A stretch of 64,000 bases of DNA, taken from positions 9,465 through 73,464 of the forward strand of contig NZXU01000092.1 of NCBI GenBank assembly GCA_002698425.1. Direction: 5' to 3'. The DNA is from Ahrensia sp. (GTDB lineage: Bacteria > Pseudomonadota > Alphaproteobacteria > Rhizobiales > Rhizobiaceae). Each line of letters begins with the position of its first letter. Within the stretch, counting starts at the first letter, position 1. Under the pieces are notes generated by a model. It made no database searches and had not been told where the DNA came from. It was given only the letters and a program-made list of their open reading frames with translations. The translations under genes and the position numbers were made by a program. Shown one piece after another: positions 1 through 64,000 of this stretch.

Positions 1-459
1 TGGGCGCTGCGCTTCCTGATCCTCGGGCTGGCGGTGACGCCCTTGCTGCGGTTCGCGCGCATCAATCTGGTCAAATACCGGCGGGCCCTCGGGCTCATCG
101 CCTTTATCTATGTCGTCCTGCATCTCGGGGTCTATCTGGCGCTCGACAAGCAGTTCTTCTGGGGCGAGATCGGCAAGGACATCATCAAGCGGCCCTACAT
201 CACCATCGGCATGGCGGCCTTCCTGATGCTGGTGCCGCTGGCCGCGACCTCCAACCGCTACTCGATCCGCAAGCTCGGCTCGGCGGGATGGCGCAACCTG
301 CATCGGCTTGTCTATCCGGCGGTGCTCGCCGGCGCGATCCATTACCTGTTGCTGGTCAAGGCCTGGCCGCCGGAGCCGATCATCTATCTGCTCATCGTAC
401 TGGCTCTTCTCGGGATACGGCGGATCAAGCCGGTCCGGCGCACCCGCGCGGCCGCGTGA
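1..459 (+). CDS. msrQ: MsrQ heme-binding membrane subunit (C-terminal part)
   Basis: Only the C-terminal 152 residues are present; the gene enters from the left edge in frame 1. MsrQ (YedZ) is the heme-b membrane partner that passes electrons to the periplasmic methionine-sulfoxide reductase MsrP. The fragment has the family's features: a start resembling VTPLLRFARINLVKYRRALGL, histidines inside membrane helices (VVLHLGVYLAL, WRNLHRLVYP, AIHYLLLVKAW) and the NRYSIRKLG-W-NLHRL signature, ending in a basic tail. msrP would be expected upstream, outside the window. The gene runs convergent to the next gene; a weak hairpin lies between them. Family assignment is firm; completeness cannot be judged. 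Confidence 0.9.
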   Translation, partial: WALRFLILGLAVTPLLRFARINLVKYRRALGLIAFIYVVLHLGVYLALDKQFFWGEIGKDIIKRPYITIGMAAFLMLVPLAATSNRYSIRKLGSAGWRNLHRLVYPAVLAGAIHYLLLVKAWPPEPIIYLLIVLALLGIRRIKPVRRTRAAA

Positions 460-478
460 CAGGGTTGGCGTTGCAGCA

Positions 479-506
479 ATGGCCGGAGAAGGATTTCCCC
501 GGCCAT
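479..506. terminator. Weak hairpin between convergent msrQ and the Gly-rich protein gene
   Basis: ATGGCCGG at 479-486 pairs with CCGGCCAT at 499-506 around a 12-nt loop. There is no T-tract on either side, so this is at best a weak or bidirectional terminator. Confidence 0.3.
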
Positions 507-526
507 CCCATGCAATTCACCGCGAC

Positions 527-1702
527 CTAGCTGTCGGTTTCCTCAGTCGTCGGCGCTTCTGCACCTGCCGTTTCCTCCTCGGCGTCGAGCGCCTCGCGCA
601 TCTGGTCCATCTTGCCATAGGCGTCGTCGACGCCGAGCAGGTCTTTCGCCCAGCCCAGCATTTCCGCGTCGACATAGTCTTCGGTGCCGTATTCGGCGAC
701 GCGGTTCTCGTTTGCCGCCGAGAGAAGGGCCTCGGTCAGGGCTTCGTCGGTGACCTGATCGGCCAGTTGGTCGATCTGCTCTTGCGCAGTTTGGGCCTGC
801 TGCTGCAGGCCGCCGAGCGTCGTTGCCTCCTGGCTGGAAAGCGCCGAATTGATCGCGCCGATCTCGTCCTGGACGTTTTCGGCCTCTTCCGTGCTCAGAG
901 AGGACAGATCCAGGTTTTCCAGGTCGCTCAGGCGGCTTTCGAGGCTGTCGATATCCGGATCGACCGGAGAGAAGCCGTCATAGGTCGTCAAGCCGCCATA
1001 GACGGACGCGACCGTGTCCGCGAAGGCGTCCAGGGCGGGGGCGAGATTGGCCAAGGCTTCCTCGAGGGATTCCGTGGCCTTCTCGTAATTGATCGACGCC
1101 ATCATGTAGGACTGGATCGCGCCGAGACGCGGATCCTTGGCGTTCATATAGGCCATGTAGTTGCGGTTGAGCGAGTTGAGCCCGGCCAGCTTGGCACGGA
1201 AATTCTTCTCCTTGGCGGGCTTTTGATGCGGCGTGGGCACGCTTGCCAGCTGGATCTTCGCGGTCGGCGCCTTGGTCGACGGCTTGCTTCTGGAGGCGGT
1301 CTTCGTCCTGGTTTTCTCGCGGCCGAATGTCAGCCCGAGACCGCCCAGCAGCGACTTGCCGTTGTTCTTGGAAGCCGAGGATTTGGATTTCGCGGACAGG
1401 GCGCCAAACAGGCCGCCGGACTTGCCATGTCCGCCGCCGATGCCTTGACCGTTGCTCCGGCTTCCGGCCGATGCGCTGTTGCCGCCGGCATTACCGCCGC
1501 CTTTTCCGCCCCCGTTACCACCCCCGTTGCCGCCGCCATTGCCTCCTCCGTTGCCGCCACCGTTTCCGTTTCCATTGCCGGCCTGTGCGCTGGCGACGGT
1601 GCCGAAATCGTATCCGGCCGATGACGGAAGATCCGCGATCGCGGTCACGGCGAAAACGATGCTGGTGGTGAGAGCGAGTGCCTTTGTGCGGCGGAGATGC
1701 AT
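527..1702 (-). CDS. Secreted protein with Gly/Asn tandem repeat, function unknown
   Basis: About 391 aa from the start at 1702 (MHLRRTKALALTTSIVFAV); an upstream in-frame ATG at 1732 would add 10 residues. The N-terminus is a Sec signal peptide (basic, then ALALTTSIVFAVTAIA). After it comes a run of NGGG units encoded by a 12-bp tandem repeat, then a Ser/Lys-rich linker (SKSSASKNNGKS). The C-terminal 220 residues are charged and probably helical, with an AKDPRLGAIQSYM-type segment and an acidic tail. I do not recognise a named domain. It looks like an envelope or extracellular structural protein. The repeat number could vary by slippage between strains. Ordinary high-GC codon use. Confidence 0.7.
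   Translation of the reverse strand: MHLRRTKALALTTSIVFAVTAIADLPSSAGYDFGTVASAQAGNGNGNGGGNGGGNGGGNGGGNGGGKGGGNAGGNSASAGSRSNGQGIGGGHGKSGGLFGALSAKSKSSASKNNGKSLLGGLGLTFGREKTRTKTASRSKPSTKAPTAKIQLASVPTPHQKPAKEKNFRAKLAGLNSLNRNYMAYMNAKDPRLGAIQSYMMASINYEKATESLEEALANLAPALDAFADTVASVYGGLTTYDGFSPVDPDIDSLESRLSDLENLDLSSLSTEEAENVQDEIGAINSALSSQEATTLGGLQQQAQTAQEQIDQLADQVTDEALTEALLSAANENRVAEYGTEDYVDAEMLGWAKDLLGVDDAYGKMDQMREALDAEEETAGAEAPTTEETDS
1491..1578. repeat. 12-bp coding minisatellite (NGGG repeat)
   Basis: Degenerate 12-bp units of the form GTTGCCGCCGCC on the plus strand encode Asn-Gly-Gly-Gly on the minus strand, seven or so units with third-position variation. It lies just after the signal peptide of the secreted protein. 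Confidence 0.75.
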
Positions 1703-1823
1703 GAGTCGGTTCCTTGGTTTTATGGTTCCCACGAATCAAAGTTACCCTAGGTAATGGTTTCGGGTGGTTAACGAACAATCAAGGATTTTAACGAGCGGTA
1801 ACGCGCCATCGCCGGCCGGTGCG

Positions 1824-1852
1824 TTGCATCGCGGCATCAAGCGGACTACATG
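1824..1852 (+). promoter_or_regulatory. Candidate promoter of rnpB
   Basis: TTGCAT at 1824-1829, a 17-bp spacer, and TACATG at 1847-1852 (or CTACAT one base earlier) form a sigma-70-like pair. A start 7-8 nt downstream would fall at about 1859, exactly where the P1 stem of the RNA begins. Not tested; inference from spacing and position. Confidence 0.5.
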
Positions 1853-1858
1853 CGGTCC

Positions 1859-2272
1859 ACCAGCCGGCCGGGCGGCCGCGCCCTGCCAGATGCCGAAAGG
1901 CGGCGGGCGAGGAAAGTCCGGGCTCCATGGAGACACGGTGCCGGATAACGTCCGGCGGGGGTGACCCTAGGGAAAGTGCCACAGAAAGCAAACCGCCCCG
2001 CCTGCCTTTCTCGCCGAAACGGCGACGGGAAAGCAGGCGGGGCAAGGGTGAAAGGGTGGGGTAAGAGCCCACCGCATGGCTGGCAACAGGCATGGCATGG
2101 CAAACCCCACCGGGAGCAAGACCGAATAGGGACGGCGCAGGGCTTCGGCCCGATCCTGTTTCCGGGATGCCGTCCGGGTAGGTTGCTAGAGGCGGGCAGC
2201 AATGTCCGTCCCAGAGGAATGGCCGTCACGGTGGCGACACCGTACAGAACCCGGCTTACAGGCCGGCTGGTT
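1859..2272 (+). ncRNA. rnpB: RNase P RNA (class A)
   Basis: The catalytic RNA of RNase P, which matures the 5' ends of tRNAs. Conserved blocks appear in the right order: GAGGAAAGTCCGGGCT at about 1909, CCTAGGGAAAGTGCCACAGAAA at 1965-1986, GGTAAGAGCCCACCG at 2059-2073, AGGAATGGCCGTCACG at about 2216, and ACAGAACCCGGCTTACAGGC near the 3' end. The 5' end CCAGCCGGCC (1860-1869) is complementary to GGCCGGCTGG (2261-2270), closing P1. A T-run at 2271-2276 follows. Ends are estimated from P1 pairing. It lies convergent to the P450 gene, with about 8 nt between them. Confidence 0.95.
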
Positions 2273-2277
2273 TTTTC
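2261..2277 (+). terminator. Terminal T-tract of rnpB
   Basis: The 3' strand of P1 (GGCCGGCTGG) is followed directly by TTTTTTCT at 2271-2278. The stem CCGGCTTACAGGCCGG upstream can serve as the terminator hairpin. Confidence 0.5.
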
Positions 2278-2280
2278 TAT

Positions 2281-3450
2281 TTACGTGTCCCAGACGACCG
2301 GGACGCTTAACGGGCCCCTGAAGGCCCAGCCGACGAAGGGGATGTCGGTTTCGCCGGCAAGGCGGAGGCCCGGAATCCTGCCGAAGAGTTTTGGCAGCGC
2401 CACCTGGGCGATCAACGCTCGCGAAGCCCATGCGCCGGCGCAGAAATGCGGGCCGGCGCCAAACGAGATCGACTGCGACAGATCGCGCGCGATCCGGAAT
2501 TCCTCCGGTTCGTCGAACACCGTCTCGTCACGGTTGCCCGAACCAAACATGAAGAAGAAGCGTTGATCCCGCTTCAGTTCGATGCCGTTGACCCGCGCGT
2601 CACGGGCGATACGGCGCGGCGACATGCCGATGGGCGAGATCCAGCGCGCATATTCCTCGAAAGCGTCGAGCCAGGTTGCTTCACCGCTGCCGATCAGCGC
2701 CATCTGGTCCGGGTGGGCGAGTAGCGCCCAGGCCGACCCGGCGATGGCGTCGCGCGGCTCGTTCTGACCGCCGGAGATCGCCAGCTTGATGTTGGCGCGG
2801 ATCTGGTCATCCGCAAGGCCCGCGCACATCTGGACCGACAGCAGCGAATGATCCGGCGCGGATTTCAATTCGGGAATGCGTTCGTCGATATGCCGGTCGA
2901 TGGAGGCGGTACAGTCATTGCAGCGCGCCTCGACCGCCGGGTCGCCCGCATAGTTCGCGCAGCCGTCGATCATGCCCTGGCTGACCCGGTTCATCTCGGC
3001 GAAGTCCATGTTGGTCAGGCCGGTTATCACCTTGAGCGCCTCGGCGGAGAGCGGCAGAGCGTAGTCTGCGACCAGATCGGCTTGTCCGCGCGATACGAGC
3101 CCGTCGAGAATTCGGTCGGCGGTGCGCTCAAACTCGGCCAGCCAGACATCGCGGACGGTCTTCGGCGAGACGGTTGGAAAGATTGCCCTGCGTTCGACGG
3201 CATGGGCATCGCCATCCTTGCGCATCAGGTTTTCGCCCATCAGGCGGGTCATGAGGCCCTGTGGCTGGTCCGAAGAGAAGATGTCGGTTTTCTTCTCGTT
3301 GGCGAAGATATCGTCGCGGCGCGTCATCACGGTCGCGCCGAGCTGTGGCACGAAGGCTATGGGGCAATCGCGGCGCATGTTTTTAAGGTCGGGATAGGGG
3401 TCGCGCCAAAAGGCGTCGAGATCGATCTCGTAGACCGGTGCCGTAGACAC
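2281..3450 (-). CDS. Cytochrome P450
   Basis: A 389-aa soluble bacterial P450, a heme-thiolate monooxygenase of unknown substrate. The heme-binding loop FGAGPHFCAGAW puts the ligand at Cys337, and the K-helix E-x-x-R is EYAR at 266-269. The I-helix reads SGGQNEPRD (226-234); the usual acid-alcohol pair (Asp/Glu-Thr) is replaced by a variant with no Thr, as in some proteobacterial subfamilies, which may change oxygen activation. No ferredoxin or reductase gene lies next to it, so redox partners are probably shared. Start ATG at 3450. Substrate cannot be inferred from context. Confidence 0.92.
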   Translation of the reverse strand: MSTAPVYEIDLDAFWRDPYPDLKNMRRDCPIAFVPQLGATVMTRRDDIFANEKKTDIFSSDQPQGLMTRLMGENLMRKDGDAHAVERRAIFPTVSPKTVRDVWLAEFERTADRILDGLVSRGQADLVADYALPLSAEALKVITGLTNMDFAEMNRVSQGMIDGCANYAGDPAVEARCNDCTASIDRHIDERIPELKSAPDHSLLSVQMCAGLADDQIRANIKLAISGGQNEPRDAIAGSAWALLAHPDQMALIGSGEATWLDAFEEYARWISPIGMSPRRIARDARVNGIELKRDQRFFFMFGSGNRDETVFDEPEEFRIARDLSQSISFGAGPHFCAGAWASRALIAQVALPKLFGRIPGLRLAGETDIPFVGWAFRGPLSVPVVWDT

Positions 3451-3616
3451 TGAACTCCTCCCAGGTTCGCGTGATCCGCATCGGATGCCGGGCGGACGTG
3501 ACTGTCAAGCCGCCGAATTCGGCCTCCTCAACGGTTCCTTAAGGTTAATGCGGACATAATGATCCATGCCCGCACTGTGCGCGGCTTCGGCGGCGAATGC
3601 GGAATGTGTGTCTTGC

Positions 3617-3651
3617 TCCCATTGATTCCCAAGCTTGCCCATGTTATCCCA
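3617..3651 (-). promoter_or_regulatory. MraZ operator: four TGGGN boxes at 10-bp spacing
   Basis: On the plus strand TCCCA (3617-3621), TCCCA (3627-3631), GCCCA (3637-3641) and TCCCA (3647-3651) recur exactly every 10 bp. On the minus strand these are four direct TGGGN boxes separated by 5 nt, the published recognition pattern of the dcw repressor MraZ. They lie 227 bp before the mraZ start codon. A weak promoter-like pair, TTGATT (3622-3627) and TATCCC (3645-3650) 17 bp apart, is embedded in them, and so is a GANTC site (3624-3628). Confidence 0.8.
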
Positions 3652-3877
3652 GAAAGACGAAATTCGAACCGGGCAGGATTGCCTCCTCCATCAGGAATTG
3701 CACGCCGCTCGCAAGGGCCGGGCGAAGCGGGGCTCCTCGTCCCGCGCGGCGCCCTTCGTCCTCTACACGGCGCTTCTCGATGGTCGGCGCGAGGTGAAAC
3801 CGCCCTGCGCGGCGCGATAAACGGAAAGTCTTTGTCGATGGCTTCGGGACGGGCCTTCAGCGGGACGGAAGCGGCGG
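3652..3877 (+). promoter_or_regulatory. Long mraZ leader region
   Basis: About 225 bp between the MraZ boxes and the mraZ start has no convincing gene; an open frame reads through it into rsmH but without coding character. If transcription starts near 3657, the mRNA has a 200-nt leader. In Rhodobacter such a dcw leader yields the sRNA UpsM, but no clear terminator hairpin was found here. mraZ has a Shine-Dalgarno-like GGAAG (about 3867-3871) before its GTG. Confidence 0.3.
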
Positions 3878-4327
3878 GTGTTTGGCGTGGACCGGTTTCT
3901 GTCGAATGCGGTCAACAGGATCGATTCAAAGGGTCGGGTCTCGGTACCCGCCCTGTTCCGCAATGTGCTGCAGCGGCGTGGGCTGGGGGAGCTCTACGCG
4001 CTGCAGGCCATCGACATGCCGGCGATCGATGCCGGCGGTATGGACCTGCTGGAGCGCTACGAGACGCGCCTGGCGCAGGACGATCCGTTCCTGCGTACAT
4101 CCGACGACATGTCGATCTTCTGTCACGGGGATGGCGCTTTCCTGAAACCCGATGCGGAGGGCCGGATCAGCGTGACGGATTTCATCCGCGATCATACCGG
4201 GATCACCGACGAGGTCGCCTTTGTCGGGCGCGGCCATTTCTTCCAGATGTGGGAGCCGGAACGCTTCCGGGCGTTTCGCGAAGAGGTACGGGCGCGTCTG
4301 CGCGCTCAACGCGAGGCGCAGGCGTGA
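3878..4327 (+). CDS. mraZ: MraZ, dcw cluster transcriptional regulator
   Basis: A 149-aa protein with two SpoVT/AbrB-like halves: [17 protein letters not shown] near residues 12-28 and [19 protein letters not shown] near 88-106, each the DxxGRxxxP/F DNA-binding signature. MraZ assembles as a ring and represses the mra promoter through TGGGN direct repeats; four such boxes stand upstream. GTG start at 3878. First gene of the dcw operon; its TGA overlaps the GTG of rsmH, so translation is probably coupled. Confidence 0.95.
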
Positions 4328-5328
4328 ACGGGGACCGCCACATTCCGGTCATGCTCGACGAGGTCGTCGCGGCGCTGAAGCCGGCCGCTGGCGAGCACGT
4401 GGTCGACGGCACCTTCGGCGCGGGCGGCTATTCGCGCGCGCTCCTGGAACGCGGCGCCCGTGTCAGCGGTTTCGACCAGGATCCGGATGTCATCCGCGAT
4501 GCTCAGCCGATGCTGGCCGAATTCGAGGGGCGGCTGGACCTGATCCATGCGCCGTTCTCTCACATGGACGAGCATTTCGACGAGGCGAGCATCGACGGGG
4601 TCGTGCTCGATATCGGCGTTTCGTCGATGCAGATCGACCAGGCGGAGCGCGGCTTCTCGTTCCAGAAGGACGGGCCGCTCGACATGCGCATGGCGCAGTC
4701 GGGGCTGAGCGCCGCGGATGTGGTCAATAATTTCGCCGTATCCGATCTGACGCGCATTGTCGGTATTCTGGGCGAGGAGCGCCATGCAGGCCGTGTCGCC
4801 CGTGCGATCGAGAGGGAGCGCGCGCTCGGGCCGATCGAGACCACGAGGCATCTGGCGAAGGTCGTCGAGAAGGCGGTCGGGCGCGGGCCGAAGGACAAGA
4901 TCCACCCGGCGACGCGGACCTTCCAGGGGCTTCGAATCTTCGTCAATGACGAACTCGGCGAACTCGGCCGGGCGCTGTTCGCCGCCGAGCGCATTCTGAA
5001 GCCGGGCGGTCGACTTGTCGTCGTTACCTTCCATTCGCTCGAAGACCGGATCGTCAAGCGCTTCTTCCAGGATCGCTTCGGCGGCACCGGCGGTTCCCGG
5101 CACATGCCGGAGGTCTCGGCCACGCCGGCGACGTTCCGTGCCGAGGGCAAGGCAATGATCAAGGCGTCCGACGCCGAGGCAGAGCGCAATCCGCGCGCCC
5201 GTTCGGCGAAGTTGAGGGCGGGCATTCGAACCGCCGTCGCGGCGCAGCCGGCCGATATGGCGCTGTTCGGCTTGCCGGACCTGCCGTGGCCGAAACGCAA
5301 AGGCGAGACAGGGAGAAGGATATCATGA
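4324..5328 (+). CDS. rsmH: 16S rRNA (cytosine-1402-N4)-methyltransferase RsmH
   Basis: A 334-aa enzyme that methylates C1402 of 16S rRNA in the decoding centre, using SAM. It begins [15 protein letters not shown]; the SAM pocket [12 protein letters not shown] follows at about 26-37. [47 protein letters not shown] and [14 protein letters not shown] are all family signatures. GTG start at 4324 overlaps the mraZ stop (GTGA). A much longer open frame begins at 3559, but residues before 4324 do not resemble the family. Its TGA overlaps the ATG of ftsL. Confidence 0.96.
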
Positions 5329-5696
5329 TCCGGATCGTCAATATCGTGCTCGTCGTACTGATGCTGGGCGCGGCAACATGGACCTATGCCGTCAAGCATC
5401 GGGCCGAGCGCAATGTCGCCGAGATCAACGAGCTCGAGCGGCGCATCAAGCTCGAAAAAGAATCGATCGACCTGCTGCAGGCGGACTGGGCCTATCTCAG
5501 CCAGCCCTCGCGGCTGAAAACGCTGGCCGACCAATATGGCGAGCAATTGCAGCTTCAGCAGACCGAACCGCAGCAGATCGTCCATCCGAACGAACTGCCG
5601 GCCGCGCCAGAAATTCCTCAGAATGACGGGATCGCCGACATCATCGCCAGCCAGATGCCGGACCAGCTGACCACCGGCAGCGTGGAGGGCAACTGA
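5325..5696 (+). CDS. ftsL: Cell division protein FtsL
   Basis: A 123-aa bitopic membrane protein of the FtsQLB subcomplex. It has a short cytoplasmic end, one TM helix ([22 protein letters not shown], about 3-24) and a periplasmic coiled coil ([31 protein letters not shown]), then the conserved [14 protein letters not shown] motif. Start ATG at 5325 (overlap ATGA with rsmH) is preferred over the upstream ATG at 5286 because GGGAGAAGGA lies 5 nt before it and the TM then starts properly. Called from position and architecture; FtsL sequence is poorly conserved. Confidence 0.92.
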
Positions 5697-7363
5697 TGAA
5701 AGCCGCCCAAGCATCGACACATGCCCGTCCGGTGTCCCGCAGCAAGTCGCGGATGGTCATCGCCATCGCCTGCTTCTTTGGCGTCTATGCCGTGATCGGC
5801 GGGCGTCTGGTGCAATATGGTCTGGCGACTGTCGACCAGGGGCAGCATTTCGCCGCGACCGACCGCAGCCTCGCCTCGCGGCCGGATATTGTCGATCGTA
5901 ACGGCGACGTGCTGGCGACGGACATCCATGTCGCCTCGCTCTATGGCGAGCCGCGCCGCATCGTCGATGCCGACGAAGCCGTAGAGGCGCTCTCCTCCGT
6001 CCTCCCGGATGTCGACTACAAGGAATGGCACCGGAAACTGTCGTCGGGGGCTGGATTCGTCTGGCTCCGGCGCGAATTGACGCCGCGCCAGCAGGCCGAT
6101 GTCCTGGCGCTCGGCATTCCCGGCCTCGGTTTCCGCACCGAGAAACGCCGCTTCTATCCGGGCGGGCCGCTTGCGTCGCATATTCTCGGGCTCGTCAATA
6201 TCGACAATGCCGGCATTGCGGGGCTGGAAAAATATATCGACGACCAGGGCCTCGGCACCATGCAGGATCTCGGTCTCGACGTGGCGACCGATCTTGCTCC
6301 GGTGAAACTGTCGCTCGATGCGCGCGTGCAATATATCGTGCGTGACGAACTGAACCACGCGCTTGACCTTTACCAGGCGATCGCCGCGGGCGCCGTCGTG
6401 CTGAATGTCAGGACCGGCGAGGTTGTGGCGATGGCGTCGCTGCCGGACTATGATCCGAACAACCCGTTCAACGCGCTCGACAAGGACCGGCTGAACCGCA
6501 TGTCGGGCGGCGTTTTCGAGATGGGCTCGACCTTCAAGAGCTTCACGACCGCGATGGCGCTCGACTCGGGCATGGTCAACATGAACTCCCGGGTCGATAC
6601 GCGACCGTTCCGCGTGGCCGGCTACACGATCAAGGAATTCCACAACAAGGGCAGCTCGCTCACCGTTCCGGAAATCTTCAAATATTCCTCGAATGTCGGC
6701 TCGGCGCGGGAGGCGGACATGGTCGGTGTCGAGGGGCACAAGGCGTTCCTGACCCGGCTCGGCCTGCTCAGCCGGCTGGACACGGAACTGCCCGAGGTCG
6801 CCACTCCGACCCAGCCACAGGAATGGAAGAAGATCAACTCGATGACGATCTCCTTCGGACACGGAGTCGCGACGACACCCCTGAACACGGCGGTCGCCGC
6901 GGCCGCGTTGATGAATGGCGGCTGGCTGATCCCGCCAACCTTCCTGCCGCGCAGCGCGGCGGAGGCGCAAGGCCTCGCCAAACGCGTGATCTCCGAACAG
7001 ACCAGCGACAACATGCGCGAACTGTTCGATCTCAACGGCGCCCATGGATCGGGACGGCAGGCGCTGGTGGAGGGGTACGACGTCGGCGGCAAGACCGGGA
7101 CGGCGGAAAAGGTGATCAACGGCCGCTATGTCGGCAACAAGCGCTTCAACGCCTATCTCGCCTCCTTCCCGATCAGGGACCCGGAATATATCGTGCTGGT
7201 CGTCGTGGACGACCCCAAGCCGGTGCCGGGATCGGGGCAGGGCGCGACAGCGGCCTCCAACGCCGCGCCGACCGCGGGCGCGATCATCCGCCGCGCCGCG
7301 CCGCTGCTGGGCCTCACTCCGGAATTCGGCAAGGGCGATGACGCCTTGCTCGTGTCGTATTGA
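5696..7363 (+). CDS. ftsI: Peptidoglycan D,D-transpeptidase FtsI (PBP3)
   Basis: A 555-aa class B penicillin-binding protein that crosslinks septal peptidoglycan together with FtsW. It has one N-terminal TM (VIAIACFFGVYAVIGGRLV, 21-39), a dimerisation domain, then the transpeptidase domain with S278-T-F-K281 (nucleophile), S331-S-N333 and K466-T-G468. The start overlaps the ftsL stop by one base (TGATG). The gap to murE is 47 nt. All catalytic motifs are intact. Confidence 0.97.
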   Translation: MKAAQASTHARPVSRSKSRMVIAIACFFGVYAVIGGRLVQYGLATVDQGQHFAATDRSLASRPDIVDRNGDVLATDIHVASLYGEPRRIVDADEAVEALSSVLPDVDYKEWHRKLSSGAGFVWLRRELTPRQQADVLALGIPGLGFRTEKRRFYPGGPLASHILGLVNIDNAGIAGLEKYIDDQGLGTMQDLGLDVATDLAPVKLSLDARVQYIVRDELNHALDLYQAIAAGAVVLNVRTGEVVAMASLPDYDPNNPFNALDKDRLNRMSGGVFEMGSTFKSFTTAMALDSGMVNMNSRVDTRPFRVAGYTIKEFHNKGSSLTVPEIFKYSSNVGSAREADMVGVEGHKAFLTRLGLLSRLDTELPEVATPTQPQEWKKINSMTISFGHGVATTPLNTAVAAAALMNGGWLIPPTFLPRSAAEAQGLAKRVISEQTSDNMRELFDLNGAHGSGRQALVEGYDVGGKTGTAEKVINGRYVGNKRFNAYLASFPIRDPEYIVLVVVDDPKPVPGSGQGATAASNAAPTAGAIIRRAAPLLGLTPEFGKGDDALLVSY

Positions 7364-7410
7364 CGTTTAAACAGGCGTAGGGAAACGAATCGGAGAGAAC
7401 CGGGCTCACT

Positions 7411-8868
7411 ATGCGTTTGCAGGATCTGGACGGACTTTCATTTGCAAACGCCGCAACGTCGCCGGCCGAATTAGACTTTTCGGGCGTGACCGCGGATTCC
7501 CGCAAGGTCGTGCCGGGCGATCTCTTTGTCGCCCTTGCCGGCTCGAAGGCCGATGGCGCGGCCTATGCGAAATCCGCCGAGGATGCCGGCGCGGTCGCTG
7601 TTCTGTGCGGAACGGATGCGGATGTCGGTGTGGTCTCGGTTCCGGTGATCCGTTCGGACGATCCGCGCCGGGCGCTTGCCCTGATCGCGGCGAAACTCTA
7701 CGCACCGCAACCCGGGACCGTCGTCGCGGTGACCGGCACGGCGGGAAAGACCTCCGTCGCGGCATTCACGCGCCAGATCTACGCCCATGCGGGGCAAAAC
7801 GCGGCCAGTCTCGGCACCACCGGCGTCGTCTCGCCAAAACTGACGATCGCGGATTCGCTGACGACACCCGATCCGGTGATGCTGCACACGATCCTGCGCG
7901 ATCTTGCTCGCCTCGGCACGACGCATGCCGCGATGGAAGCGTCGAGCCATGGCCTCGACCAGCGGCGTCTGGACGGCGTGAAGCTCGCAGCTGGCGGGTT
8001 CACCAATCTCGGCCGCGATCACATGGACTATCACCCGACGGTGGATGACTATCTCGCGGCGAAGATGCGCCTGTTCGACACGCTTCTGGAAAAAGGACAG
8101 CCCGCAGTGATCTACGCGGACGACATCTATTCCGGGCAGGCCATCGAAAAGGCCACGCAAGCCGGTCTCGATGTCCTGACCGTCGGGCGCAAGGGCGATT
8201 TCATTTCGCTGAAGCGGGTCGAGCACGAGCGCTACCGGCAGGTGCTCGAACTCGTGCATGATCGGGAAACCTATCGCGTGGAACTGCCGCTGGCCGGCGA
8301 CTTCCAGGTCGCCAATGCGCTGGTCGCCGCAGGGCTGGCCATCGCAACCGGCATCGCGCCCGCGTCTGCATTCGCGGCGCTGGAAAAACTGCAAGGCGCG
8401 CCGGGGCGGCTCGATCTCGTGGCGCATCTGGACAATGGCGCGCTCGTCTATGTTGATTACGCCCACAAGCCGGAAGCGTTGGAACAGGTGCTTCTTTCGG
8501 TCAGGCCCTTTACCTCCGGCGAGATCGTCGTGGTCTTCGGCGCTGGCGGTGACCGCGATCCGGGCAAGCGGCCGATCATGGGCGGGATCGCGCACCGTCT
8601 TGCCGACAGGGTCTATGTGACCGACGACAATCCGCGTTCGGAAGATCCCGCGACGATCCGCGCCGCGATCCTCGAGACCGCGCCCGGCGCGGTGGAAATC
8701 GGCGACCGACGCGAGGCGATCCGAACCGCGATCGCATCGCTGCAGCGCGGCGATACGCTGATCATCGCGGGCAAGGGACACGAGACCGGCCAGACCGCGA
8801 AGGGCGTGACGGTGCATTTCTCCGACCACGAGGAAGCGCGGGCGGCAATCGGCGGAGCGGCGGCGTGA
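7411..8868 (+). CDS. murE: UDP-MurNAc-tripeptide synthetase MurE (meso-DAP adding)
   Basis: A 485-aa ATP-dependent ligase adding the third stem-peptide residue to UDP-MurNAc-L-Ala-D-Glu in the cytoplasm. The ATP loop GTAGKTS is at 109-115, the carbamoylated-Lys region near 220, and the substrate-selecting motif D406-N-P-R409, which specifies meso-diaminopimelate rather than lysine. Start ATG at 7411. Its TGA overlaps the GTG of murF. Confidence 0.97.
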
Positions 8869-10310
8869 CGGATATGGGAGCCGATACGATGACCGCGCCG
8901 CTGTGGACCGGCGAAGAGATGGCGCGCGCCATGGAAGCGCGCCCGATCCACGAGGCCCCGGCGGCGGTGACCGGCATTTCCATCGACAGCCGCACGCTGA
9001 AGCCGGGCGACGCATTCTTCGCCATCAAGGGTGACCGGTTCGACGGCCACGATTATGCAACCGCCGCGGCCGCGGCAGGCGCTTCCGTTCTCGTCGTCTC
9101 GGAGGCGCGGCTGCCGGCGCTCGGTCGGATGACGGTACCTATCATGGTGGTTGACGAAGTGCTGCTCGGGCTCGCCCGCCTTGGCATCGCGGCGCGGGAA
9201 CGGACCAAGGGGCAGGTCATCGCGGTGACCGGCTCGGCCGGAAAGACGACGACCAAGGAGGCGCTGCGCCACGTGCTCGCCATGTCCGGCAAGGTGCATG
9301 CGTCGGCGGCGTCCTTCAACAATCACTGGGGCGTGCCGCTGACGCTAGCGCGGATGCCGGCCGACACGGATTTCGGCGTCTTCGAGATCGGCATGAACCA
9401 TCCCGGCGAGATCGAGCCGCTGGTGAAGCTGGTGCGGCCGCATATCGCCATCATCACGCTGATCGCGGCGGCGCATCTGGGCTTCTTCAAGGATCTCGAC
9501 GAGATCGCCCATGCCAAGGCGGAGATCTTCTCGGGCGTCGTGAAGGGCGGGCACGCGCTGCTCAACCGCGACGATGCGCGTTACAAGCTGCTGCACAAGC
9601 TGGCGGGCCAGGCGGGCGTATCGCATATCCATGGCTTCGGCGCGCATGACCGCGCCGACGTGCGGCTTCTCAACGCGAAATATCTGGATGACGGATCGCT
9701 CGTGACCGCCAAGGTGTTCGACGAGGAAGTCACAGCGCGGATCGGCGTTCCGGGACGCCACATGGTGCAGAACGCGCTTGCGGTGCTTGGCGCGGCGCAA
9801 CTGGCCGGCGCGGATCTGGGCAAGGCATGCGAGGCGCTGTCGACATTGCAGGCGGAGAAGGGGCGGGGCCAGCGTCATCGGCTGAAGGTCGGCGACGGGG
9901 TCTTCACGCTGATCGACGAGAGTTACAACGCCAATCCGACCTCGATGGAGGCGGCGCTGGATCTGCTCGCTTCCGCGCCGCTCGAGGATGGCGGCCGGCG
10001 CATCGCGGTGCTCGGCGACATGCTCGAACTCGGCGATCATTCGCGTGACCTGCACATGAAGCTCGCCGGCCCGGTCAAGGCCGGCGGGATCGACCGGCTC
10101 TATCTCGCCGGCCCGGAGATCAAGGTACTGGCCGAGGCCGTGACGGATGACATGGATTGCGACTATGAAGAGACGGTGGACGGACTGGCTGACAGGCTTG
10201 TCGCGGCGCCGCGTCCCGGCGACGTGTTCATGGTCAAGTCGTCCAACGGAATCGGGTTTTCGCGCATCGTGAAAGCGTTTCTGGATAAATATCCGCGCGC
10301 CGACGCGTGA
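8865..10310 (+). CDS. murF: UDP-MurNAc-pentapeptide synthetase MurF
   Basis: A 481-aa Mur ligase that adds D-Ala-D-Ala (made by Ddl downstream) to UDP-MurNAc-tripeptide. ATP loop GSAGKTT at 123-129, then [15 protein letters not shown] and [15 protein letters not shown], all MurF signatures. GTG start at 8865 overlaps murE; in-frame ATGs at 8874 and 8889 are alternatives. Confidence 0.96.
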
Positions 10311-10358
10311 CGGGAAACTCCGCATGACCCGGCATTGCCGGAGGGGGATTGGGAAAAG

Positions 10359-11441
10359 ATGTTTTACTGGCTGACGGAGTTTTCCGAGACTTTCCAGGTC
10401 TTCAACCTGTTTCGGTATCTCACCTTCAGGACAGGCGCGGCGCTGATCACGTCGGCCTTCATCGTGTTCCTCTTTGGACCGCGCATCATCGCATCGCTGC
10501 GAGTTCGGCAGGGCAGGGGGCAGCCGATCCGCGCAGACGGTCCGCAGACGCATTTCAAGAAGGCCGGCACGCCGACCATGGGCGGGCTGATGATGCTGAT
10601 CGGCATCGTCGGCTCCACCTTGCTGTGGGGAAACCTGAGCAGCATCTATGTCTGGGTCGTCCTGCTGGTGACGCTCGGCTTCGGGCTGATCGGCTTCTAC
10701 GACGACTATCTGAAGGTCACCAAGCAGAGCGACAAGGGCTTTTCAGGCAAGGCGCGGCTCGGCATCGAGTTCCTGATCGCCGGCGCGGCGACGTTCATCA
10801 TCATGCGGGCCGGCGATGCGCCGTTCTCCTCCAGCCTGACCTTTCCCTTCTTCAAGGACTGGATCGTCAATCTGGGCTGGTTCTTCATTCCCTTCGGGGC
10901 GTTCGTCGTGGTCGGCGCCGGCAATGCGGTGAACCTGACCGACGGGCTCGACGGGCTGGCCATCGTGCCGATCATGATCGCGGCCTCTTCCTTCGGCGTC
11001 ATCGCCTATCTTTCGGGTAACGCGATCTTTGCCGAATATCTGCAGATCCATTTCGTCGTTGGCACAGGCGAACTCTCCGTCATTCTCGGCGCGGTGATCG
11101 GGGCGGGGCTTGGCTTTCTCTGGTTCAACGCGCCGCCGGCGGCGATCTTCATGGGCGACACCGGATCGCTTGCGCTTGGCGGCCTGATCGGCACGGTCGC
11201 TGTCGCGACCAAGCACGAGATCGTCATGGCGATCATCGGCGGCCTCTTCGTGGTCGAAGCGCTCTCGGTCATCGTCCAGGTCGGCTATTTCAAGATGACC
11301 GGACGCCGGGTGTTCCTGATGGCGCCGATCCACCACCATTACGAGAAGAAGGGCTGGACGGAGAGCCAGATCGTCATCCGCTTCTGGATCATCGCGGTTA
11401 TCCTCGCCCTGATCGGCCTTTCGACGTTGAAGCTCAGATGA
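10359..11441 (+). CDS. mraY: Phospho-MurNAc-pentapeptide transferase MraY
   Basis: A 360-aa, roughly ten-helix membrane enzyme that transfers phospho-MurNAc-pentapeptide to undecaprenyl phosphate, making lipid I. Signatures: [23 protein letters not shown] (catalytic Asp pair), [13 protein letters not shown] and the [13 protein letters not shown] loop. The start at 10359 (MFYWLTEFS) gives the normal MraY N-terminus, with GGAGGGGGATTGGGAA just upstream; a TTG at 10335 opens the same frame but sits before that purine run. Stop overlaps the murD ATG. Confidence 0.96.
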
Positions 11442-12793
11442 TCCCTGTCGGCACAGCGAACGGAAAGACCATCGCCCTGTTCGGCTTGGGCGGCTCGGGC
11501 GTCGCCACAGCCCGGGCACTGATGGCCGGCGGCGCCATCCTGACCTGCTGGGACGACAATCCGGATACGGTCGAAACGGCGAAAGCCGAGGGCATTCCGG
11601 TCGGCGACCTGCACGAGCTCGACTGGTCGCGCGTCGACAGCCTTGTTTTGGCGCCGGGCGTGCCGCTGACCCATCCGAAGCCGCATTGGTCGGCCGATCT
11701 CGCGCGCGCCGCGGATGTCGAAATCATCGGCGATGTGGAACTGTTTTGCCGCGAGCGGCGGGTGCTGGCGGCCAAGGCCTCCTTCGTGGCGATCACCGGC
11801 ACCAACGGCAAGTCGACGACGACCGCGCTGATCGCGCATATCCTGCGCGAAACCGGGCGCGACGTGCAGCTTGGCGGCAATATCGGCACGCCGATCCTGC
11901 AACTGGCGCCGCCGGCGGATCATCGTTTCCATGTCGTCGAGTGTTCCTCCTACCAGATCGATCTCGCGCCTTCGCTCAACCCGAGCATCGGCGTGCTGCT
12001 CAACCTGTCGCCGGACCATCTCGACCGGCACGGCACGATGGACAATTACGCGGCGATCAAGGCGCGGCTGCTCGAAGGCAGCGACTACGCGATCTGCGGC
12101 ATAGACGACGATCATTGCCGGCGGATCGCGATCGGGCTGGAAGAGGACCAGGCGCGCATCGAGACGATCTCGGTAACGGGCGGCGGGCCGGGACTGGATC
12201 TTTCCGGTGCGCCGTCGCTGCGCGGCGCGCACAATCTGCAGAACGCGCTCGCCGCGGCGGCGGCCTGCCGCGCATTGGGCCTCTCCGGCGACGAGATCCG
12301 GGCCGGCCTGAACAGTTTCCCAGGCCTGGCGCATCGCATGCAGATCATCGCCCGGCGCGGGCCGGCGCTCTTCGTCAACGATTCCAAGGCGACGAATGCG
12401 GATGCGGCCGAGAAATCGCTGTCCAGTTTCGCGTCGATCCACTGGATCGCGGGCGGCCTTCCCAAGGAAGGCGGGATCGAGCCGTTGCGCCCGCTGTTTG
12501 GCCGGCTTGCCAAGGCCTATCTGATCGGCGAGGCCGCGCCTGCCTTCGCGGCGACCCTGGGTGAGGCGGTGCCCTACGAGATCTCCGGCACGCTCGATAC
12601 GGCGGTTACGCATGCCGCTGCGGACGCGGCGGCGTCGAAGAGCGGTGAACCGGTCGTTCTGCTGGCGCCGGCGGCGGCCAGCTTCGACCAGTTCAGGAAC
12701 TTCGAGAAACGTGGTGAAGCCTTTGTTAATGCCGTGATGGCATTGAAGGAGATCGAACCGCTCATGGCAGGGCAATCGGGGGACGATGCATAA
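11438..12793 (+). CDS. murD: UDP-MurNAc-L-alanine:D-glutamate ligase MurD
   Basis: A 451-aa cytoplasmic Mur ligase adding D-Glu. The N-terminal UDP-binding Rossmann motif is [14 protein letters not shown] (15-28), the ATP loop GTNGKSTT is at 121-128, followed by [12 protein letters not shown] and the C-terminal [11 protein letters not shown] motif. ATG overlaps the mraY stop (ATGA); its TAA shares one base with the ftsW ATG. Confidence 0.97.
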
Positions 12794-13947
12794 TGTATAA
12801 TCGCAGCGACCGCAGCGCCGTGGCCGAGTGGTGGTGGACCATCGACCGCTGGTTCCTGGCTTCCTTTATCGCCCTGATCGGTTTCGGCGTCGTGCTCTCG
12901 TTTGCGGCGAGCCCTGCGGTCGCCGAGCGTATCGGGCTCAACGCCTATCACTTCGTCGAGCGCCACGCGCTGTTCCTGATCCCGGCCTTCGTGGTGATGA
13001 TCGGCGTTTCCTTCCTCGATCCGCGGCAGATCAGGCGACTTGCGCTCGTCGTTCTGCTCGGCTCCGTCGCGCTGATGGTGATGGCCCTGTTCTTCGGTGT
13101 CGAGGTCAAGGGATCACGGCGCTGGGTGAGCATGTTCGGGATGTCGCTGCAGCCATCGGAATTCATGAAGCCGGCCTTCGTTATCCTGTGCGCCTGGCTG
13201 TTCGCGGAATCGAAGCGCCGGCCGGAAATCCCCGGCAGCCTGATCGCGATGATCCTGTTCGGCGCCATGGCGGCGTTGCTGATCGCACAGCCAGACCTCG
13301 GCCAGACCGTGTTGCTGGCCGGCACATGGGGAGCGATGTTCTTCATCGCCGGCCTGTCGTGGCTGTGGATCCTCGTGCTCGGCGGGGTCGCCGCAACGGG
13401 CATGGTCGGCGCCTATTTCGTCTTCCCGCACGTGGCCGGGCGCATCAACCGGTTCCTGACCGGCGAGGGCGACACGTTCCAGGTCGATACGGGCCGCGAG
13501 GCGATCATCCGCGGCGGCTGGTTCGGCCAGGGGCCGGGCGAGGGCACCGTCAAACGCATCCTTCCCGACAGCCACACCGACTTCGTCTTTTCCGTCCTCG
13601 CCGAGGAATTCGGCATCATTCTGTGCGGCGTGCTGGTCTCGATCTTCGCGTTCATCGTGATCCGGGCGCTGATGCAGGCGATGCGCGACCACGACCCGTT
13701 CCAGCGTTTCGCCGTCAGCGGACTGGCGATCCTGATCGGCTTCCAGTCGACGATCAACATCGCGGTGAACCTGCAACTGATGCCGGCCAAGGGCATGACC
13801 CTTCCCTTCGTCTCCTATGGCGGCTCCTCGATGATCGCGGTGGCGCTGACCGCAGGCATGCTGCTGGCGCTGACACGGCGCAGACCCGAGACACGGGCCG
13901 GACGGGTTCAGTTCCACGCCGCCTCGCACTTCCAGCCCGCCACCTAG
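12793..13947 (+). CDS. ftsW: Lipid II polymerase FtsW (SEDS glycosyltransferase)
   Basis: A 384-aa polytopic SEDS protein that polymerises lipid II at the septum with FtsI. Conserved parts: GSRRWVSMFGMSLQPSEFMKPAFVI, AQPDLGQTVLLAGTWGAMFF, the periplasmic loop with GGWFGQGPGEG and the LPDSHTDFVFSVLAEEFG motif, and LPFVSYGGSSMIAVALTAGMLL near the end. Start ATG at 12793 overlaps the murD stop by one base; murG follows after 9 nt. Confidence 0.96.
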   Translation: MYNRSDRSAVAEWWWTIDRWFLASFIALIGFGVVLSFAASPAVAERIGLNAYHFVERHALFLIPAFVVMIGVSFLDPRQIRRLALVVLLGSVALMVMALFFGVEVKGSRRWVSMFGMSLQPSEFMKPAFVILCAWLFAESKRRPEIPGSLIAMILFGAMAALLIAQPDLGQTVLLAGTWGAMFFIAGLSWLWILVLGGVAATGMVGAYFVFPHVAGRINRFLTGEGDTFQVDTGREAIIRGGWFGQGPGEGTVKRILPDSHTDFVFSVLAEEFGIILCGVLVSIFAFIVIRALMQAMRDHDPFQRFAVSGLAILIGFQSTINIAVNLQLMPAKGMTLPFVSYGGSSMIAVALTAGMLLALTRRRPETRAGRVQFHAASHFQPAT

Positions 13948-13956
13948 GACCAGTTC

Positions 13957-15069
13957 ATGGCGAAAGGCACCATCCTGATCTCTGCCGGTGGAACCGGCGG
14001 CCATCTGTTTCCGGCGGAAGCGCTCGCCTATGAGCTCAAGGCGCGCGGCTGGAGCGTGCCGCTGGCGACGGACGAACGGGCGGCGCGTTATGCGGACCGG
14101 TTCCCCGAGGACAAGCTGCATGTCATCCATTCGGCGACGCCGTCCGGCAAGAACCCGATCAAGGTGATCGGTGCCGTCTGGTCGCTCTTCAAGGGGATGC
14201 GCCAATCGAGCGCTTTGCTCCGGATCATCAAGCCGAAGGCCGTGGTCGGTTTCGGCGGCTACCCGACCGTGCCGCCCCTTTGGTCGGCGGCAGGTCATTT
14301 CCCCACCGTGATCCATGAGCAGAACGCGGTCATGGGACGCGCCAACAAGATGCTCTCCAGTCGCGTGACGGCGATCGCCGGCGGCTTTTTGAAGGCGGAA
14401 GGTACGCTGGCCGACAAGATCGTCGAGACCGGCAATCCGGTGCGGCCGGCGGTGATCGCCGTCTCCGGCAAGCCTTACGAGGCGCCGGCAAAATCCGGGC
14501 CGCTTCGGCTCGTTATCTTCGGCGGTAGCCAGGGCGCCCGGTTCTTTTCCGACACGGTGCCCGAGGCGATTGCCATGTTGCCCGAGACTTTGCGGGACCG
14601 CGTCGAGGTCGTCCAGCAGGCGCGGCCAGAGGACGAGGCTCTGGTCAAGGCGCGCTATGCCGAGCTTGGCGTGACAGCGGAGGTCGCGCCCTTCTTCACC
14701 GATCTGCCGGAGCGTGTCGCGGCGGCGCATCTGGTCATGTCGCGGTCCGGGGCCTCGACCGTATCGGAAATCGCCGCCATCGGCCGACCGGCGATCTTCG
14801 TGCCTTATCCGCATGCGCTGGATCATGACCAGGCGGCGAACGCGGCGGCTCTCGAAGCGGCCGGCGGCGCCTTGGTGCGCCGTCAGGATACGCTCGACGC
14901 GCAGTCGACATCAGCGCTTTTTTCGGAACTTCTCGGCGATCCGGACAGGCTTAAGGCGATGGCCGCCGCGGCGCTGAAGGCGGGCAAGCCCGAGGCCACC
15001 GCCTTGCTTGCCGACCTGGTTGAGGCTATTGCCTCCGGCCAAACAGCCGCCCGGTTCAAGGCCGGCTGA
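13957..15069 (+). CDS. murG: UDP-GlcNAc:lipid I N-acetylglucosaminyltransferase MurG
   Basis: A 370-aa peripheral membrane GT-B enzyme that converts lipid I to lipid II. It has the N-terminal GGTGGH loop at 11-16, VVGFGGYPTVPPLWSA, VIHEQNAVMGRANKML, a second G-loop FGGSQGARFF, and the donor-binding region SRSGASTVSEIAAIGRPAIFVPYPHALDHDQAANA. Start ATG at 13957; murC follows after 24 nt. Confidence 0.97.
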   Translation: MAKGTILISAGGTGGHLFPAEALAYELKARGWSVPLATDERAARYADRFPEDKLHVIHSATPSGKNPIKVIGAVWSLFKGMRQSSALLRIIKPKAVVGFGGYPTVPPLWSAAGHFPTVIHEQNAVMGRANKMLSSRVTAIAGGFLKAEGTLADKIVETGNPVRPAVIAVSGKPYEAPAKSGPLRLVIFGGSQGARFFSDTVPEAIAMLPETLRDRVEVVQQARPEDEALVKARYAELGVTAEVAPFFTDLPERVAAAHLVMSRSGASTVSEIAAIGRPAIFVPYPHALDHDQAANAAALEAAGGALVRRQDTLDAQSTSALFSELLGDPDRLKAMAAAALKAGKPEATALLADLVEAIASGQTAARFKAG

Positions 15070-15093
15070 GACACGAAAACAGGACAGTTCTTC

Positions 15094-16506
15094 ATGAAGA
15101 TGCCGCAGACAATCGGCCTTGTGCATTTCGTCGGAATCGGCGGCATCGGCATGAGCGGTATCGCCGAGGTGCTGCACAATCTCGGCTATCAGGTGCAAGG
15201 CTCCGACCAGTCGGACAACGCCAATGTGCAGCGGCTGAGGGACAAGGGCATTACGGTTTTCGTCGGGCATTCGGCCGACAATCTCGGTGACGCCGAAGTC
15301 GTCGTCGTCTCGACGGCGATCAAGCGCGACAATCCGGAACTGGTCGCCGCGCGCGAAAAGTTCCTGCCGATCGTGCGCCGCGCCGAAATGCTGGCCGAGA
15401 TCATGCGCTTCCGTAACGCGGTCGCCATCGGCGGCACCCATGGCAAGACGACGACGACCTCGATGGTCGCAACCTTGCTGGAGGCCGGTGGCCTGGACCC
15501 GACGGTGATCAATGGCGGCATCATCAATGCCTACGGCACCAATGCCCGCATGGGTGAGGGAGAGTGGATGGTGGTCGAGGCCGACGAGAGCGACGGCACC
15601 TTCCTGAAATTGCCCGCCGATATCGCCGTGGTCACCAATATCGATCCGGAACATCTCGACCATTACGGCTCCTTCGAAGCCGTTCGCGAAGCCTTTCGGC
15701 AATTCGTCGAGAACGTGCCGTTCTACGGCTTCGGCGTGATGTGCATCGATCATCCGGAGGTGCAGGCGCTTGTGTCGCGCATCATCGACCGGCGCATCGT
15801 CACCTATGGCGAGAACCCGCAGGCCGATGTGCGTTTCTCCGGCCATCGGATGGACGGTGCGACGTCGGTGTTCGACGTGACGATCCGCGACCGCAAGAGC
15901 GGTGCGGTGACGGAGATACGCGAGTTGCGGCTGCCGATGCCGGGCCGGCACAATGTGTCCAACGCGACGGCGGCGGTCGCGGTGGCCCATGAACTGGGCA
16001 TGGATCCCGAGGGTATCAAGCGAGGCCTTTCAGCGTTTGGCGGGGTCAAGCGGCGCTTCACGCCGACCGGAACCTGGAACGGCGTTCGCATTTTCGATGA
16101 CTACGGACACCACCCCGTCGAGATCAAGGCGGTGTTGCACGCGGCGCGCGACGCGGCGGGCGAGGGGCGCGTCATCGCGGTCATGCAGCCGCATCGCTAT
16201 TCGCGGCTTCACGACCTGTTCGACGATTTCGCGGCCTGCTTCAACGAAGCCGAAACCGTCATGGTGGCGCCGGTCTATGCGGCCGGCGAGCAGCCGATGG
16301 ACGGGGTCGGGGCGGCGGAACTCGTCTCGCGCATGAAGGCTGGCGGCCATCGCGATGCGCGTCTGATCGAGGGGCCCGAGGCGGTTGCGCCGATTATCCG
16401 AGAAATCGCCAAGCCGGGCGATTTCGTCATCTATCTCGGCGCTGGGAATATCACCCAGTGGGCCTATGCATTGCCGAAGGAGCTCGGGGGCGAACCGGCT
16501 TCATGA
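15094..16506 (+). CDS. murC: UDP-MurNAc:L-alanine ligase MurC
   Basis: A 470-aa enzyme for the first amino-acid addition to UDP-MurNAc. N-terminal motif [16 protein letters not shown] (12-27), ATP loop GTHGKTTT (114-121), then [23 protein letters not shown] and [14 protein letters not shown]. Stop overlaps the murB ATG. In rhizobia the order murC-murB-ddl is usual, which makes the interruption after murB here noteworthy. Confidence 0.97.
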
Positions 16507-17474
16507 CGACGATCGATGGTGAAAAGCTCCTCGAGACGCTTTCAGGGCGGCTCGACGGCATTGCCGGACGGTTGACGCCGAATGCGCCGATGGACCAGAT
16601 CACCTGGTTTGGAACCGGCGGACCTGCCGAATTGCTGTTCCAGCCGGCCGATCCGGACGATCTCGCTGCTTTCCTGAAAGTTTTGCCCGGGGATGTGCCG
16701 GCTACCGTCGTCGGATTGGGGTCCAACTTGCTGGTGCGCGACGGCGGTATTCCGGGCGTCGTGATCCGGCTTTCGGCGAAGGGGTTCGGGCAGGCCGAGG
16801 CGATTTCGGACACCCGGATCCGGGCTGGTGCCGCGATCCCGGACAAGCGTCTGGCAAAAGCCGCGCTGGAGGCCGGCATTGGCGGTTTCCATTTCTATCA
16901 CGGAATACCCGGCGGCCTTGGCGGCGCGCTCAGGATGAATGCCGGCGCCAATGGTGTCGAGACCCGCGACAGGGTGGTCGAGGTCTATGCGGTGGACCGG
17001 CAGGGCGGCAAACACACCTTCTCCAACGCGGATATGGGATACTCCTACCGCCATTCGGGCGCAGCGGCGGACCTTATCTTCACCGGGGCTTTGTTCGAAG
17101 GCTACGGGGAAGACCGCGACAAGATCCAGCAGGAGATGGATGCGGTTCAGCATCACCGCGAGACGGTGCAGCCGATCAAGGAGAAGACCGGCGGATCGAC
17201 CTTCAAGAACCCGCCGGGCACATCGGCCTGGAAGGAAGTCGACAATGCCGGCTGCAGAGGGCTGATGATCGGCGGCGCGCAGATGAGCCCGATGCATTGC
17301 AACTTCATGATCAATACCGGGACGGCAACCGGCTACGACCTCGAAACGCTCGGCGAAACCGTGCGCCAGAGAGTGCTGGAGCATTCCGGCGTGCGTCTGG
17401 AATGGGAAATCAAGCGGATCGGGCTGTTCAAACCGGGACAGGAGGTCCAGGAATTCATGGGGCAGATGCTTTAG
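16503..17474 (+). CDS. murB: UDP-N-acetylenolpyruvoylglucosamine reductase MurB
   Basis: A 323-aa FAD enzyme that reduces enolpyruvyl-UDP-GlcNAc to UDP-MurNAc using NADPH. FAD-binding [30 protein letters not shown], the catalytic-Ser segment [10 protein letters not shown] and the C-terminal [12 protein letters not shown] are visible. Start ATG at 16503 overlaps the murC stop (ATGA); an upstream in-frame start at 16458 lies within murC and would add residues without family resemblance. It ends the first dcw block. Confidence 0.96.
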
Positions 17475-17707
17475 GCCGAACTGTCCCGGGCCCAATATGC
17501 AAGAAGGCGGTGACCTTGGTCGCCGCCCCCCTGCATCAGATCGAATGTACCGGTCCATACCGCTTGCCCGAAGGCAGGGACGGTATCCACCGCCACTTCG
17601 ACCGACGTTTGTCCCTTGGCCCCACTAGAGCCTTTCGGGCCCGCTGCCTCGATATCCGAAGATATCCCGACCGCGTTGGCGTTACGGTTTGACCCGCCGT
17701 TCGCCAC
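17471..17707 (-). CDS. Possible small protein, unrecognised
   Basis: A 78-aa frame starting at GTG 17707 directly after the stop of another open stretch (TAAGTG). It has plausible composition ([42 protein letters not shown]) but less GC-biased third positions than the neighbours and no recognised domain. Its stop overlaps the murB stop on the other strand. It may be a real small gene, a decayed one, or chance. Confidence 0.25.
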
Positions 17708-18002
17708 TTACCGGTGCATCGGTCCGTTCAATCTCCGTCTCCGGATCATGCCGCTACCGATACGCCCCATCCGTTCGTCCGAGGTCATTCCAAAAAGAAA
17801 CACCAAGGCTTCCCGCATGGGCTGCAACTCGTTCCGGTTCGGGAACTCTCCTGCCGGGCAGTCGATCACCCGTTCCCAAGCTGCAGTAGGGTCAGTCTTG
17901 TCGCGATGGAGCGGCGTGTCCAGCGGGATCGGGAGGTTGTCCCCGGTGTCCCCGCAGTTAACAGGCCATGCTTGTGAGGTAAGGGCTCGCTGACGGTCCG
18001 GA
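17708..18002 (-). pseudogene. Open stretch without a start codon, possible gene remnant
   Basis: The minus-strand frame stays open from inside the GGDEF gene's 3' end to a TAA at 17708-17710. The last 55 or so residues look protein-like (AAWERVIDCPAGEFPNRN, then MREALVFLFGMTSDERMGRIG, then a basic tail). No ATG, GTG or TTG lies in frame before GTG 17869, so either a 53-aa peptide starts there or the 5' part was lost. Not recognised. Together with the previous entry this accounts for the 528-bp gap after murB. Confidence 0.25.
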
Positions 18003-19079
18003 TCAGTGGGCGATCCGGTTTCGGCCCGCGTTCTTGGCCTCGTACAGTTTCTCGTCGGCGCGCGTCAAGAGCTGTTCGGGCTCATCGTCGTGACGGTATT
18101 GCGAGATGCCGAAGGAGGCCGTCAGCTGGCCGATCGGCTTCTTGCCCTCGGAAAGGACGAGCCGGGATTTTTCCAGCTGCTCCATGATGTGGCGGCACAG
18201 CGCGTGCGCCTGCTCGACCCGCGTCTCGGGCAGGATGAGCGCGAACTCCTCGCCGCCATAGCGCGCCGCGAGATCGCGGCCCTTCACGTTGCTCATCAGG
18301 ATGGCGGCGAAATAGCGAAGCACGTCGTCGCCGACGATATGGCCATGCGTGTCGTTGATCCGCTTGAAGTGATCGATGTCGATCAGGACGAGGCACATGG
18401 ACGAACCATGCGTCCGGGCCTCGGCCATTTCGCGGGCCAGCGATATCTCGAAATAGCGCCGGTTGGCGAGGTTGGTCATCGCATCGCGCATTTCCTTCTC
18501 GCGCGATTTTTCCAGGCTGGCGCGCAGCTTGCGCACCTGGGCCCGGGTCTGGGTCAGGTTCTCATTGAGCTTGACCGTTTCCGAGCGCATCTTGGCGTTT
18601 TCGCTGAGCAGGACCTGGATGGCTGCGCGCACCTGCGCCGGCGAGGACATGTCGTCCAGCGAGGTCGCGGTGTTCTTCAGGGATCCCGAGTAATTCTCGC
18701 TGGAGGTGAGGTGGCCCTGAACGAGCTTGGCGATTTCCGCCATTTCGTGATCGAGGTGCCGGCTCAGCAGTTCCTGATGCTTGCGCTCCTGTTCGGTCGC
18801 CAGCAGATACTCCTGATGCACCTGGTCGAGTTCATAAGGGCCGACCGAGCCGCTTTTTTCGATCATCCCGTTGATCTTCTTGGCGACCTCTTCGGGAACA
18901 CCCGCGGCATAGGAATACCAGACCGCATAGGTCTTCGGGACAGGCGGCGTCTGATAGGTGTCGGCAAGGAGCAGCGCCTTGGCCGCAAGCGCCTCTATCG
19001 CCTTGAACTCGTGCGCCCCCGGATTCTCTTCGGCCGTTTCTTCCGGCTGGACAGGAGCGGATTTCATGAAGTCAAGCAT
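18003..19079 (-). CDS. Diguanylate cyclase (GGDEF) with coiled-coil N-terminus
   Basis: A 358-aa cytoplasmic protein that should make c-di-GMP from two GTP. The first 150 residues are helical with no recognised sensor fold (KTYAVWYSYAAGVPEEVAKKINGMI), then a coiled coil at about 155-195, then the GGDEF domain from DAMTNLANRRYF (199). The active site GGEEF is intact at 275-279 with DIDHFKRINDTHGH before it. The inhibitory I-site is not canonical: KGRD stands where RxxD is expected, so product inhibition may be weak. It lies 33 nt downstream of the coiled-coil membrane protein, probably as an operon. Its place within the dcw cluster hints at, but does not prove, a link to division. Confidence 0.92.
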   Translation of the reverse strand: MLDFMKSAPVQPEETAEENPGAHEFKAIEALAAKALLLADTYQTPPVPKTYAVWYSYAAGVPEEVAKKINGMIEKSGSVGPYELDQVHQEYLLATEQERKHQELLSRHLDHEMAEIAKLVQGHLTSSENYSGSLKNTATSLDDMSSPAQVRAAIQVLLSENAKMRSETVKLNENLTQTRAQVRKLRASLEKSREKEMRDAMTNLANRRYFEISLAREMAEARTHGSSMCLVLIDIDHFKRINDTHGHIVGDDVLRYFAAILMSNVKGRDLAARYGGEEFALILPETRVEQAHALCRHIMEQLEKSRLVLSEGKKPIGQLTASFGISQYRHDDEPEQLLTRADEKLYEAKNAGRNRIAH

Positions 19080-19112
19080 GGGCTGTAACCAGTTCCGTCA
19101 GCTTGGTCGCGC

Positions 19113-19667
19113 TCAGGCGGCAGACCGGGTTTCGTCAGAAATGGCCGTCTCGACAGCGCCGACGGCCCAGTTTGTGATCTTGTCCTGGAGTTCGGTGTTT
19201 TGTGCCCGCAATCCGGCGATCTCGGCGTTGATCTTCTCTTCTTCCTGCTGGCGGATTTCCTCGAGCCTGGCTTTCAGGCCCTCGTTTTCCTCGATCAGCG
19301 CGGCATGGGCGGGACCGAGATAGGCCTCGAGGCGGGCTTCCGTTGCAGAGATTTTCTGCTCGAGCTCTTCCTTCTGCTTTTCCAGCGCGGCTGCGTAGGC
19401 GGCATGTCTTGCGGCCGCGTTCTTGCCGCTGGCGAAGGCGTAGAGCGAAATCGAGAGGATGATCAGAACCAGCATCGGGACGATCATCACATGGAGGGAA
19501 TGGGTCAGGTCGACGAAGCCGAGGTCGTGCATTCCCGCAACCATGACCGTCAGGGCGAGTGCGAAACCGCCGAATCCCGCGACTTGCAGGATCGTCATTA
19601 TCAACGAGCTGCCGCCGGCGGCCGATGCCGACTGGTCGGTTGGTTTCGCGGCCGGTTTCTTGGCCAT
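19113..19667 (-). CDS. Two-TM coiled-coil membrane protein
   Basis: 184 aa from ATG 19667 (MAKKPAAKPTDQS), with GGGGGA upstream; a longer frame to 19763 lacks a ribosome site. Two TM helices (IMTILQVAGFGGFALALTVMVAGM and VMIVPMLVLIILSISLYAFA) are followed by a long charged coiled coil (KQKEELEQKISATEARLEAYL to AEIAGLRAQNTELQDKI). No enzyme domain. It is upstream of the diguanylate cyclase in the same direction and could be its membrane partner; that role is inference. Confidence 0.7.
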   Translation of the reverse strand: MAKKPAAKPTDQSASAAGGSSLIMTILQVAGFGGFALALTVMVAGMHDLGFVDLTHSLHVMIVPMLVLIILSISLYAFASGKNAAARHAAYAAALEKQKEELEQKISATEARLEAYLGPAHAALIEENEGLKARLEEIRQQEEEKINAEIAGLRAQNTELQDKITNWAVGAVETAISDETRSAA

Positions 19668-19963
19668 GTGCAGTCCCCCGTCGTCCCAGAACGCCTGTCT
19701 TTCCCGACGGCCGGCCGCGGCGTCGCGCGAATCGCGCAAGCGCTGCCGGTGAAGCCATTTCACATGTAGGGTGTCCGATACGTTGCCGGACGCGGGGCGG
19801 CGTCATGCCGCCTGATGGCGCAATTTTGATGCTGCCGACCATATAGGTGGGGTTTTAAGAAAGCTCGAAGTCTCATGGTTAACGTTCCGGAAGTTCGGCG
19901 GTTTCCGGTTCGGCAGCTGCGAAAGGCGTGGAACCGGTTGTCGAAATCGGGCATAGCGCGGCG

Positions 19964-21370
19964 ATGACCGAGAGCATCGAACCCCAACGCATGGAAGCTG
20001 CGGCAGCCGGCGAAAACATGGCGGCTTCCGGGGGGAGCGGGCATTTTCGGGCCACGCTGGCGCTCGGCGTGCCGCTGGTCGGATCGCAGATCGGGCTGAT
20101 GCTGATCAACACGACCGACACCGTCATGCTCGGCTGGTACTCGGTCGAGGCCCTGGCGGCCAGCGTTTTGGCGACGCCGTTTTTCTTCGTCGTGATGATC
20201 TTCGGATCCGGTTTCAGCCAGGCGGTTCTGCCAATCGCGGCCCAGGCCGAGGGGCGGGGCGACACGCGCGGCGTCCGGCGCGCCGTGCGCATGGGGTTGT
20301 GGGTTGCGATCGGCTATTCGGCGCTGGTGATGCCGCTGCTCTGGCAAGCCGAGCGCATTCTCCTCGCCCTCGGGCAGGACCCCGGCGTCTCGGCGCTTGC
20401 GGGGGAGTATATGCGGATCGCGCAATGGGCGATGTTCCCCGCCCTCGGTGCGCAGGGATTACGCGCCTTCCTGTCGGCGATCGAAAGACCGCGCATCATC
20501 TTCTGGTCGACGGTTGCGGGCGCCGTGCTCAATGCGCTGCTGAACTGGGCGCTGATCTTCGGCAATTGGGGCGCGCCGGAATTGGGCGTGCGCGGCGCGG
20601 CGATCGCCTCGCTCGGCACCACGGCGCTCACCTTCGCGGTACTCGCGGCCCATGTGATCCTCGATCGCAAGGCGGCGGACTACGAGATCTTCGCACGCTT
20701 CTGGCGGCCGGACTGGCCGGATCTGCGCGATGTGCTGCGTATCGGCGTACCGATCTCGATCACGATTCTCGCCGAGGTGACGATGTTCGTGTTCGCATCG
20801 GTCATGATGGGCTGGCTCGGCGTGGTGGCGCTTGCCGCGCATGGCATCGCGCTGCAGTTCGCCTCGATCGCCTTCATGGTTCCGCTCGGCATGTCGCAAG
20901 CGGCAACCGTCCGGATCGGCAGGGCGCTCGGGCGCGGCGACGCGCTGGCGCTCAACCGCGCGGCGGGATCGGCGATGATGATCTGTCTGGTCTTCGCGCT
21001 GATGAGCGGGCTCCTTTTCTGGACGGTGCCGGCGCCGTTGATCTCGCTGTTTCTCGATACGTCGGAGGCCAAGGCGGCGGATGTTATCGCCTACGCGGTG
21101 CCGTTGCTGGCGATCGCCGGCATCTTCCAGCTTTTCGACAACGGCCAGGCGGTCGGTGTGGGCTTCCTGCGTGGTCTGAAGGATACGCGGGTGCCGATGC
21201 TGCTCGCCATTTTCTGCTATTGGGGGATCGGTTTCCCCACCGCCTATCTGCTCGGTTTCGTCCTCGGTTTCGGCGGCGTCGGCGTCTGGACCGGGCTTGC
21301 TACCGGTCTGGCCTTCGCCGCGGTTTTCATGAATGTCAGGTTCCTTATCCTGCGTCCGAGACCGAGCTAG
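19964..21370 (+). CDS. MATE family efflux transporter
   Basis: A 468-aa, 12-TM MATE (NorM-type) transporter, normally exporting cationic drugs or metabolites against Na+ or H+. MATE signatures include LGVPLVGSQIGLMLINTTDTVMLG in the first helix, FGSGFSQAVLPIAAQAEGRGD, PALGAQGLRAFLSAIERP and the start of the second half, VPISITILAEVTMFVFASVMMGWLG. Start chosen at ATG 19964; GTG 19928 in the same frame is possible. It stands between murB and ddl, divergent from the coiled-coil/GGDEF pair. Substrate unknown. Confidence 0.92.
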   Translation: MTESIEPQRMEAAAAGENMAASGGSGHFRATLALGVPLVGSQIGLMLINTTDTVMLGWYSVEALAASVLATPFFFVVMIFGSGFSQAVLPIAAQAEGRGDTRGVRRAVRMGLWVAIGYSALVMPLLWQAERILLALGQDPGVSALAGEYMRIAQWAMFPALGAQGLRAFLSAIERPRIIFWSTVAGAVLNALLNWALIFGNWGAPELGVRGAAIASLGTTALTFAVLAAHVILDRKAADYEIFARFWRPDWPDLRDVLRIGVPISITILAEVTMFVFASVMMGWLGVVALAAHGIALQFASIAFMVPLGMSQAATVRIGRALGRGDALALNRAAGSAMMICLVFALMSGLLFWTVPAPLISLFLDTSEAKAADVIAYAVPLLAIAGIFQLFDNGQAVGVGFLRGLKDTRVPMLLAIFCYWGIGFPTAYLLGFVLGFGGVGVWTGLATGLAFAAVFMNVRFLILRPRPS

Positions 21371-21426
21371 ACCGGCGTCGTAAGTTACCTCCCGGTTTCA
21401 GTTTTTCCCTTCGCGCACTTGCCAGC

Positions 21427-21579
21427 GAATCAACTCTCTGATTCTTTTCGCCACAGTCCCATGATCGACTGATTCGGACGCCGTATTCGTCCAGTTTGTT
21501 CGCGTACCTGCTGCGCGACGACGCTCGGACTCACGCAGCCGATCAGGGGAGGGGAAGAAGGGGAAGCAATGACCGAGTC
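21427..21579. promoter_or_regulatory. GANTC (CcrM) cluster ahead of ddl
   Basis: Five GANTC sites: 21427-21431 (GAATC), 21440-21444 (GATTC), 21471-21475 (GATTC), 21528-21532 (GACTC) and 21575-21579 (GAGTC, inside the first codons of ddl). In alphaproteobacteria CcrM methylates this motif and its hemimethylation times transcription of cell-cycle genes. The 198-bp gap between the MATE gene and ddl is thus likely the promoter region for the ddl-ftsQAZ half. A purine-rich ribosome site (GGGGAGGGGAAGAAGGGG, 21546-21563) precedes ddl. Confidence 0.5.
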
Positions 21580-22504
21580 CACGCGTAAGCATGTTGCAGT
21601 CCTGTTGGGCGGGTTTTCCTCGGAACGGCCTGTCAGCCTGATGTCCGGCAATGCCTGCGCGGACGAGCTGGAGAAATGCGGCTACCAGGTGACCCGTCTC
21701 GATGTGGGACACGATGTTGCGCAGCAGCTTGCCGATCTCAAACCCGATGTGGCCTTCAATGCGCTGCACGGCCCGTTCGGAGAGGACGGCCGGATCCAGG
21801 GCATTCTGGAATATCTGCAGATCCCCTACACGCATTCCGGCGTCATGTCGGCGGCCGTCACCATGGACAAGGACATGGCCAAGCGCGTCGCGCGGACGCA
21901 TGGCATTCCCGTCGCGGAATCCAGGGTGATGAACCGCCACGATTTCACCTCCGTCCACCCGATGAAGCCGCCCTACGTGGTCAAGCCGGTGACGGAAGGC
22001 TCCAGTTTCGGCGTCGTGATCGTCAAGGAAGACCAGCCGCATCCGCCACAGATCCTGACGTCGCCGGAGTGGAAATATGGCGATCGCGTCATGGCGGAGC
22101 GTTACGTGCATGGCCGTGAACTGACTTGCGCGGTGATGGGCGACGTGGCGCTCGGCGTGACCGAAATCATCCCGCAGGGACACCAGTTCTACGACTACGA
22201 TTCCAAATATGTTGCAGGCGGATCAAATCATGTGTGTCCGGCGGAAATTTCACCAAATATTTACCAAACAATAACCAAGCTGTCGCTCAAAGCACATCAA
22301 GCCTTCGGGTGCCGGGGCGTGACCCGTTCCGACTTCCGCTACGATGACCGGTTTTCCCCGAACGGGGAGGTGATCTGGCTGGAGATCAACACCCAACCCG
22401 GGATGACTGCCACATCGCTGGTCCCGGAACTGGCCGAATATGCCGGGCACTCCTTCGGGGAGCTCTTGAGTTGGATGGTGGAGGACGCATCTTGTTTGCG
22501 TTGA
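21569..22504 (+). CDS. ddl: D-alanine--D-alanine ligase
   Basis: A 311-aa ATP-grasp enzyme joining two D-Ala for MurF. Motifs: [16 protein letters not shown] at the N-terminus, [32 protein letters not shown], and the metal/ATP site [22 protein letters not shown]. Start ATG 21569. A notable AT-rich patch lies within the gene at 22195-22285, encoding [18 protein letters not shown]. It restarts the dcw order after the 4-kb interruption. Confidence 0.97.
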
Positions 22505-23424
22505 CAGGAAAAAGCCGGGGAAAGAGCCGCATCGCGCCGCAGCGTCGCGAGCTTGCCGGCCGCCTTGTCGTGCCTCGCCTGCTCCGCCGGCCGGCCCGCC
22601 TCTTTTCCAAGGTTTTCGCTGGCGACATCACCGTGCCCCGTTACGCGGAAGCGGCCGGGCTTGCCTCTATCTTTGCCGCGACCGCGATCTATGGTTCCGT
22701 CGCCGGCGGCCAGTTCGGCGCCGTGGCGAACGACCTTACGGCGAAGCTTGGCTTCGCCATTTCCGAGATCGAGATTTCCGGTCAGGTCAACACGTCCGAG
22801 ATCGCCGTGATCGAGGCGCTTGGGCTGAACGAATCGACCTCTCTTGCGACCCTCGATGTGCGCGACGCGCGCGACACGCTGCAGGGATTGCCCTGGGTGG
22901 AAAAGGCGGAAGTCCGCAAGGCCTATCCCGACAAGCTGGAAATCCGCGTCACCGAGCGCCACCCCTTTGCAATCTGGCAGGCCGGCGAGACCCTGTCGCT
23001 GATCGAGCGCGACGGCCGGGTGATCGGCGCCTATGCCGGGTATGGTTTCAACGATCTGCCGCTCGTGGTCGGCCCGGGCGCGTCGACCGCGGCGGCGCCG
23101 TTCATGGAATTGCTGTCGGCCTATCCGTCTTTCGCCGGTCAGGTGAAGGCGCTGATCCATGTTGGCGAGCGGCGCTGGGATGTCCGGCTCGCCAACGGCA
23201 TTACCGTGAAGCTGCCCGCTGACCAGCCGGCGGCGGCCGTCGAAAAGCTCTTGGCGATGGATGCGATCAACCAGATCCTGTCGCGCGACATCGCCTCGAT
23301 CGACATGCGCTTGACGGACCGCACGACGGTGGCGCTGACGGAAAACGCGATGGCCCGGCGCGACACCGCGCTGAAGGCGCGCGAAAAGGCCATCAAGGCC
23401 GCAGCGCGGCGGAGCAACATCTGA
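22492..23424 (+). CDS. ftsQ: Cell division protein FtsQ
   Basis: A 310-aa bitopic protein linking cytoplasmic and periplasmic divisome parts. Basic cytoplasmic segment, TM at about 53-70, POTRA domain from [22 protein letters not shown] (90 on), then the FtsQ beta domain ([25 protein letters not shown]). Start: TTG 22492 is chosen because GGTGGAGGA ends 6 nt before it; TTG 22471 and TTG 22501 are alternatives. The gene overlaps the ddl 3' end and its TGA shares a base with the ftsA ATG. Confidence 0.93.
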
Positions 23425-24746
23425 TGTCGACGAAGTCCCGCGCGCCCGAACAGAAAAAGCCCCGGCGGTCCGCCGTCATCACGGTGCTCGATATCGGCAG
23501 CACCAAGACGGTCTGCATCATCGCCCGCATGACCCCCTGCGAGACCGGCCAGTACCTGCATGGCCGCACCCATTCGCCGGAAGTGATCGGCATCGGGCAT
23601 ACCAAGTCGCACGGCATCAAGTCCGGCCTGATCAACGATCTGGACGCGGCCGAACAATCGGTTCGCCAGGCTGTTGACGCGGCGGAGCGGATGGCCGGGC
23701 TGACGGTGGATTCGATCATCGTCAATGTCGGCGCGGGGCGTCTGGCCAGCCACATTTCGAGTGCTTCGATCGAGCTCGACGAGGGACGGCCGATTTCCAA
23801 GTCGGACATCCAGAAGGTGCTCAAGGCGGGCGTCGCGCGCGCCGCCAATGTCGACCGGACGGTCCTGCACATGCTGCCCGTCGATCATGTCCTCGACGGC
23901 GAACGCGGCATCGTCGATCCGCGCGGCATGATCGGGCGTCAATTGTCGCTCAACATGCATGTCCTGACCGCCGATGCGGCTCCCTTGCGCAATGTCGAAA
24001 TTTGCATCAACCGCGCGCATCTGAGCGTCGAGGCGATGGTCGCGACACCTTATGCCAGCGGCCTTGCCGCGCTCGTTGATGACGAACTCGATCTCGGTTG
24101 CGCCTGCATCGACATGGGCGGCGGAACGACATCGGTCGCGGTTTTCGCGGATCGCGCCTTCATTCATGCGGATTCGATCCCGGTCGGCGGCCATCACGTG
24201 ACGATGGATATCGCGCGCGGCTTTTCCTGCCGTCTCGAGGACGCCGAACGGCTGAAAGTAATGCAGGGTTCCGCGTTGGCGACACCGGCCGATGAGCGCG
24301 ATGTCATCCAGGTGCCGGCGATCGGCGACGACGACTATGGCCAGGCGACGCAAGTCCCGCGCAGCCTGCTCAACCGTATAATCGCGGCACGAGTGGAAGA
24401 GACACTGGAGATGCTGCGCGATCGTATCAACAAGTCCGGCTATTCGAGCGTCGTCGGCAAGCGGGTCGTGCTGACCGGCGGCGCCGCGCAACTGACCGGC
24501 CTGCCGGAACTGGCGCGTCGCATTCTGGGGCGCAATGTGCGGGTCGGACGCCCGCTCGGCGTCAGCGGTCTTCCGACGGCGGCCAAGGGGCCGGCCTTCG
24601 CGGCGGTCGCGGGGCTGATGATCTATCCGCAGGTGGCCGAGGACGACCAAAGCACGATGCGGTTTGCACATCCGTTTCGACTGGCCGGAACGGGGACGGA
24701 CGGGCCTCTGGGGCGCATGACCCAGTGGCTGAAGGACAGTTTTTAA
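23424..24746 (+). CDS. ftsA: Cell division protein FtsA
   Basis: A 440-aa actin-like ATPase that anchors FtsZ to the membrane. Phosphate loops [13 protein letters not shown] (near 22) and [14 protein letters not shown], the 1C region ([19 protein letters not shown]), [20 protein letters not shown] and a C-terminal amphipathic membrane-targeting helix ending [11 protein letters not shown]. One-base overlap with ftsQ. Confidence 0.96.
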
Positions 24747-24753
24747 GGAAAAC

Positions 24754-24793
24754 CGCGGGCGACGCCCGCGTCCGGATGTGGCGGCGCATCCGG
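24754..24793. promoter_or_regulatory. Two hairpins in the ftsA-ftsZ gap
   Basis: CGCGGGC (24754-24760) pairs with GCCCGCG (24764-24770), and CCGGATG (24772-24778) pairs with CATCCGG (24787-24793). They occupy most of the 67-bp leader before the ftsZ ribosome site. They could attenuate transcription, mark an RNA-processing site, or protect the ftsZ mRNA; there is no T-tract. Confidence 0.5.
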
Positions 24794-24813
24794 CATCAGA
24801 AAGGATGGAAAGA

Positions 24814-26565
24814 ATGACGATCAATCTCAAAAAGCCGGACATCACCGAACTGAAGCCGCGCATCACCGTTTTCGGTGTTGGCGGCGGCGGCGGCAATGCG
24901 GTCAACAACATGATCAATGCCGGCCTTGAGGGCGTCGATTTCGTGGTCGCCAACACCGACGCGCAGGCGCTGTCGATGAACAAGGCGGAACGGATCATCC
25001 AGATGGGCCTCGGCGTGACCGAAGGCCTCGGCGCGGGATCGCAGCCGGATGTCGGCCGGGCTTCCGCCGAGGAGTGCATCGACGAGATCAACGATCACCT
25101 GAACGGCACCCATATGTGCTTCGTCACCGCCGGCATGGGCGGCGGCACCGGCACTGGCGCGGCTCCGGTGGTCGCCTCGGCGGCGCGCGAACGCGGCATC
25201 CTCACCGTCGGTGTCGTCACCAAGCCGTTCCATTTCGAGGGCCAGCGGCGCATGCGTACCGCCGAAGCCGGCATCGAGGAACTGCAGGCCTGCGTCGACA
25301 CGCTGATCGTCATTCCGAACCAGAACCTGTTCCGCATCGCCAATGACAAGACGACCTTCGCAGACGCCTTCGGCATGGCCGACCAGGTTCTCTATTCCGG
25401 CGTCGCCTGCATCACCGACCTGATGGTCAAGGAAGGCCTGATCAATCTCGACTTTGCCGACGTGCGTTCGGTGATGCGCGAGATGGGCAAAGCGATGATG
25501 GGCACGGGCGAGGCGTCCGGCGAGGGCCGCGCGATGACCGCCGCGGAAGCCGCGATCGCCAATCCGCTGCTCGACGAGACCTCGATGAAGGGCGCAAGGG
25601 GCCTGCTGATCTCGATCACGGGCGGCCGCGACATGACGCTGTTCGAGGTCGACGAGGCCGCGACCCGCATCCGCGAGGAAGTCGACCAGGACGCCAACAT
25701 CATCCTCGGCGCGACCTTCGACGAATCGCTCGAAGGCATCATCCGCGTCTCCGTGGTTGCGACCGGCATCGAGGCACAGGCCTCAGAGATCGGCGCTCCG
25801 GTGGCCGAACTGCGCGCCCAGCCGCGCCCGGCGCCCCAGCCGGCGATCACGCGTCCGGCCGCTCCGTCGGCGCCTGCTACTTCGACGGTTGCCTCTGCTC
25901 CAGCGGCAAGCGCGCCCGCGCCGCAGCCGGCCGCTCCGGCACCGGCTCCGAAGGCCGAAATTGCCTCCGAAAGCGTCAGCGAGGTGATTCGCGAGACCGA
26001 GCGCGACATGGCCGCCTTCGAACAGAAAGCCGCTGCCGCCCCGGAACGTGCCGCTCCGGAGTTCAAGCCGCAGAGCCGCCTGTTCACATCCGCGCAGCAG
26101 CCGATGCGCGCCGCGCCGGCAACCGCGCCGGTGATGCAGGAGCCGGAACCTCAGCCGCAACCGCAGCCGCAGCGCTTCCAGCCGCAGCCGGAACTGCGCG
26201 AATCGCCCCGCATGCCGCGGGTCGAGGACTTCCCGCCGATGGTTCAGGCCGAAGTCGATTCGCATGTGGCGCGCCCGCATGTGGAAGAAGAGGACGAACG
26301 CGGGCCGCTCGGGCTGCTGAAGCGCCTCACGCACGGGCTTTCGCGTGAGGAAAAGGCTGCGGTTTCACCGAAACTGCGCCCGGTCGATCACGGTCTCGCC
26401 CAGGGGCAGCCGGAACAGCGCCGCCAGCTCTCGCAGGACGCGCAGCTCTATGCACCGCGCAAGGGACAGCTGGACGATCACGGCCGGTCCGCCCCCCAAG
26501 GGCAGGGTTCTTCGGAAGAGGATCAGCTGGAGATCCCGGCGTTTCTGCGCCGCCAGGCGAACTGA
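24814..26565 (+). CDS. ftsZ: Cell division protein FtsZ (long form)
   Basis: A 583-aa tubulin homologue forming the Z ring. GTP-binding: [13 protein letters not shown] (21-33), the tubulin signature GGGTGTG (109-115), NTDAQAL and the T7 loop region [12 protein letters not shown] long Pro/Ala/Gln-rich linker (about 330-560) precedes the C-terminal peptide [12 protein letters not shown], which binds FtsA and other partners. Start ATG 24814, with AAAGGATGGAAAGA before it; an ATG at 24805 and a GTG at 24778 open the same frame. The linker length matches the long FtsZ of rhizobia. Confidence 0.97.
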
Positions 26566-26590
26566 CCTTGCAGGACTGTTACAAGCGTGA

Positions 26591-26619
26591 GAGGCAGGCT
26601 GTTTCGCGCAGCCTGCCTC
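26591..26619 (+). terminator. Hairpin after ftsZ
   Basis: GAGGCAGGCTG (26591-26601) pairs perfectly with CAGCCTGCCTC (26609-26619) around a 7-nt loop. The sequence after it (TTCACGTT) is only mildly T-rich, so termination may be partial. The 270-bp gap before lpxC also holds an AT-rich stretch at about 26630-26710. Confidence 0.6.
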
Positions 26620-26835
26620 TTCACGTTAAGTGTATGAATGCAAAAGTTTTTCCGAAACGGTGCCGGATTGACCATCTGGTAACATTTGGTAAAAAAGCGT
26701 GATTTGGTCCGGAAGGCGACTCGCGGATATTGTCGCCGCAGAGAGGGGAGAACCAACCTGCTTGCGCTGGCGGGGCGGTTCGCGGACAAAAGCCAATGAG
26801 CCTCGCTGTCAGGCGATGCGTCAGCGGAAAGGCCG

Positions 26836-27798
26836 ATGGGGACCGAATTGTTAGGATACCAAGCCACGCTCTGCGACAAGGCAGAACTCTCCGGCATTGC
26901 TGTTCACAGCGGTGAACAGGTTTCAATAAGATTGCTTCCGGCTGCGCCCAACACTGGGGTGCAATTCAGGCGAATTTATGAAGACGGCACGGTCGCGGCC
27001 ATCTCGGCGGTGGCCGGGCAGGTCGGCGCCACCGATCTGTGCACCATGCTCGGCGATCCGGCGGGCGCACATGTTGCAACCGTCGAACATCTGATGGCGG
27101 CCTTCTGGGCGACGGGCCTCGACAATGTGATCGTCGAGATCGACGGCGACGAAGTGCCCGTTATGGACGGTTCCAGCCAGGTCTTCATCCAGGCGATCGA
27201 CGAGGCCGGCATGATCCACCATGCCGTGAAACGCCGTTATGTCCGCGTGAAGAAAACCGTGCGCGTCGAAATCGGCGGCAGCTGGGCCGAGTTCCGTCCG
27301 CATCAGGGGACCCGCTTCGAGGTCGTGATCGATTTCGACAGCCCGCTGATCGGCCGGCAGGAATTCAAGGCGGACGTGAATGGCGACGTGTTCCGCGAGG
27401 AACTGGCCGATGCTCGCACCTTCGGTTTCATGAAGGATGTCGGGCGGCTATGGGCTTCCGGCCATGCGCTGGGATCTTCGCTGGAAAATTCGGTGGTCAT
27501 CAGCGACGAGCATACGGTGATCAATCCGGAAGGCCTGCGCTATCGCGACGAGTTCGTCCGGCACAAGACGCTGGATGCAATCGGCGACCTCGCGCTGGCC
27601 GGTGCGCAGTTCATCGGCTGCTATGCTTCCTATCGCGGCGGTCACCGCCTGAATGCGGCGGCGCTGAAAGCGCTTCTGACCGATCGCACCGCCTATGAGA
27701 TCGTCGAAACCCCGGAGGAGCGCCAGCGTGTCTTTTCCGGCGACTTCGTCACGGTCGCGGCCGCACAGGCCCAGGCGCATGCGCCCTGGATGCTCTGA
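26836..27798 (+). CDS. lpxC: UDP-3-O-acyl-GlcNAc deacetylase LpxC
   Basis: A 320-aa zinc enzyme for the committed step of lipid A synthesis. The first metal His is in ATVEHLMAAF (His85); HKTLDAIGDLALAG supplies His243 and Asp247. Also GYQATLCDKAELSGIAVHSGE at the start and EIDGDEVPVMDGSS. Start ATG 26836. Its usual place after ftsZ in proteobacteria is kept. Confidence 0.97.
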   Translation: MGTELLGYQATLCDKAELSGIAVHSGEQVSIRLLPAAPNTGVQFRRIYEDGTVAAISAVAGQVGATDLCTMLGDPAGAHVATVEHLMAAFWATGLDNVIVEIDGDEVPVMDGSSQVFIQAIDEAGMIHHAVKRRYVRVKKTVRVEIGGSWAEFRPHQGTRFEVVIDFDSPLIGRQEFKADVNGDVFREELADARTFGFMKDVGRLWASGHALGSSLENSVVISDEHTVINPEGLRYRDEFVRHKTLDAIGDLALAGAQFIGCYASYRGGHRLNAAALKALLTDRTAYEIVETPEERQRVFSGDFVTVAAAQAQAHAPWML

Positions 27799-27980
27799 GT
27801 TCCGGACGCAACAGCTCCACGATTGTTTGGGGGAGACGCCGCTCTTTGAGCGGCGATCCGCTCTGTGCCACAAAATCGCGACATTCCCGTCGCACGGCGT
27901 TGCCGGTCGGGGCGTGACGCGGTATGTGACGGCATCGCGCAAGCGGTAGCGACAACTGCCGCGGAAACAGGATACGGAAC

Positions 27981-28850
27981 ATGGCGATGGTGACTGCGGG
28001 AAAAGCGATGCGTGGCGGCAAGGTTGCGGCGAGAGCCTTTGCGGTGGCCGCGCTTGCCGGTCTGCTCGGCGCCTGCGCCAGCAAGGACAAGGGTGTCGAC
28101 CTGCAGAGCTATGTCGACACGATCGAGCCGGCCGATGTCCTCTACAACCAGGCGCTTGCCAACATGAACAATGGCAAGCTGAACGAGGCGTCGCGGAAAT
28201 TCGAAGCCGTTGACCGTCAGCACCCCTATTCGGAATATGCCCGCAAGGCGAACGTCATGGCGGCGTTCACTTCCTACAAGATGGGCAAGTTCAGCGAGGC
28301 GATCACCGCCGCGCGCCGCTTCGTCAATCTCTATCCGACGGACGAAGATGCGGCCTACGCGCAATATATTATCGGCCTGTCCTACTACGCGCAGATTCCG
28401 GAGATCACGCGCGACCAGCGCAATGCGGTTCTGGCGATGCAGAATTTCAACGAGCTGATCGAGCGCTATCCCGATTCGATCTATATCGAGGACGCCAAGA
28501 CCAAGTTGCGCGCGGCCCGGGATCAGCTCGCCGGCAAGGAAATGCAGGTCGGCCGTTATTATCTGGAACGCCGCGAATATCCGGCTGCGGTCAATCGGTT
28601 CCGCACGGTGGTCGAGGATTACGCCAACACCCGTCACGTCGAAGAGGCGTTGGCGCGTCTTGTCGAGACATATTACGCAATGGGCCTCGTATCCGAAGCG
28701 CAGACGGCCGCCGCGGTGCTTGGCCACAACTTCCCGGACAGCCAGTGGTATGCGGATTCCTATGCGCTGCTGCAATCCGGCGGCCTTCAGCCGCGTGAGA
28801 ACAAGGGGTCGTGGATTTCGCGCGCCATGAAGGGCATCATCGGAGCCTGA
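27981..28850 (+). CDS. bamD: BamD, outer membrane assembly lipoprotein
   Basis: A 289-aa TPR lipoprotein of the BAM complex (ComL). The lipobox LLGAC puts the lipidated residue at Cys32. It continues with TPR-like helices ([43 protein letters not shown] and [19 protein letters not shown]). A 182-bp gap after lpxC contains a small hairpin (CGCCGCTCTTTGAGCGGCG at about 27838) but no gene. recN follows after 29 nt. Confidence 0.95.
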
Positions 28851-28879
28851 TGCGCGCCTCCCGGGGATCCTGACCTATC

Positions 28880-32759
<3,880 letters not shown>

Positions 32760-32765
32760 GCGCCG

Positions 32766-33446
32766 TTACTTCTTCCGCGCGCGCGTAAATTTCATCGTGT
32801 GCCCCGCAATCGCCTCCGACGTGCCCGTCCATGCGTAGGCGAGAAGCGCCGGCTCGTGCGAGGATGTGCGGATTGTGTGCGTGGTTCCGGCGGCATTGAA
32901 AATCATGGAGGGCGGGCGGAAGACGCCGAGGTCGTTTTCGGAGACCGCGCCGGAGAGCACGATATAGCTCTCCGTGATCCCGTCATGGCGATGCGAAGGG
33001 TAGACGCAGCCCGGCGCGAACAGGACGAAGCCCAGAACGAGATCGTCGCAGCCGATGAAGCCCGCCGGCCCCAAAATATCCGCATAGCCGTATTTCCGCG
33101 CGAGCGTCGGCCGGACATTCTCGTAGCCATATTCCCAGCGCAGGCGCGGCGCGAGCTTGGCGACCGTGCGGACGAAGACTTCCGTCGGCTCGCGCTCGCC
33201 ATTGTCGAACGCTCTGCCGAGGTGGCTGGTCACCGGCAAGGCCGACGGTTCGGGCAAACGCGTCGCGGGATTGGCCTTCATCGTCTTGGCGATCCTCTCG
33301 CGCACCATGCGCATATGCGCGCGGATCGGCGCGCTGCCGCCCGTCGGTGCATAGCGGTAGGCGGTCTCGAACTCGCGCAGCAGGTAGAAGATATCGGTAT
33401 CTTCGGAGAGAAGAGGGGAGGCGGGGTTCTGAAGGTCGGCCGTCAC
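32766..33446 (-). CDS. Cupin protein of the DMSP-lyase-like family
   Basis: 226 aa from GTG 33446 (VTADLQNPASPLLSEDTD), chosen because GGGAGA lies 6 nt upstream; the frame opens further to 33671, including an ATG at 33560. An N-terminal helical part is followed by a cupin core with motif 1 SHRHDGITESYIVLSG (HxHxxxxE-x6-G) and motif 2 NAAGTTHTIRT, then EPALLAYAWTG. This layout and length resemble the DddL/DddQ/DddW dimethylsulfoniopropionate lyases. Many family members in non-marine rhizobia have no proven DMSP activity, so the reaction is uncertain. Convergent to ligA, divergent from azlC. Confidence 0.6.
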   Translation of the reverse strand: MTADLQNPASPLLSEDTDIFYLLREFETAYRYAPTGGSAPIRAHMRMVRERIAKTMKANPATRLPEPSALPVTSHLGRAFDNGEREPTEVFVRTVAKLAPRLRWEYGYENVRPTLARKYGYADILGPAGFIGCDDLVLGFVLFAPGCVYPSHRHDGITESYIVLSGAVSENDLGVFRPPSMIFNAAGTTHTIRTSSHEPALLAYAWTGTSEAIAGHTMKFTRARKK

Positions 33447-33731
33447 GCGATATCTCCCGTGCCCGTAGGGTTGGTCATGCGGCCGTTCGGCATGGTTTGG
33501 CCGAGGAGCAACCCAACCAATACGCCGGAAAAGCCAATCCGGAAGACCCAAAAGCGTCATCTGCTGGGGTTTTGGCGGCGAGGGCGGCTCCGTGCCGGCT
33601 CCGTCGCGGACGGTGGGACGGAGGCTTTCGCGGACTCGCCAGGCGGCTTGTCGTCCTTGTCTCCATGACAATTTACTCCGTGACCCGTCAGTACTGTTGA
33701 CCTATACGGCTTGCACGGAGACGGATATTCT

Positions 33732-34430
33732 ATGAATCCCAGGCGCGACATGATCGACGGCGTGATGGCTGCCACGCCCGGCATGCTCGCCGCCGCGCCG
33801 TTCGGCCTCCTGTTCGGCGCGCTCGCCGTCGACAACGGCTTGTCCGTTTTCGAGGTGGTGCTGATGAGCGTGGCGATCTTCGGAGGCGCGAGCCAGATGG
33901 TCGGCATCGACCTGTTCGGCGACCGAATAGCGCCTTGGCTGATCGTGCTGTCGATCTTTGCCGTCAATTTCCGCCACGTGCTCTATTCCGCGGTGATCGG
34001 GCGTCATACGGGGTCGTGGACCGCGTGGCAGCGGGCGCTCGGCTTTTTCTTTCTGGTCGATCCGCAATTCGCCGAAGCGGAAAAGCGCGCCGAATCCGGC
34101 AAGCCTCTGAGTTTTATCTGGTTCGCCAGCGGCGGGCTGACTTTCTATGCGGCCTGGATCTTCGAAAGCTGGCTCGGCGCGGTGTTCGGCAGCCTCGTGG
34201 AGAACCCGGCCGATTACGGCATCGATTTCCTGCTGCCGGTTTATTTTCTGGTTCTCGTCATGGGATTCCGCAAGCGCTCCAGCTGGCTGCCGGTCGTCCT
34301 CGTCAGCGCCGTGGCATCGATTGGCGCCTATGTGCTGGTCGGTTCGCCTTGGCATGTCTCGATAGGGGCGCTCGCGGGCGTGGCGGTTGCGGCAGCGATC
34401 GGCGCCCGGCCGAAGATCATGATGGAGTAG
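33732..34430 (+). CDS. azlC: AzlC family branched-chain amino acid exporter subunit
   Basis: A 232-aa polytopic inner-membrane protein, the large subunit of an AzlCD exporter. Signatures: GVMAATPGMLAAAPFGLLFG, FGGASQMVGIDLF, NFRHVLYSAVIG. Start ATG 33732; an upstream in-frame start at 33711 is less likely. azlD follows after 3 nt, so the two are co-translated. Confidence 0.9.
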   Translation: MNPRRDMIDGVMAATPGMLAAAPFGLLFGALAVDNGLSVFEVVLMSVAIFGGASQMVGIDLFGDRIAPWLIVLSIFAVNFRHVLYSAVIGRHTGSWTAWQRALGFFFLVDPQFAEAEKRAESGKPLSFIWFASGGLTFYAAWIFESWLGAVFGSLVENPADYGIDFLLPVYFLVLVMGFRKRSSWLPVVLVSAVASIGAYVLVGSPWHVSIGALAGVAVAAAIGARPKIMME

Positions 34431-34433
34431 GCA

Positions 34434-34736
34434 ATGGAGATTTCGACGACCACGTGGATTATCCTCGCCGGCGGGCTGGCAACCTATCTGACGCGCATCG
34501 GCGGGCATCTGGTGCTGTCGCGGTTTTCGTCGATCCATCCGCGCGTCGAGGCGGCGCTGAACGCGGTACCCGCCGCCGTTCTGACGACGCTGGTCGCTCC
34601 CGCAGCGGTCTTCTCCGGGCCGGCGGAAGCGGCGGCGATCATCGTTGCGGCTTTGGCGGCGCTCTACCTGCCGGGTATGGCGGTCTTCGTCGTCGGCTGG
34701 GTGGCGATCCTCGCCTTCCGCGCGCTCATCGGCTGA
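34434..34736 (+). CDS. azlD: AzlD family membrane protein
   Basis: A 100-aa protein with three to four TM helices, the small partner of AzlC. LATYLTRIGGHLVLSRF and AALNAVPAAVLTTLVAPAAVF are family-typical. Its last 11 bp overlap the 3' end of the aminopeptidase gene on the other strand. Confidence 0.88.
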   Translation: MEISTTTWIILAGGLATYLTRIGGHLVLSRFSSIHPRVEAALNAVPAAVLTTLVAPAAVFSGPAEAAAIIVAALAALYLPGMAVFVVGWVAILAFRALIG

Positions 34737-36561
34737 GCGGCGCGGTCATTTTCGCCAGCCAGTCCGTCACGCTTTCGTCCTCGATCAGCGGCGAGACTTC
34801 CTCGCGAACCCGGGCGTGATAGGCGTTCAGCCAATCGAGTTCCGTGTCGTCAAGCAGCGCGACATCGATCAGCCGCCGGTCGATCGGGCACAGCGTCAGC
34901 GTTTCGAAGGAATGCATGGCGATCTCGCCGCCTTCCGGGATCTCGGCGGGGCGAACCATGACGAGGTTTTCGATGCGGATACCGTGCGAGCCGGGTTTGT
35001 AGTAGCCGGGTTCGTTGGAGACGATCATCCCCGGCAGCAATGCCTGCATGCCGCGTTTCGAGATCGATTGCGGGCCTTCATGCACGCCGAGGAAGGAACC
35101 GACGCCGTGTCCGGTGCCATGTGCGTAATCGAGCCCGGCCTGCCAGAGCCCCCTTCGGGCGAGGACATCAATATCGGCCCCGCGCGTACCGGCGGGAAAG
35201 CGCGCTAGGGAAATGGCGATCATGCCCTTTAGAACCAGCGTGAAATGGCGGCGGTAATCGCCGGTCGGCTCTCCGATCGGGATGACGCGGGTGATGTCGG
35301 TGGTGCCGTCATGATATTGCGCGCCTGAATCGACAAGCAGCAATTCGCCGGTATCGACCTTGCGGTTTGTCTTCTCGGTGACCCGGTAATGGACGATGGC
35401 GCCATTCGGGCCGGCGCCGCAGATCGTGTCGAAGGAGATCTCGGCGAGATCGAATCCGAGCCGTTCTCCTGTGGCGCGGCGGAACTCCTCGAGCGCGGTG
35501 ACCACGGCGATCTCGTCGAGCTTTCCCGGTTCCTGTGTATCCAGCCAGCAGAGAAAGGCAGCCATTGCCGCGCCGTCCCGGCGCTGGGCGTTGCGCGCGC
35601 CGGCCTGTTCGGCGGAATTCTTCTGAGCGCGCGGAAGACGCACGGGATCAGCGGCTTCGACGAGCGTCGCGCCCGAACTGACCAGCTCTTTCGCGATCTT
35701 GCGGGCGGTGAGCGCCGGATCGATCATCACCGCGCCCCCGGTCGTTCCAAGCTCTCGCAGGCCGTCGTCGAATTCGGAGGGCGGTCGCAGCGTTGCAAGC
35801 TGGGTCAGATAGGCTTCCGTGCGGACCGGGAGCTTGCGCTTGTCGATGAAGAGCGTCGGCTCGCCCTCGGTCGGCACGATGGCGAAAGCGAGTGCGAGCG
35901 GCGTGTGGGATACGTCCTGGCCGCGAATGTTAAAGAGCCAGCAGATCGAGGCAGGATCGGTGAGGACGACCGCGCCGGCGCCTTTGTCCCTCACCGTATC
36001 GGCGATGCGGCCGATCTTGTCGCGCGGGGTTTCGCCGGCAAATTCCAGCGGGTGGATAGCGACCGGCTCAAGCGGCGGGGGAGGAACGTCGTTGCGGATG
36101 GCGTCGACAAGGTTGCGGTCGATCGCCACCAGTTCGGCCTGCCTGCCGCTGCAGACCTCGGCGAGCTTCCTGGCTTCGGCGACCGTGTGCAGCCAGGGAT
36201 CGAAGCCGACACGCATGCCGGGCTTCAGATTGTCGGCGAGCCATTTGGACGGCGGATCGGCGACCAGATCCTGCGGTGTGAAGACCGACGGATCCGTTTG
36301 CGAGCGGACCTGCAGCGTGTAGCGCCCGTCGGTGAACACATGTGCTGCGTCGTCGAGGATGAGCGCCGTTCCAGCGGATCCGGTAAAGCCGGTCAGCCAG
36401 GCCAGCCTTTCCGCGCGTTCCGGCAGATATTCGTTTTGGTGCTCGTCGGCATGCGGCACGAGATAAACATCTACGCCGTCCTCGCGCATGCGGGCTCGCA
36501 AGGCGGTGACGCGCGCCTTGCCCGCGGCGGGATCACTCTTTTCGGAGAATTTCTGAAACAT
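34726..36561 (-). CDS. pepP: Xaa-Pro aminopeptidase (M24B)
   Basis: 611 aa from ATG 36561 (MFQKFSEKSDPAAGK). A large three-domain cytosolic Xaa-Pro aminopeptidase: two creatinase-like N-terminal domains and the pita-bread metal domain. Ligands: two Asp in LLVDSGAQYHDGTTDITRV, His in YAHGTGHGVGSFLGVHEGP, and Glu in SNEPGYYKPGSHGIRIEN and after it. The frame extends to 36621 but the upstream residues are not family-like. It cleaves N-terminal residues before proline. Confidence 0.93.
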   Translation of the reverse strand: MFQKFSEKSDPAAGKARVTALRARMREDGVDVYLVPHADEHQNEYLPERAERLAWLTGFTGSAGTALILDDAAHVFTDGRYTLQVRSQTDPSVFTPQDLVADPPSKWLADNLKPGMRVGFDPWLHTVAEARKLAEVCSGRQAELVAIDRNLVDAIRNDVPPPPLEPVAIHPLEFAGETPRDKIGRIADTVRDKGAGAVVLTDPASICWLFNIRGQDVSHTPLALAFAIVPTEGEPTLFIDKRKLPVRTEAYLTQLATLRPPSEFDDGLRELGTTGGAVMIDPALTARKIAKELVSSGATLVEAADPVRLPRAQKNSAEQAGARNAQRRDGAAMAAFLCWLDTQEPGKLDEIAVVTALEEFRRATGERLGFDLAEISFDTICGAGPNGAIVHYRVTEKTNRKVDTGELLLVDSGAQYHDGTTDITRVIPIGEPTGDYRRHFTLVLKGMIAISLARFPAGTRGADIDVLARRGLWQAGLDYAHGTGHGVGSFLGVHEGPQSISKRGMQALLPGMIVSNEPGYYKPGSHGIRIENLVMVRPAEIPEGGEIAMHSFETLTLCPIDRRLIDVALLDDTELDWLNAYHARVREEVSPLIEDESVTDWLAKMTAPLSR

Positions 36562-36664
36562 CTTCGCGCTTTCGCCTTGAACCGTTCGGCGGAACCTATG
36601 TCCTGGACGGAGGCGTATCAATCGCTCGCCATGCGAAACTGTTAATGCTGCGTTGCACTATTTC

Positions 36665-36682
36665 ATTTCGCATATGCGAAAT
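36665..36682. promoter_or_regulatory. 18-bp perfect palindrome between divergent genes
   Basis: ATTTCGCATATGCGAAAT is perfectly self-complementary, standing 103 bp before pepP and 99 bp before the small gene at 36782. The size and central position suggest an operator for a dimeric repressor. No known regulator motif was matched. Confidence 0.5.
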
Positions 36683-36781
36683 ATGCATGGCTGCCTTGCC
36701 GCATTGGCCGTGGTCATCCGGGCGCCGCGCCCACATATTGCAGTTACCGGATCGAACCGGAATCAATTCAGGAGATCGAAA

Positions 36782-36967
36782 ATGACCGTCAAATCGAAAA
36801 AGGGCATGTTCCACAACGCCTTCGACGCAATGGTCAACGCACGTGCCCGCCAGGCTTCGTCTTATGTCAACGGCGCACTTCTGATGCTCGACGATGACAC
36901 GCTCAAGTCGCATGGCTACGATCGCGCGGAACTCCGCCGCCGTCCGACTGCGTTCTATCCGTTCTGA
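36782..36967 (+). CDS. Small basic protein, DUF1127-like
   Basis: 61 aa, with AGGAG about 9 nt before the ATG. A basic N-terminus (MTVKSKKGMFHNAF) leads to NARARQASSYVNGALLMLDDDTLKSHGYDRAELRRR. The pattern of arginines, LxxLDDxTLKxxGYxRxEL and length recall DUF1127 proteins, which in rhizobia affect phosphate and carbon metabolism and RNA. The match is by pattern only. Single-gene unit: a palindrome upstream and a strong terminator downstream. Confidence 0.65.
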   Translation: MTVKSKKGMFHNAFDAMVNARARQASSYVNGALLMLDDDTLKSHGYDRAELRRRPTAFYPF

Positions 36968-36993
36968 TCGATCAGACGTTGGCTCCGAAAAAC

Positions 36994-37021
36994 GGGCGGC
37001 CTTCTGGCCGCCCTTTTTCTT
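36994..37021 (+). terminator. Intrinsic terminator after the small basic protein
   Basis: GGGCGGCC (36994-37001), loop TTCT, GGCCGCCC (37006-37013), then TTTTTCTTT. It also lies at the 3' end of the convergent prmA gene. Confidence 0.9.
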
Positions 37022-37028
37022 TGCGCGC

Positions 37029-37910
37029 TTAGCGCTCCAGATGCAGCGTCACCCATTCATCGCGCCACAGCGTATGACGGTGAAAGAGCCCGGCCTGCCT
37101 GAAGGCCGCGAGGACCATGCGGCGCTGCGTCGCCAGAATCCCTGACAACACGAGCCGCCCGTCCGGCGCCAATGCGATGGCGATCTCGGGTGCGAGGCGC
37201 ATAAGCGGTTTTGCCAGGATATTGGCGACGATCAGGTGGAACGGGCCTTCCTCGATGAAGGCGCGGTGGGTCAGGCCGGTCGCCGTCTCGAACCGGATGT
37301 CGCCCGCTGTTCCGTTGAGTTTCGCGTTCGATGTGGCGACACGGGTTGCGACCGGATCGATATCGGTGGCGAGCACCGGGCATTTCGCGACCTTGGCGAG
37401 GGCGATCGCGAGCACGCCGCTGCCGGTGCCGAGATCGAGCGCATTCGAGGGGCGACGCATGCGGATCAGATCATCGAGCACGATCAGACAGCCGGCGGTG
37501 GTGCCGTGATGGCCGGTGCCGAAAGCCTGGCCGGCCTCGATTTCGATGGCGACGTCGTTGGCGCGCACCGCGTCTCGGTCATGGCCGCCATGGATGAGGA
37601 ACCGCCCGGCGCGCACCGGCTTCAACCCCTCCAGCGACTTGGCGACCCAGTCGATGTCGGGCAGCACCTCGCGGTCGATCTTCAGGCCGAAGGAATCTGA
37701 GCCGAGGCAATTGGCCATCCGCGCCTCGACCGCTGACGGATCTTCCGTTTCCTCGTCGACATAGACCGAGACCTCGTAGATCGCCTCGGCCTCGTCGATT
37801 TCGAGATTGGCCAGCGCGAAGCCGTCATCCTCGAATTCGCGTTCCAGCAATTCGAAAATGCGTTCGGCCTCAAGCTTTCCGGCAGTCAGATGAAGTCGGA
37901 TCTGCGACAT
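37029..37910 (-). CDS. prmA: Ribosomal protein L11 methyltransferase PrmA
   Basis: A 293-aa SAM enzyme that methylates L11. It has the N-terminal L11-recognition domain and the MTase motif I NALDLGTGSGVLAIALAK, then VLATDIDPVATRVATSNAKLNG and LIVANILAKPLMRLAPEI. The FGTGHHGTTAGCL loop is typical. Its ATG follows the antiporter stop with no gap (TAAATG), so the two are one transcript. Confidence 0.95.
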   Translation of the reverse strand: MSQIRLHLTAGKLEAERIFELLEREFEDDGFALANLEIDEAEAIYEVSVYVDEETEDPSAVEARMANCLGSDSFGLKIDREVLPDIDWVAKSLEGLKPVRAGRFLIHGGHDRDAVRANDVAIEIEAGQAFGTGHHGTTAGCLIVLDDLIRMRRPSNALDLGTGSGVLAIALAKVAKCPVLATDIDPVATRVATSNAKLNGTAGDIRFETATGLTHRAFIEEGPFHLIVANILAKPLMRLAPEIAIALAPDGRLVLSGILATQRRMVLAAFRQAGLFHRHTLWRDEWVTLHLER

Positions 37911-39785
37911 TTACGGTAGTTTCCCTTCCGGCGCGGCGACGGGCTTCTCCTCATCCGCGGGTTTCTTGTTCTTGCGCGCCTCGGCCTTATCGGAAGAGCG
38001 CTGCGGCGCGAAACTCAATATCACGTCGTCTTGTTGAGGGCCGGTGCCATTGTTTTCCCGCTCATTGTCGAAAACCAGCGTGCCGTCGGGTTTGCGCCAC
38101 AGAAGGATGCGGGCGTCATCCGTCCGGCTTTCGAAATAGGCCTCTGCCGTAAATTCCTCGGTCAAACGCGTTGTCTGGAAGGTCCAGCCGGCGGCATGGC
38201 GCTCGCGCAAGTCACGAGAATCGAGCCCAGGGCGGAAAAGCTGGCGGCCGCCGATTGTCACGCGCAGCGCCTTGCGGTCGGACTGTTCGCGGGCGCCGCC
38301 GATCTCGTAGACATTGTTGCGGCCGATTTCCGGGCCGAAATCGGTGCAGACTAGGGAGTTGTAGGAGTCGTTGTCGGTCGCGGCGATCAGGGCGTTGAAG
38401 CGGCCGATGTTCAGATTGTGGTGGGCGTGCTCGGAGAGCGGGTCGCCGTAGTGGGTGTCGAGGCCGGCCTGGCGGGCTTCGATAATATGGTTCCAGTTGG
38501 CGTCGGCGATGGTCACCGGAACCTTCATGTCGGTGAGTTTCGAGGCGAGGGCCGTTGCCCAGCGCGATCCGCCGACGATCAGGATGCCCGGCTTGTCGGT
38601 CATGCGCAGGCCGAGAAGGCGCGCCAGCGGCGAAAGGGTGAAGCCGTGCAGGAAAATCGTCGCGGTGACCACCGCGAAGGTGAAGGCGACCATGCTTTGA
38701 CCGTCTTCGACCCCGAATCCCGCCAGCAGCGTGCCAAAAAGGCTGGCGACCGCCACGGCGACGATGCCGCGCGGCGCGATCCAGGCGGTCAGCAGCCTCT
38801 CCTGCCAGGTCAGCCCCGTGGCGATGGTCGCGATGAAAATCGCGGCCGGGCGTATGACGAAAAGAAGGGCGACGACGAAACCGGCGGCGCGCCAGTCAAG
38901 GCTGCGGATTACCGGCCATTCGAGCGCCGCCGTCAGCATGACGAAAAGGCCGGAGACCAGCAGGATGGTGACGGTTTCCTTGAAGCGGCGCAATTCGGCG
39001 AGCGAGGCGATGCGCGAATTGGCCATGCGGATGCCCATAATCGTGACAGCCAGAAGGCCGGATTCTTCCAGAAAGAGGTTGGCTGTGGCGAAGACGACCA
39101 GGACGGCGGCGAAAAGGACGGGGGCCTTGAGATATTCCGGCACGGAACCGCGCGTGAAGGCCCATATCAGCAGTTGGGCGAAGCCGAAGCCGGCCACGAG
39201 CGCATATCCTGCCGCCAAGGCGATGTGCAGCAGCAAGCTGTCGGCTTCGTGGCCGCCGCCGATCACCAGGAAAACTTCAAAGGATATCACTGCGAAGAGC
39301 GCACCGATCGGATCGTTGACGATCGCCTCCCAGCGCAACAGGGAAGCGGGGCGCGATTTCAACCGGGCGGAGCGCAACAGCGGCATGATCACGGTCGGGC
39401 CGGTCACGACGAGGATCGCGCCGAGAATGATCGATACGGTCCATGACAGGCCGCCGATGAAATGAGCGGCCAGAGCCGCCCCCACCCATGTCAGCGGCCC
39501 ACCGAAAATGACGATGCGGCGCACCGCCTTCGAAGTTTCGCGGATTTCGTGGAAGTTGAGGGTCAGCCCGCCCTCGAAGAGGATGATGGCAACGGCCAGG
39601 CCGATGGCCGGCTTGTAGACCGCGCCGAAGTCGCGCGCCGGTTCGATGAAGCCCGTGACCGGTCCGGCAAGAAAGCCGGCGGCGAGCAACAGGGCGATCG
39701 CCGGAAGGCGCAGACGCCAGGCGACCCACTGCGCGGCGATGCCGGCCGCGCCGATGAAGGCCAGTTTGACTGCTATGGATTCCAT
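37911..39785 (-). CDS. CPA1-type cation/proton antiporter with RCK-like domain
   Basis: A 624-aa protein: 11-13 TM helices of the sodium/hydrogen exchanger fold (LPAIALLLAAGFLAGPVTGFIEP, IILGAILVVTGPTVIMPLLRS, RWEAIVNDPIGALFAVISFE), of which the NDP motif carries the transport Asp. From about residue 410 there is a TrkA-N-like nucleotide-binding domain (GILIVGGSRWATALASKLTDMKVPVTIADANW) and a Lys/Glu/Pro-rich tail. Ion choice (Na+ or K+) is not decidable here. Role: pH and cation homeostasis. Confidence 0.9.
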   Translation of the reverse strand: MESIAVKLAFIGAAGIAAQWVAWRLRLPAIALLLAAGFLAGPVTGFIEPARDFGAVYKPAIGLAVAIILFEGGLTLNFHEIRETSKAVRRIVIFGGPLTWVGAALAAHFIGGLSWTVSIILGAILVVTGPTVIMPLLRSARLKSRPASLLRWEAIVNDPIGALFAVISFEVFLVIGGGHEADSLLLHIALAAGYALVAGFGFAQLLIWAFTRGSVPEYLKAPVLFAAVLVVFATANLFLEESGLLAVTIMGIRMANSRIASLAELRRFKETVTILLVSGLFVMLTAALEWPVIRSLDWRAAGFVVALLFVIRPAAIFIATIATGLTWQERLLTAWIAPRGIVAVAVASLFGTLLAGFGVEDGQSMVAFTFAVVTATIFLHGFTLSPLARLLGLRMTDKPGILIVGGSRWATALASKLTDMKVPVTIADANWNHIIEARQAGLDTHYGDPLSEHAHHNLNIGRFNALIAATDNDSYNSLVCTDFGPEIGRNNVYEIGGAREQSDRKALRVTIGGRQLFRPGLDSRDLRERHAAGWTFQTTRLTEEFTAEAYFESRTDDARILLWRKPDGTLVFDNERENNGTGPQQDDVILSFAPQRSSDKAEARKNKKPADEEKPVAAPEGKLP

Positions 39786-39858
39786 CGCCGTTCTTTCGTT
39801 TGCCGGACATCCGCTTCTATTGGCTCAGCGGCATGTCCGGCAAGAGCGGACGCGATAA

Positions 39859-40437
39859 TCAGGTCTTGGCGAGATCGCGCAGTTTTTGCATGGCGGTCTC
39901 GGAATTCTCGCCCCAGGCGATCGTCTTGCGGAAATGCCCCTGGCTGTCGAGCAGGATGATGGAGGCCGTGTGGTCCATCGTGTAGTCGCCGTCTTCCGTT
40001 TCGATGCGCTTGAAATAGATGTTGAAGCCGCGCGCCATCTCGCGAACCTTTTCCGGGTCGCCGGTGATGCCGATCACCCGGTCTGTCACATTGGAGAGAT
40101 AGCCTCCGAGCAGTTCCGGCGTATCGCGTTCGGGATCGATGGAAACGAAATAGGCCTTGATTTCAGAGCCCTCGTCGCCGAGTTCGTTGAACCAGGAACT
40201 CAACTCGTATAGCGTGGTCGGGCAGACTTCCGGGCAATGCGTGAAGCCGAAGAACAGCACCGTCGGGTGGCCGAGGAAAGCCTGTTCGGTGATCGGATCG
40301 CCGTTCTGGTCGACCAGATTGAAGGGGACGCCATAGGGCTCGCCGGAGGGCGATGCGGTTTCCCGGTAAATCTCGTAGCCGAGCCAGGCGCCAACGACGC
40401 CAAGAACGACGACAAGGGCAGCAATCAGCGCACGCAT
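39859..40437 (-). CDS. Sco1/SenC family copper chaperone
   Basis: A 192-aa membrane-anchored thioredoxin-fold protein. An N-terminal TM anchor (ALIAALVVVLGVVGAWLGYE) is followed by copper ligands Cys68 and Cys72 in FGFTHCPEVCPTTLYEL and His156 in DYTMDHTASI. It supplies copper for the CuA site of cytochrome c oxidase. A small membrane protein gene lies upstream in the same direction. Confidence 0.94.
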   Translation of the reverse strand: MRALIAALVVVLGVVGAWLGYEIYRETASPSGEPYGVPFNLVDQNGDPITEQAFLGHPTVLFFGFTHCPEVCPTTLYELSSWFNELGDEGSEIKAYFVSIDPERDTPELLGGYLSNVTDRVIGITGDPEKVREMARGFNIYFKRIETEDGDYTMDHTASIILLDSQGHFRKTIAWGENSETAMQKLRDLAKT

Positions 40438-40524
40438 ATCGGTCCTTTCGAGGGTTCGGTGCCTATCTAGCGTCGACGGCGGGCAATTTCATCCGGTCAT
40501 TTCGCCACGGCGCACTGGCGCGAC

Positions 40525-40710
40525 TCAAAGGCACCAGGCAAGCCCGGCCTGAAGCATCGACCAGAACAGCGTCTCGCCATGGAAGAGCCAGCCGGCGAAG
40601 CCGGCAATGCCGATCAGGATGACGAGCAGGGCCGCGATCACGGCGACACGCGCTTCGGGCTCGCGCGCGGCGGGTTCGACGTTTTCCGGCATGAATGGCT
40701 TGTCGCTCAT
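40525..40710 (-). CDS. Small single-TM membrane protein
   Basis: 61 aa (MSDKPFMPENVEPAAREPEARV, then a TM helix VIAALLVILIGIAGFAGWLF). No named domain. It is 87 bp upstream of the Sco1 gene and co-oriented, so it may be transcribed with it and serve oxidase assembly; this is inference from position. ATG 40716 two codons earlier is possible. Confidence 0.5.
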   Translation of the reverse strand: MSDKPFMPENVEPAAREPEARVAVIAALLVILIGIAGFAGWLFHGETLFWSMLQAGLAWCL

Positions 40711-40845
40711 GAACATAATCTAGCCGATCCGCGCTCGCGTTCCAATCGGGCGGTGTGTCGCGGCGATCATCTGGTTGACCTGCGTCAATGAGCGCTATTG
40801 CCGCACGTTACACTGTGTCGCAGGCTCGTTACGGGAGGAGACATC

Positions 40846-41646
40846 ATGGCGGACAATAACGATACGACGGCCCCGGCGCGGCGGCCTCCGGCAATGCCGA
40901 CGGTCAACACGATCAGCGTCGGCGATCTCTTCGACGCTCTTCGCAAGGGACTGTCCGATTTCGCCAGGGCGCCGCTGTTCGGACTGTTCTTCGGCGGCGT
41001 CTATACGCTTGGCGGCATCATCATCGCGCTGTCGCTGACAGTCTGGGACATCCCGTGGATGATCTATCCCGTGGCGATCGGATTTCCGCTTGTCGGGCCT
41101 TTCGTGGCTGTCGGCCTTTACGAGGTCAGCCGCCGGATCGAAGCCGGCAAGCCTCTCAACTGGAGCGACGTGCTGGGGGTGATCTGGCTGCAAAGGCAGC
41201 GCGAGCTCGCCTGGATGGCCTTCGTCATGCTGTTCGTCTTCTGGGTGTGGATGTACCAGGTGCGCCTGCTGGTCGCGATCATCCTGTCGCGCATGTCCTT
41301 TTCCACGCTCGACAAGTTCATCGAGGTCATCTTCACGACGTCGCAGGGCTGGACGTTCCTGGCGGTCGGCCATGTCGTGGGGGCCGTACTGGCGATGATC
41401 CTGTTTTCGATCACCGTGGTCTCGATCCCGCTTCTGCTGGATCGCGAGTCCGATTTCGTGACAGCCATGATCACCAGCGTAAAGACGGTGACCACCAGCC
41501 CGGTTCCGATGATCGCCTGGGGTGTCTTCGTCACTCTTGCGGTGATCGTTTCGTCGGTTCCTATGTTCCTGGGCCTGATCGTGGCGCTGCCCGTGCTGGG
41601 CCATGCGACGTGGCACCTCTACCGGAAGGCGGTCGCTCCAGCGTAA
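40846..41646 (+). CDS. DUF2189 integral membrane protein
   Basis: 266 aa, about six TM helices. The features ISVGDLFDALRKGLSDFARAPLFGLFFGGVYTLGG, GFPLVGPFVAVGLYEVSRRIEAG and the late VALPVLGHATWHLYRKAV match the DUF2189 family, which is often found with cytochrome oxidase genes; function unknown. ATG 40846 with GGGAGGAGA upstream. The 3' 86 bp overlap the end of luxI on the opposite strand. Confidence 0.88.
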   Translation: MADNNDTTAPARRPPAMPTVNTISVGDLFDALRKGLSDFARAPLFGLFFGGVYTLGGIIIALSLTVWDIPWMIYPVAIGFPLVGPFVAVGLYEVSRRIEAGKPLNWSDVLGVIWLQRQRELAWMAFVMLFVFWVWMYQVRLLVAIILSRMSFSTLDKFIEVIFTTSQGWTFLAVGHVVGAVLAMILFSITVVSIPLLLDRESDFVTAMITSVKTVTTSPVPMIAWGVFVTLAVIVSSVPMFLGLIVALPVLGHATWHLYRKAVAPA

Positions 41647-42229
41647 GCGGTCGCATGCGCTCGGCGGCGGCCATCGTACGGTCGTCGATGGCGATCAGCC
41701 CGCAGACCACGGGACAGCCGTCGATTGTCTGGTGGCCGAGCAGTTCGACGCCCATGTCGAAAAGCCGGGTGAGTTCGTAGACCCGCTTTTCGGTGACGGT
41801 GAGATAGTGGGTGATGCCGTTGCGGCGCGCATAGTCGAAATTGGCCAGCGCAAGCTCCAGATTGGCCATGGCGAGCCCGGCGGACAAGCGCTCGCCGGCA
41901 TTTCCCTCATCGACGCAGAGCCGGGATACTTCCCAGATCGTCGGCGCGCGGAAGCTGATATCTTCCGGCACCAGGCCGTCGAAAGCGAGGTCGAGAAGCG
42001 TCGTCTGGGTCGTCGGGATCAGCCGTGCGCCGGCATTGACCGCGCCGCTCCCGTCCAGCGACAGCGCGTAGGTGCAGGGCAGGTCGTCGAGGACGTCGCG
42101 TTCCTCGTCTCCCTGGACGGTAACATCCCACCCGAGCCGGTCGTGAAACACGGCTTTTCGCAACCTGAAGTAGTCGGCGATTTCACGCGCATATCGCTCG
42201 CGGTCGTGCATTTCGACATGAATGATCAT
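41561..42229 (-). CDS. Acyl-homoserine-lactone synthase (LuxI family)
   Basis: 222 aa. Makes an AHL signal from SAM and an acyl carrier. The invariant residues are present: Arg24, Phe28 and Trp34 (FRLRKAVFHDRLGWDV), Asp45/Asp49, Arg69 (GARLIP), Glu100 and Arg103 (TIWEVSRLCVD). GGAGG lies 5 nt before the ATG. The last 28 codons (from about residue 195) overlap the convergent DUF2189 gene and look poorly conserved. It lies 50 nt behind the LuxR gene. Acyl-chain specificity cannot be read off. Confidence 0.93.
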   Translation of the reverse strand: MIIHVEMHDRERYAREIADYFRLRKAVFHDRLGWDVTVQGDEERDVLDDLPCTYALSLDGSGAVNAGARLIPTTQTTLLDLAFDGLVPEDISFRAPTIWEVSRLCVDEGNAGERLSAGLAMANLELALANFDYARRNGITHYLTVTEKRVYELTRLFDMGVELLGHQTIDGCPVVCGLIAIDDRTMAAAERMRPLTLERPPSGRGATSHGPARAAPRSGPGT

Positions 42230-42279
42230 CGACGCCTCCGGTCGGGTCCCGGAACCGTCCTACGTCAGGAAATCGGCAA

Positions 42280-43020
42280 TTACAACTTCTGATCGTATCG
42301 TTCGAACAAATTCAACTCCAGCGCGCGAGCAATCGCCGCCGGCTTGTTGGCGACATGGAGCTTGGACTTGGCGCTTTGCATATGGGCGACGATCGTCCAG
42401 CGCGACAGGTTCATGAGTTCGCCGATCTCCTTGTCGGTCTTGCCCTGCGCGCCCCAGTAGAGAACCTCGATCTCGCGGTCGCTCAGGTCCACTTTCGGCG
42501 GATCCTTGCGGAGAAAACGCTCCGTCACCGTGAGCGCGATGATGTTGGCGTGCTCACGGCATTTGGCAAGAACGCCGGCGGCCTCGTCGCGCGAGCCGGT
42601 GACGTCGACATCGGTCGAGAAGGTGGTGACGGAGCGGATATTCGGGCCGATATGGACGGGCATGCCGATCGTGTAGAGGCCGATATCGTGCTCGATGGCG
42701 CCGTCCGCCAATTCGGCTTCCTCGGCATTCGCCGGATGGCGGTGGTCGAAGATCACCGCGCCGACGGATTCCAGCCCCTTGATAATGACAGGGTCCACAT
42801 GGCCATAGTTGCGCTCAGTGTAACGCTCGAGCCATTTCGCCGGATAGGTCGTGACGATGATGTTGGAAGCGAGCCCTCCGCCGGCGACCCGGGCCCAGAA
42901 ATTGATGAAGTTGCTTCCCGTCTCGTCGCGCGCCGTCTTCATGGCATCGAGGATGGCCGGCGGGAAGTCCGGATTGGACGGCGCGATGACGAAATCCGGT
43001 GCGACAAGGACGCGATACAT
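42280..43020 (-). CDS. LuxR family AHL-responsive regulator
   Basis: 246 aa. N-terminal autoinducer-binding domain with W63-x3-Y67 and D76-P77 (AKWLERYTERNYGHVDPVI); the third conserved Trp of the pocket is absent (VIFDHRHPAN). The C-terminal GerE helix-turn-helix is LSDREIEVLYWGAQGKTDKEIGELMNLSRWTIVAHMQSAKSKL (178-220). It is upstream of luxI on the same strand: a complete two-gene quorum-sensing module. A palindrome lies 76-96 bp before its start. Confidence 0.94.
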   Translation of the reverse strand: MYRVLVAPDFVIAPSNPDFPPAILDAMKTARDETGSNFINFWARVAGGGLASNIIVTTYPAKWLERYTERNYGHVDPVIIKGLESVGAVIFDHRHPANAEEAELADGAIEHDIGLYTIGMPVHIGPNIRSVTTFSTDVDVTGSRDEAAGVLAKCREHANIIALTVTERFLRKDPPKVDLSDREIEVLYWGAQGKTDKEIGELMNLSRWTIVAHMQSAKSKLHVANKPAAIARALELNLFERYDQKL

Positions 43021-43095
43021 GCCCGTCAGGCCTCCGACATCCGGAATCCGGTTTCAATCGTCACTGGAATCATGCCGGCCCCGCATCTCGAATTC

Positions 43096-43116
43096 ATGCA
43101 ACTAGTTGTAGTGCAT
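43096..43116. promoter_or_regulatory. Candidate lux-box-like palindrome upstream of luxR
   Basis: ATGCA (43096-43100), 11 bp, TGCAT (43112-43116), with an inner perfect palindrome CAACTAGTTG (43099-43108). It sits in the divergent gap between luxR and the lipid kinase gene at the right distance from a promoter. Whether the neighbouring LuxR binds it is inference. Confidence 0.4.
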
Positions 43117-43232
43117 AGCCGTCAACTGACACAACCACCAGACATGGCCCTGGTGTTTTTCCCGCAACGCAACCAAATCGCCCGCCGATGACTTATAGTG
43201 TCAACGCAAGGATCGGAAGCAGCAGGGCCCCC

Positions 43233-44147
43233 ATGCGATTTGCCGCCGTCATCAACAGCGAGGCGTCGACGCTCAAAACCGCGGATCTCGATCGCCTGGC
43301 CACACGGCTTGTCGAGCGGTTTTCCGCGGCCGGGCATGCAATCGACATCGATTTCACCGAAGGCAGCGGGATGGAGCAGTCCATCAGGGCGGGTCTCGCA
43401 TCCGACGACACCGACGCGGTGCTCGCCGGCGGCGGCGACGGCACGATCTCGATGGCGGCCGGGATCCTGCAGGGCACCGGCAAGGCGCTTGCCATTCTTC
43501 CGGGCGGAAACATGAACCTGTTCGCGCGTTCGCTCGGCATTCCGCTCGATCTCGACGCCGCGATCGACGCGCTGGCGTTCGGTCATCCGCGCAAGGCCGA
43601 CATCGCATTCGCCAATGACCGGCCCTTCATTCACGAATTCTCGCTGGGGTTGCATCCCGAGATGATCGAGATGCGCGACCAGCAGAAATTCGGCTCGCGC
43701 CTGGGCAAGCTGGTCGGCGGGATCCGGTCGCTGTCGCGCGCGATCCTGCGGCCGCCGCGGGTCCGGGTCTGGCTGGAGGATGGCGACGGCGAGCGCCGGC
43801 CACTGGTCACGCCGGCCCTTGCGGTTTCGAACAATCCGCTCGGCGAGGGCCATCTGCCCTATGCCGACCGTGTCGATGGCGGAGAGCTCGGCGTCTATAT
43901 TGTCCATGCCCGCACGCCGGCCGAGCTGGCGGCGATCGCCGCGCGCATTCCGGCGGGCTCCTGGGCAAGCGTCCCGCAGATGGAAGTCTTTACCGCGACG
44001 AGTTTGCGGCTGACGCGCCGTGGCCGGTTGAAGGCGGCGATCGACGGGGAGATGGTCAGGATCGACAGTCCCGTCGATGTGCGGATCGCGCCCGGCGCGC
44101 TGACAGTGATCGTGCCGGACGAAGACCATGCGGTGCGCGGTCAGTAG
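43233..44147 (+). CDS. Diacylglycerol/lipid kinase family protein
   Basis: 304 aa from ATG 43233 (MRFAAVINSEAST); ATG 43188 in the same frame is possible. The DAGK catalytic domain shows AVLAGGGDGTISMAAGIL (nucleotide-binding GGGDGT) and LAILPGGNMNLFARSLGIP, both signatures of YegS-like lipid kinases. C-terminal beta domain with AAIDGEMVRID. Probable substrate is a membrane lipid such as diacylglycerol or phosphatidylglycerol. Divergent from luxR. Confidence 0.88.
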   Translation: MRFAAVINSEASTLKTADLDRLATRLVERFSAAGHAIDIDFTEGSGMEQSIRAGLASDDTDAVLAGGGDGTISMAAGILQGTGKALAILPGGNMNLFARSLGIPLDLDAAIDALAFGHPRKADIAFANDRPFIHEFSLGLHPEMIEMRDQQKFGSRLGKLVGGIRSLSRAILRPPRVRVWLEDGDGERRPLVTPALAVSNNPLGEGHLPYADRVDGGELGVYIVHARTPAELAAIAARIPAGSWASVPQMEVFTATSLRLTRRGRLKAAIDGEMVRIDSPVDVRIAPGALTVIVPDEDHAVRGQ

Positions 44148-44150
44148 GGC

Positions 44151-45074
44151 TCAGTATTTGCCCGGCACATAGAGCTCCGGCGGCAATACCGCGCGTTCGT
44201 ATTCCGGGTTGAAGACACGGTCCGGCAACTCGACATCCTCGTGCGGCACCGGCCCATAGGGAATAAGGTTCAGCAGGTGGTCGATGCAGTTCAGGCGCGC
44301 ACGCTTCTTGTCATTGCCCTCGACAATGTACCAGGGCGCTTCCGGAATGTTGGTGCGGGCGAACATCTCTTCCTTGGCCTTGGTATACTGCTCCCAGCGC
44401 ACGCGCGACTGCAGGTCCATCGGTGACAGTTTCCACTGTTTCATCGGATCGTGAATGCGCATCAGGAAGCGCATCTGCTGTTCCTCGTCGGTGATGGAGA
44501 ACCAGTATTTGACGAGACGGGTGCCGTTGCGCACCAGCATGCGTTCGAATTCCGGAACATCGTCGAAAAACTGTTCGACCTGGTCCGGGCTGGCGAAGCC
44601 CATGACGCGCTCGACGCCGGCGCGGTTGTACCAGGAGCGGTCGAACAGCACGATCTCGCCGGCGGCCGGCAAATGCGGGACGTAGCGCTGGAAATACCAC
44701 TGGGTCTTTTCGCGGTCGGTCGGCGCGGGCAGGGCGACGACGCGGCAGATGCGTGGATTGAGGCGCTGGGTGATGCGCTTGATGACGCCGCCCTTGCCGG
44801 CGGAATCGCGGCCCTCGAAGACGACGACGATCCGCTCGCCGGTGTGGGACACCCAGTCCTGCAGCTTGATCAGCTCGGACTGCAGGCGGATCAGCTCTCG
44901 GAAATAGAGCTTGCGGTCGATCTGCGCGGGATGCGCCTTGTTGTAGATCTTGCGCAATTCCATCGACAGGGCCGGCTCGGAAATCTCCAGCTCGAAATCC
45001 TCGTCGAGCGTGTCGGCCAGTTCCGCTTCCAGCCAGTCCTGAACGTCGTCGTGCTGACCCGTATCCATCGTCAT
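44151..45074 (-). CDS. ppk2: Polyphosphate kinase 2
   Basis: 307 aa from ATG 45074 (MTMDTGQHDD). PPK2 transfers phosphate between polyphosphate and nucleotides. Walker A is GRDSAGKGG (88-96), Walker B is DRSWYNRAG (145-153), and the PPK2 lid segment KYWFSITDEEQQMRFLMR follows. Single-domain form with an N-terminal acidic extension. Whether ADP or GDP is preferred is not readable. The frame continues upstream to 45221 without family resemblance. Confidence 0.95.
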   Translation of the reverse strand: MTMDTGQHDDVQDWLEAELADTLDEDFELEISEPALSMELRKIYNKAHPAQIDRKLYFRELIRLQSELIKLQDWVSHTGERIVVVFEGRDSAGKGGVIKRITQRLNPRICRVVALPAPTDREKTQWYFQRYVPHLPAAGEIVLFDRSWYNRAGVERVMGFASPDQVEQFFDDVPEFERMLVRNGTRLVKYWFSITDEEQQMRFLMRIHDPMKQWKLSPMDLQSRVRWEQYTKAKEEMFARTNIPEAPWYIVEGNDKKRARLNCIDHLLNLIPYGPVPHEDVELPDRVFNPEYERAVLPPELYVPGKY

Positions 45075-45360
45075 TTTCCCCTCGTCTGTCTGATCTGCCC
45101 TGGCGCCGGGCGGCTCCCGCATTTCTTGGCCGCGCCGGTTGACGCTTTTGTGACACAGCAACCTTGCGCCATTCCGCCGTGCGGTGGAATTTCTGTCGCA
45201 GCCGGTTATGATCGACGGCATGACGATCGATTATCCCGCCTTCCTTCGAATGTGACTCCACCGGTTGCCGCGACCGGGCGACGCCGCGTGCCGCCGTTGC
45301 GGCCGCAGGCTCCGCCCGCAGCCGGGTCTGTCCCCTCCATTCGAACGAGACGAGATTGCG

Positions 45361-45810
45361 ATGAAAGCGTATCAGCAACTTGACGGCTGCCTGTTCTGCC
45401 GTATCGCGGCAGGAGAAATTTCCGCCCACACCGTGCATGACGGAGAGCGGGTGCTTGCCTTCCTGGACATCAACCCTATCCGCCCCGGGCATGTGCAGAT
45501 CATTCCGCGGGCGCATTATCCCTGGTTCGAGGACATGCCGCCGGAGCTGGCGGGCGAGATCGTCGCGCTCGGGCAGAGGATCGCGGCGGCGCTGAAGGCG
45601 ATCCATGGCGTTGCGCGGGTCGGCTTCCTGTTTACCGGGGGCGATATTCCGCACGCCCATGCCCATGTCGTTCCGCTGGCCGCGCATGACGACATCACGT
45701 CGCGACGTTACATCGCCGAGGAGACGGTCACCTATCGCGCGGCGCCGCGCGCAACGGATGCGGAGCTTTCGGCAGAAGCCGGCGCGATCAGGGCGCTGAT
45801 ATCGCCCTGA
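45361..45810 (+). CDS. HIT family nucleotide hydrolase
   Basis: 149 aa. HIT fold: GCLFCRIAAGEISAHTVHDGERVLAFLDINPIRPGHVQIIPR and the catalytic histidine triad HAHAHVVPL. Such proteins hydrolyse nucleoside phosphoramidates or dinucleoside polyphosphates. ATG 45361 is preferred; the frame opens at 45265. The 286-bp gap to ppk2 shows only a TTCGAATG/CATTCGAA inverted pair and no gene. Confidence 0.92.
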   Translation: MKAYQQLDGCLFCRIAAGEISAHTVHDGERVLAFLDINPIRPGHVQIIPRAHYPWFEDMPPELAGEIVALGQRIAAALKAIHGVARVGFLFTGGDIPHAHAHVVPLAAHDDITSRRYIAEETVTYRAAPRATDAELSAEAGAIRALISP

Positions 45811-45816
45811 CGCGAA

Positions 45817-45844
45817 AAAGGCGGGCCGAAGCCCGCCTTTTCTC
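45817..45844. terminator. Bidirectional terminator between HIT gene and aceA
   Basis: AAAGGCGGGC (45817-45826), loop CGAA, GCCCGCCTTT (45831-45840) followed by TCTCC on the plus strand and preceded by A-rich sequence, giving a T-run for the minus strand as well. Confidence 0.85.
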
Positions 45845-45863
45845 CTCCTCCAAGGATCGCCGG

Positions 45864-45913
45864 GTCAGGCGGCGAACTGGTTCCGCGCTCGCCGTCAGGC
45901 GGCGAACTGGTTC
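45864..45913. repeat. 20-bp direct repeat at the aceA 3' end
   Basis: GTCAGGCGGCGAACTGGTTC occurs at 45864-45883 and again at 45894-45913. The second copy is the last codons and stop of aceA (NQFAA-stop); the first is an exact downstream duplicate, 30 bp away. Confidence 0.9.
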
Positions 45914-47490
45914 ATCGTGTTATCCTTGCCGCCGGCCTTCAGGGCCGCTTCGCCGGCGAAGTATTCCTTGTGGTCGTCGCCGATGTCGGAGCCGGCCATG
46001 TTCTGGTGCTTCACGCAGGCGATGCCCTGGCGGATTTCCTGGCGCTGGACGTTCTTGACGTAGCCGAGCATGCCCTGGTCGCCGAAATACTCGCGGGCGA
46101 GATTGTCGGTCGACAGCGCGGCCGTGTGGTAGGTCGGCAGCGTGATCAGGTGGTGGAAGATGCCGGCCTCGCGAGCGGCGTCCGCCTGGAAGGTGCGGAT
46201 GCGCTCGTCGGCTTCGGCAGCCAGTTCCGACCCGTCATAGGCGGCGCTCATCAGGGTTGCGCGGTCATAGGCCGAGACGTCCTTGCCCTCCTGCTCCCAG
46301 GCATCGAAGACCTGCTGGCGGAAGTTCAGCGTCCAGTTGAAGGACGGCGAGTTGTTGTAGACCAGCTTGGCGTTCGGGACGACTTCGCGGATGCGATTCA
46401 TCATGCCGCCGATCTGGCCGATATGCGGCTTTTCGGTCTCGATCCAGATCAGGTCCGCGCCGTTTTGCAGCGAGGTGATCGAGTCGAGCACGCAGCGGTC
46501 CTCGCCGGTCCCCTTGCGGAACTGGAACAGGTTGGAGGGCAGGCGCTTCGGACGCAGCAGCTTGCCGTCGCGCTTGATGACGACGTCGTTGGAGCCGAGA
46601 TCTTCGGCGGTGACTTCCTCGCAGTCGAGGAAGGCGTTGTACTGGTCGCCGAGATCGCCCGGTTCCTTCGAGAAGGCGATCTGCTTGGTCAGGCCCGCGC
46701 CGAGCGAGTCGGTGCGGGTGACGACGACGCCGTCATCGACGCCGAGCTCGAGGAATGCGTAGCGGCAGGCGCGAACCTTGGCGAGGAAGTCCTCGTGCGG
46801 AACCGTGACCTTGCCGTCCTGGTGGCCGCACTGCTTCTCGTCGGAAACCTGGTTCTCGATCTGCAGCGCGCAGGCGCCGGCCTCGATCATCTTCTTCGCC
46901 AAGAGATAGGTGGCTTCCGCGTTGCCGAAGCCAGCGTCTATGTCGGCGATGATCGGCACGATGTGGGTCTCGTGATTGTCGATCTTGTGCTGGATCTCCC
47001 GCTCCTTGTTGGCGTCACCGGCGTCGCGTGCGGCGTCGAGGTCGCGGAACAGCATGTTGAGTTCGCGCGCATCGGCCTGGCGCAGGAAGGTGTAGAGCTC
47101 CTCGATCAGGGCCGGGACGGAGGTCTTCTCATGCATGGACTGGTCCGGCAGCGGGCCGAATTCGGAGCGAAGCGCGGCGACCATCCAGCCGGAGAGATAG
47201 AGGTAGCGGCCCTTGGTGGAGCCGAAATGCTTCTTGATGGAGATCATCTTCTGCTGGCCGATGAAGCCGTGCCAGCAGCCGAGCGACTGGGTGTAGTTGG
47301 CCGGGTCCTTGTCGTAGGCGGCCATGTCGCGGCGCATGATGCCGGCCGTGTAGCGGGCGATGTCCAGGCCGGTCTTGAAGCGGTTCATCGCCTTCATGCG
47401 GGCGACCGCCTCGGCGTCGATGGCGTTCCAGGTAGCGCCGTGGTCCTGGATCAGGTTGCGGGCTTCCTGAATATCCTGCGTGTATGACAT
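45895..47490 (-). CDS. aceA: Isocitrate lyase
   Basis: A 531-aa enzyme of the glyoxylate shunt, splitting isocitrate into succinate and glyoxylate during growth on acetate or fatty acids. The catalytic loop is K219-Q-C-G-H223 with Cys221; ADIDAGFGNAEATYLL, WIETEKPHIGQIGGMMNRIREV and SPSFNWTLNF are family segments. It belongs to the longer form found in rhizobia and some fungi-like clades. Start ATG 47490. TTTGTAAA half-sites and a full palindrome lie upstream. No malate synthase gene is in the window. Confidence 0.96.
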   Translation of the reverse strand: MSYTQDIQEARNLIQDHGATWNAIDAEAVARMKAMNRFKTGLDIARYTAGIMRRDMAAYDKDPANYTQSLGCWHGFIGQQKMISIKKHFGSTKGRYLYLSGWMVAALRSEFGPLPDQSMHEKTSVPALIEELYTFLRQADARELNMLFRDLDAARDAGDANKEREIQHKIDNHETHIVPIIADIDAGFGNAEATYLLAKKMIEAGACALQIENQVSDEKQCGHQDGKVTVPHEDFLAKVRACRYAFLELGVDDGVVVTRTDSLGAGLTKQIAFSKEPGDLGDQYNAFLDCEEVTAEDLGSNDVVIKRDGKLLRPKRLPSNLFQFRKGTGEDRCVLDSITSLQNGADLIWIETEKPHIGQIGGMMNRIREVVPNAKLVYNNSPSFNWTLNFRQQVFDAWEQEGKDVSAYDRATLMSAAYDGSELAAEADERIRTFQADAAREAGIFHHLITLPTYHTAALSTDNLAREYFGDQGMLGYVKNVQRQEIRQGIACVKHQNMAGSDIGDDHKEYFAGEAALKAGGKDNTMNQFAA

Positions 47491-47509
47491 TTCGGGTTCC
47501 TCTCGTCGA

Positions 47510-47645
47510 TTTGTAAAAATCTGTCATGCCGCATTGCAGCGACGAGAGGCGAAAGTCACGGAAATCCGGAGTTTCGGCTTTGTAATTCGTGTCGAAATGT
47601 TGCGGTGCGAACTGCTGTCCAGTAAATTTGTAAAAAATTTACAAA
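47510..47645. promoter_or_regulatory. Palindromic operator candidate of aceA
   Basis: A perfect palindrome TTTGTAAA (47627-47634), 3 bp, TTTACAAA (47638-47645), and a separate TTTGTAAA half-site at 47510-47517, 20 bp before the aceA ATG. Regulators of the ScfR/RamB/PccR type bind TTTGCAAA-like pairs at acetate or short-chain fatty-acid genes; the similarity is suggestive only. Confidence 0.5.
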
Positions 47646-47657
47646 GGTCCGCCGGTG

Positions 47658-48098
47658 TCAGGCTGCCAGTTCGATGGCGCGATCGTCGATGAATTCGCGC
47701 AGCTCTTCCAGATCGAAACCGGCTCCGGCGGCGCGCGCCAGAACGGTATCCGTGCCGAGCCGGGCGGCGGAGGCCTGTGCCCAGAGGATGGAGGAGCGAT
47801 TGCCGGTGCGGCAGTAGAACAGGATCGGGCCGGGCAGGGTGCGCATCGCCTCGGCCTGGGCTGCGACCGGTCCGTCCTCGGTGACATCATAATTGGCGAC
47901 GGGCAGGTGGCGATAGACGAAGCCGTGGCGCAGGGCGACGACCTCGGCGCGCTCGCTCGTCAGCTGGTCTTCCGCTTCGCCATCGGGGCGGTTGTCGACG
48001 ATGGTCCGGATGCCGCGCGCGGCGATCTCGGCGAAATCGTCCTCGGTCAGCTGCGAGGCGATGAAGACATTCTTTTCGAGCTGGGCGATCCTGGCCAT
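47658..48098 (-). CDS. DUF442 (TIGR01244) phosphatase/sulfurtransferase-like protein
   Basis: 146 aa from ATG 48098 (MARIAQLEKNVFIASQLTEDDFAEIAARG). A dual-specificity-phosphatase-like fold with the loop ILFYCRTGNRSS (Cys and Arg of the CxxxxxR type). In other rhizobia the domain occurs in Blh, linked to sulfide oxidation and biofilms. It stands alone here, without the beta-lactamase-like domain. The frame runs open to 48659 but those residues are not coding-like. Confidence 0.85.
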   Translation of the reverse strand: MARIAQLEKNVFIASQLTEDDFAEIAARGIRTIVDNRPDGEAEDQLTSERAEVVALRHGFVYRHLPVANYDVTEDGPVAAQAEAMRTLPGPILFYCRTGNRSSILWAQASAARLGTDTVLARAAGAGFDLEELREFIDDRAIELAA

Positions 48099-48332
48099 CG
48101 GCCTGCCTTTCACACATTGCCCGTCCGGCACGGACGGAGTTCTGTCTTTGACAGTATGGCGGACCGGCGGGCCGCTGGATAAGTCTGCACAGCTCTTTTT
48201 GGCCCGAGGGGAGGAAATCCTTTGCGTGTCAACGCCATGAAGCGGAACGGGAATCCCCGATCCGGTGTTTGACGGGCGCAGCGGATTGGCCCAAATAACG
48301 CGGCGATACCCAGTCCAGCCCGGCCGACTCCC

Positions 48333-49064
48333 ATGAAACCGTTCCTGATCCTGCAACTGCGTCCCGAAGCGGAAGCCTCCGACGACGAGTTCCGCGCCAT
48401 CCTTGAAAAGGGCGGGCTGACGGAGGATCGCGTCCGCCGTGTGCGGCTGGAACGCGAGGAACTGCCGCAAATCGACCTTGCCGATTATGCCGGCGTGATC
48501 GTCGGCGGCGGGCCGGGCTGCGTCTCCGACGCGCCGGAGGCGAAGTCGCCGCTGGAAAAACATATCGAGGACGAGGTGATGAGCCTGATGCCGGCGATCA
48601 CCGGGGGCGATGTGCCGTTTCTCGGCTGCTGTTACGGGATTGGGATCCTGGCGCATCACCTGGGCGGCACCGTTTCAAAGGAGCGCTATGGCGAGCCGGT
48701 CTCGGTGGTGCGGGCGACGGCGACCGAGGCGGGCCGCGCCGACCCGCTGCTGGCCGGCATCGACGGCCCGTTCGACGCCTTCGTCGGACACAAGGAAGCG
48801 GTGCAGGCCTTGCCGGAGGGCTGCGTCCATATCGTCGCCGGCGAGGCCTGCCCGTTCCAGATGATCCGCTACGGCGAAAACGTCTATGCGACGCAGTTTC
48901 ATCCCGAGGCCGATGGCGAGGTCTTCGCGCTCAGGATCCGTATCTACCGCGACAAGGGCTATTTCGCTCCCGAGGACGCCGATCACCTGACCGCAGCCGC
49001 ACGGCGCGGCAATCCGGAGGCCGGGGCGAGGATTCTACATAACTTCATCGATCGATACGGCTAA
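48333..49064 (+). CDS. Class I glutamine amidotransferase-like protein
   Basis: 243 aa. Triad glutaminase fold: catalytic Cys in FLGCCYGIGILAHHLGG, and His/Glu in VYATQFHPEADGEVF. Preceding GVIVGGGPGCVSD fits GMP-synthase-like stand-alone amidotransferases (GuaA-N family), possibly acting on gamma-glutamyl compounds. Partner synthetase not in view. A 234-bp divergent gap separates it from the DUF442 gene. Confidence 0.87.
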   Translation: MKPFLILQLRPEAEASDDEFRAILEKGGLTEDRVRRVRLEREELPQIDLADYAGVIVGGGPGCVSDAPEAKSPLEKHIEDEVMSLMPAITGGDVPFLGCCYGIGILAHHLGGTVSKERYGEPVSVVRATATEAGRADPLLAGIDGPFDAFVGHKEAVQALPEGCVHIVAGEACPFQMIRYGENVYATQFHPEADGEVFALRIRIYRDKGYFAPEDADHLTAAARRGNPEAGARILHNFIDRYG

Positions 49065-49181
49065 CCGCTGGCAATCGCCGGAAGGCATGGTTTCGCCGCT
49101 TCTCGCGGCGATGCCCATCGCGCTGTCCGGCGATTGGAGGAGATTCTTCGGGTGCGGCGCTCAAGAATGAAAGGCCGGTAA

Positions 49182-49970
49182 GTGACGGAACTGCTGCATG
49201 TTTCTTTTGCCACGGGCAATTTTTCCCAATCCGCCGAAACGCTGAGCCAGTCGGCAAGGCAGTTCGGCGTCCCGGCGATCGATATCTATACGCCCGACTC
49301 CGAAGCGGTGAAGCAGATGCTTGCCGAAAACCCGTGGCTTTCGCTCAACATGCGCGGCGCCGGCTACTGGCTCTGGAAGCCTTACATCCTGCTCGACGCG
49401 CTTAACCGCGTGCCGGAAGGAAGCCTCGTTCTCTACACCGATGTCGCGGTCTCCTATCTCGCGCCGCCGCAGTCGATACTGGGGTTCGCCGAAGGGCGCG
49501 ACATCGTGCTGTTCAACAATCACCTGGCGGAATGGACGCAGGCGATTTTCACCAAGCGGGACTGCCTGGTGCTGCTCGACGCAGACCGCCCCGAAGACTG
49601 GCAGCGACGGCAACTGGACGCGGCGTACCAGCTCTATCGCGCCGGCCCGCGGGCGCGCGAATTCCTGACGGAGTTGCGCGAGGCGATGCGCGATCCGCGG
49701 GTGCTGACCGATGATGCGAATAGCTGCGGAAAACCGAACCTGCCGGGATTCCGGGATCATCGCCACGACCAGTCCATCTTGACGATCATGGCCGCACGGC
49801 ACGGGATCGAGGCTTTTCGCAATCCAAGCGCCAACCTTGCCGACGGCGATGCGGCTTCGGTATACCCGAAGATCTTCGACCACCACCGGCGGCGCAATCC
49901 CGGCTTCCTTCGGCGTCAGCGACGGCGTTTGAAGGATGTGGTCAGGACACTGATATACGGCCGTCCGTAA
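49182..49970 (+). CDS. Putative glycosyltransferase
   Basis: 262 aa, GTG start. Motif GAGYWLWKPYILLDALNRVPEGSLVLYTDVAVSY is typical of a family of bacterial sugar transferases with a GT-A fold, where YTD is the DxD-like metal motif. HRHDQSILTIMAARHG is a second conserved part. A basic C-terminus (RRNPGFLRRQRRRLKDVV) suggests membrane association. Substrate unknown; no polysaccharide cluster around it. Confidence 0.75.
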   Translation: MTELLHVSFATGNFSQSAETLSQSARQFGVPAIDIYTPDSEAVKQMLAENPWLSLNMRGAGYWLWKPYILLDALNRVPEGSLVLYTDVAVSYLAPPQSILGFAEGRDIVLFNNHLAEWTQAIFTKRDCLVLLDADRPEDWQRRQLDAAYQLYRAGPRAREFLTELREAMRDPRVLTDDANSCGKPNLPGFRDHRHDQSILTIMAARHGIEAFRNPSANLADGDAASVYPKIFDHHRRRNPGFLRRQRRRLKDVVRTLIYGRP

Positions 49971-50085
49971 AGGGGGCCGGAAGAGCCGCCAGCGCCGGAT
50001 CCTGTGCGATTCCGTTCAGCCTTCGGGCTGGATCGACGCGCCTTGCGAGTGTTCTCGGCGCGAATTCGGCGTTAAGGGTCGTGTC

Positions 50086-51627
50086 ATGATCTTCTTTATC
50101 GAAATCCTTGGCGCGGTGGCCCTTCTCTACGGCGTTAGCGTGATCATCGCGCGGCTGGTATTCCGGCTGCCGTCGCTGGGTTCGCGCCGCGAAAGCCATG
50201 CCATCGCCGCGAGCGAAGAGACGACGCTGGGCGCGCTGGTGGCGCAGGGCCTGTCCGAGCATGCCGGCAAGACGGGCGTTCTGGGCATTTCCGACGGGCA
50301 CGACGCGATCGCCAGCCGGCTGTTGCTGGCGCGGCGCGCGGAAGCCTCGATCGACGCGCTCTATTACATCTGGGACGGGGACACATCGGGGCGTCTCCTG
50401 CTGAAGGCGCTTTACGAGGCGGCCGAGCGCGGCGTTCGGGTGCGCCTGCTGCTCGACGACAATGGCAGCGAGGGGCTCGACGCCACGCTCTCGGCGCTCT
50501 CCGCGCATGGCAATTTCGAGGCGCGGCTGTTCAATCCGTCGCCGGTGCGCAATCCGAAATTCGCCAGTTATTTCTTCGATTTCTTCCGCATGAACCGGCG
50601 CATGCACAACAAGGCGTTCATCGTCGACGGCGCGGTGGCGATCGTCGGCGGGCGCAATATCGCCGACGAGTATTTCCAGCTGACCGAGAACGGCTTTTTT
50701 GTCGATCTCGACGTGCTGGCCGCTGGCGCCGTCGTGCCGGACACGGCGGCGGTGTTCGATGCCTATTGGAATAGCGCCTCAGCCTATCCGGTCGAATCGA
50801 TCGTCGGAAAAGCGAAAGCGGCGCTGCCCGGCTGGCTGACCGGGGACGCGGCAATCGGGCCGGACGCGGAAGTCGAGCCGTTGTCGCGGATGGAGGGAAC
50901 CGCGGCCGACCGGTTCGTCAGCCGGGACGTGCAACTCGAATGGGTCGACGCCGAGGTGATCGCCGACGATCCCGCCAAGGGGCTCGGAAAAGCCCCCGAT
51001 GGCGGCCTGATGATCGACCGGCTGCGCGAGGCGGCGGAGGCCGTGACGTCCAGTCTCGATCTTGTTTCGGCCTATCTCATTCCCGGCCGTACCGGCGTTT
51101 CCCATTTCGCGCGCATGGCGAAAAAGGGCGCGAAGCTGCGGATCCTCACGAATGCCTTCATGACCACCGACGTGAAGCTGGTGCATGCGGGCTACGCGAA
51201 ATACCGCCGCGACTTGCTCGAGGCCGGCATTACTCTTTCCGAGCTCAAGCCCGACGCGGGTGCGATCAGCGACCGCGCGCTGGTTTCGAAGTCCGGATCC
51301 TCGGCGGCAAGCCTGCATGCAAAGACGCTCGCCATCGACGGCAAGCGCATCTTTGTCGGCTCCTTCAATTTCGATCCGCGTTCCGCGCTTCTCAATTGCG
51401 AAATGGGCTTCATGATCGAAAGCCCGGCCCTGGCGGAGCGCATGGTCGGTCGTTTCGACGAGTTTGCGCAGGCTACCTTCTCGGTTCGGTTGGAAGAGGG
51501 ATCGCTGCGATGGATCGAAGCCGGTCCGGACGGCGAGACAGTGCACAAGACCGAGCCGGGCATGACGATGATCGATCGCTGGTTCATCGGCGCTCTCGGA
51601 CGGCTGCCGATCGAGTGGCTGCTGTGA
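50086..51627 (+). CDS. Phospholipase D family protein (cardiolipin synthase-like)
   Basis: 513 aa. N-terminal TM (IFFIEILGAVALLYGVSVIIARLV), then two HKD motifs: H174-N-K176 with Asp181 (HNKAFIVDGAVAIVGGRNIADEY) and H411-A-K413 with Asp418 (HAKTLAIDGKRIFVGSFNFDPRSA). It likely transfers phosphatidyl groups (cardiolipin synthesis) or hydrolyses phospholipids. Its 3' end is followed by two palindromic repeats, the first of which can act as terminator. Confidence 0.9.
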   Translation: MIFFIEILGAVALLYGVSVIIARLVFRLPSLGSRRESHAIAASEETTLGALVAQGLSEHAGKTGVLGISDGHDAIASRLLLARRAEASIDALYYIWDGDTSGRLLLKALYEAAERGVRVRLLLDDNGSEGLDATLSALSAHGNFEARLFNPSPVRNPKFASYFFDFFRMNRRMHNKAFIVDGAVAIVGGRNIADEYFQLTENGFFVDLDVLAAGAVVPDTAAVFDAYWNSASAYPVESIVGKAKAALPGWLTGDAAIGPDAEVEPLSRMEGTAADRFVSRDVQLEWVDAEVIADDPAKGLGKAPDGGLMIDRLREAAEAVTSSLDLVSAYLIPGRTGVSHFARMAKKGAKLRILTNAFMTTDVKLVHAGYAKYRRDLLEAGITLSELKPDAGAISDRALVSKSGSSAASLHAKTLAIDGKRIFVGSFNFDPRSALLNCEMGFMIESPALAERMVGRFDEFAQATFSVRLEEGSLRWIEAGPDGETVHKTEPGMTMIDRWFIGALGRLPIEWLL

Positions 51628-51646
51628 CGGCGGAGTGAGGTTGTTT

Positions 51647-51724
51647 GTCCCGCCCTTAAGCTTCGCTTGCTGGCGGGGTCTTTTTGTCCCGCCTTTAAGC
51701 TTCGCTTCGCTTGCTGGCGGGTCC
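51647..51724. repeat. Tandem palindromic repeat pair (CCCGCC...GGCGGG type)
   Basis: Two copies, 51647-51680 and 51686-51724, of a unit beginning GTCCCGCC(C/T)TTAAGCTTCG and ending GCTTGCTGGCGGG. CCCGCC pairs with GGCGGG. The first is followed by TCTTTTT and could terminate the phospholipase gene. Related copies are at 59435-59497. Confidence 0.85.
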
Positions 51725-51731
51725 CTGAAGA

Positions 51732-52658
51732 TCAGTCGAGCGCGACGCGGCGGTAGTCGCCGGGGCTCATATTGAGGGCGCGGCGGAAATCGCGCTGGAA
51801 ATGGGGCTGGTCGGCATAGCCGCAGCAATAGCCGATCTCGGCAAGCGAGGCCGCGCCGGCGCGCAGGAGGCGGGCCGCCTCGTCTATGCGGACGCCGCGC
51901 AGGACGGTCGAGAATGTGAGGCCCTGCGCGCCGAGTTCGCGCTGCAGGCTTCGCGGGGATTTCGCCATTTGTCCCGCCGCCTCGCCCAAGCTCCAGTTGC
52001 GCGCCACATCGGTGGCGAGAAACGTCTTCAGCCGGTCGGCCAGCGGTTCGGAAGCGGCCGTGTCCGGGGAGGGGCGTGGGTCGGGATTCCATTCCTTCCA
52101 GGCGATGCGGAAACGGGCGCCGTCACCGGCGAGCGGTCCGGCCGCCGCGACGCTCCGCGCGTCGAAGCGCCGACCGTCGATGTCGAGCCTACGCCCGCGC
52201 GCACCGGCGAGGCCGCACAGGCCGAAGAGAAATCCGGCGATCAGCGCGTTCTCGGCGGGCGTCGGCGGATCGCCCTGCGAATAGCGCCGGCAGTTCAACG
52301 CCCGGTAGCCTTCGATGACGATCTCCGTGCGGTTGGCGGCATGGCCGTAGCGTTCGAGCCGACGCCATTTTTCGACGAAAATGTCCGGCCGCCCGGCATT
52401 GGCTAGGACGGCGAGGACGGGCGAGGCAGCAGCGTCGCCGAGATGACGACCGATGGAGAGCAGGGGCCCGGCGCCGCGCCTCTCGTAGATGTGTTGTAGC
52501 AGCTCGCGTTTGCCGGATGCGGAGATCCTTGCATCCCGCATCGGGTCCGGCGCCTTGATCCCATGCGGCACGAGGGCGGGATCGGCCTCTGCCGCCGCCC
52601 TGATCACCAGCGCCACGAGGCTGGCGCTGGCGAAGTTCTCCTCGCGCCGCATCGCCAT
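51732..52658 (-). CDS. AraC family transcriptional regulator
   Basis: 308 aa. N-terminal part resembles the Arabinose_bd type domain (LVALVIRAAAEADPALVPHGI); the C-terminal HTH pair is WSLGEAAGQMAKSPRSLQRELGAQGLTFSTVLRGVRIDEAARLLRAGAASLAEIGYCCGYADQPHFQRDFRRALNMSPGDYR. It lies 3 bp downstream of the SDR gene on the same strand, so they form an operon, and it may regulate the divergent MFS exporter. Confidence 0.92.
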   Translation of the reverse strand: MAMRREENFASASLVALVIRAAAEADPALVPHGIKAPDPMRDARISASGKRELLQHIYERRGAGPLLSIGRHLGDAAASPVLAVLANAGRPDIFVEKWRRLERYGHAANRTEIVIEGYRALNCRRYSQGDPPTPAENALIAGFLFGLCGLAGARGRRLDIDGRRFDARSVAAAGPLAGDGARFRIAWKEWNPDPRPSPDTAASEPLADRLKTFLATDVARNWSLGEAAGQMAKSPRSLQRELGAQGLTFSTVLRGVRIDEAARLLRAGAASLAEIGYCCGYADQPHFQRDFRRALNMSPGDYRRVALD

Positions 52659-52661
52659 GGG

Positions 52662-53393
52662 TCAGCTCTTCGCCATCATGGCCGCCGCGATTTCCGGGGC
52701 CAGTCGGTCGATCATCAGGAATCCGCGCGAAAGACCGGGGGCGATGCGCCTGCTGCCGCGGGCGACGCCCTCGACAATCGCTCGCGCCATGGCTTCCGGC
52801 GACAGTTTCGACCCGCCGCCGCGGCCGGCGGTCATATCGGTCGCCACCATGGGCGGGATCGCTTCGGCGACATGAATTCCGTGCGGCGCAAGCTGCAGGC
52901 GCATGGCGTCGGTGAAGGAGGCGAGGCCTGCCTTGGTGGCGCAATAGACCGGGGCGGAAGCCTTGGGATGGCGCGACAGGATCGATGTGATGTTGACGAT
53001 GGCGCCGCCGGGCCGGCGCGTATGGGGAATGAGGCCATGGGCGAGGCAGAGCGGCGCGGCGAGATTGATGGCGATCTCCGTCTGCGCCTTTTCGCGGAAG
53101 GCCTCCGCGGGCGTCGCCTCGAGGTCGATCGCCTGCTGGATGCCGGCATTGTTGACCAGGATGTCGAGCAGGCGGCCCGAATGTGCAACCGCCTCGATCA
53201 CGCGGGCCCAGCCCTCGGGGCCGGAGAGGTCGGCGGCGATCCATTCGACGGGCCCGCCTGAAGGGTCGTTGGCGGGATGGCGCGCGACGGCCAGGACATG
53301 GGCGCCGGCGGCGGCATATTCGCGGGCGAGCGCGCGGCCGATGCCGCGATTGGCGCCGGTGATCAGAACGGTCTTGGCGGACAGGTCTTTCAT
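52662..53393 (-). CDS. Short-chain dehydrogenase/reductase
   Basis: 243 aa from ATG 53393, chosen because GGAG lies 6 nt before it. Cofactor loop VLITGANRGIGRALAREYA (TGxxxGIG), NNAG motif (ILVNNAGIQQ), catalytic Ser then Y-x3-K (NITSILSRHPKASAPVYCATKAG). Substrate unknown. The frame runs open to 53633 without coding character. Divergent from the MFS gene by about 217 bp. Confidence 0.92.
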   Translation of the reverse strand: MKDLSAKTVLITGANRGIGRALAREYAAAGAHVLAVARHPANDPSGGPVEWIAADLSGPEGWARVIEAVAHSGRLLDILVNNAGIQQAIDLEATPAEAFREKAQTEIAINLAAPLCLAHGLIPHTRRPGGAIVNITSILSRHPKASAPVYCATKAGLASFTDAMRLQLAPHGIHVAEAIPPMVATDMTAGRGGGSKLSPEAMARAIVEGVARGSRRIAPGLSRGFLMIDRLAPEIAAAMMAKS

Positions 53394-53610
53394 GGTGGTC
53401 TCCATCGGGTTTCTGTGCCGCCGGTATTCGCGATGCGCCGCAAGAAGTATTGAACGATCGCGCCAAACCGGAATCAAGCAGGACTTGCGGGGCGCGACGG
53501 AACGGCCTAGTTGCTTAGCATGTGAATGATCGCGTCCAGCGTGTATCCGATCGCCGGGCGCACCCGCCTCGCGGCCTTCCCCCGCCGCACACAGAACGGA
53601 GTGGCAAGCC

Positions 53611-55002
53611 TTGCTACAACGACCGTCCGCCACGCCGGCCCCGGACGGGCTCGATGCGCCGGAGCGCTATTGGGCCTGGGCGGCGGTGCTGATGACCATT
53701 ACGCTGGCGGTGCTCGACGGATCGATCGCGATCGTGGCGCTGCCGACGATTGCCGCCGAATTCGGCGCGAGTGCGTCTTCCTCGGTTTGGATCGTCAATG
53801 GTTTCCAGCTTGCCGTCGCCATGGGACTGTTGCCGTTCGCCTCGCTTGGCGAGATTCACGGTTACCGCCGCGTCTATCTGGCCGGCATCGCGCTGTTCAC
53901 CGCCGCGTCGCTTGCCTGCGCCCTGTCCGGTTCGCTGACGATGCTGATCGCGGCGCGGATCATCCAGGGGATCGGCGCGGCCGGCCTGATGAGCTGCAAT
54001 GCGGCGATGCTGCGATACATCATGCCGAAGGCGAAATTCGGCCACGCCATCGGCATCACTTCGTTTTGCGTCGGAACCGCGGCGACTGTCGGCCCGACCC
54101 TTTCCGGCTTCATCCTGAGCTTCGCGGAGTGGCCCTGGCTGTTCGCGATCAACCTGCCGCTCGGTCTCGCCGCCTTTACCATGGCCGTGCGCTTCCTGCC
54201 GGCGAGCGATCTCGCCGACCGCCGTTTCGACTGGAAGAGCGCGATCCTGTGCGCGGCGACGATCGGCCTTCTGGTCGTGCTGCTCGACTCGTTCAGTCAC
54301 GGCCTGCCTGCGCCGCTGATCGCCGGTGAAATCGCGGCGCTGGCGATCTGCGGAACGCTGCTGGTGCGCCGTGAACTGACGGTGGTCGAGCCGATGCTGC
54401 CGCTCGATCTCCTGAAATTGCCGGTCTTCGCCATGTCGGTCGGCACGTCGATCGCCTCGTTCTCGGCGCAGATGCTGGCCTTCGTGTCGCTGCCCTTCAC
54501 CTTCCAGACCGTGATGGGCTTCCCGCCGGGCGCGGTCGGTCTCCTGATGATGCCGTGGCCGCTGGCCAACGCGGTTTCGGCGACAATCGCCGGCCGGCTG
54601 TCGGACCGGCACTCGCCGGCCATACTGGGCGGTATCGGGCTTGCCGCGCTCGCCGCCGGGCTGGCGGCGCTGACGCTGCTGCCCGAGGACGCCTCGCTTG
54701 CCGATATCGCCTGGCGCATGGCGCTTTGCGGAACAGGGTTCGGTTTCTTCCAGTCGCCCAACAACAGGACGCTGATGACCTCGGGGCCGAAGGTGCGAAG
54801 CGGCGCGGCGGGCGGCATGCTCGGCACGGCGCGGCTGACCGGCCAGACGGTGGGCGCGGCGCTGGCCGCCCTGGTCATGGCGCGGCTCGGCGTGACCGGC
54901 GGAAGCTGGGCGCTGGCGCTGGCCGCCTGTTTCGCGGCGCTGGCCGCGATGGTCTCGCTGGCGCGTATCCGCGCTTTCAGGACCCACACGCCGGCGGAAT
55001 AG
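53611..55002 (+). CDS. MFS drug exporter, DHA2 (EmrB/QacA) type
   Basis: 463 aa, 14-TM layout. Motif C-like and antiporter features: VLDGSIAIVALPTIAAEFGAS, WIVNGFQLAVAMGLLPFASLGEIHGYRRVYLAGIALF and ARIIQGIGAAGLMSCNAAMLRYI. TTG start at 53611 with GGAG 9 nt upstream. Likely exports drugs or metabolites; the SDR-AraC pair divergent to it may be its control. Confidence 0.9.
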   Translation: MLQRPSATPAPDGLDAPERYWAWAAVLMTITLAVLDGSIAIVALPTIAAEFGASASSSVWIVNGFQLAVAMGLLPFASLGEIHGYRRVYLAGIALFTAASLACALSGSLTMLIAARIIQGIGAAGLMSCNAAMLRYIMPKAKFGHAIGITSFCVGTAATVGPTLSGFILSFAEWPWLFAINLPLGLAAFTMAVRFLPASDLADRRFDWKSAILCAATIGLLVVLLDSFSHGLPAPLIAGEIAALAICGTLLVRRELTVVEPMLPLDLLKLPVFAMSVGTSIASFSAQMLAFVSLPFTFQTVMGFPPGAVGLLMMPWPLANAVSATIAGRLSDRHSPAILGGIGLAALAAGLAALTLLPEDASLADIAWRMALCGTGFGFFQSPNNRTLMTSGPKVRSGAAGGMLGTARLTGQTVGAALAALVMARLGVTGGSWALALAACFAALAAMVSLARIRAFRTHTPAE

Positions 55003-55015
55003 GCGATCCTCCGGC

Positions 55016-55171
55016 TCAGGCCGGGGAAACGGGAGAAGATCCGGTCGGGTGCGGGGCGGGGCCGGCGGCGAAGGGGCGCAGCTGGGCGTCGGCGGATGGC
55101 TGCTGGGCCATGGCCGTGTTCACGCCGATGCCGGCGGCCATGACGGCGAGGACGAGCAGGTAGAAGCGCAT
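55016..55171 (-). CDS. Small secreted peptide, unknown
   Basis: 51 aa with a clear Sec signal peptide (MRFYLLVLAVMAAGIGVNTAMA, cleavage AMA-QQ), then a Pro/Ala-rich mature part (QQPSADAQLRPFAAGPAP). GGGAGA lies 6 nt before the ATG. Codons are strongly GC-biased at position 3, as in real genes here. It is convergent to the MFS exporter gene. No family recognised. Confidence 0.6.
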   Translation of the reverse strand: MRFYLLVLAVMAAGIGVNTAMAQQPSADAQLRPFAAGPAPHPTGSSPVSPA

Positions 55172-55326
55172 GGTTCGTCTCCCTTTCCGATTTGGGCAGG
55201 ATAGGGGCGAAAGCGCGGCGGGCCTAATTACAAATCGGTAAGGGAAGCCGCGGCATGACCGGATTCAAGACTTGCTCCGTCGTTCGAAGGCCGGTTTAAC
55301 TTATGCACCAGCTGTGAGGGGCGGCC

Positions 55327-57309
55327 TTGTTTCACCATTCGATCTCCAAATTCTCTTGCGCCTTTTCGGTTCTTTTCTGCTTTCTGCTTTACGCCGGGGG
55401 CAACGGAGCCCTCGCCGCCGAGGCGGTGGAATGGGCGCCTGCGCCGGATTGGGTCGAGACCGTCGAGATCCCGGCGCCGCTGCCCGAGCATGCCGACCGG
55501 GTGTCCGGCGGCGTCTATTACCTGCTCGTGTCGCGGCAGCTGGATTATGATGGCAGCCAGCGAACGATCTACCGACGCTATGCCGAGAAGATCGTCAATT
55601 CGAGCGGCCTCGAAGGCGTGTCCTCGCTGTCGATTTCGTTTAGGCCCGACCGGGAGACGCTTCGCCTGCACAGCCTCATCGTCCACCGGGACGGCGAGAC
55701 GATCGACCTGAAAGACGCCGTGGAGCTGCACGTCTTCCGGCAGGAAGACCAGGTGTCCGACGGCGTACTGGACGGGCGCGAGACGGCGTTCGCGAACCTG
55801 CCGGGCATCCGGGTCGGCGACGTCGTCGAATATTCCTATTCGCACAGTTTCCGGACGATCCTGATGCCGGATGATTTCTTCGCGGCCGCCTCGGCGTCCT
55901 ACACCCAGCCCCTCGCGCGGCTGGACGTCTCGATGCGGGTGCCGGAGGCGATGGAGCTCCAGTACAGGCTGCACGGTTTTTCGGAAGAGCCGGAGATCGA
56001 GGTGTCGGGGGGGCGGAAGACCTATCGCTGGTCGCGGCTGCCGCCGCCGATCGACCCGCCGACGCTCGGCGCGCCGTCCTGGTATGTGGGCTGGGATTTC
56101 CTCGAGGTGAGTTCGATCGGCTCGTGGGCGGACATCGCGGCGGGGACGCTTCTCCATTATCCGCGCGATGCAGAGCTGCCCGCGGCGCTGCGCGACCGGC
56201 TGGAGGCGATCCGCGCGGCGACGGACGACCGGAAAAGCTGGGTGACCAGCGTCCTGAAACTGGTGCAGGACGATGTGCGCTATGTCGGGATCGAGATCGG
56301 CGACGGCGCCTTCGTGCCGCGCGCGCCGAAAACCGTCTACGAACTCGGCTATGGCGACTGCAAGGACAAGGCGCAGCTGATGGCGACCGCGCTGCGCTGG
56401 CTCGGCATCGACGCAGTGCCGGCGCTCGTGGATATCGACGGCGGCGAGCCCATGGCCGAGCGCCTGCCGTCGCCCTTCGCGTTCAATCACGTCGTCGTGC
56501 GCGTTCGGCTGAACGGCGAGACCTATTGGCTCGATCCGACGCTGACCTTGCAGGACAGCGCCGACCCGGCCCAGTCGCAGGTCAGCTATGGCTACGCGCT
56601 TCCGATCGCGGCCGACGCGACGGGGCTCGAAAAAATGGAGCCGGCATCGCTCTACGAGCCGATGACGGTGGTGAGCGAAACCGTGACGTTTCACTACGGA
56701 AAAGACACGCCGCCTTTCACGCTGCGGGTCGAGTCCCGTTACAAGGGCCCGGACGCCGACACGTTTCGGCGCCGTCTCGCCGACCGCGGAATGGCCGGCC
56801 TCAGCGACGGCTATCTCGATTATTACGACAAGCTCTACCAGGGCGTGAGAAAGACGGAGAAGATGCGCGTCGACGAGGACGGGCAGGGCGGGGTCACCGT
56901 CACGGAGTTCTACGAGGCGACCGACCGGGCGGCCTTCGACGCCTATGCCGACAGTTTTCCGATGCGCGGCGACACGGTCTATGCGGCGATCCGGGAGGCC
57001 GACCGGAAGCTGGATAATCCGGTCGCGCTCGATTTTCCGCTGTTCCGCGAGCACCGCGTGACCTTGAAGAACCTGCGCAGCGACCTCGAGCCGATCGACC
57101 GGCTGTGGCGCTCGAAGCGCTATCTCGATTATTCGGTCGGAGCCTACAAGAAAGGGCGGGACCTGACCCTGATCTGGCGGCTGAGGACGAAGCGCGACCA
57201 TGTGAAGCCGGACGAGCTCCGCTCCTATGCGGATGTCACCGGCGACATCGAGGACAATTCGGTCTGGTATTACGACATCAGGCCGGATTCCGAGACGGTG
57301 CAGAACTAG
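55327..57309 (+). CDS. DUF3857 and transglutaminase-like domain secreted protein
   Basis: 660 aa, TTG start at 55327, signal peptide (SCAFSVLFCFLLYAGGNGALAAEA). A DUF3857 beta domain (about 60-230) is followed by a transglutaminase-like core: Cys in YELGYGDCKDKAQLMATALRWLG, His in FAFNHVVVRVRL, Asp in TYWLDPTLTLQ. A third all-beta part completes it. Such proteins are exported to the periplasm or outer membrane; their substrate is unknown. The catalytic triad looks intact. Confidence 0.85.
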   Translation: MFHHSISKFSCAFSVLFCFLLYAGGNGALAAEAVEWAPAPDWVETVEIPAPLPEHADRVSGGVYYLLVSRQLDYDGSQRTIYRRYAEKIVNSSGLEGVSSLSISFRPDRETLRLHSLIVHRDGETIDLKDAVELHVFRQEDQVSDGVLDGRETAFANLPGIRVGDVVEYSYSHSFRTILMPDDFFAAASASYTQPLARLDVSMRVPEAMELQYRLHGFSEEPEIEVSGGRKTYRWSRLPPPIDPPTLGAPSWYVGWDFLEVSSIGSWADIAAGTLLHYPRDAELPAALRDRLEAIRAATDDRKSWVTSVLKLVQDDVRYVGIEIGDGAFVPRAPKTVYELGYGDCKDKAQLMATALRWLGIDAVPALVDIDGGEPMAERLPSPFAFNHVVVRVRLNGETYWLDPTLTLQDSADPAQSQVSYGYALPIAADATGLEKMEPASLYEPMTVVSETVTFHYGKDTPPFTLRVESRYKGPDADTFRRRLADRGMAGLSDGYLDYYDKLYQGVRKTEKMRVDEDGQGGVTVTEFYEATDRAAFDAYADSFPMRGDTVYAAIREADRKLDNPVALDFPLFREHRVTLKNLRSDLEPIDRLWRSKRYLDYSVGAYKKGRDLTLIWRLRTKRDHVKPDELRSYADVTGDIEDNSVWYYDIRPDSETVQN

Positions 57310-57438
57310 GGTCCGATGGGGCGGCGCGGCCGGGCGGTCCGCTTGCCGGGCCCGGCAAATCGGGCTACCCCGTGACTGAACGCCGGCCGGACATGGCCGG
57401 CATGAAGATTTCGAACGCGATACGGGGACCAGACGACA

Positions 57439-58371
57439 GTGGCGAGCCAGTGGGGGCGGGACAGCGAGGCGCGGTCCGGGACATCGGGCGGCCGGGGACT
57501 TTCCTTGTTCGCGGTGCTGATCGCCTTCGCGCTCGGGGTCGCGGGCGGATACGGCGTGCTGCGCTTTCTCGGATCCGGCCAGGACACCGTGATCGTGGAC
57601 GCGCAGCGGGCGGCGGACGCGCTGGAACGGGAAAACGACCGGCTGAAAGGCGAACTGGAGACGAGCCAGCGGGCGCTTGCCGAGATGAAGGCGGCGGGCG
57701 ACGCGGGGCAGGCGGAGCGGATCGACGCGCTGGCGCAGGAGCTTGCCGCCGCGACCGCCGAAAAGGAGGAAGCGCTGGCTGCCGCCGAGGCGCGGGCCGG
57801 CGAGATCCGCGCGCTGAACAACCGTATCGCGGCGCTGACCGAGAGTGCCGCAAGCGCGGACAACGAGATTGCCGCCGAACTGGCGCGGCTGCGCGACGAG
57901 GTCGTGCCGGACCTGACCGCCGAGCGGGACCGGCTTGCCGGGGAAGCCGAGGCCGCGACGGGACGGATCGAGGAACTGACCGGCGAGATCGCGGCGCTGA
58001 CCGAGGACAAGGCGGCTGATGCGGCGCGGATCGCCGAACTGGAAAGCGCGCTGGATGCGGCGCGGCAGGAGATCGCCGATCTGGAAGCCCGGACCGCCCG
58101 GATGCCGGCCGAGACGATATCGGAACAGCCGGGCGAGACCGGTCCGGCGGAAAGCAGCGATGGCGCGCCGACGCCGCGTGATCCTGAGGCCGTGGAAGCC
58201 GCGTTGCGCGCCGCGCCGGGGCTGGATGCGCTGTCCGCAGCCGACCGGCAGGCGCTGAAGGACGCGCTCGTTTCCGGGGCCTGTGTGACCACGGCGCTGG
58301 AAAGCGTTTTCGACGACGTGCCGATCCTGGCGCTGCGCAATCTGATCCGCGACCTGAACAGCGGCTGCTGA
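57439..58371 (+). CDS. Membrane-anchored coiled-coil protein
   Basis: 310 aa, GTG start. One TM near residues 21-43 (LSLFAVLIAFALGVAGGYGVLRFL), then a 160-residue coiled coil rich in Ala/Glu/Arg (ALERENDRLKGELETSQRAL to SALDAARQEIADLEARTARM), a Pro/Ser linker, and a C-terminal helical domain (VEAALRAAPGLDALSAADRQALKDALVSGACV). It is 15 nt upstream of the TAXI gene, so co-translated. Possibly a scaffold or partner of the binding protein. Confidence 0.75.
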   Translation: MASQWGRDSEARSGTSGGRGLSLFAVLIAFALGVAGGYGVLRFLGSGQDTVIVDAQRAADALERENDRLKGELETSQRALAEMKAAGDAGQAERIDALAQELAAATAEKEEALAAAEARAGEIRALNNRIAALTESAASADNEIAAELARLRDEVVPDLTAERDRLAGEAEAATGRIEELTGEIAALTEDKAADAARIAELESALDAARQEIADLEARTARMPAETISEQPGETGPAESSDGAPTPRDPEAVEAALRAAPGLDALSAADRQALKDALVSGACVTTALESVFDDVPILALRNLIRDLNSGC

Positions 58372-58386
58372 CGAAAGGACCCGACC

Positions 58387-59418
58387 ATGCGAGCCTTCAC
58401 CCTCCGTCTTCTCGCCGTCCTGCTGGCGGTTTTCGCCGCCGGATCGGCGGGCGCGCAGGAGTTCGAGCGCAACATCATGACGGGCGGGCCGACCGGCACC
58501 TATATCCAGATCGGCCGCGATATCGCCGGGCTCGGCCAGCAATGCGGGCTGACGCTTAACGTGGTGGAAAGCGCCGGGTCGCTCGAAAATTTCGTCGGCG
58601 TGCGCAAGCGGCGCAACACCCAGTTCGGCATCGTCCAGAGCGACGTGCTGGAATATCTGAAGACCTTCGAGGCGGGCGACGCCGAGGTGCAGGACGCGGT
58701 GCGCGGCGTGCGGATCATGTTCCCGCTCTATGACGAGGAAGTGCATGTTCTGTCCCGCGCCGACATCGCCGGCGTGCGCGATCTGGCGGGCAAAAAGGTC
58801 GCCGTCGGCGTGCAGGATTCCGGCACGTTCCTGACCGCCTCGCTGGTGCTCGACATCTTGCAGGTGAAGGCGGCGGAGCGGCTGCCGCTCAACCCGGACC
58901 AGGCGCTGCCGAAGCTGCTGTCGGGCGAGATCGACGCCTTCTTCTATGTCGCCGGCGCGCCGGCCTCGCTGTTCGCCGACGCCGAGATCGACCCGGCGCA
59001 GTTCCATCTTCTGCCGATCACCGAGGCGCCGTTGCTGGCGACCTACACCAAGGCGACAATCCCCGCCGGCACCTACGGGTTCCAAGCGGACGCGGTCGAC
59101 CTGGTCGCGGTCAAGGCGGTGCTGATGACCTATGATTACGACCCGGCGCGCAACGCCTATCACCGCGAGAGCTGCAACACCGTGTCGGACTTCTCCAACC
59201 TGATCGTGACGGGGCTCGACACGCTGAAGGAGACCGGCCATCCGAAATGGAAGACGGTGGACCTGACCGCGATCCCGCCGGGCTGGCAGATCGGCACTTG
59301 CGTGAAGGCCGGTCTGGCGCTCGATTACACGCCGCATTGCACGGCCAAGCCGGAACAGGCGGAAACGGGTGGCAACGAGGAGTATCTGGACCTACTGAAG
59401 AAGCGGCTGTCGGAGTAG
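58387..59418 (+). CDS. TAXI family TRAP-type solute-binding protein
   Basis: 343 aa, Sec signal peptide (FTLRLLAVLLAVFAAGSAGAQE). Core motifs: IMTGGPTGTYIQIGRDIAGL, FGIVQSDVLEYLKTF, LAGKKVAVGVQDSGTFLTASLVLD, and EIDAFFYVAGAPASLF. TAXI proteins usually feed a fused TRAP permease, but no permease gene lies in the window. Ligand unknown. Downstream stands a repeat-rich region. Confidence 0.9.
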   Translation: MRAFTLRLLAVLLAVFAAGSAGAQEFERNIMTGGPTGTYIQIGRDIAGLGQQCGLTLNVVESAGSLENFVGVRKRRNTQFGIVQSDVLEYLKTFEAGDAEVQDAVRGVRIMFPLYDEEVHVLSRADIAGVRDLAGKKVAVGVQDSGTFLTASLVLDILQVKAAERLPLNPDQALPKLLSGEIDAFFYVAGAPASLFADAEIDPAQFHLLPITEAPLLATYTKATIPAGTYGFQADAVDLVAVKAVLMTYDYDPARNAYHRESCNTVSDFSNLIVTGLDTLKETGHPKWKTVDLTAIPPGWQIGTCVKAGLALDYTPHCTAKPEQAETGGNEEYLDLLKKRLSE

Positions 59419-59434
59419 GGCGGAGAAGTTTTTA

Positions 59435-59497
59435 TCCCGCCTTTAAGCTGCGCTTCGCTTGCTGGCGGGCCCCTGGTGGTCCCGCCCTTAAGCTCCT
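59435..59497. repeat. Tandem palindromic repeats, second locus
   Basis: Copy 3 at 59435-59473 (TCCCGCCTTTAAGCTGCG, then GCTTGCTGGCGGG) and a partial copy 4 from 59479 (TCCCGCCCTTAAGCTCC). Same unit as at 51647-51724, again as a doublet right after a stop codon. Confidence 0.85.
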
Positions 59498-59534
59498 CGC
59501 CTGCCCTCCGCTTTCGCTTCGGGCGTTCGTCACT

Positions 59535-59560
59535 CCAATCGACAAATCGTTGTCGATTGG
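59535..59560. repeat. 11-bp perfect hairpin in repeat-rich intergenic region
   Basis: CCAATCGACAA (59535-59545), loop ATCG, TTGTCGATTGG (59550-59560). It is followed by another rhizobial-type repeat, TCACCCCACAAGGGGGAG (59581-59598). The 288 bp between the TAXI gene and the MORN gene consist almost wholly of such repeats. Confidence 0.8.
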
Positions 59561-59706
59561 CCGGCTTCGCCGATCGCTTCTCACCCCACAAGGGGGAGGG
59601 AGGCGGTGAGCATGGTTGCTTGGGGTTCTGATCAAACTCGGCGCGGCAAGCTTGAAAAGAGACCTGTCAGGTGGACTTTTTCATTTGGACTCGGTTTGCT
59701 GCCTTC

Positions 59707-60363
59707 ATGTTCAACAAGTTCTTTCTTGTGTCTTTACTGACACTTGCCCTGCCAATGTGGGCGTTTTCTGCCGAAATGCCGAATTGGAATGCCGATGAAA
59801 CCCGGGTTATCAGCCGGGATGCCGACGGCAATCCCGTTGAAGTGGAGATGCTATTTCCCGTTGGCGTCTACGTCGGACATGTGACCGACGGTGTCCCGAA
59901 CGGACCGGGTACGTTCACCTGGAGCGAAACGGGACGAAGCTTCGAGGGAAACTGGGTCCATGGTCTGCAGGATGGCAACGGCATCTACGTCTCCTCCAAA
60001 GGGACGCGCATTCCCATTTATTACGAGATGGGAGAATTGGTCGCCGACCCCGCTGTTCTGACGACCGACTATCGCGAAAGAGTGTGTCTCTTTGCCCACG
60101 CAGTCGCGCAGGGCGGCACCATGGCCGAACCTGAGTCGATCGAAGTGGAAGAGGAGTCCGACGGGGTGATCATCATCGTGGAGCCGTCATCCGACAAGCC
60201 GGGTATCCCGACACGCTGCCAGTTCAGGAGCGTCGGGAATGGAGAGCCAGACGAACTGATCGAACTGCATTGGTTCGGATCGGAACCGATTGCCGGATCG
60301 GCGGCCAGAGACTTGGGAAAAGGCTTGCTGGACGAGATCTTCATACCTGAGCTGGAGCCTTGA
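59707..60363 (+). CDS. Secreted MORN-repeat protein
   Basis: 218 aa from ATG 59707 (MFNKFFLVSLLTLALPMWAFSAE, signal peptide); GTG 59671 opens the same frame. Two MORN-type units: YVGHVTDGVPNGPGTFTWSE and SFEGNWVHGLQDGNGIYVSS. The rest (CLFAHAVAQGGTMAEPESIEVEEESDG) is unrecognised. Codons are less GC-biased than the neighbours, hinting at recent acquisition. MORN units in bacteria mark surface or membrane association; no function can be given. Confidence 0.7.
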   Translation: MFNKFFLVSLLTLALPMWAFSAEMPNWNADETRVISRDADGNPVEVEMLFPVGVYVGHVTDGVPNGPGTFTWSETGRSFEGNWVHGLQDGNGIYVSSKGTRIPIYYEMGELVADPAVLTTDYRERVCLFAHAVAQGGTMAEPESIEVEEESDGVIIIVEPSSDKPGIPTRCQFRSVGNGEPDELIELHWFGSEPIAGSAARDLGKGLLDEIFIPELEP

Positions 60364-60409
60364 TTGGGTGCGTCGGCTTCATGCGCGGGCTCAAGCCCAA
60401 TCCACCCCG

Positions 60410-60458
60410 CCGTCATCCCTGTGCTTGTCACAGGGGTCCATTCCGGTAACGTCTCCGG
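60410..60458 (+). repeat. GTCATCCCTGTGC repeat, copy A
   Basis: CCGTCATCCCTGTGCTTGTC, then ACAGGGGTCCATTCCGG and GTCTCCGG. It is nearly identical to copy C (61041-61090), and the similarity continues into the first codons of a GIY-YIG gene (60459 on). Confidence 0.9.
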
Positions 60459-60478
60459 ATGGGGCGCGTGGGCTACGC
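60459..60478 (+). pseudogene. 5' remnant of a GIY-YIG gene
   Basis: ATGGGGCGCGTGGGCTA encodes MGRVGY, matching MRRVGY at the start of the intact GIY-YIG gene at 61091, together with the repeat ahead of it. Homology then stops, and the DUF6979 gene follows. It looks like the left edge of an old copy of the same unit. Confidence 0.6.
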
Positions 60479-60499
60479 GTTAAAAATGGAAGGCGGGAT

Positions 60500-60883
60500 A
60501 TGGGCAAGTATGGTCAAGCGGCCGTTTATGCAGTGGAGCTTGTCGCCAAAGACTGCAACCTTTTGCCTAGAGATGCGTGGTTGCAAGCTGTGCAGCTTGT
60601 CTTTCCCGATCATGAATCTTCGAGAGCGAAAGGGTGTCCAAAAGCCGCGTTTCTGGCACTTTGCGAAACGGGTTCGATCCGCCACATTCCAGCGGGGAAT
60701 TACACCACTTCCATCTCCAACAAAGCGGATGTCCTGCGAGGGTTTGTCGCTCTCCGCGATAATCCATCGCTTTGCTCGGACCAAGCGCGCCTTTGGTCGA
60801 TAGCCGTCGAAGGAAGGTCCAAAGTGCATAATTCGCAGATGGATGTTCTTACGGCGCTTTTTGAAAGCGGCCTTCTGACATAG
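60500..60883 (+). CDS. DUF6979 family protein
   Basis: 127 aa. The family pattern is clear: MGKYGQAAVYAVELV at the start, RAKGCPKAAFLALCETGSIRHIPAGNYT in the middle, and KVHNSQMDVLTALFESGLL at the end. Function unknown; members are scattered in distantly related bacteria as single accessory genes. GGAAGGCGGG precedes the ATG. It is bracketed by copies A and B of the same repeat in opposite orientation. Codon use is more AT-rich than the chromosome core. Confidence 0.8.
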   Translation: MGKYGQAAVYAVELVAKDCNLLPRDAWLQAVQLVFPDHESSRAKGCPKAAFLALCETGSIRHIPAGNYTTSISNKADVLRGFVALRDNPSLCSDQARLWSIAVEGRSKVHNSQMDVLTALFESGLLT

Positions 60884-60894
60884 TAATTCGCCTG

Positions 60895-60937
60895 CTCTGG
60901 AATGGATCCCTGTGACAAGCACATGGATGACGGCGGG
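60895..60937 (-). repeat. GTCATCCCTGTGC repeat, copy B (inverted)
   Basis: CTCTGGAATGGATCCCTGTG, ACAAGCACATGGATGACGG. It is the reverse complement of copy A with few mismatches, on the other side of the DUF6979 gene. Confidence 0.88.
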
Positions 60938-61040
60938 GAGGGGAAGCAGGGGAGCTTGCTGGATGCTCTTTCGGCCTGCCGCTGATTCTTGAGGCGCCTA
61001 TGGCGCGGGTGTCGGCGATTGGCAGTATGGCCCACCGCTG

Positions 61041-61090
61041 GCCGTCATCCCTGTGCTTGTCACAGGGATCCATTCCGGTAACGTCTCCGG
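61041..61090 (+). repeat. GTCATCCCTGTGC repeat, copy C
   Basis: GCCGTCATCCCTGTGCTTGT, then CACAGGGATCCATTCCGG and CGTCTCCGG, running straight into the GIY-YIG start codon at 61091. CCCTGTG and CACAGGG pair, so the unit folds as a hairpin. Confidence 0.92.
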
Positions 61091-61381
61091 ATGAGGCGCG
61101 TGGGGTATGTCTACATCCTGGCATCGAAGAAGGGCGGGACGCTCTATACCGGCGTCACGAGCGATCTGGCGCGGCGCATCTATGAACATGAGATCGGTTA
61201 CGGCTCGAAGTTCACCGCGCGGTACGGGGTGAAGCGGCTGGTCTGGTTCCAGGAGTATGACGAAATCACCGAGGCGATCCGGCGCGAGAAGACGATCAAG
61301 AAGTGGCCACGCCAGTGGCGCGTCAACCTGATCGAGGAGAGCAATCCCGTCTGGAACGATTTGCGGCGGCTGTTGTGGTGA
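61091..61381 (+). CDS. GIY-YIG nuclease family protein
   Basis: 96 aa. VGYVYILASKKGGTLYTGVTSDLARRIYEHE holds the two motif tyrosines (VYI and YTG), the catalytic Arg (ARRIYEH) and later EAIRREKTIKKWPRQWRVNLI with the metal-binding Glu. It is the small UPF0213-like type that occurs in many copies in alphaproteobacteria. The start codon abuts copy C of the repeat, and copy D lies inverted 37 bp after the stop. Enzymatically it should cut DNA, but targets of this family are unknown. Confidence 0.92.
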   Translation: MRRVGYVYILASKKGGTLYTGVTSDLARRIYEHEIGYGSKFTARYGVKRLVWFQEYDEITEAIRREKTIKKWPRQWRVNLIEESNPVWNDLRRLLW

Positions 61382-61417
61382 GAGTGGCTGGCGGCTTTGG
61401 GCGGGTGTCGCGGCGGT

Positions 61418-61459
61418 CTCTGGAATGGATCCCTGTGACGAGCACAGGGATGACGGAGG
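61418..61459 (-). repeat. GTCATCCCTGTGC repeat, copy D (inverted)
   Basis: CTCTGGAATGGATCCCTGTG, ACGAGCACAGGGATGACGG; reverse complement of copy C, 37 bp after the GIY-YIG stop. Confidence 0.92.
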
Positions 61460-61561
61460 GTTAGAGGAGCGCCGGAGCCTTCTGGAATGCCTTTATATCG
61501 AGGTAGATCACAGGACAGTTGACTAAAAAGCCGATTTCTTCGGTGGATACGTATATTTGTA

Positions 61562-61722
61562 TCTTGACGGTCAAGAATATGCACTCGTAAAATCGCGCTT
61601 GCGCGAACGCCTCTTAGGCGGGATCGCCAAATATTCTTTCAAAGGTCTATCAACTAGCTGCTTGGCGATCCCGCCTAAGAGGCGTTCAGGCCTGCATTTG
61701 AAGGCTTTAGCCTTCAAATGCA
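61562..61722. repeat. Mosaic of three perfect palindromes
   Basis: (1) TCTTGAC/GTCAAGA at 61562-61576. (2) A 26-bp perfect inverted repeat, arms 61605-61630 and 61662-61687 with a 31-nt loop; the left arm starts GAACGCCTCTTAGGCGGG. (3) TGCATTTGAAGGC (61693-61705), loop TTTA, GCCTTCAAATGCA (61710-61722). The surrounding 61460-61845 is AT-rich and contains no convincing gene; open frames across it are palindrome artefacts. It resembles rhizobial mosaic elements (RIME) or a MITE. Confidence 0.9.
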
Positions 61723-61845
61723 TAACGGCATTTCTAAAATTTCTAATTCTCTCTCTATTGAGTGGCATCTTTTATGACCTTTGCAAGTGGATCTTGGTAG
61801 GTCGATTGTAGCAGAAATCCCTATTATATCAAAGGGTTAAATGCA

Positions 61846-64000
61846 TTAAGTGCGCTCCACAAACCCGTCCAGCACGCGCTTCTGCCCGGCCTTGTCGAAA
61901 TCCACCGTCAGCTTGTTGCCTTCCACGGCGACGACGTTGCCGTTGCCGAATTTGAGGTGGAAGACGCGGTCGCCTTTCGAGAAGGCGGAGGGGGTGTCGG
62001 AGACGGATTTGGCGACGAGTTCGCCTTCTATGGTGCGGGATTTCACGCTCTTGCGGCCGGCGCCGTAGCCGCTATCGGTTTCGCCATAGCCGATGCGCTC
62101 AACTCCGACGCCGGAGCGCGAGCCCCAGTTCTGGGCCGTGCCGGCGTTGCGGTTCGCTTGCGCGCGCTGCCAGCCGGGCGAGGAGCGGTTGGTGGTGAAG
62201 GGGTCGACCCGGTCGAAGCGGGAGCCGCCATAGGAGCCGTAGCCGCCATGGTCGGACGGCTCGGCGACGTCGCAATGGGCGGCGGGGAGTTCGTCGAGGA
62301 AGCGGGACGGGACGGTCGCCTGCCAGAGGCCGTGGATGCGGCGGTTGGAGACGAACCAGATGTGACAGTTGAGCTTGGCGCGCGTCAGGCCGACATAGGC
62401 GAGGCGGCGCTCTTCCTCCAGGCCGGAGCGGCCGCCTTCGTCCAAAGCGCGCTGGTGCGGGAACAGGCCTTCCTCCCAGCCGGGCAGGAAAACGGTCTCG
62501 AATTCCAGCCCCTTGGCGGAATGCAGCGTCATGATCGAGACCTTGTCGTCGCTGGCGTTCTGCTCGGTGTCCATGACGAGCGAGACATGTTCGAGATAGG
62601 CGCGCAGGCTCTCGAACTCCTCCATGGCGCGGATCAGTTCCTTGAGGTTTTCCAGCCGTGTCGGCGCGTCGGCGGCGCGGTCGGCCTGCCACATGGCGGT
62701 GTAGCCGCTCTCGTCGAGGATCTCTTCCGCCAGCAGGTGATGCGGGGTTGATTCGAGGCGCTCCTGCCAGCGGGTGAAATTCTCGACCAGCTCGCGCAAG
62801 GCGGCGCGGGGCTTCGGCTTCATCTCCTCGGTCTGGACGATCTCGCCGGCCGCCTCCAGCATCGGGATGCCGCGGGCGCGGGCGTAATCGTGGATCATCC
62901 GCACGGAGGCGTCGCCGAGGCCGCGCTTCGGCGTGTTGACGATGCGTTCGAAGGCAAGGCCGTCATTCGGATTGGCGACGACGCGCAGATAGGCCATGGC
63001 GTCGCGGATCTCCATGCGCTCGTAGAAGCGCGGGCCGCCGATGATGCGGTATTCGATGCCCATGCGGAGGAAGCGTTCCTCGAACTCGCGCATCTGGAAG
63101 GAGGCGCGGACGAGGATCGCCATGTCGTTGAGCGCGTGGCCGTTGCGTTGAGCGGCCTCGATCTCCTCGCCGACGGCGCGGGCTTCTTCCTCGGAATCCC
63201 AGGCGGCGTGGACCTTGACCGGCGAATGGTCCGGGTCGGCGGCGTCGGTGAACAGCGTCTTGCCGAGCCGGCCCTCATTATGGGCGATCAGATGCGAGGC
63301 GGCGCCGAGAATATGGTGGGTCGAGCGGTAGTTGCGTTCGAGCCGGATGACGGCGGCGCCCGGGAAATCCTTCTCGAAGCGCAGGATGTTGTCGACCTCC
63401 GCGCCGCGCCAGCCATAGATCGACTGGTCGTCGTCGCCGACGCAGCAGATGTTGATCTGCTGCTGTTTGTTTGCGCTCACGCTGTCGCCGCTGGCGCGGC
63501 TTCGCTCCGCGGGGGCGGCCTGGCCGGCCGGCGCCCGGTCGGGCTTGCCGCCTTCGGCGGGGGTGGCTGTGCCGGAGATATCGTATGCGGCAGAGGCTTC
63601 GTCGAAGCCTTGGGCTCCATTCTCTCCCCTTGCGGGGGAGACTGGGCGCGTCTTCGGGCGCTGGGCGAGCAGGCGCAGCCACATATATTGGGCGGTGTTG
63701 GTGTCCTGGTACTCGTCGACGAGGATGTATTTGAAGCGGCGGTGATAGTCTTCCAGTACGTCCGGATGGTCGCGGAAGATGCGGATGGGGTGGCAGAGGA
63801 GATCGCCGAAATCGACGGCGTTCAGCGTCTTCAGGCGGTCCTGATAGGCCTGGAAGAGCTCGCGGCCTTTTCCATTCGCGAACGCCCGGGCGTCGCCTTC
63901 CGGGATGTCCTTCGGGCCGTAGCCCTTGTTCTTCCAGCCGTCGATCATCTGCGCGAAGGTGCGCGGCGCCCAGCGCTTGTCGTCGAGGCCCTCGGCCTGG
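61846..64000 (-). CDS. UvrD/PcrA-type DNA helicase (5' part outside window)
   Basis: 718 codons are present; the frame continues beyond 64000 (residues QAEGLDDKRWAPRTFAQMID precede ATG 63948, which is internal). SF1 helicase, 3'-5', for repair and replication. Motif II VDEYQDTN, motif III VGDDDQSIYGWRG, motif IV RLERNYRS, then ILVRASFQMREFEERF, motif V VSIMTLHSAKGLEFETVFLPGWEEGLFPHQRAL and VI EEERRLAYVGLTRAK. The C-terminal tail ends in a Tudor-like segment (FSKGDRVFHLKFGNGNVVAVEGNKLTVDFDKAGQKRVLDGFVE). Between motifs II and III there is a low-complexity insert (63457-63654) that looks repeat-derived. Confidence 0.94.
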   Translation of the reverse strand, partial: QAEGLDDKRWAPRTFAQMIDGWKNKGYGPKDIPEGDARAFANGKGRELFQAYQDRLKTLNAVDFGDLLCHPIRIFRDHPDVLEDYHRRFKYILVDEYQDTNTAQYMWLRLLAQRPKTRPVSPARGENGAQGFDEASAAYDISGTATPAEGGKPDRAPAGQAAPAERSRASGDSVSANKQQQINICCVGDDDQSIYGWRGAEVDNILRFEKDFPGAAVIRLERNYRSTHHILGAASHLIAHNEGRLGKTLFTDAADPDHSPVKVHAAWDSEEEARAVGEEIEAAQRNGHALNDMAILVRASFQMREFEERFLRMGIEYRIIGGPRFYERMEIRDAMAYLRVVANPNDGLAFERIVNTPKRGLGDASVRMIHDYARARGIPMLEAAGEIVQTEEMKPKPRAALRELVENFTRWQERLESTPHHLLAEEILDESGYTAMWQADRAADAPTRLENLKELIRAMEEFESLRAYLEHVSLVMDTEQNASDDKVSIMTLHSAKGLEFETVFLPGWEEGLFPHQRALDEGGRSGLEEERRLAYVGLTRAKLNCHIWFVSNRRIHGLWQATVPSRFLDELPAAHCDVAEPSDHGGYGSYGGSRFDRVDPFTTNRSSPGWQRAQANRNAGTAQNWGSRSGVGVERIGYGETDSGYGAGRKSVKSRTIEGELVAKSVSDTPSAFSKGDRVFHLKFGNGNVVAVEGNKLTVDFDKAGQKRVLDGFVERT
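63457..63654 (-). repeat. Repeat-derived in-frame insertion in the helicase gene
   Basis: About 66 codons reading TRPVSPARGENGAQGFDEAS to SANKQQQ, where relatives go almost directly from WLRLLAQRP to NICCVGDDDQ. The DNA contains a hairpin TCTCCCC (63623-63629)/GGGGAGA (63635-63641) of the rhizobial intergenic-repeat type. The frame is kept open across it. Confidence 0.6.

Follow-up and report, generated by a model that had tools for sequence, protein, structure and literature searches.

Within the 64-kb stretch of DNA analysed here (the window), two small genes each lie between inverted copies of one palindromic repeat. The palindrome, ATCCCTGTG-N5-CACAGGGAT, was found four times in the window at up to 3 mismatches (at 60415, 60906, 61047, and 61429), against a chance expectation of 0.01 estimated from shuffles. 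The copies, designated A to D, are perfect in the case of C and D and carry one mismatch each in A and B, and B and D are inverted relative to A and C. With the bases at both ends included, copy A occupies 60411-60440 on the forward strand with its CGTC tag outward and copy B occupies 60903-60932 on the reverse strand, the mismatch of each lying in the stem (repeat alignment, motif search, and folding); between them is a DUF6979 gene (60500-60883, forward strand, 127 aa; PF22399, E = 1.5e-38), whose protein also matches the phage family phrog_5039 of unknown function. Copy C (61043-61072, forward strand) reads CGTC, ATCCCTGTG, CTTGT, CACAGGGAT, CCA, and its inverted partner D (61426-61455, reverse strand), of the same layout with a 5-base loop, also has its tag outward (motif search and folding for both); the two enclose the gene of a 96-aa GIY-YIG nuclease (61091-61381, forward strand). 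When folded as single strands, C and D form a 9-bp hairpin with z of about -5; the value is -3.6 for A and -1.3 for B, the weakest of the four.

Copies A and C are 96% identical over 67 nt (60409-60475 versus 61041-61107), and copy A therefore continues as a ATGGGGCGCGTGGGCTA nuclease stub, i.e., MGRVGY from 60459. The segment 60409-60475 on the forward strand is the 5' end of a second nuclease unit, equivalent to C plus the nuclease leader (repeat alignment and direct reading). The initial annotation had placed the four copies correctly within a few bases, and its description of the two enclosed genes, of the inverted partners, and of copy A running into nuclease codons agrees with what we found. 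The neighbour of the units is uvrD, whose protein is 91% and 86% identical to those of two Oricola-group genomes, so that the window belongs to this genus or near it. Beside the uvrD 3' end, at 61605-61687, two perfect inverted arms of 26 nt enclose a loop of 31 nt.

The nuclease protein

The window nuclease is a member of the GIY-YIG superfamily, as judged by its match to PF01541 (E = 8.3e-17) and its conserved residues: Y8, Y19, R29, H33, E66, and N85 are invariant in 26/26 aligned sequences. The conserved Tyr, Tyr, Arg, Glu, and Asn of GIY-YIG enzymes (Y8, Y19, R29, E66, and N85 here) are catalytic. The nearest fold to its predicted structure (pLDDT 94) is that of Slx1, a branched-DNA nuclease. 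PADLOC, searched for a defence role, gave no match for the nuclease or the DUF6979 protein, and an NCBIfam search gave no match. A homing endonuclease in an intron or intein was considered and rejected, since the gene sits between other ORFs and is bracketed by REPs.

The palindrome as a CGTC-type REP

The window palindrome is a CGTC-type REP with a CGTC tag, a 9-bp stem, a 5-nt loop, and a CCA tail; in copies C and D the tag is unpaired at one end and the stem is ATCCCTGTG. In the account of Di Nocera, De Gregorio, and Rocco (2013, PMC3733652), CGTC REPs have the tag CGTC, TGTC, or CCTC, a stem of 8-9 bp starting with AT, a loop of 4-5 nt, and mostly a CCA tail, and are found mainly in alphaproteobacteria with dimers predominating; the window REPs agree in tag, stem length, AT stem start, loop length, and tail. 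The same account describes the CGTC superfamily as seemingly without a dedicated transposase and reports no association with transposase genes, and GIY-YIG has no mention in it (0 occurrences of 'giy').

Bracketing of the nuclease genes

A gene was called bracketed when the inverted-repeat score between the 350 bp on either side of it was at least 20. In a first set, consisting of the best 80 of 92 confirmed nuclease relatives in public genomes plus the window, 53/81 were bracketed versus 3/243 random intervals of the same loci. Because this set had been picked by similarity to the window, an even class sample was also used, in which 49 of 142 alphaproteobacterial genomes had a match and 98 loci were read (all listed matches except four further copies in Oricola G001, which were handled separately). 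In the main clade of this sample (at least 80 bits, 82 members), 45/82 nucleases were bracketed versus 5/297 control intervals; among other ORFs of at least 80 aa in the loci of both sets the count was 7/582. Nuclease matches were also present in 110/198 Bacteroidota genomes, and at 30 loci, one per genome with the best-scoring genomes taken first, 13/30 were bracketed versus 1/234 control intervals. By the same measure 37/82 alphaproteobacterial and 17/30 Bacteroidota nucleases are unbracketed. The enclosure of GIY-YIG genes by inverted pairs beyond chance, a check proposed with the initial annotation, is borne out by these relatives (45/82 versus 5/297), and the nucleases are often multicopy in alphaproteobacteria, in line with that annotation, 27 sampled genomes having at least two copies.

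Seven nuclease copies in plasmid-collection records were scored individually. Those of Neisseria (65) and Aeromonas (24) have CGTC REPs on both sides; Sinorhizobium meliloti scored 34, Planktothrix 25, and Spirosoma 20 (no tagged REP by the detector); Rhizobium tumorigenes (11) and Photobacterium (10) each have a REP dimer on one side only. In Ahrensia kielensis the sole nuclease found is bracketed by two of the genome's three strict REPs.

A sister GIY-YIG clade with a weak profile match is accompanied by another palindrome, often TCATCCTGAGCTTGTCGAAGGATGA-like (L201, L203, L204, L207, L209, L210, L212, and L213), and 8/12 of its whole copies score at least 20, the 12 being 16 weak rows minus four main-clade fragments.

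The tag was also found de novo, by scanning both strands within 300 bp of the nucleases for maximal hairpins (stem 8-10, loop 3-8). Near the 82 alphaproteobacterial nucleases there were 221 hairpin readings versus 29 in total in 82 distant intervals, and the 4-mer most often preceding them was CGTC (47), with TGTC there 24 times; several others end in TGG, which is the CCA tail read from the opposite strand. At the Bacteroidota loci (83 readings) TGTC (24), ATGG (13), and CGTC (12) lead. Strict tagged REPs stand on both sides of 17/82 alphaproteobacterial nucleases versus 0/410 controls and of 11/30 Bacteroidota nucleases versus 2/150, a two-sided count much below that of inverted repeats. The tags of the alphaproteobacterial REPs face outward in the majority only (22/33 upstream and 25/43 downstream).

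Copy numbers and unit ends in Oricola

Six Oricola genomes were compared. A type-1 nuclease, 95% identical to that of the window, is present in G001 and G011 and as a decayed stub in G009, of which the leader and first codons remain; DNA like copy A is found in these three genomes only. Type-1 REPs are few. A type-2 nuclease (55-60% identical to the window nuclease) is present in five of the six genomes, and these five carry 10, 16, 17, 10, and 21 type-2 REPs (CGTCATCCTCGGGCTTGACCCGAGGANCCA, up to 2 mismatches), i.e., 10-21 per genome; G013, the sole genome of the six without a nuclease match, has 0. Of these REPs, 23/74 are no farther than 150 bp from a type-2 nuclease or a fragment of one, with 0.012 expected, which speaks against repeats scattered independently of GIY-YIG genes, and 10/12 of the type-2 nucleases or fragments are bracketed. 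Eleven tag-out REP dimers stand elsewhere in the Oricola genomes, including five in G009 that share a 54-bp spacing.

Seven type-2 units (three in G001 and two in G010) were aligned at their boundaries; the script had been given eight, and L101 was left out as the motif did not find its ends. Inward of the two tags, identity over 40 bases is 94% and 88%; beyond them it is 30-44%, and the unit therefore ends at its CGTC and GACG tags. One of the seven is internally deleted to 300 bp with both ends kept. By eye, no target-site duplication was seen in the flanks of the seven units.

Two further observations were made by eye. At L095, L101, and L108 foreign palindromes lie inside REP loops or halves, which suggests that REPs are targeted by other small elements, and in Oricola indica a diverged piece of sequence like the 3' end of uvrD is found left of the nuclease unit (L001, 3800-3930).

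Pairing of nuclease type and REP type

The 27 sampled genomes with at least two copies, weak clade included, allow the two arms of a nuclease gene to be compared with those of other copies in the same genome. Own arms score at least 20 in 41/76 cases and cross arms in 16/230, and the own pair exceeds every cross pair in 36/41. One Rhizobium genome (G008) has two nucleases, one with the stem ATTCCTGTG/ATGCCTGTG and the other with ATTACCGGG/ATTACCGCC. The alphaproteobacterial genome G136 contains 11 family matches, 10 of them of the main clade, with differing flanking palindromes; its own pairs score at least 20 in 5/11, and one upstream arm fits another gene's downstream arm better (36). The G136 loci are L120, L146, L148, L150, L152, L158, L162, L165, L173, L178, and L206. 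Nuclease identity correlates with stem identity (r = 0.53, genome relatedness not removed) in a set of 55 units, from which identical genes and units lacking a strict matched REP pair were dropped, 0/2000 permutations being as high; three pairs at 30-40% nuclease identity run counter to the trend with alike stems.

Presence and absence of units

In the gap between fnrL and a response regulator gene on Sphingobium plasmids, the full unit is present in 4/9 of the records read, a lone palindrome with a tag at each end in 2/9 (one degenerate), and no REP in 3/9, one of these three having another repeat. The count leaves out three records that are 100% identical over the query to one of the four unit-bearing ones, and the direction of change is unrooted. 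One of the four nucleases, that of TomTYG73, is frameshifted. A deletion between the direct ACCCCGGG copies of the two REPs would leave just such a double-tagged palindrome. Other palindromes with two tags, or halves of dimers built in this way, were seen at L243, L250, and L255, as if a REP pair had collapsed via deletion between stem copies.

The clean empty sites that the initial annotation had called for were sought in relatives and did not turn up: a base-perfect empty site with its target sequence was not found at the places compared in Oricola, Sphingobium, Rhizobium tumorigenes, and Sinorhizobium. The uvrD 3' place holds other sequence in Oricola G010, G012, and G013, and the place corresponding to L093 is without a unit in G012, with another repeat present. 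Rhizobium tumorigenes has no inverted pair (score 11) and no clean empty site nearby among the 40 records listed of 252. At the Sinorhizobium hflX-mazG place the nuclease is kept in all three records read and the number of upstream REP dimers varies; a REP dimer on pSymB is kept in S. medicae and absent in K101 and NGR234, which have other sequence there.

The DUF6979 unit

In the window, DUF6979 stands at the nuclease's place, after the 67-nt nuclease leader, and A-DUF6979-B may perhaps be a second unit of the nuclease type in which the nuclease body was replaced by another gene. The initial annotation had proposed that the unit can pick up cargo. A-DUF6979-B is the one example behind this idea; DUF6979 is rare (2/385 alphaproteobacterial genomes) and no CGTC REP was found near either of those two genes, so that DUF6979 as general cargo is unsupported. 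At one of the two (L261) the gene lies between long G-rich inverted repeats unlike CGTC REPs, with a score of 60; the other locus scores 11.

Nearly as probable as not, in our estimate, is a different history without cargo capture, in which DUF6979 was the earlier occupant of the site and a nuclease unit that inserted beside it later decayed. A decayed unit of leader and first codons does exist in Oricola G009, and the two DUF6979 loci elsewhere are both without a CGTC REP, as this order of events would have it; against it are the inverted relation of A and B, with DUF6979 filling the nuclease's place, and the six Oricola genomes, which gave no DNA match to this gene. In Oricola G011 the segment B-spacer-C is recognisable by eye without A or DUF6979.

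Discussion

We consider it likely that C-nuclease-D is one transposable unit ending at the CGTC tags of two inverted REPs, and that the GIY-YIG protein serves this REP type as its dedicated enzyme, in the way that RAYT (TnpA-REP) serves GTAG REPs. This reading rests on the bracketing, on the tag-to-tag ends at unlike flanks, and on the match between the type of a nuclease and that of its REP, and further on the co-absence of the two (one genome of one genus), the presence and absence of units on plasmids, and the occurrence of REP dimers without a gene. In the mechanism that we propose, the nuclease would recognise its CGTC hairpin together with the unpaired tag, in a single strand or a cruciform, and would cut the hairpin at its base; the REP pair would then be copied to new places by host repair or replication, whether or not the gene goes with it. 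The cutting, the copying route, the joining of strands, and the movement or maintenance of REPs by the nuclease are inferred from comparative analysis.

Coincidence between the genes and terminator-like or chance palindromes has a negligible probability: REPs in general are indeed found for the most part downstream of coding sequence (Di Nocera et al. 2013, PMC3733652), but 5/297 intervals and 7/582 ORFs against 45/82 nucleases, together with 23/74 Oricola REPs where 0.012 were expected, refute it. It is also unlikely that the protein is a host or selfish enzyme for maintenance, resolving hairpins and cruciforms, with its own REP pair regulating or protecting its gene. The fold closest to its own is that of a structure-specific nuclease of branched DNA, for which hairpin REPs would be a natural substrate, and the cognate pairing would hold under such a function too; maintenance alone, however, predicts neither tag-to-tag units in dissimilar surroundings (one genome has three of the seven) nor presence and absence between related plasmids. 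We give the same low probability to a selfish nuclease gene that inserts in or beside REPs moved by something else, with the repeats as its target in the manner of a homing endonuclease. We know of no strand joining by a GIY-YIG domain, a point in favour of such a passenger gene, as is the apparent insertion of other elements at REPs (the loops at L095 and L108, judged by eye). A generic target, on the other hand, would not require the match of a gene's own arms or a REP type that tracks the nuclease type, and Oricola G013, the one genome without the nuclease, has no type-2 REPs.

No link of GIY-YIG proteins to palindromic repeats was found in the open-access literature searched, preprints being outside its scope and earlier work possible; as far as that literature goes, a GIY-YIG counterpart of RAYT for CGTC REPs is real, general, and unreported. 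A broader proposal, for which we see the chances as evenly balanced, is that small GIY-YIG proteins are REP-mobilising enzymes of a second class, independent of HUH enzymes, that each has a CGTC-tagged palindrome of its own, and that the class extends through alpha-, beta-, and gammaproteobacteria and Bacteroidota to still other groups. The CGTC superfamily, probably with the rhizobial mosaic elements and the repeats of Neisseria among its members, would then be explained by these enzymes, and TCATCCT..AGGATGA-like palindromes by the sister clade. If this is true, enzymes of two unrelated folds have each given rise to the REP way of life, and a function would be assigned to many small genes whose annotation says no more than GIY-YIG nuclease or excinuclease ABC subunit C. 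CGTC REPs are widespread and were reported as seemingly without an enzyme, and a pairing of one nuclease with one repeat makes their origin directly testable.

Comparison with known systems

RIME are described as intergenic repeats of Sinorhizobium and its relatives (PMC2573895). The 116-bp dimer of pSymB contains two CGTC-type palindromes. Rhizobial CGTC-type dimers are presumably RIME-like.

The UPF0213 proteins (1zg2 and 1ywl) and the GIY-YIG domains of Slx1, UvrC, and I-TevI have the fold and the GIY-YIG core in common with the window nuclease and are distant from it in sequence (16-32% over the aligned part). To our knowledge, none of them has a role with repeats.

The closest parallel is with the GTAG REP/RAYT systems (REPtrons and REPINs), in which TnpA-REP recognises both the GTAG tag and the palindrome (PMC8266576). 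The enzyme there is an HUH Y1 transposase with the tag GTAG, whereas the system described here has a 96-aa GIY-YIG nuclease, a CGTC or TGTC tag, and a CCA tail; of the features of a REPtron, the inverted bracket of cognate REPs is found here, and the HUH Y1 enzyme and the GTAG tag are not. RAYT is usually single-copy, unlike the nuclease here, which is often multicopy. The likeness to REPIN/RAYT systems noted in the initial annotation is well supported in the sense that the one works like the other, given the bracketing far over controls in alphaproteobacteria and Bacteroidota and a repeat type that tracks the nuclease type. In both systems a nuclease gene is flanked by inverted tagged palindromes, each enzyme is matched with a REP type, dimers of the REP are also scattered apart from the gene, and an unpaired tag stands beside the stem.
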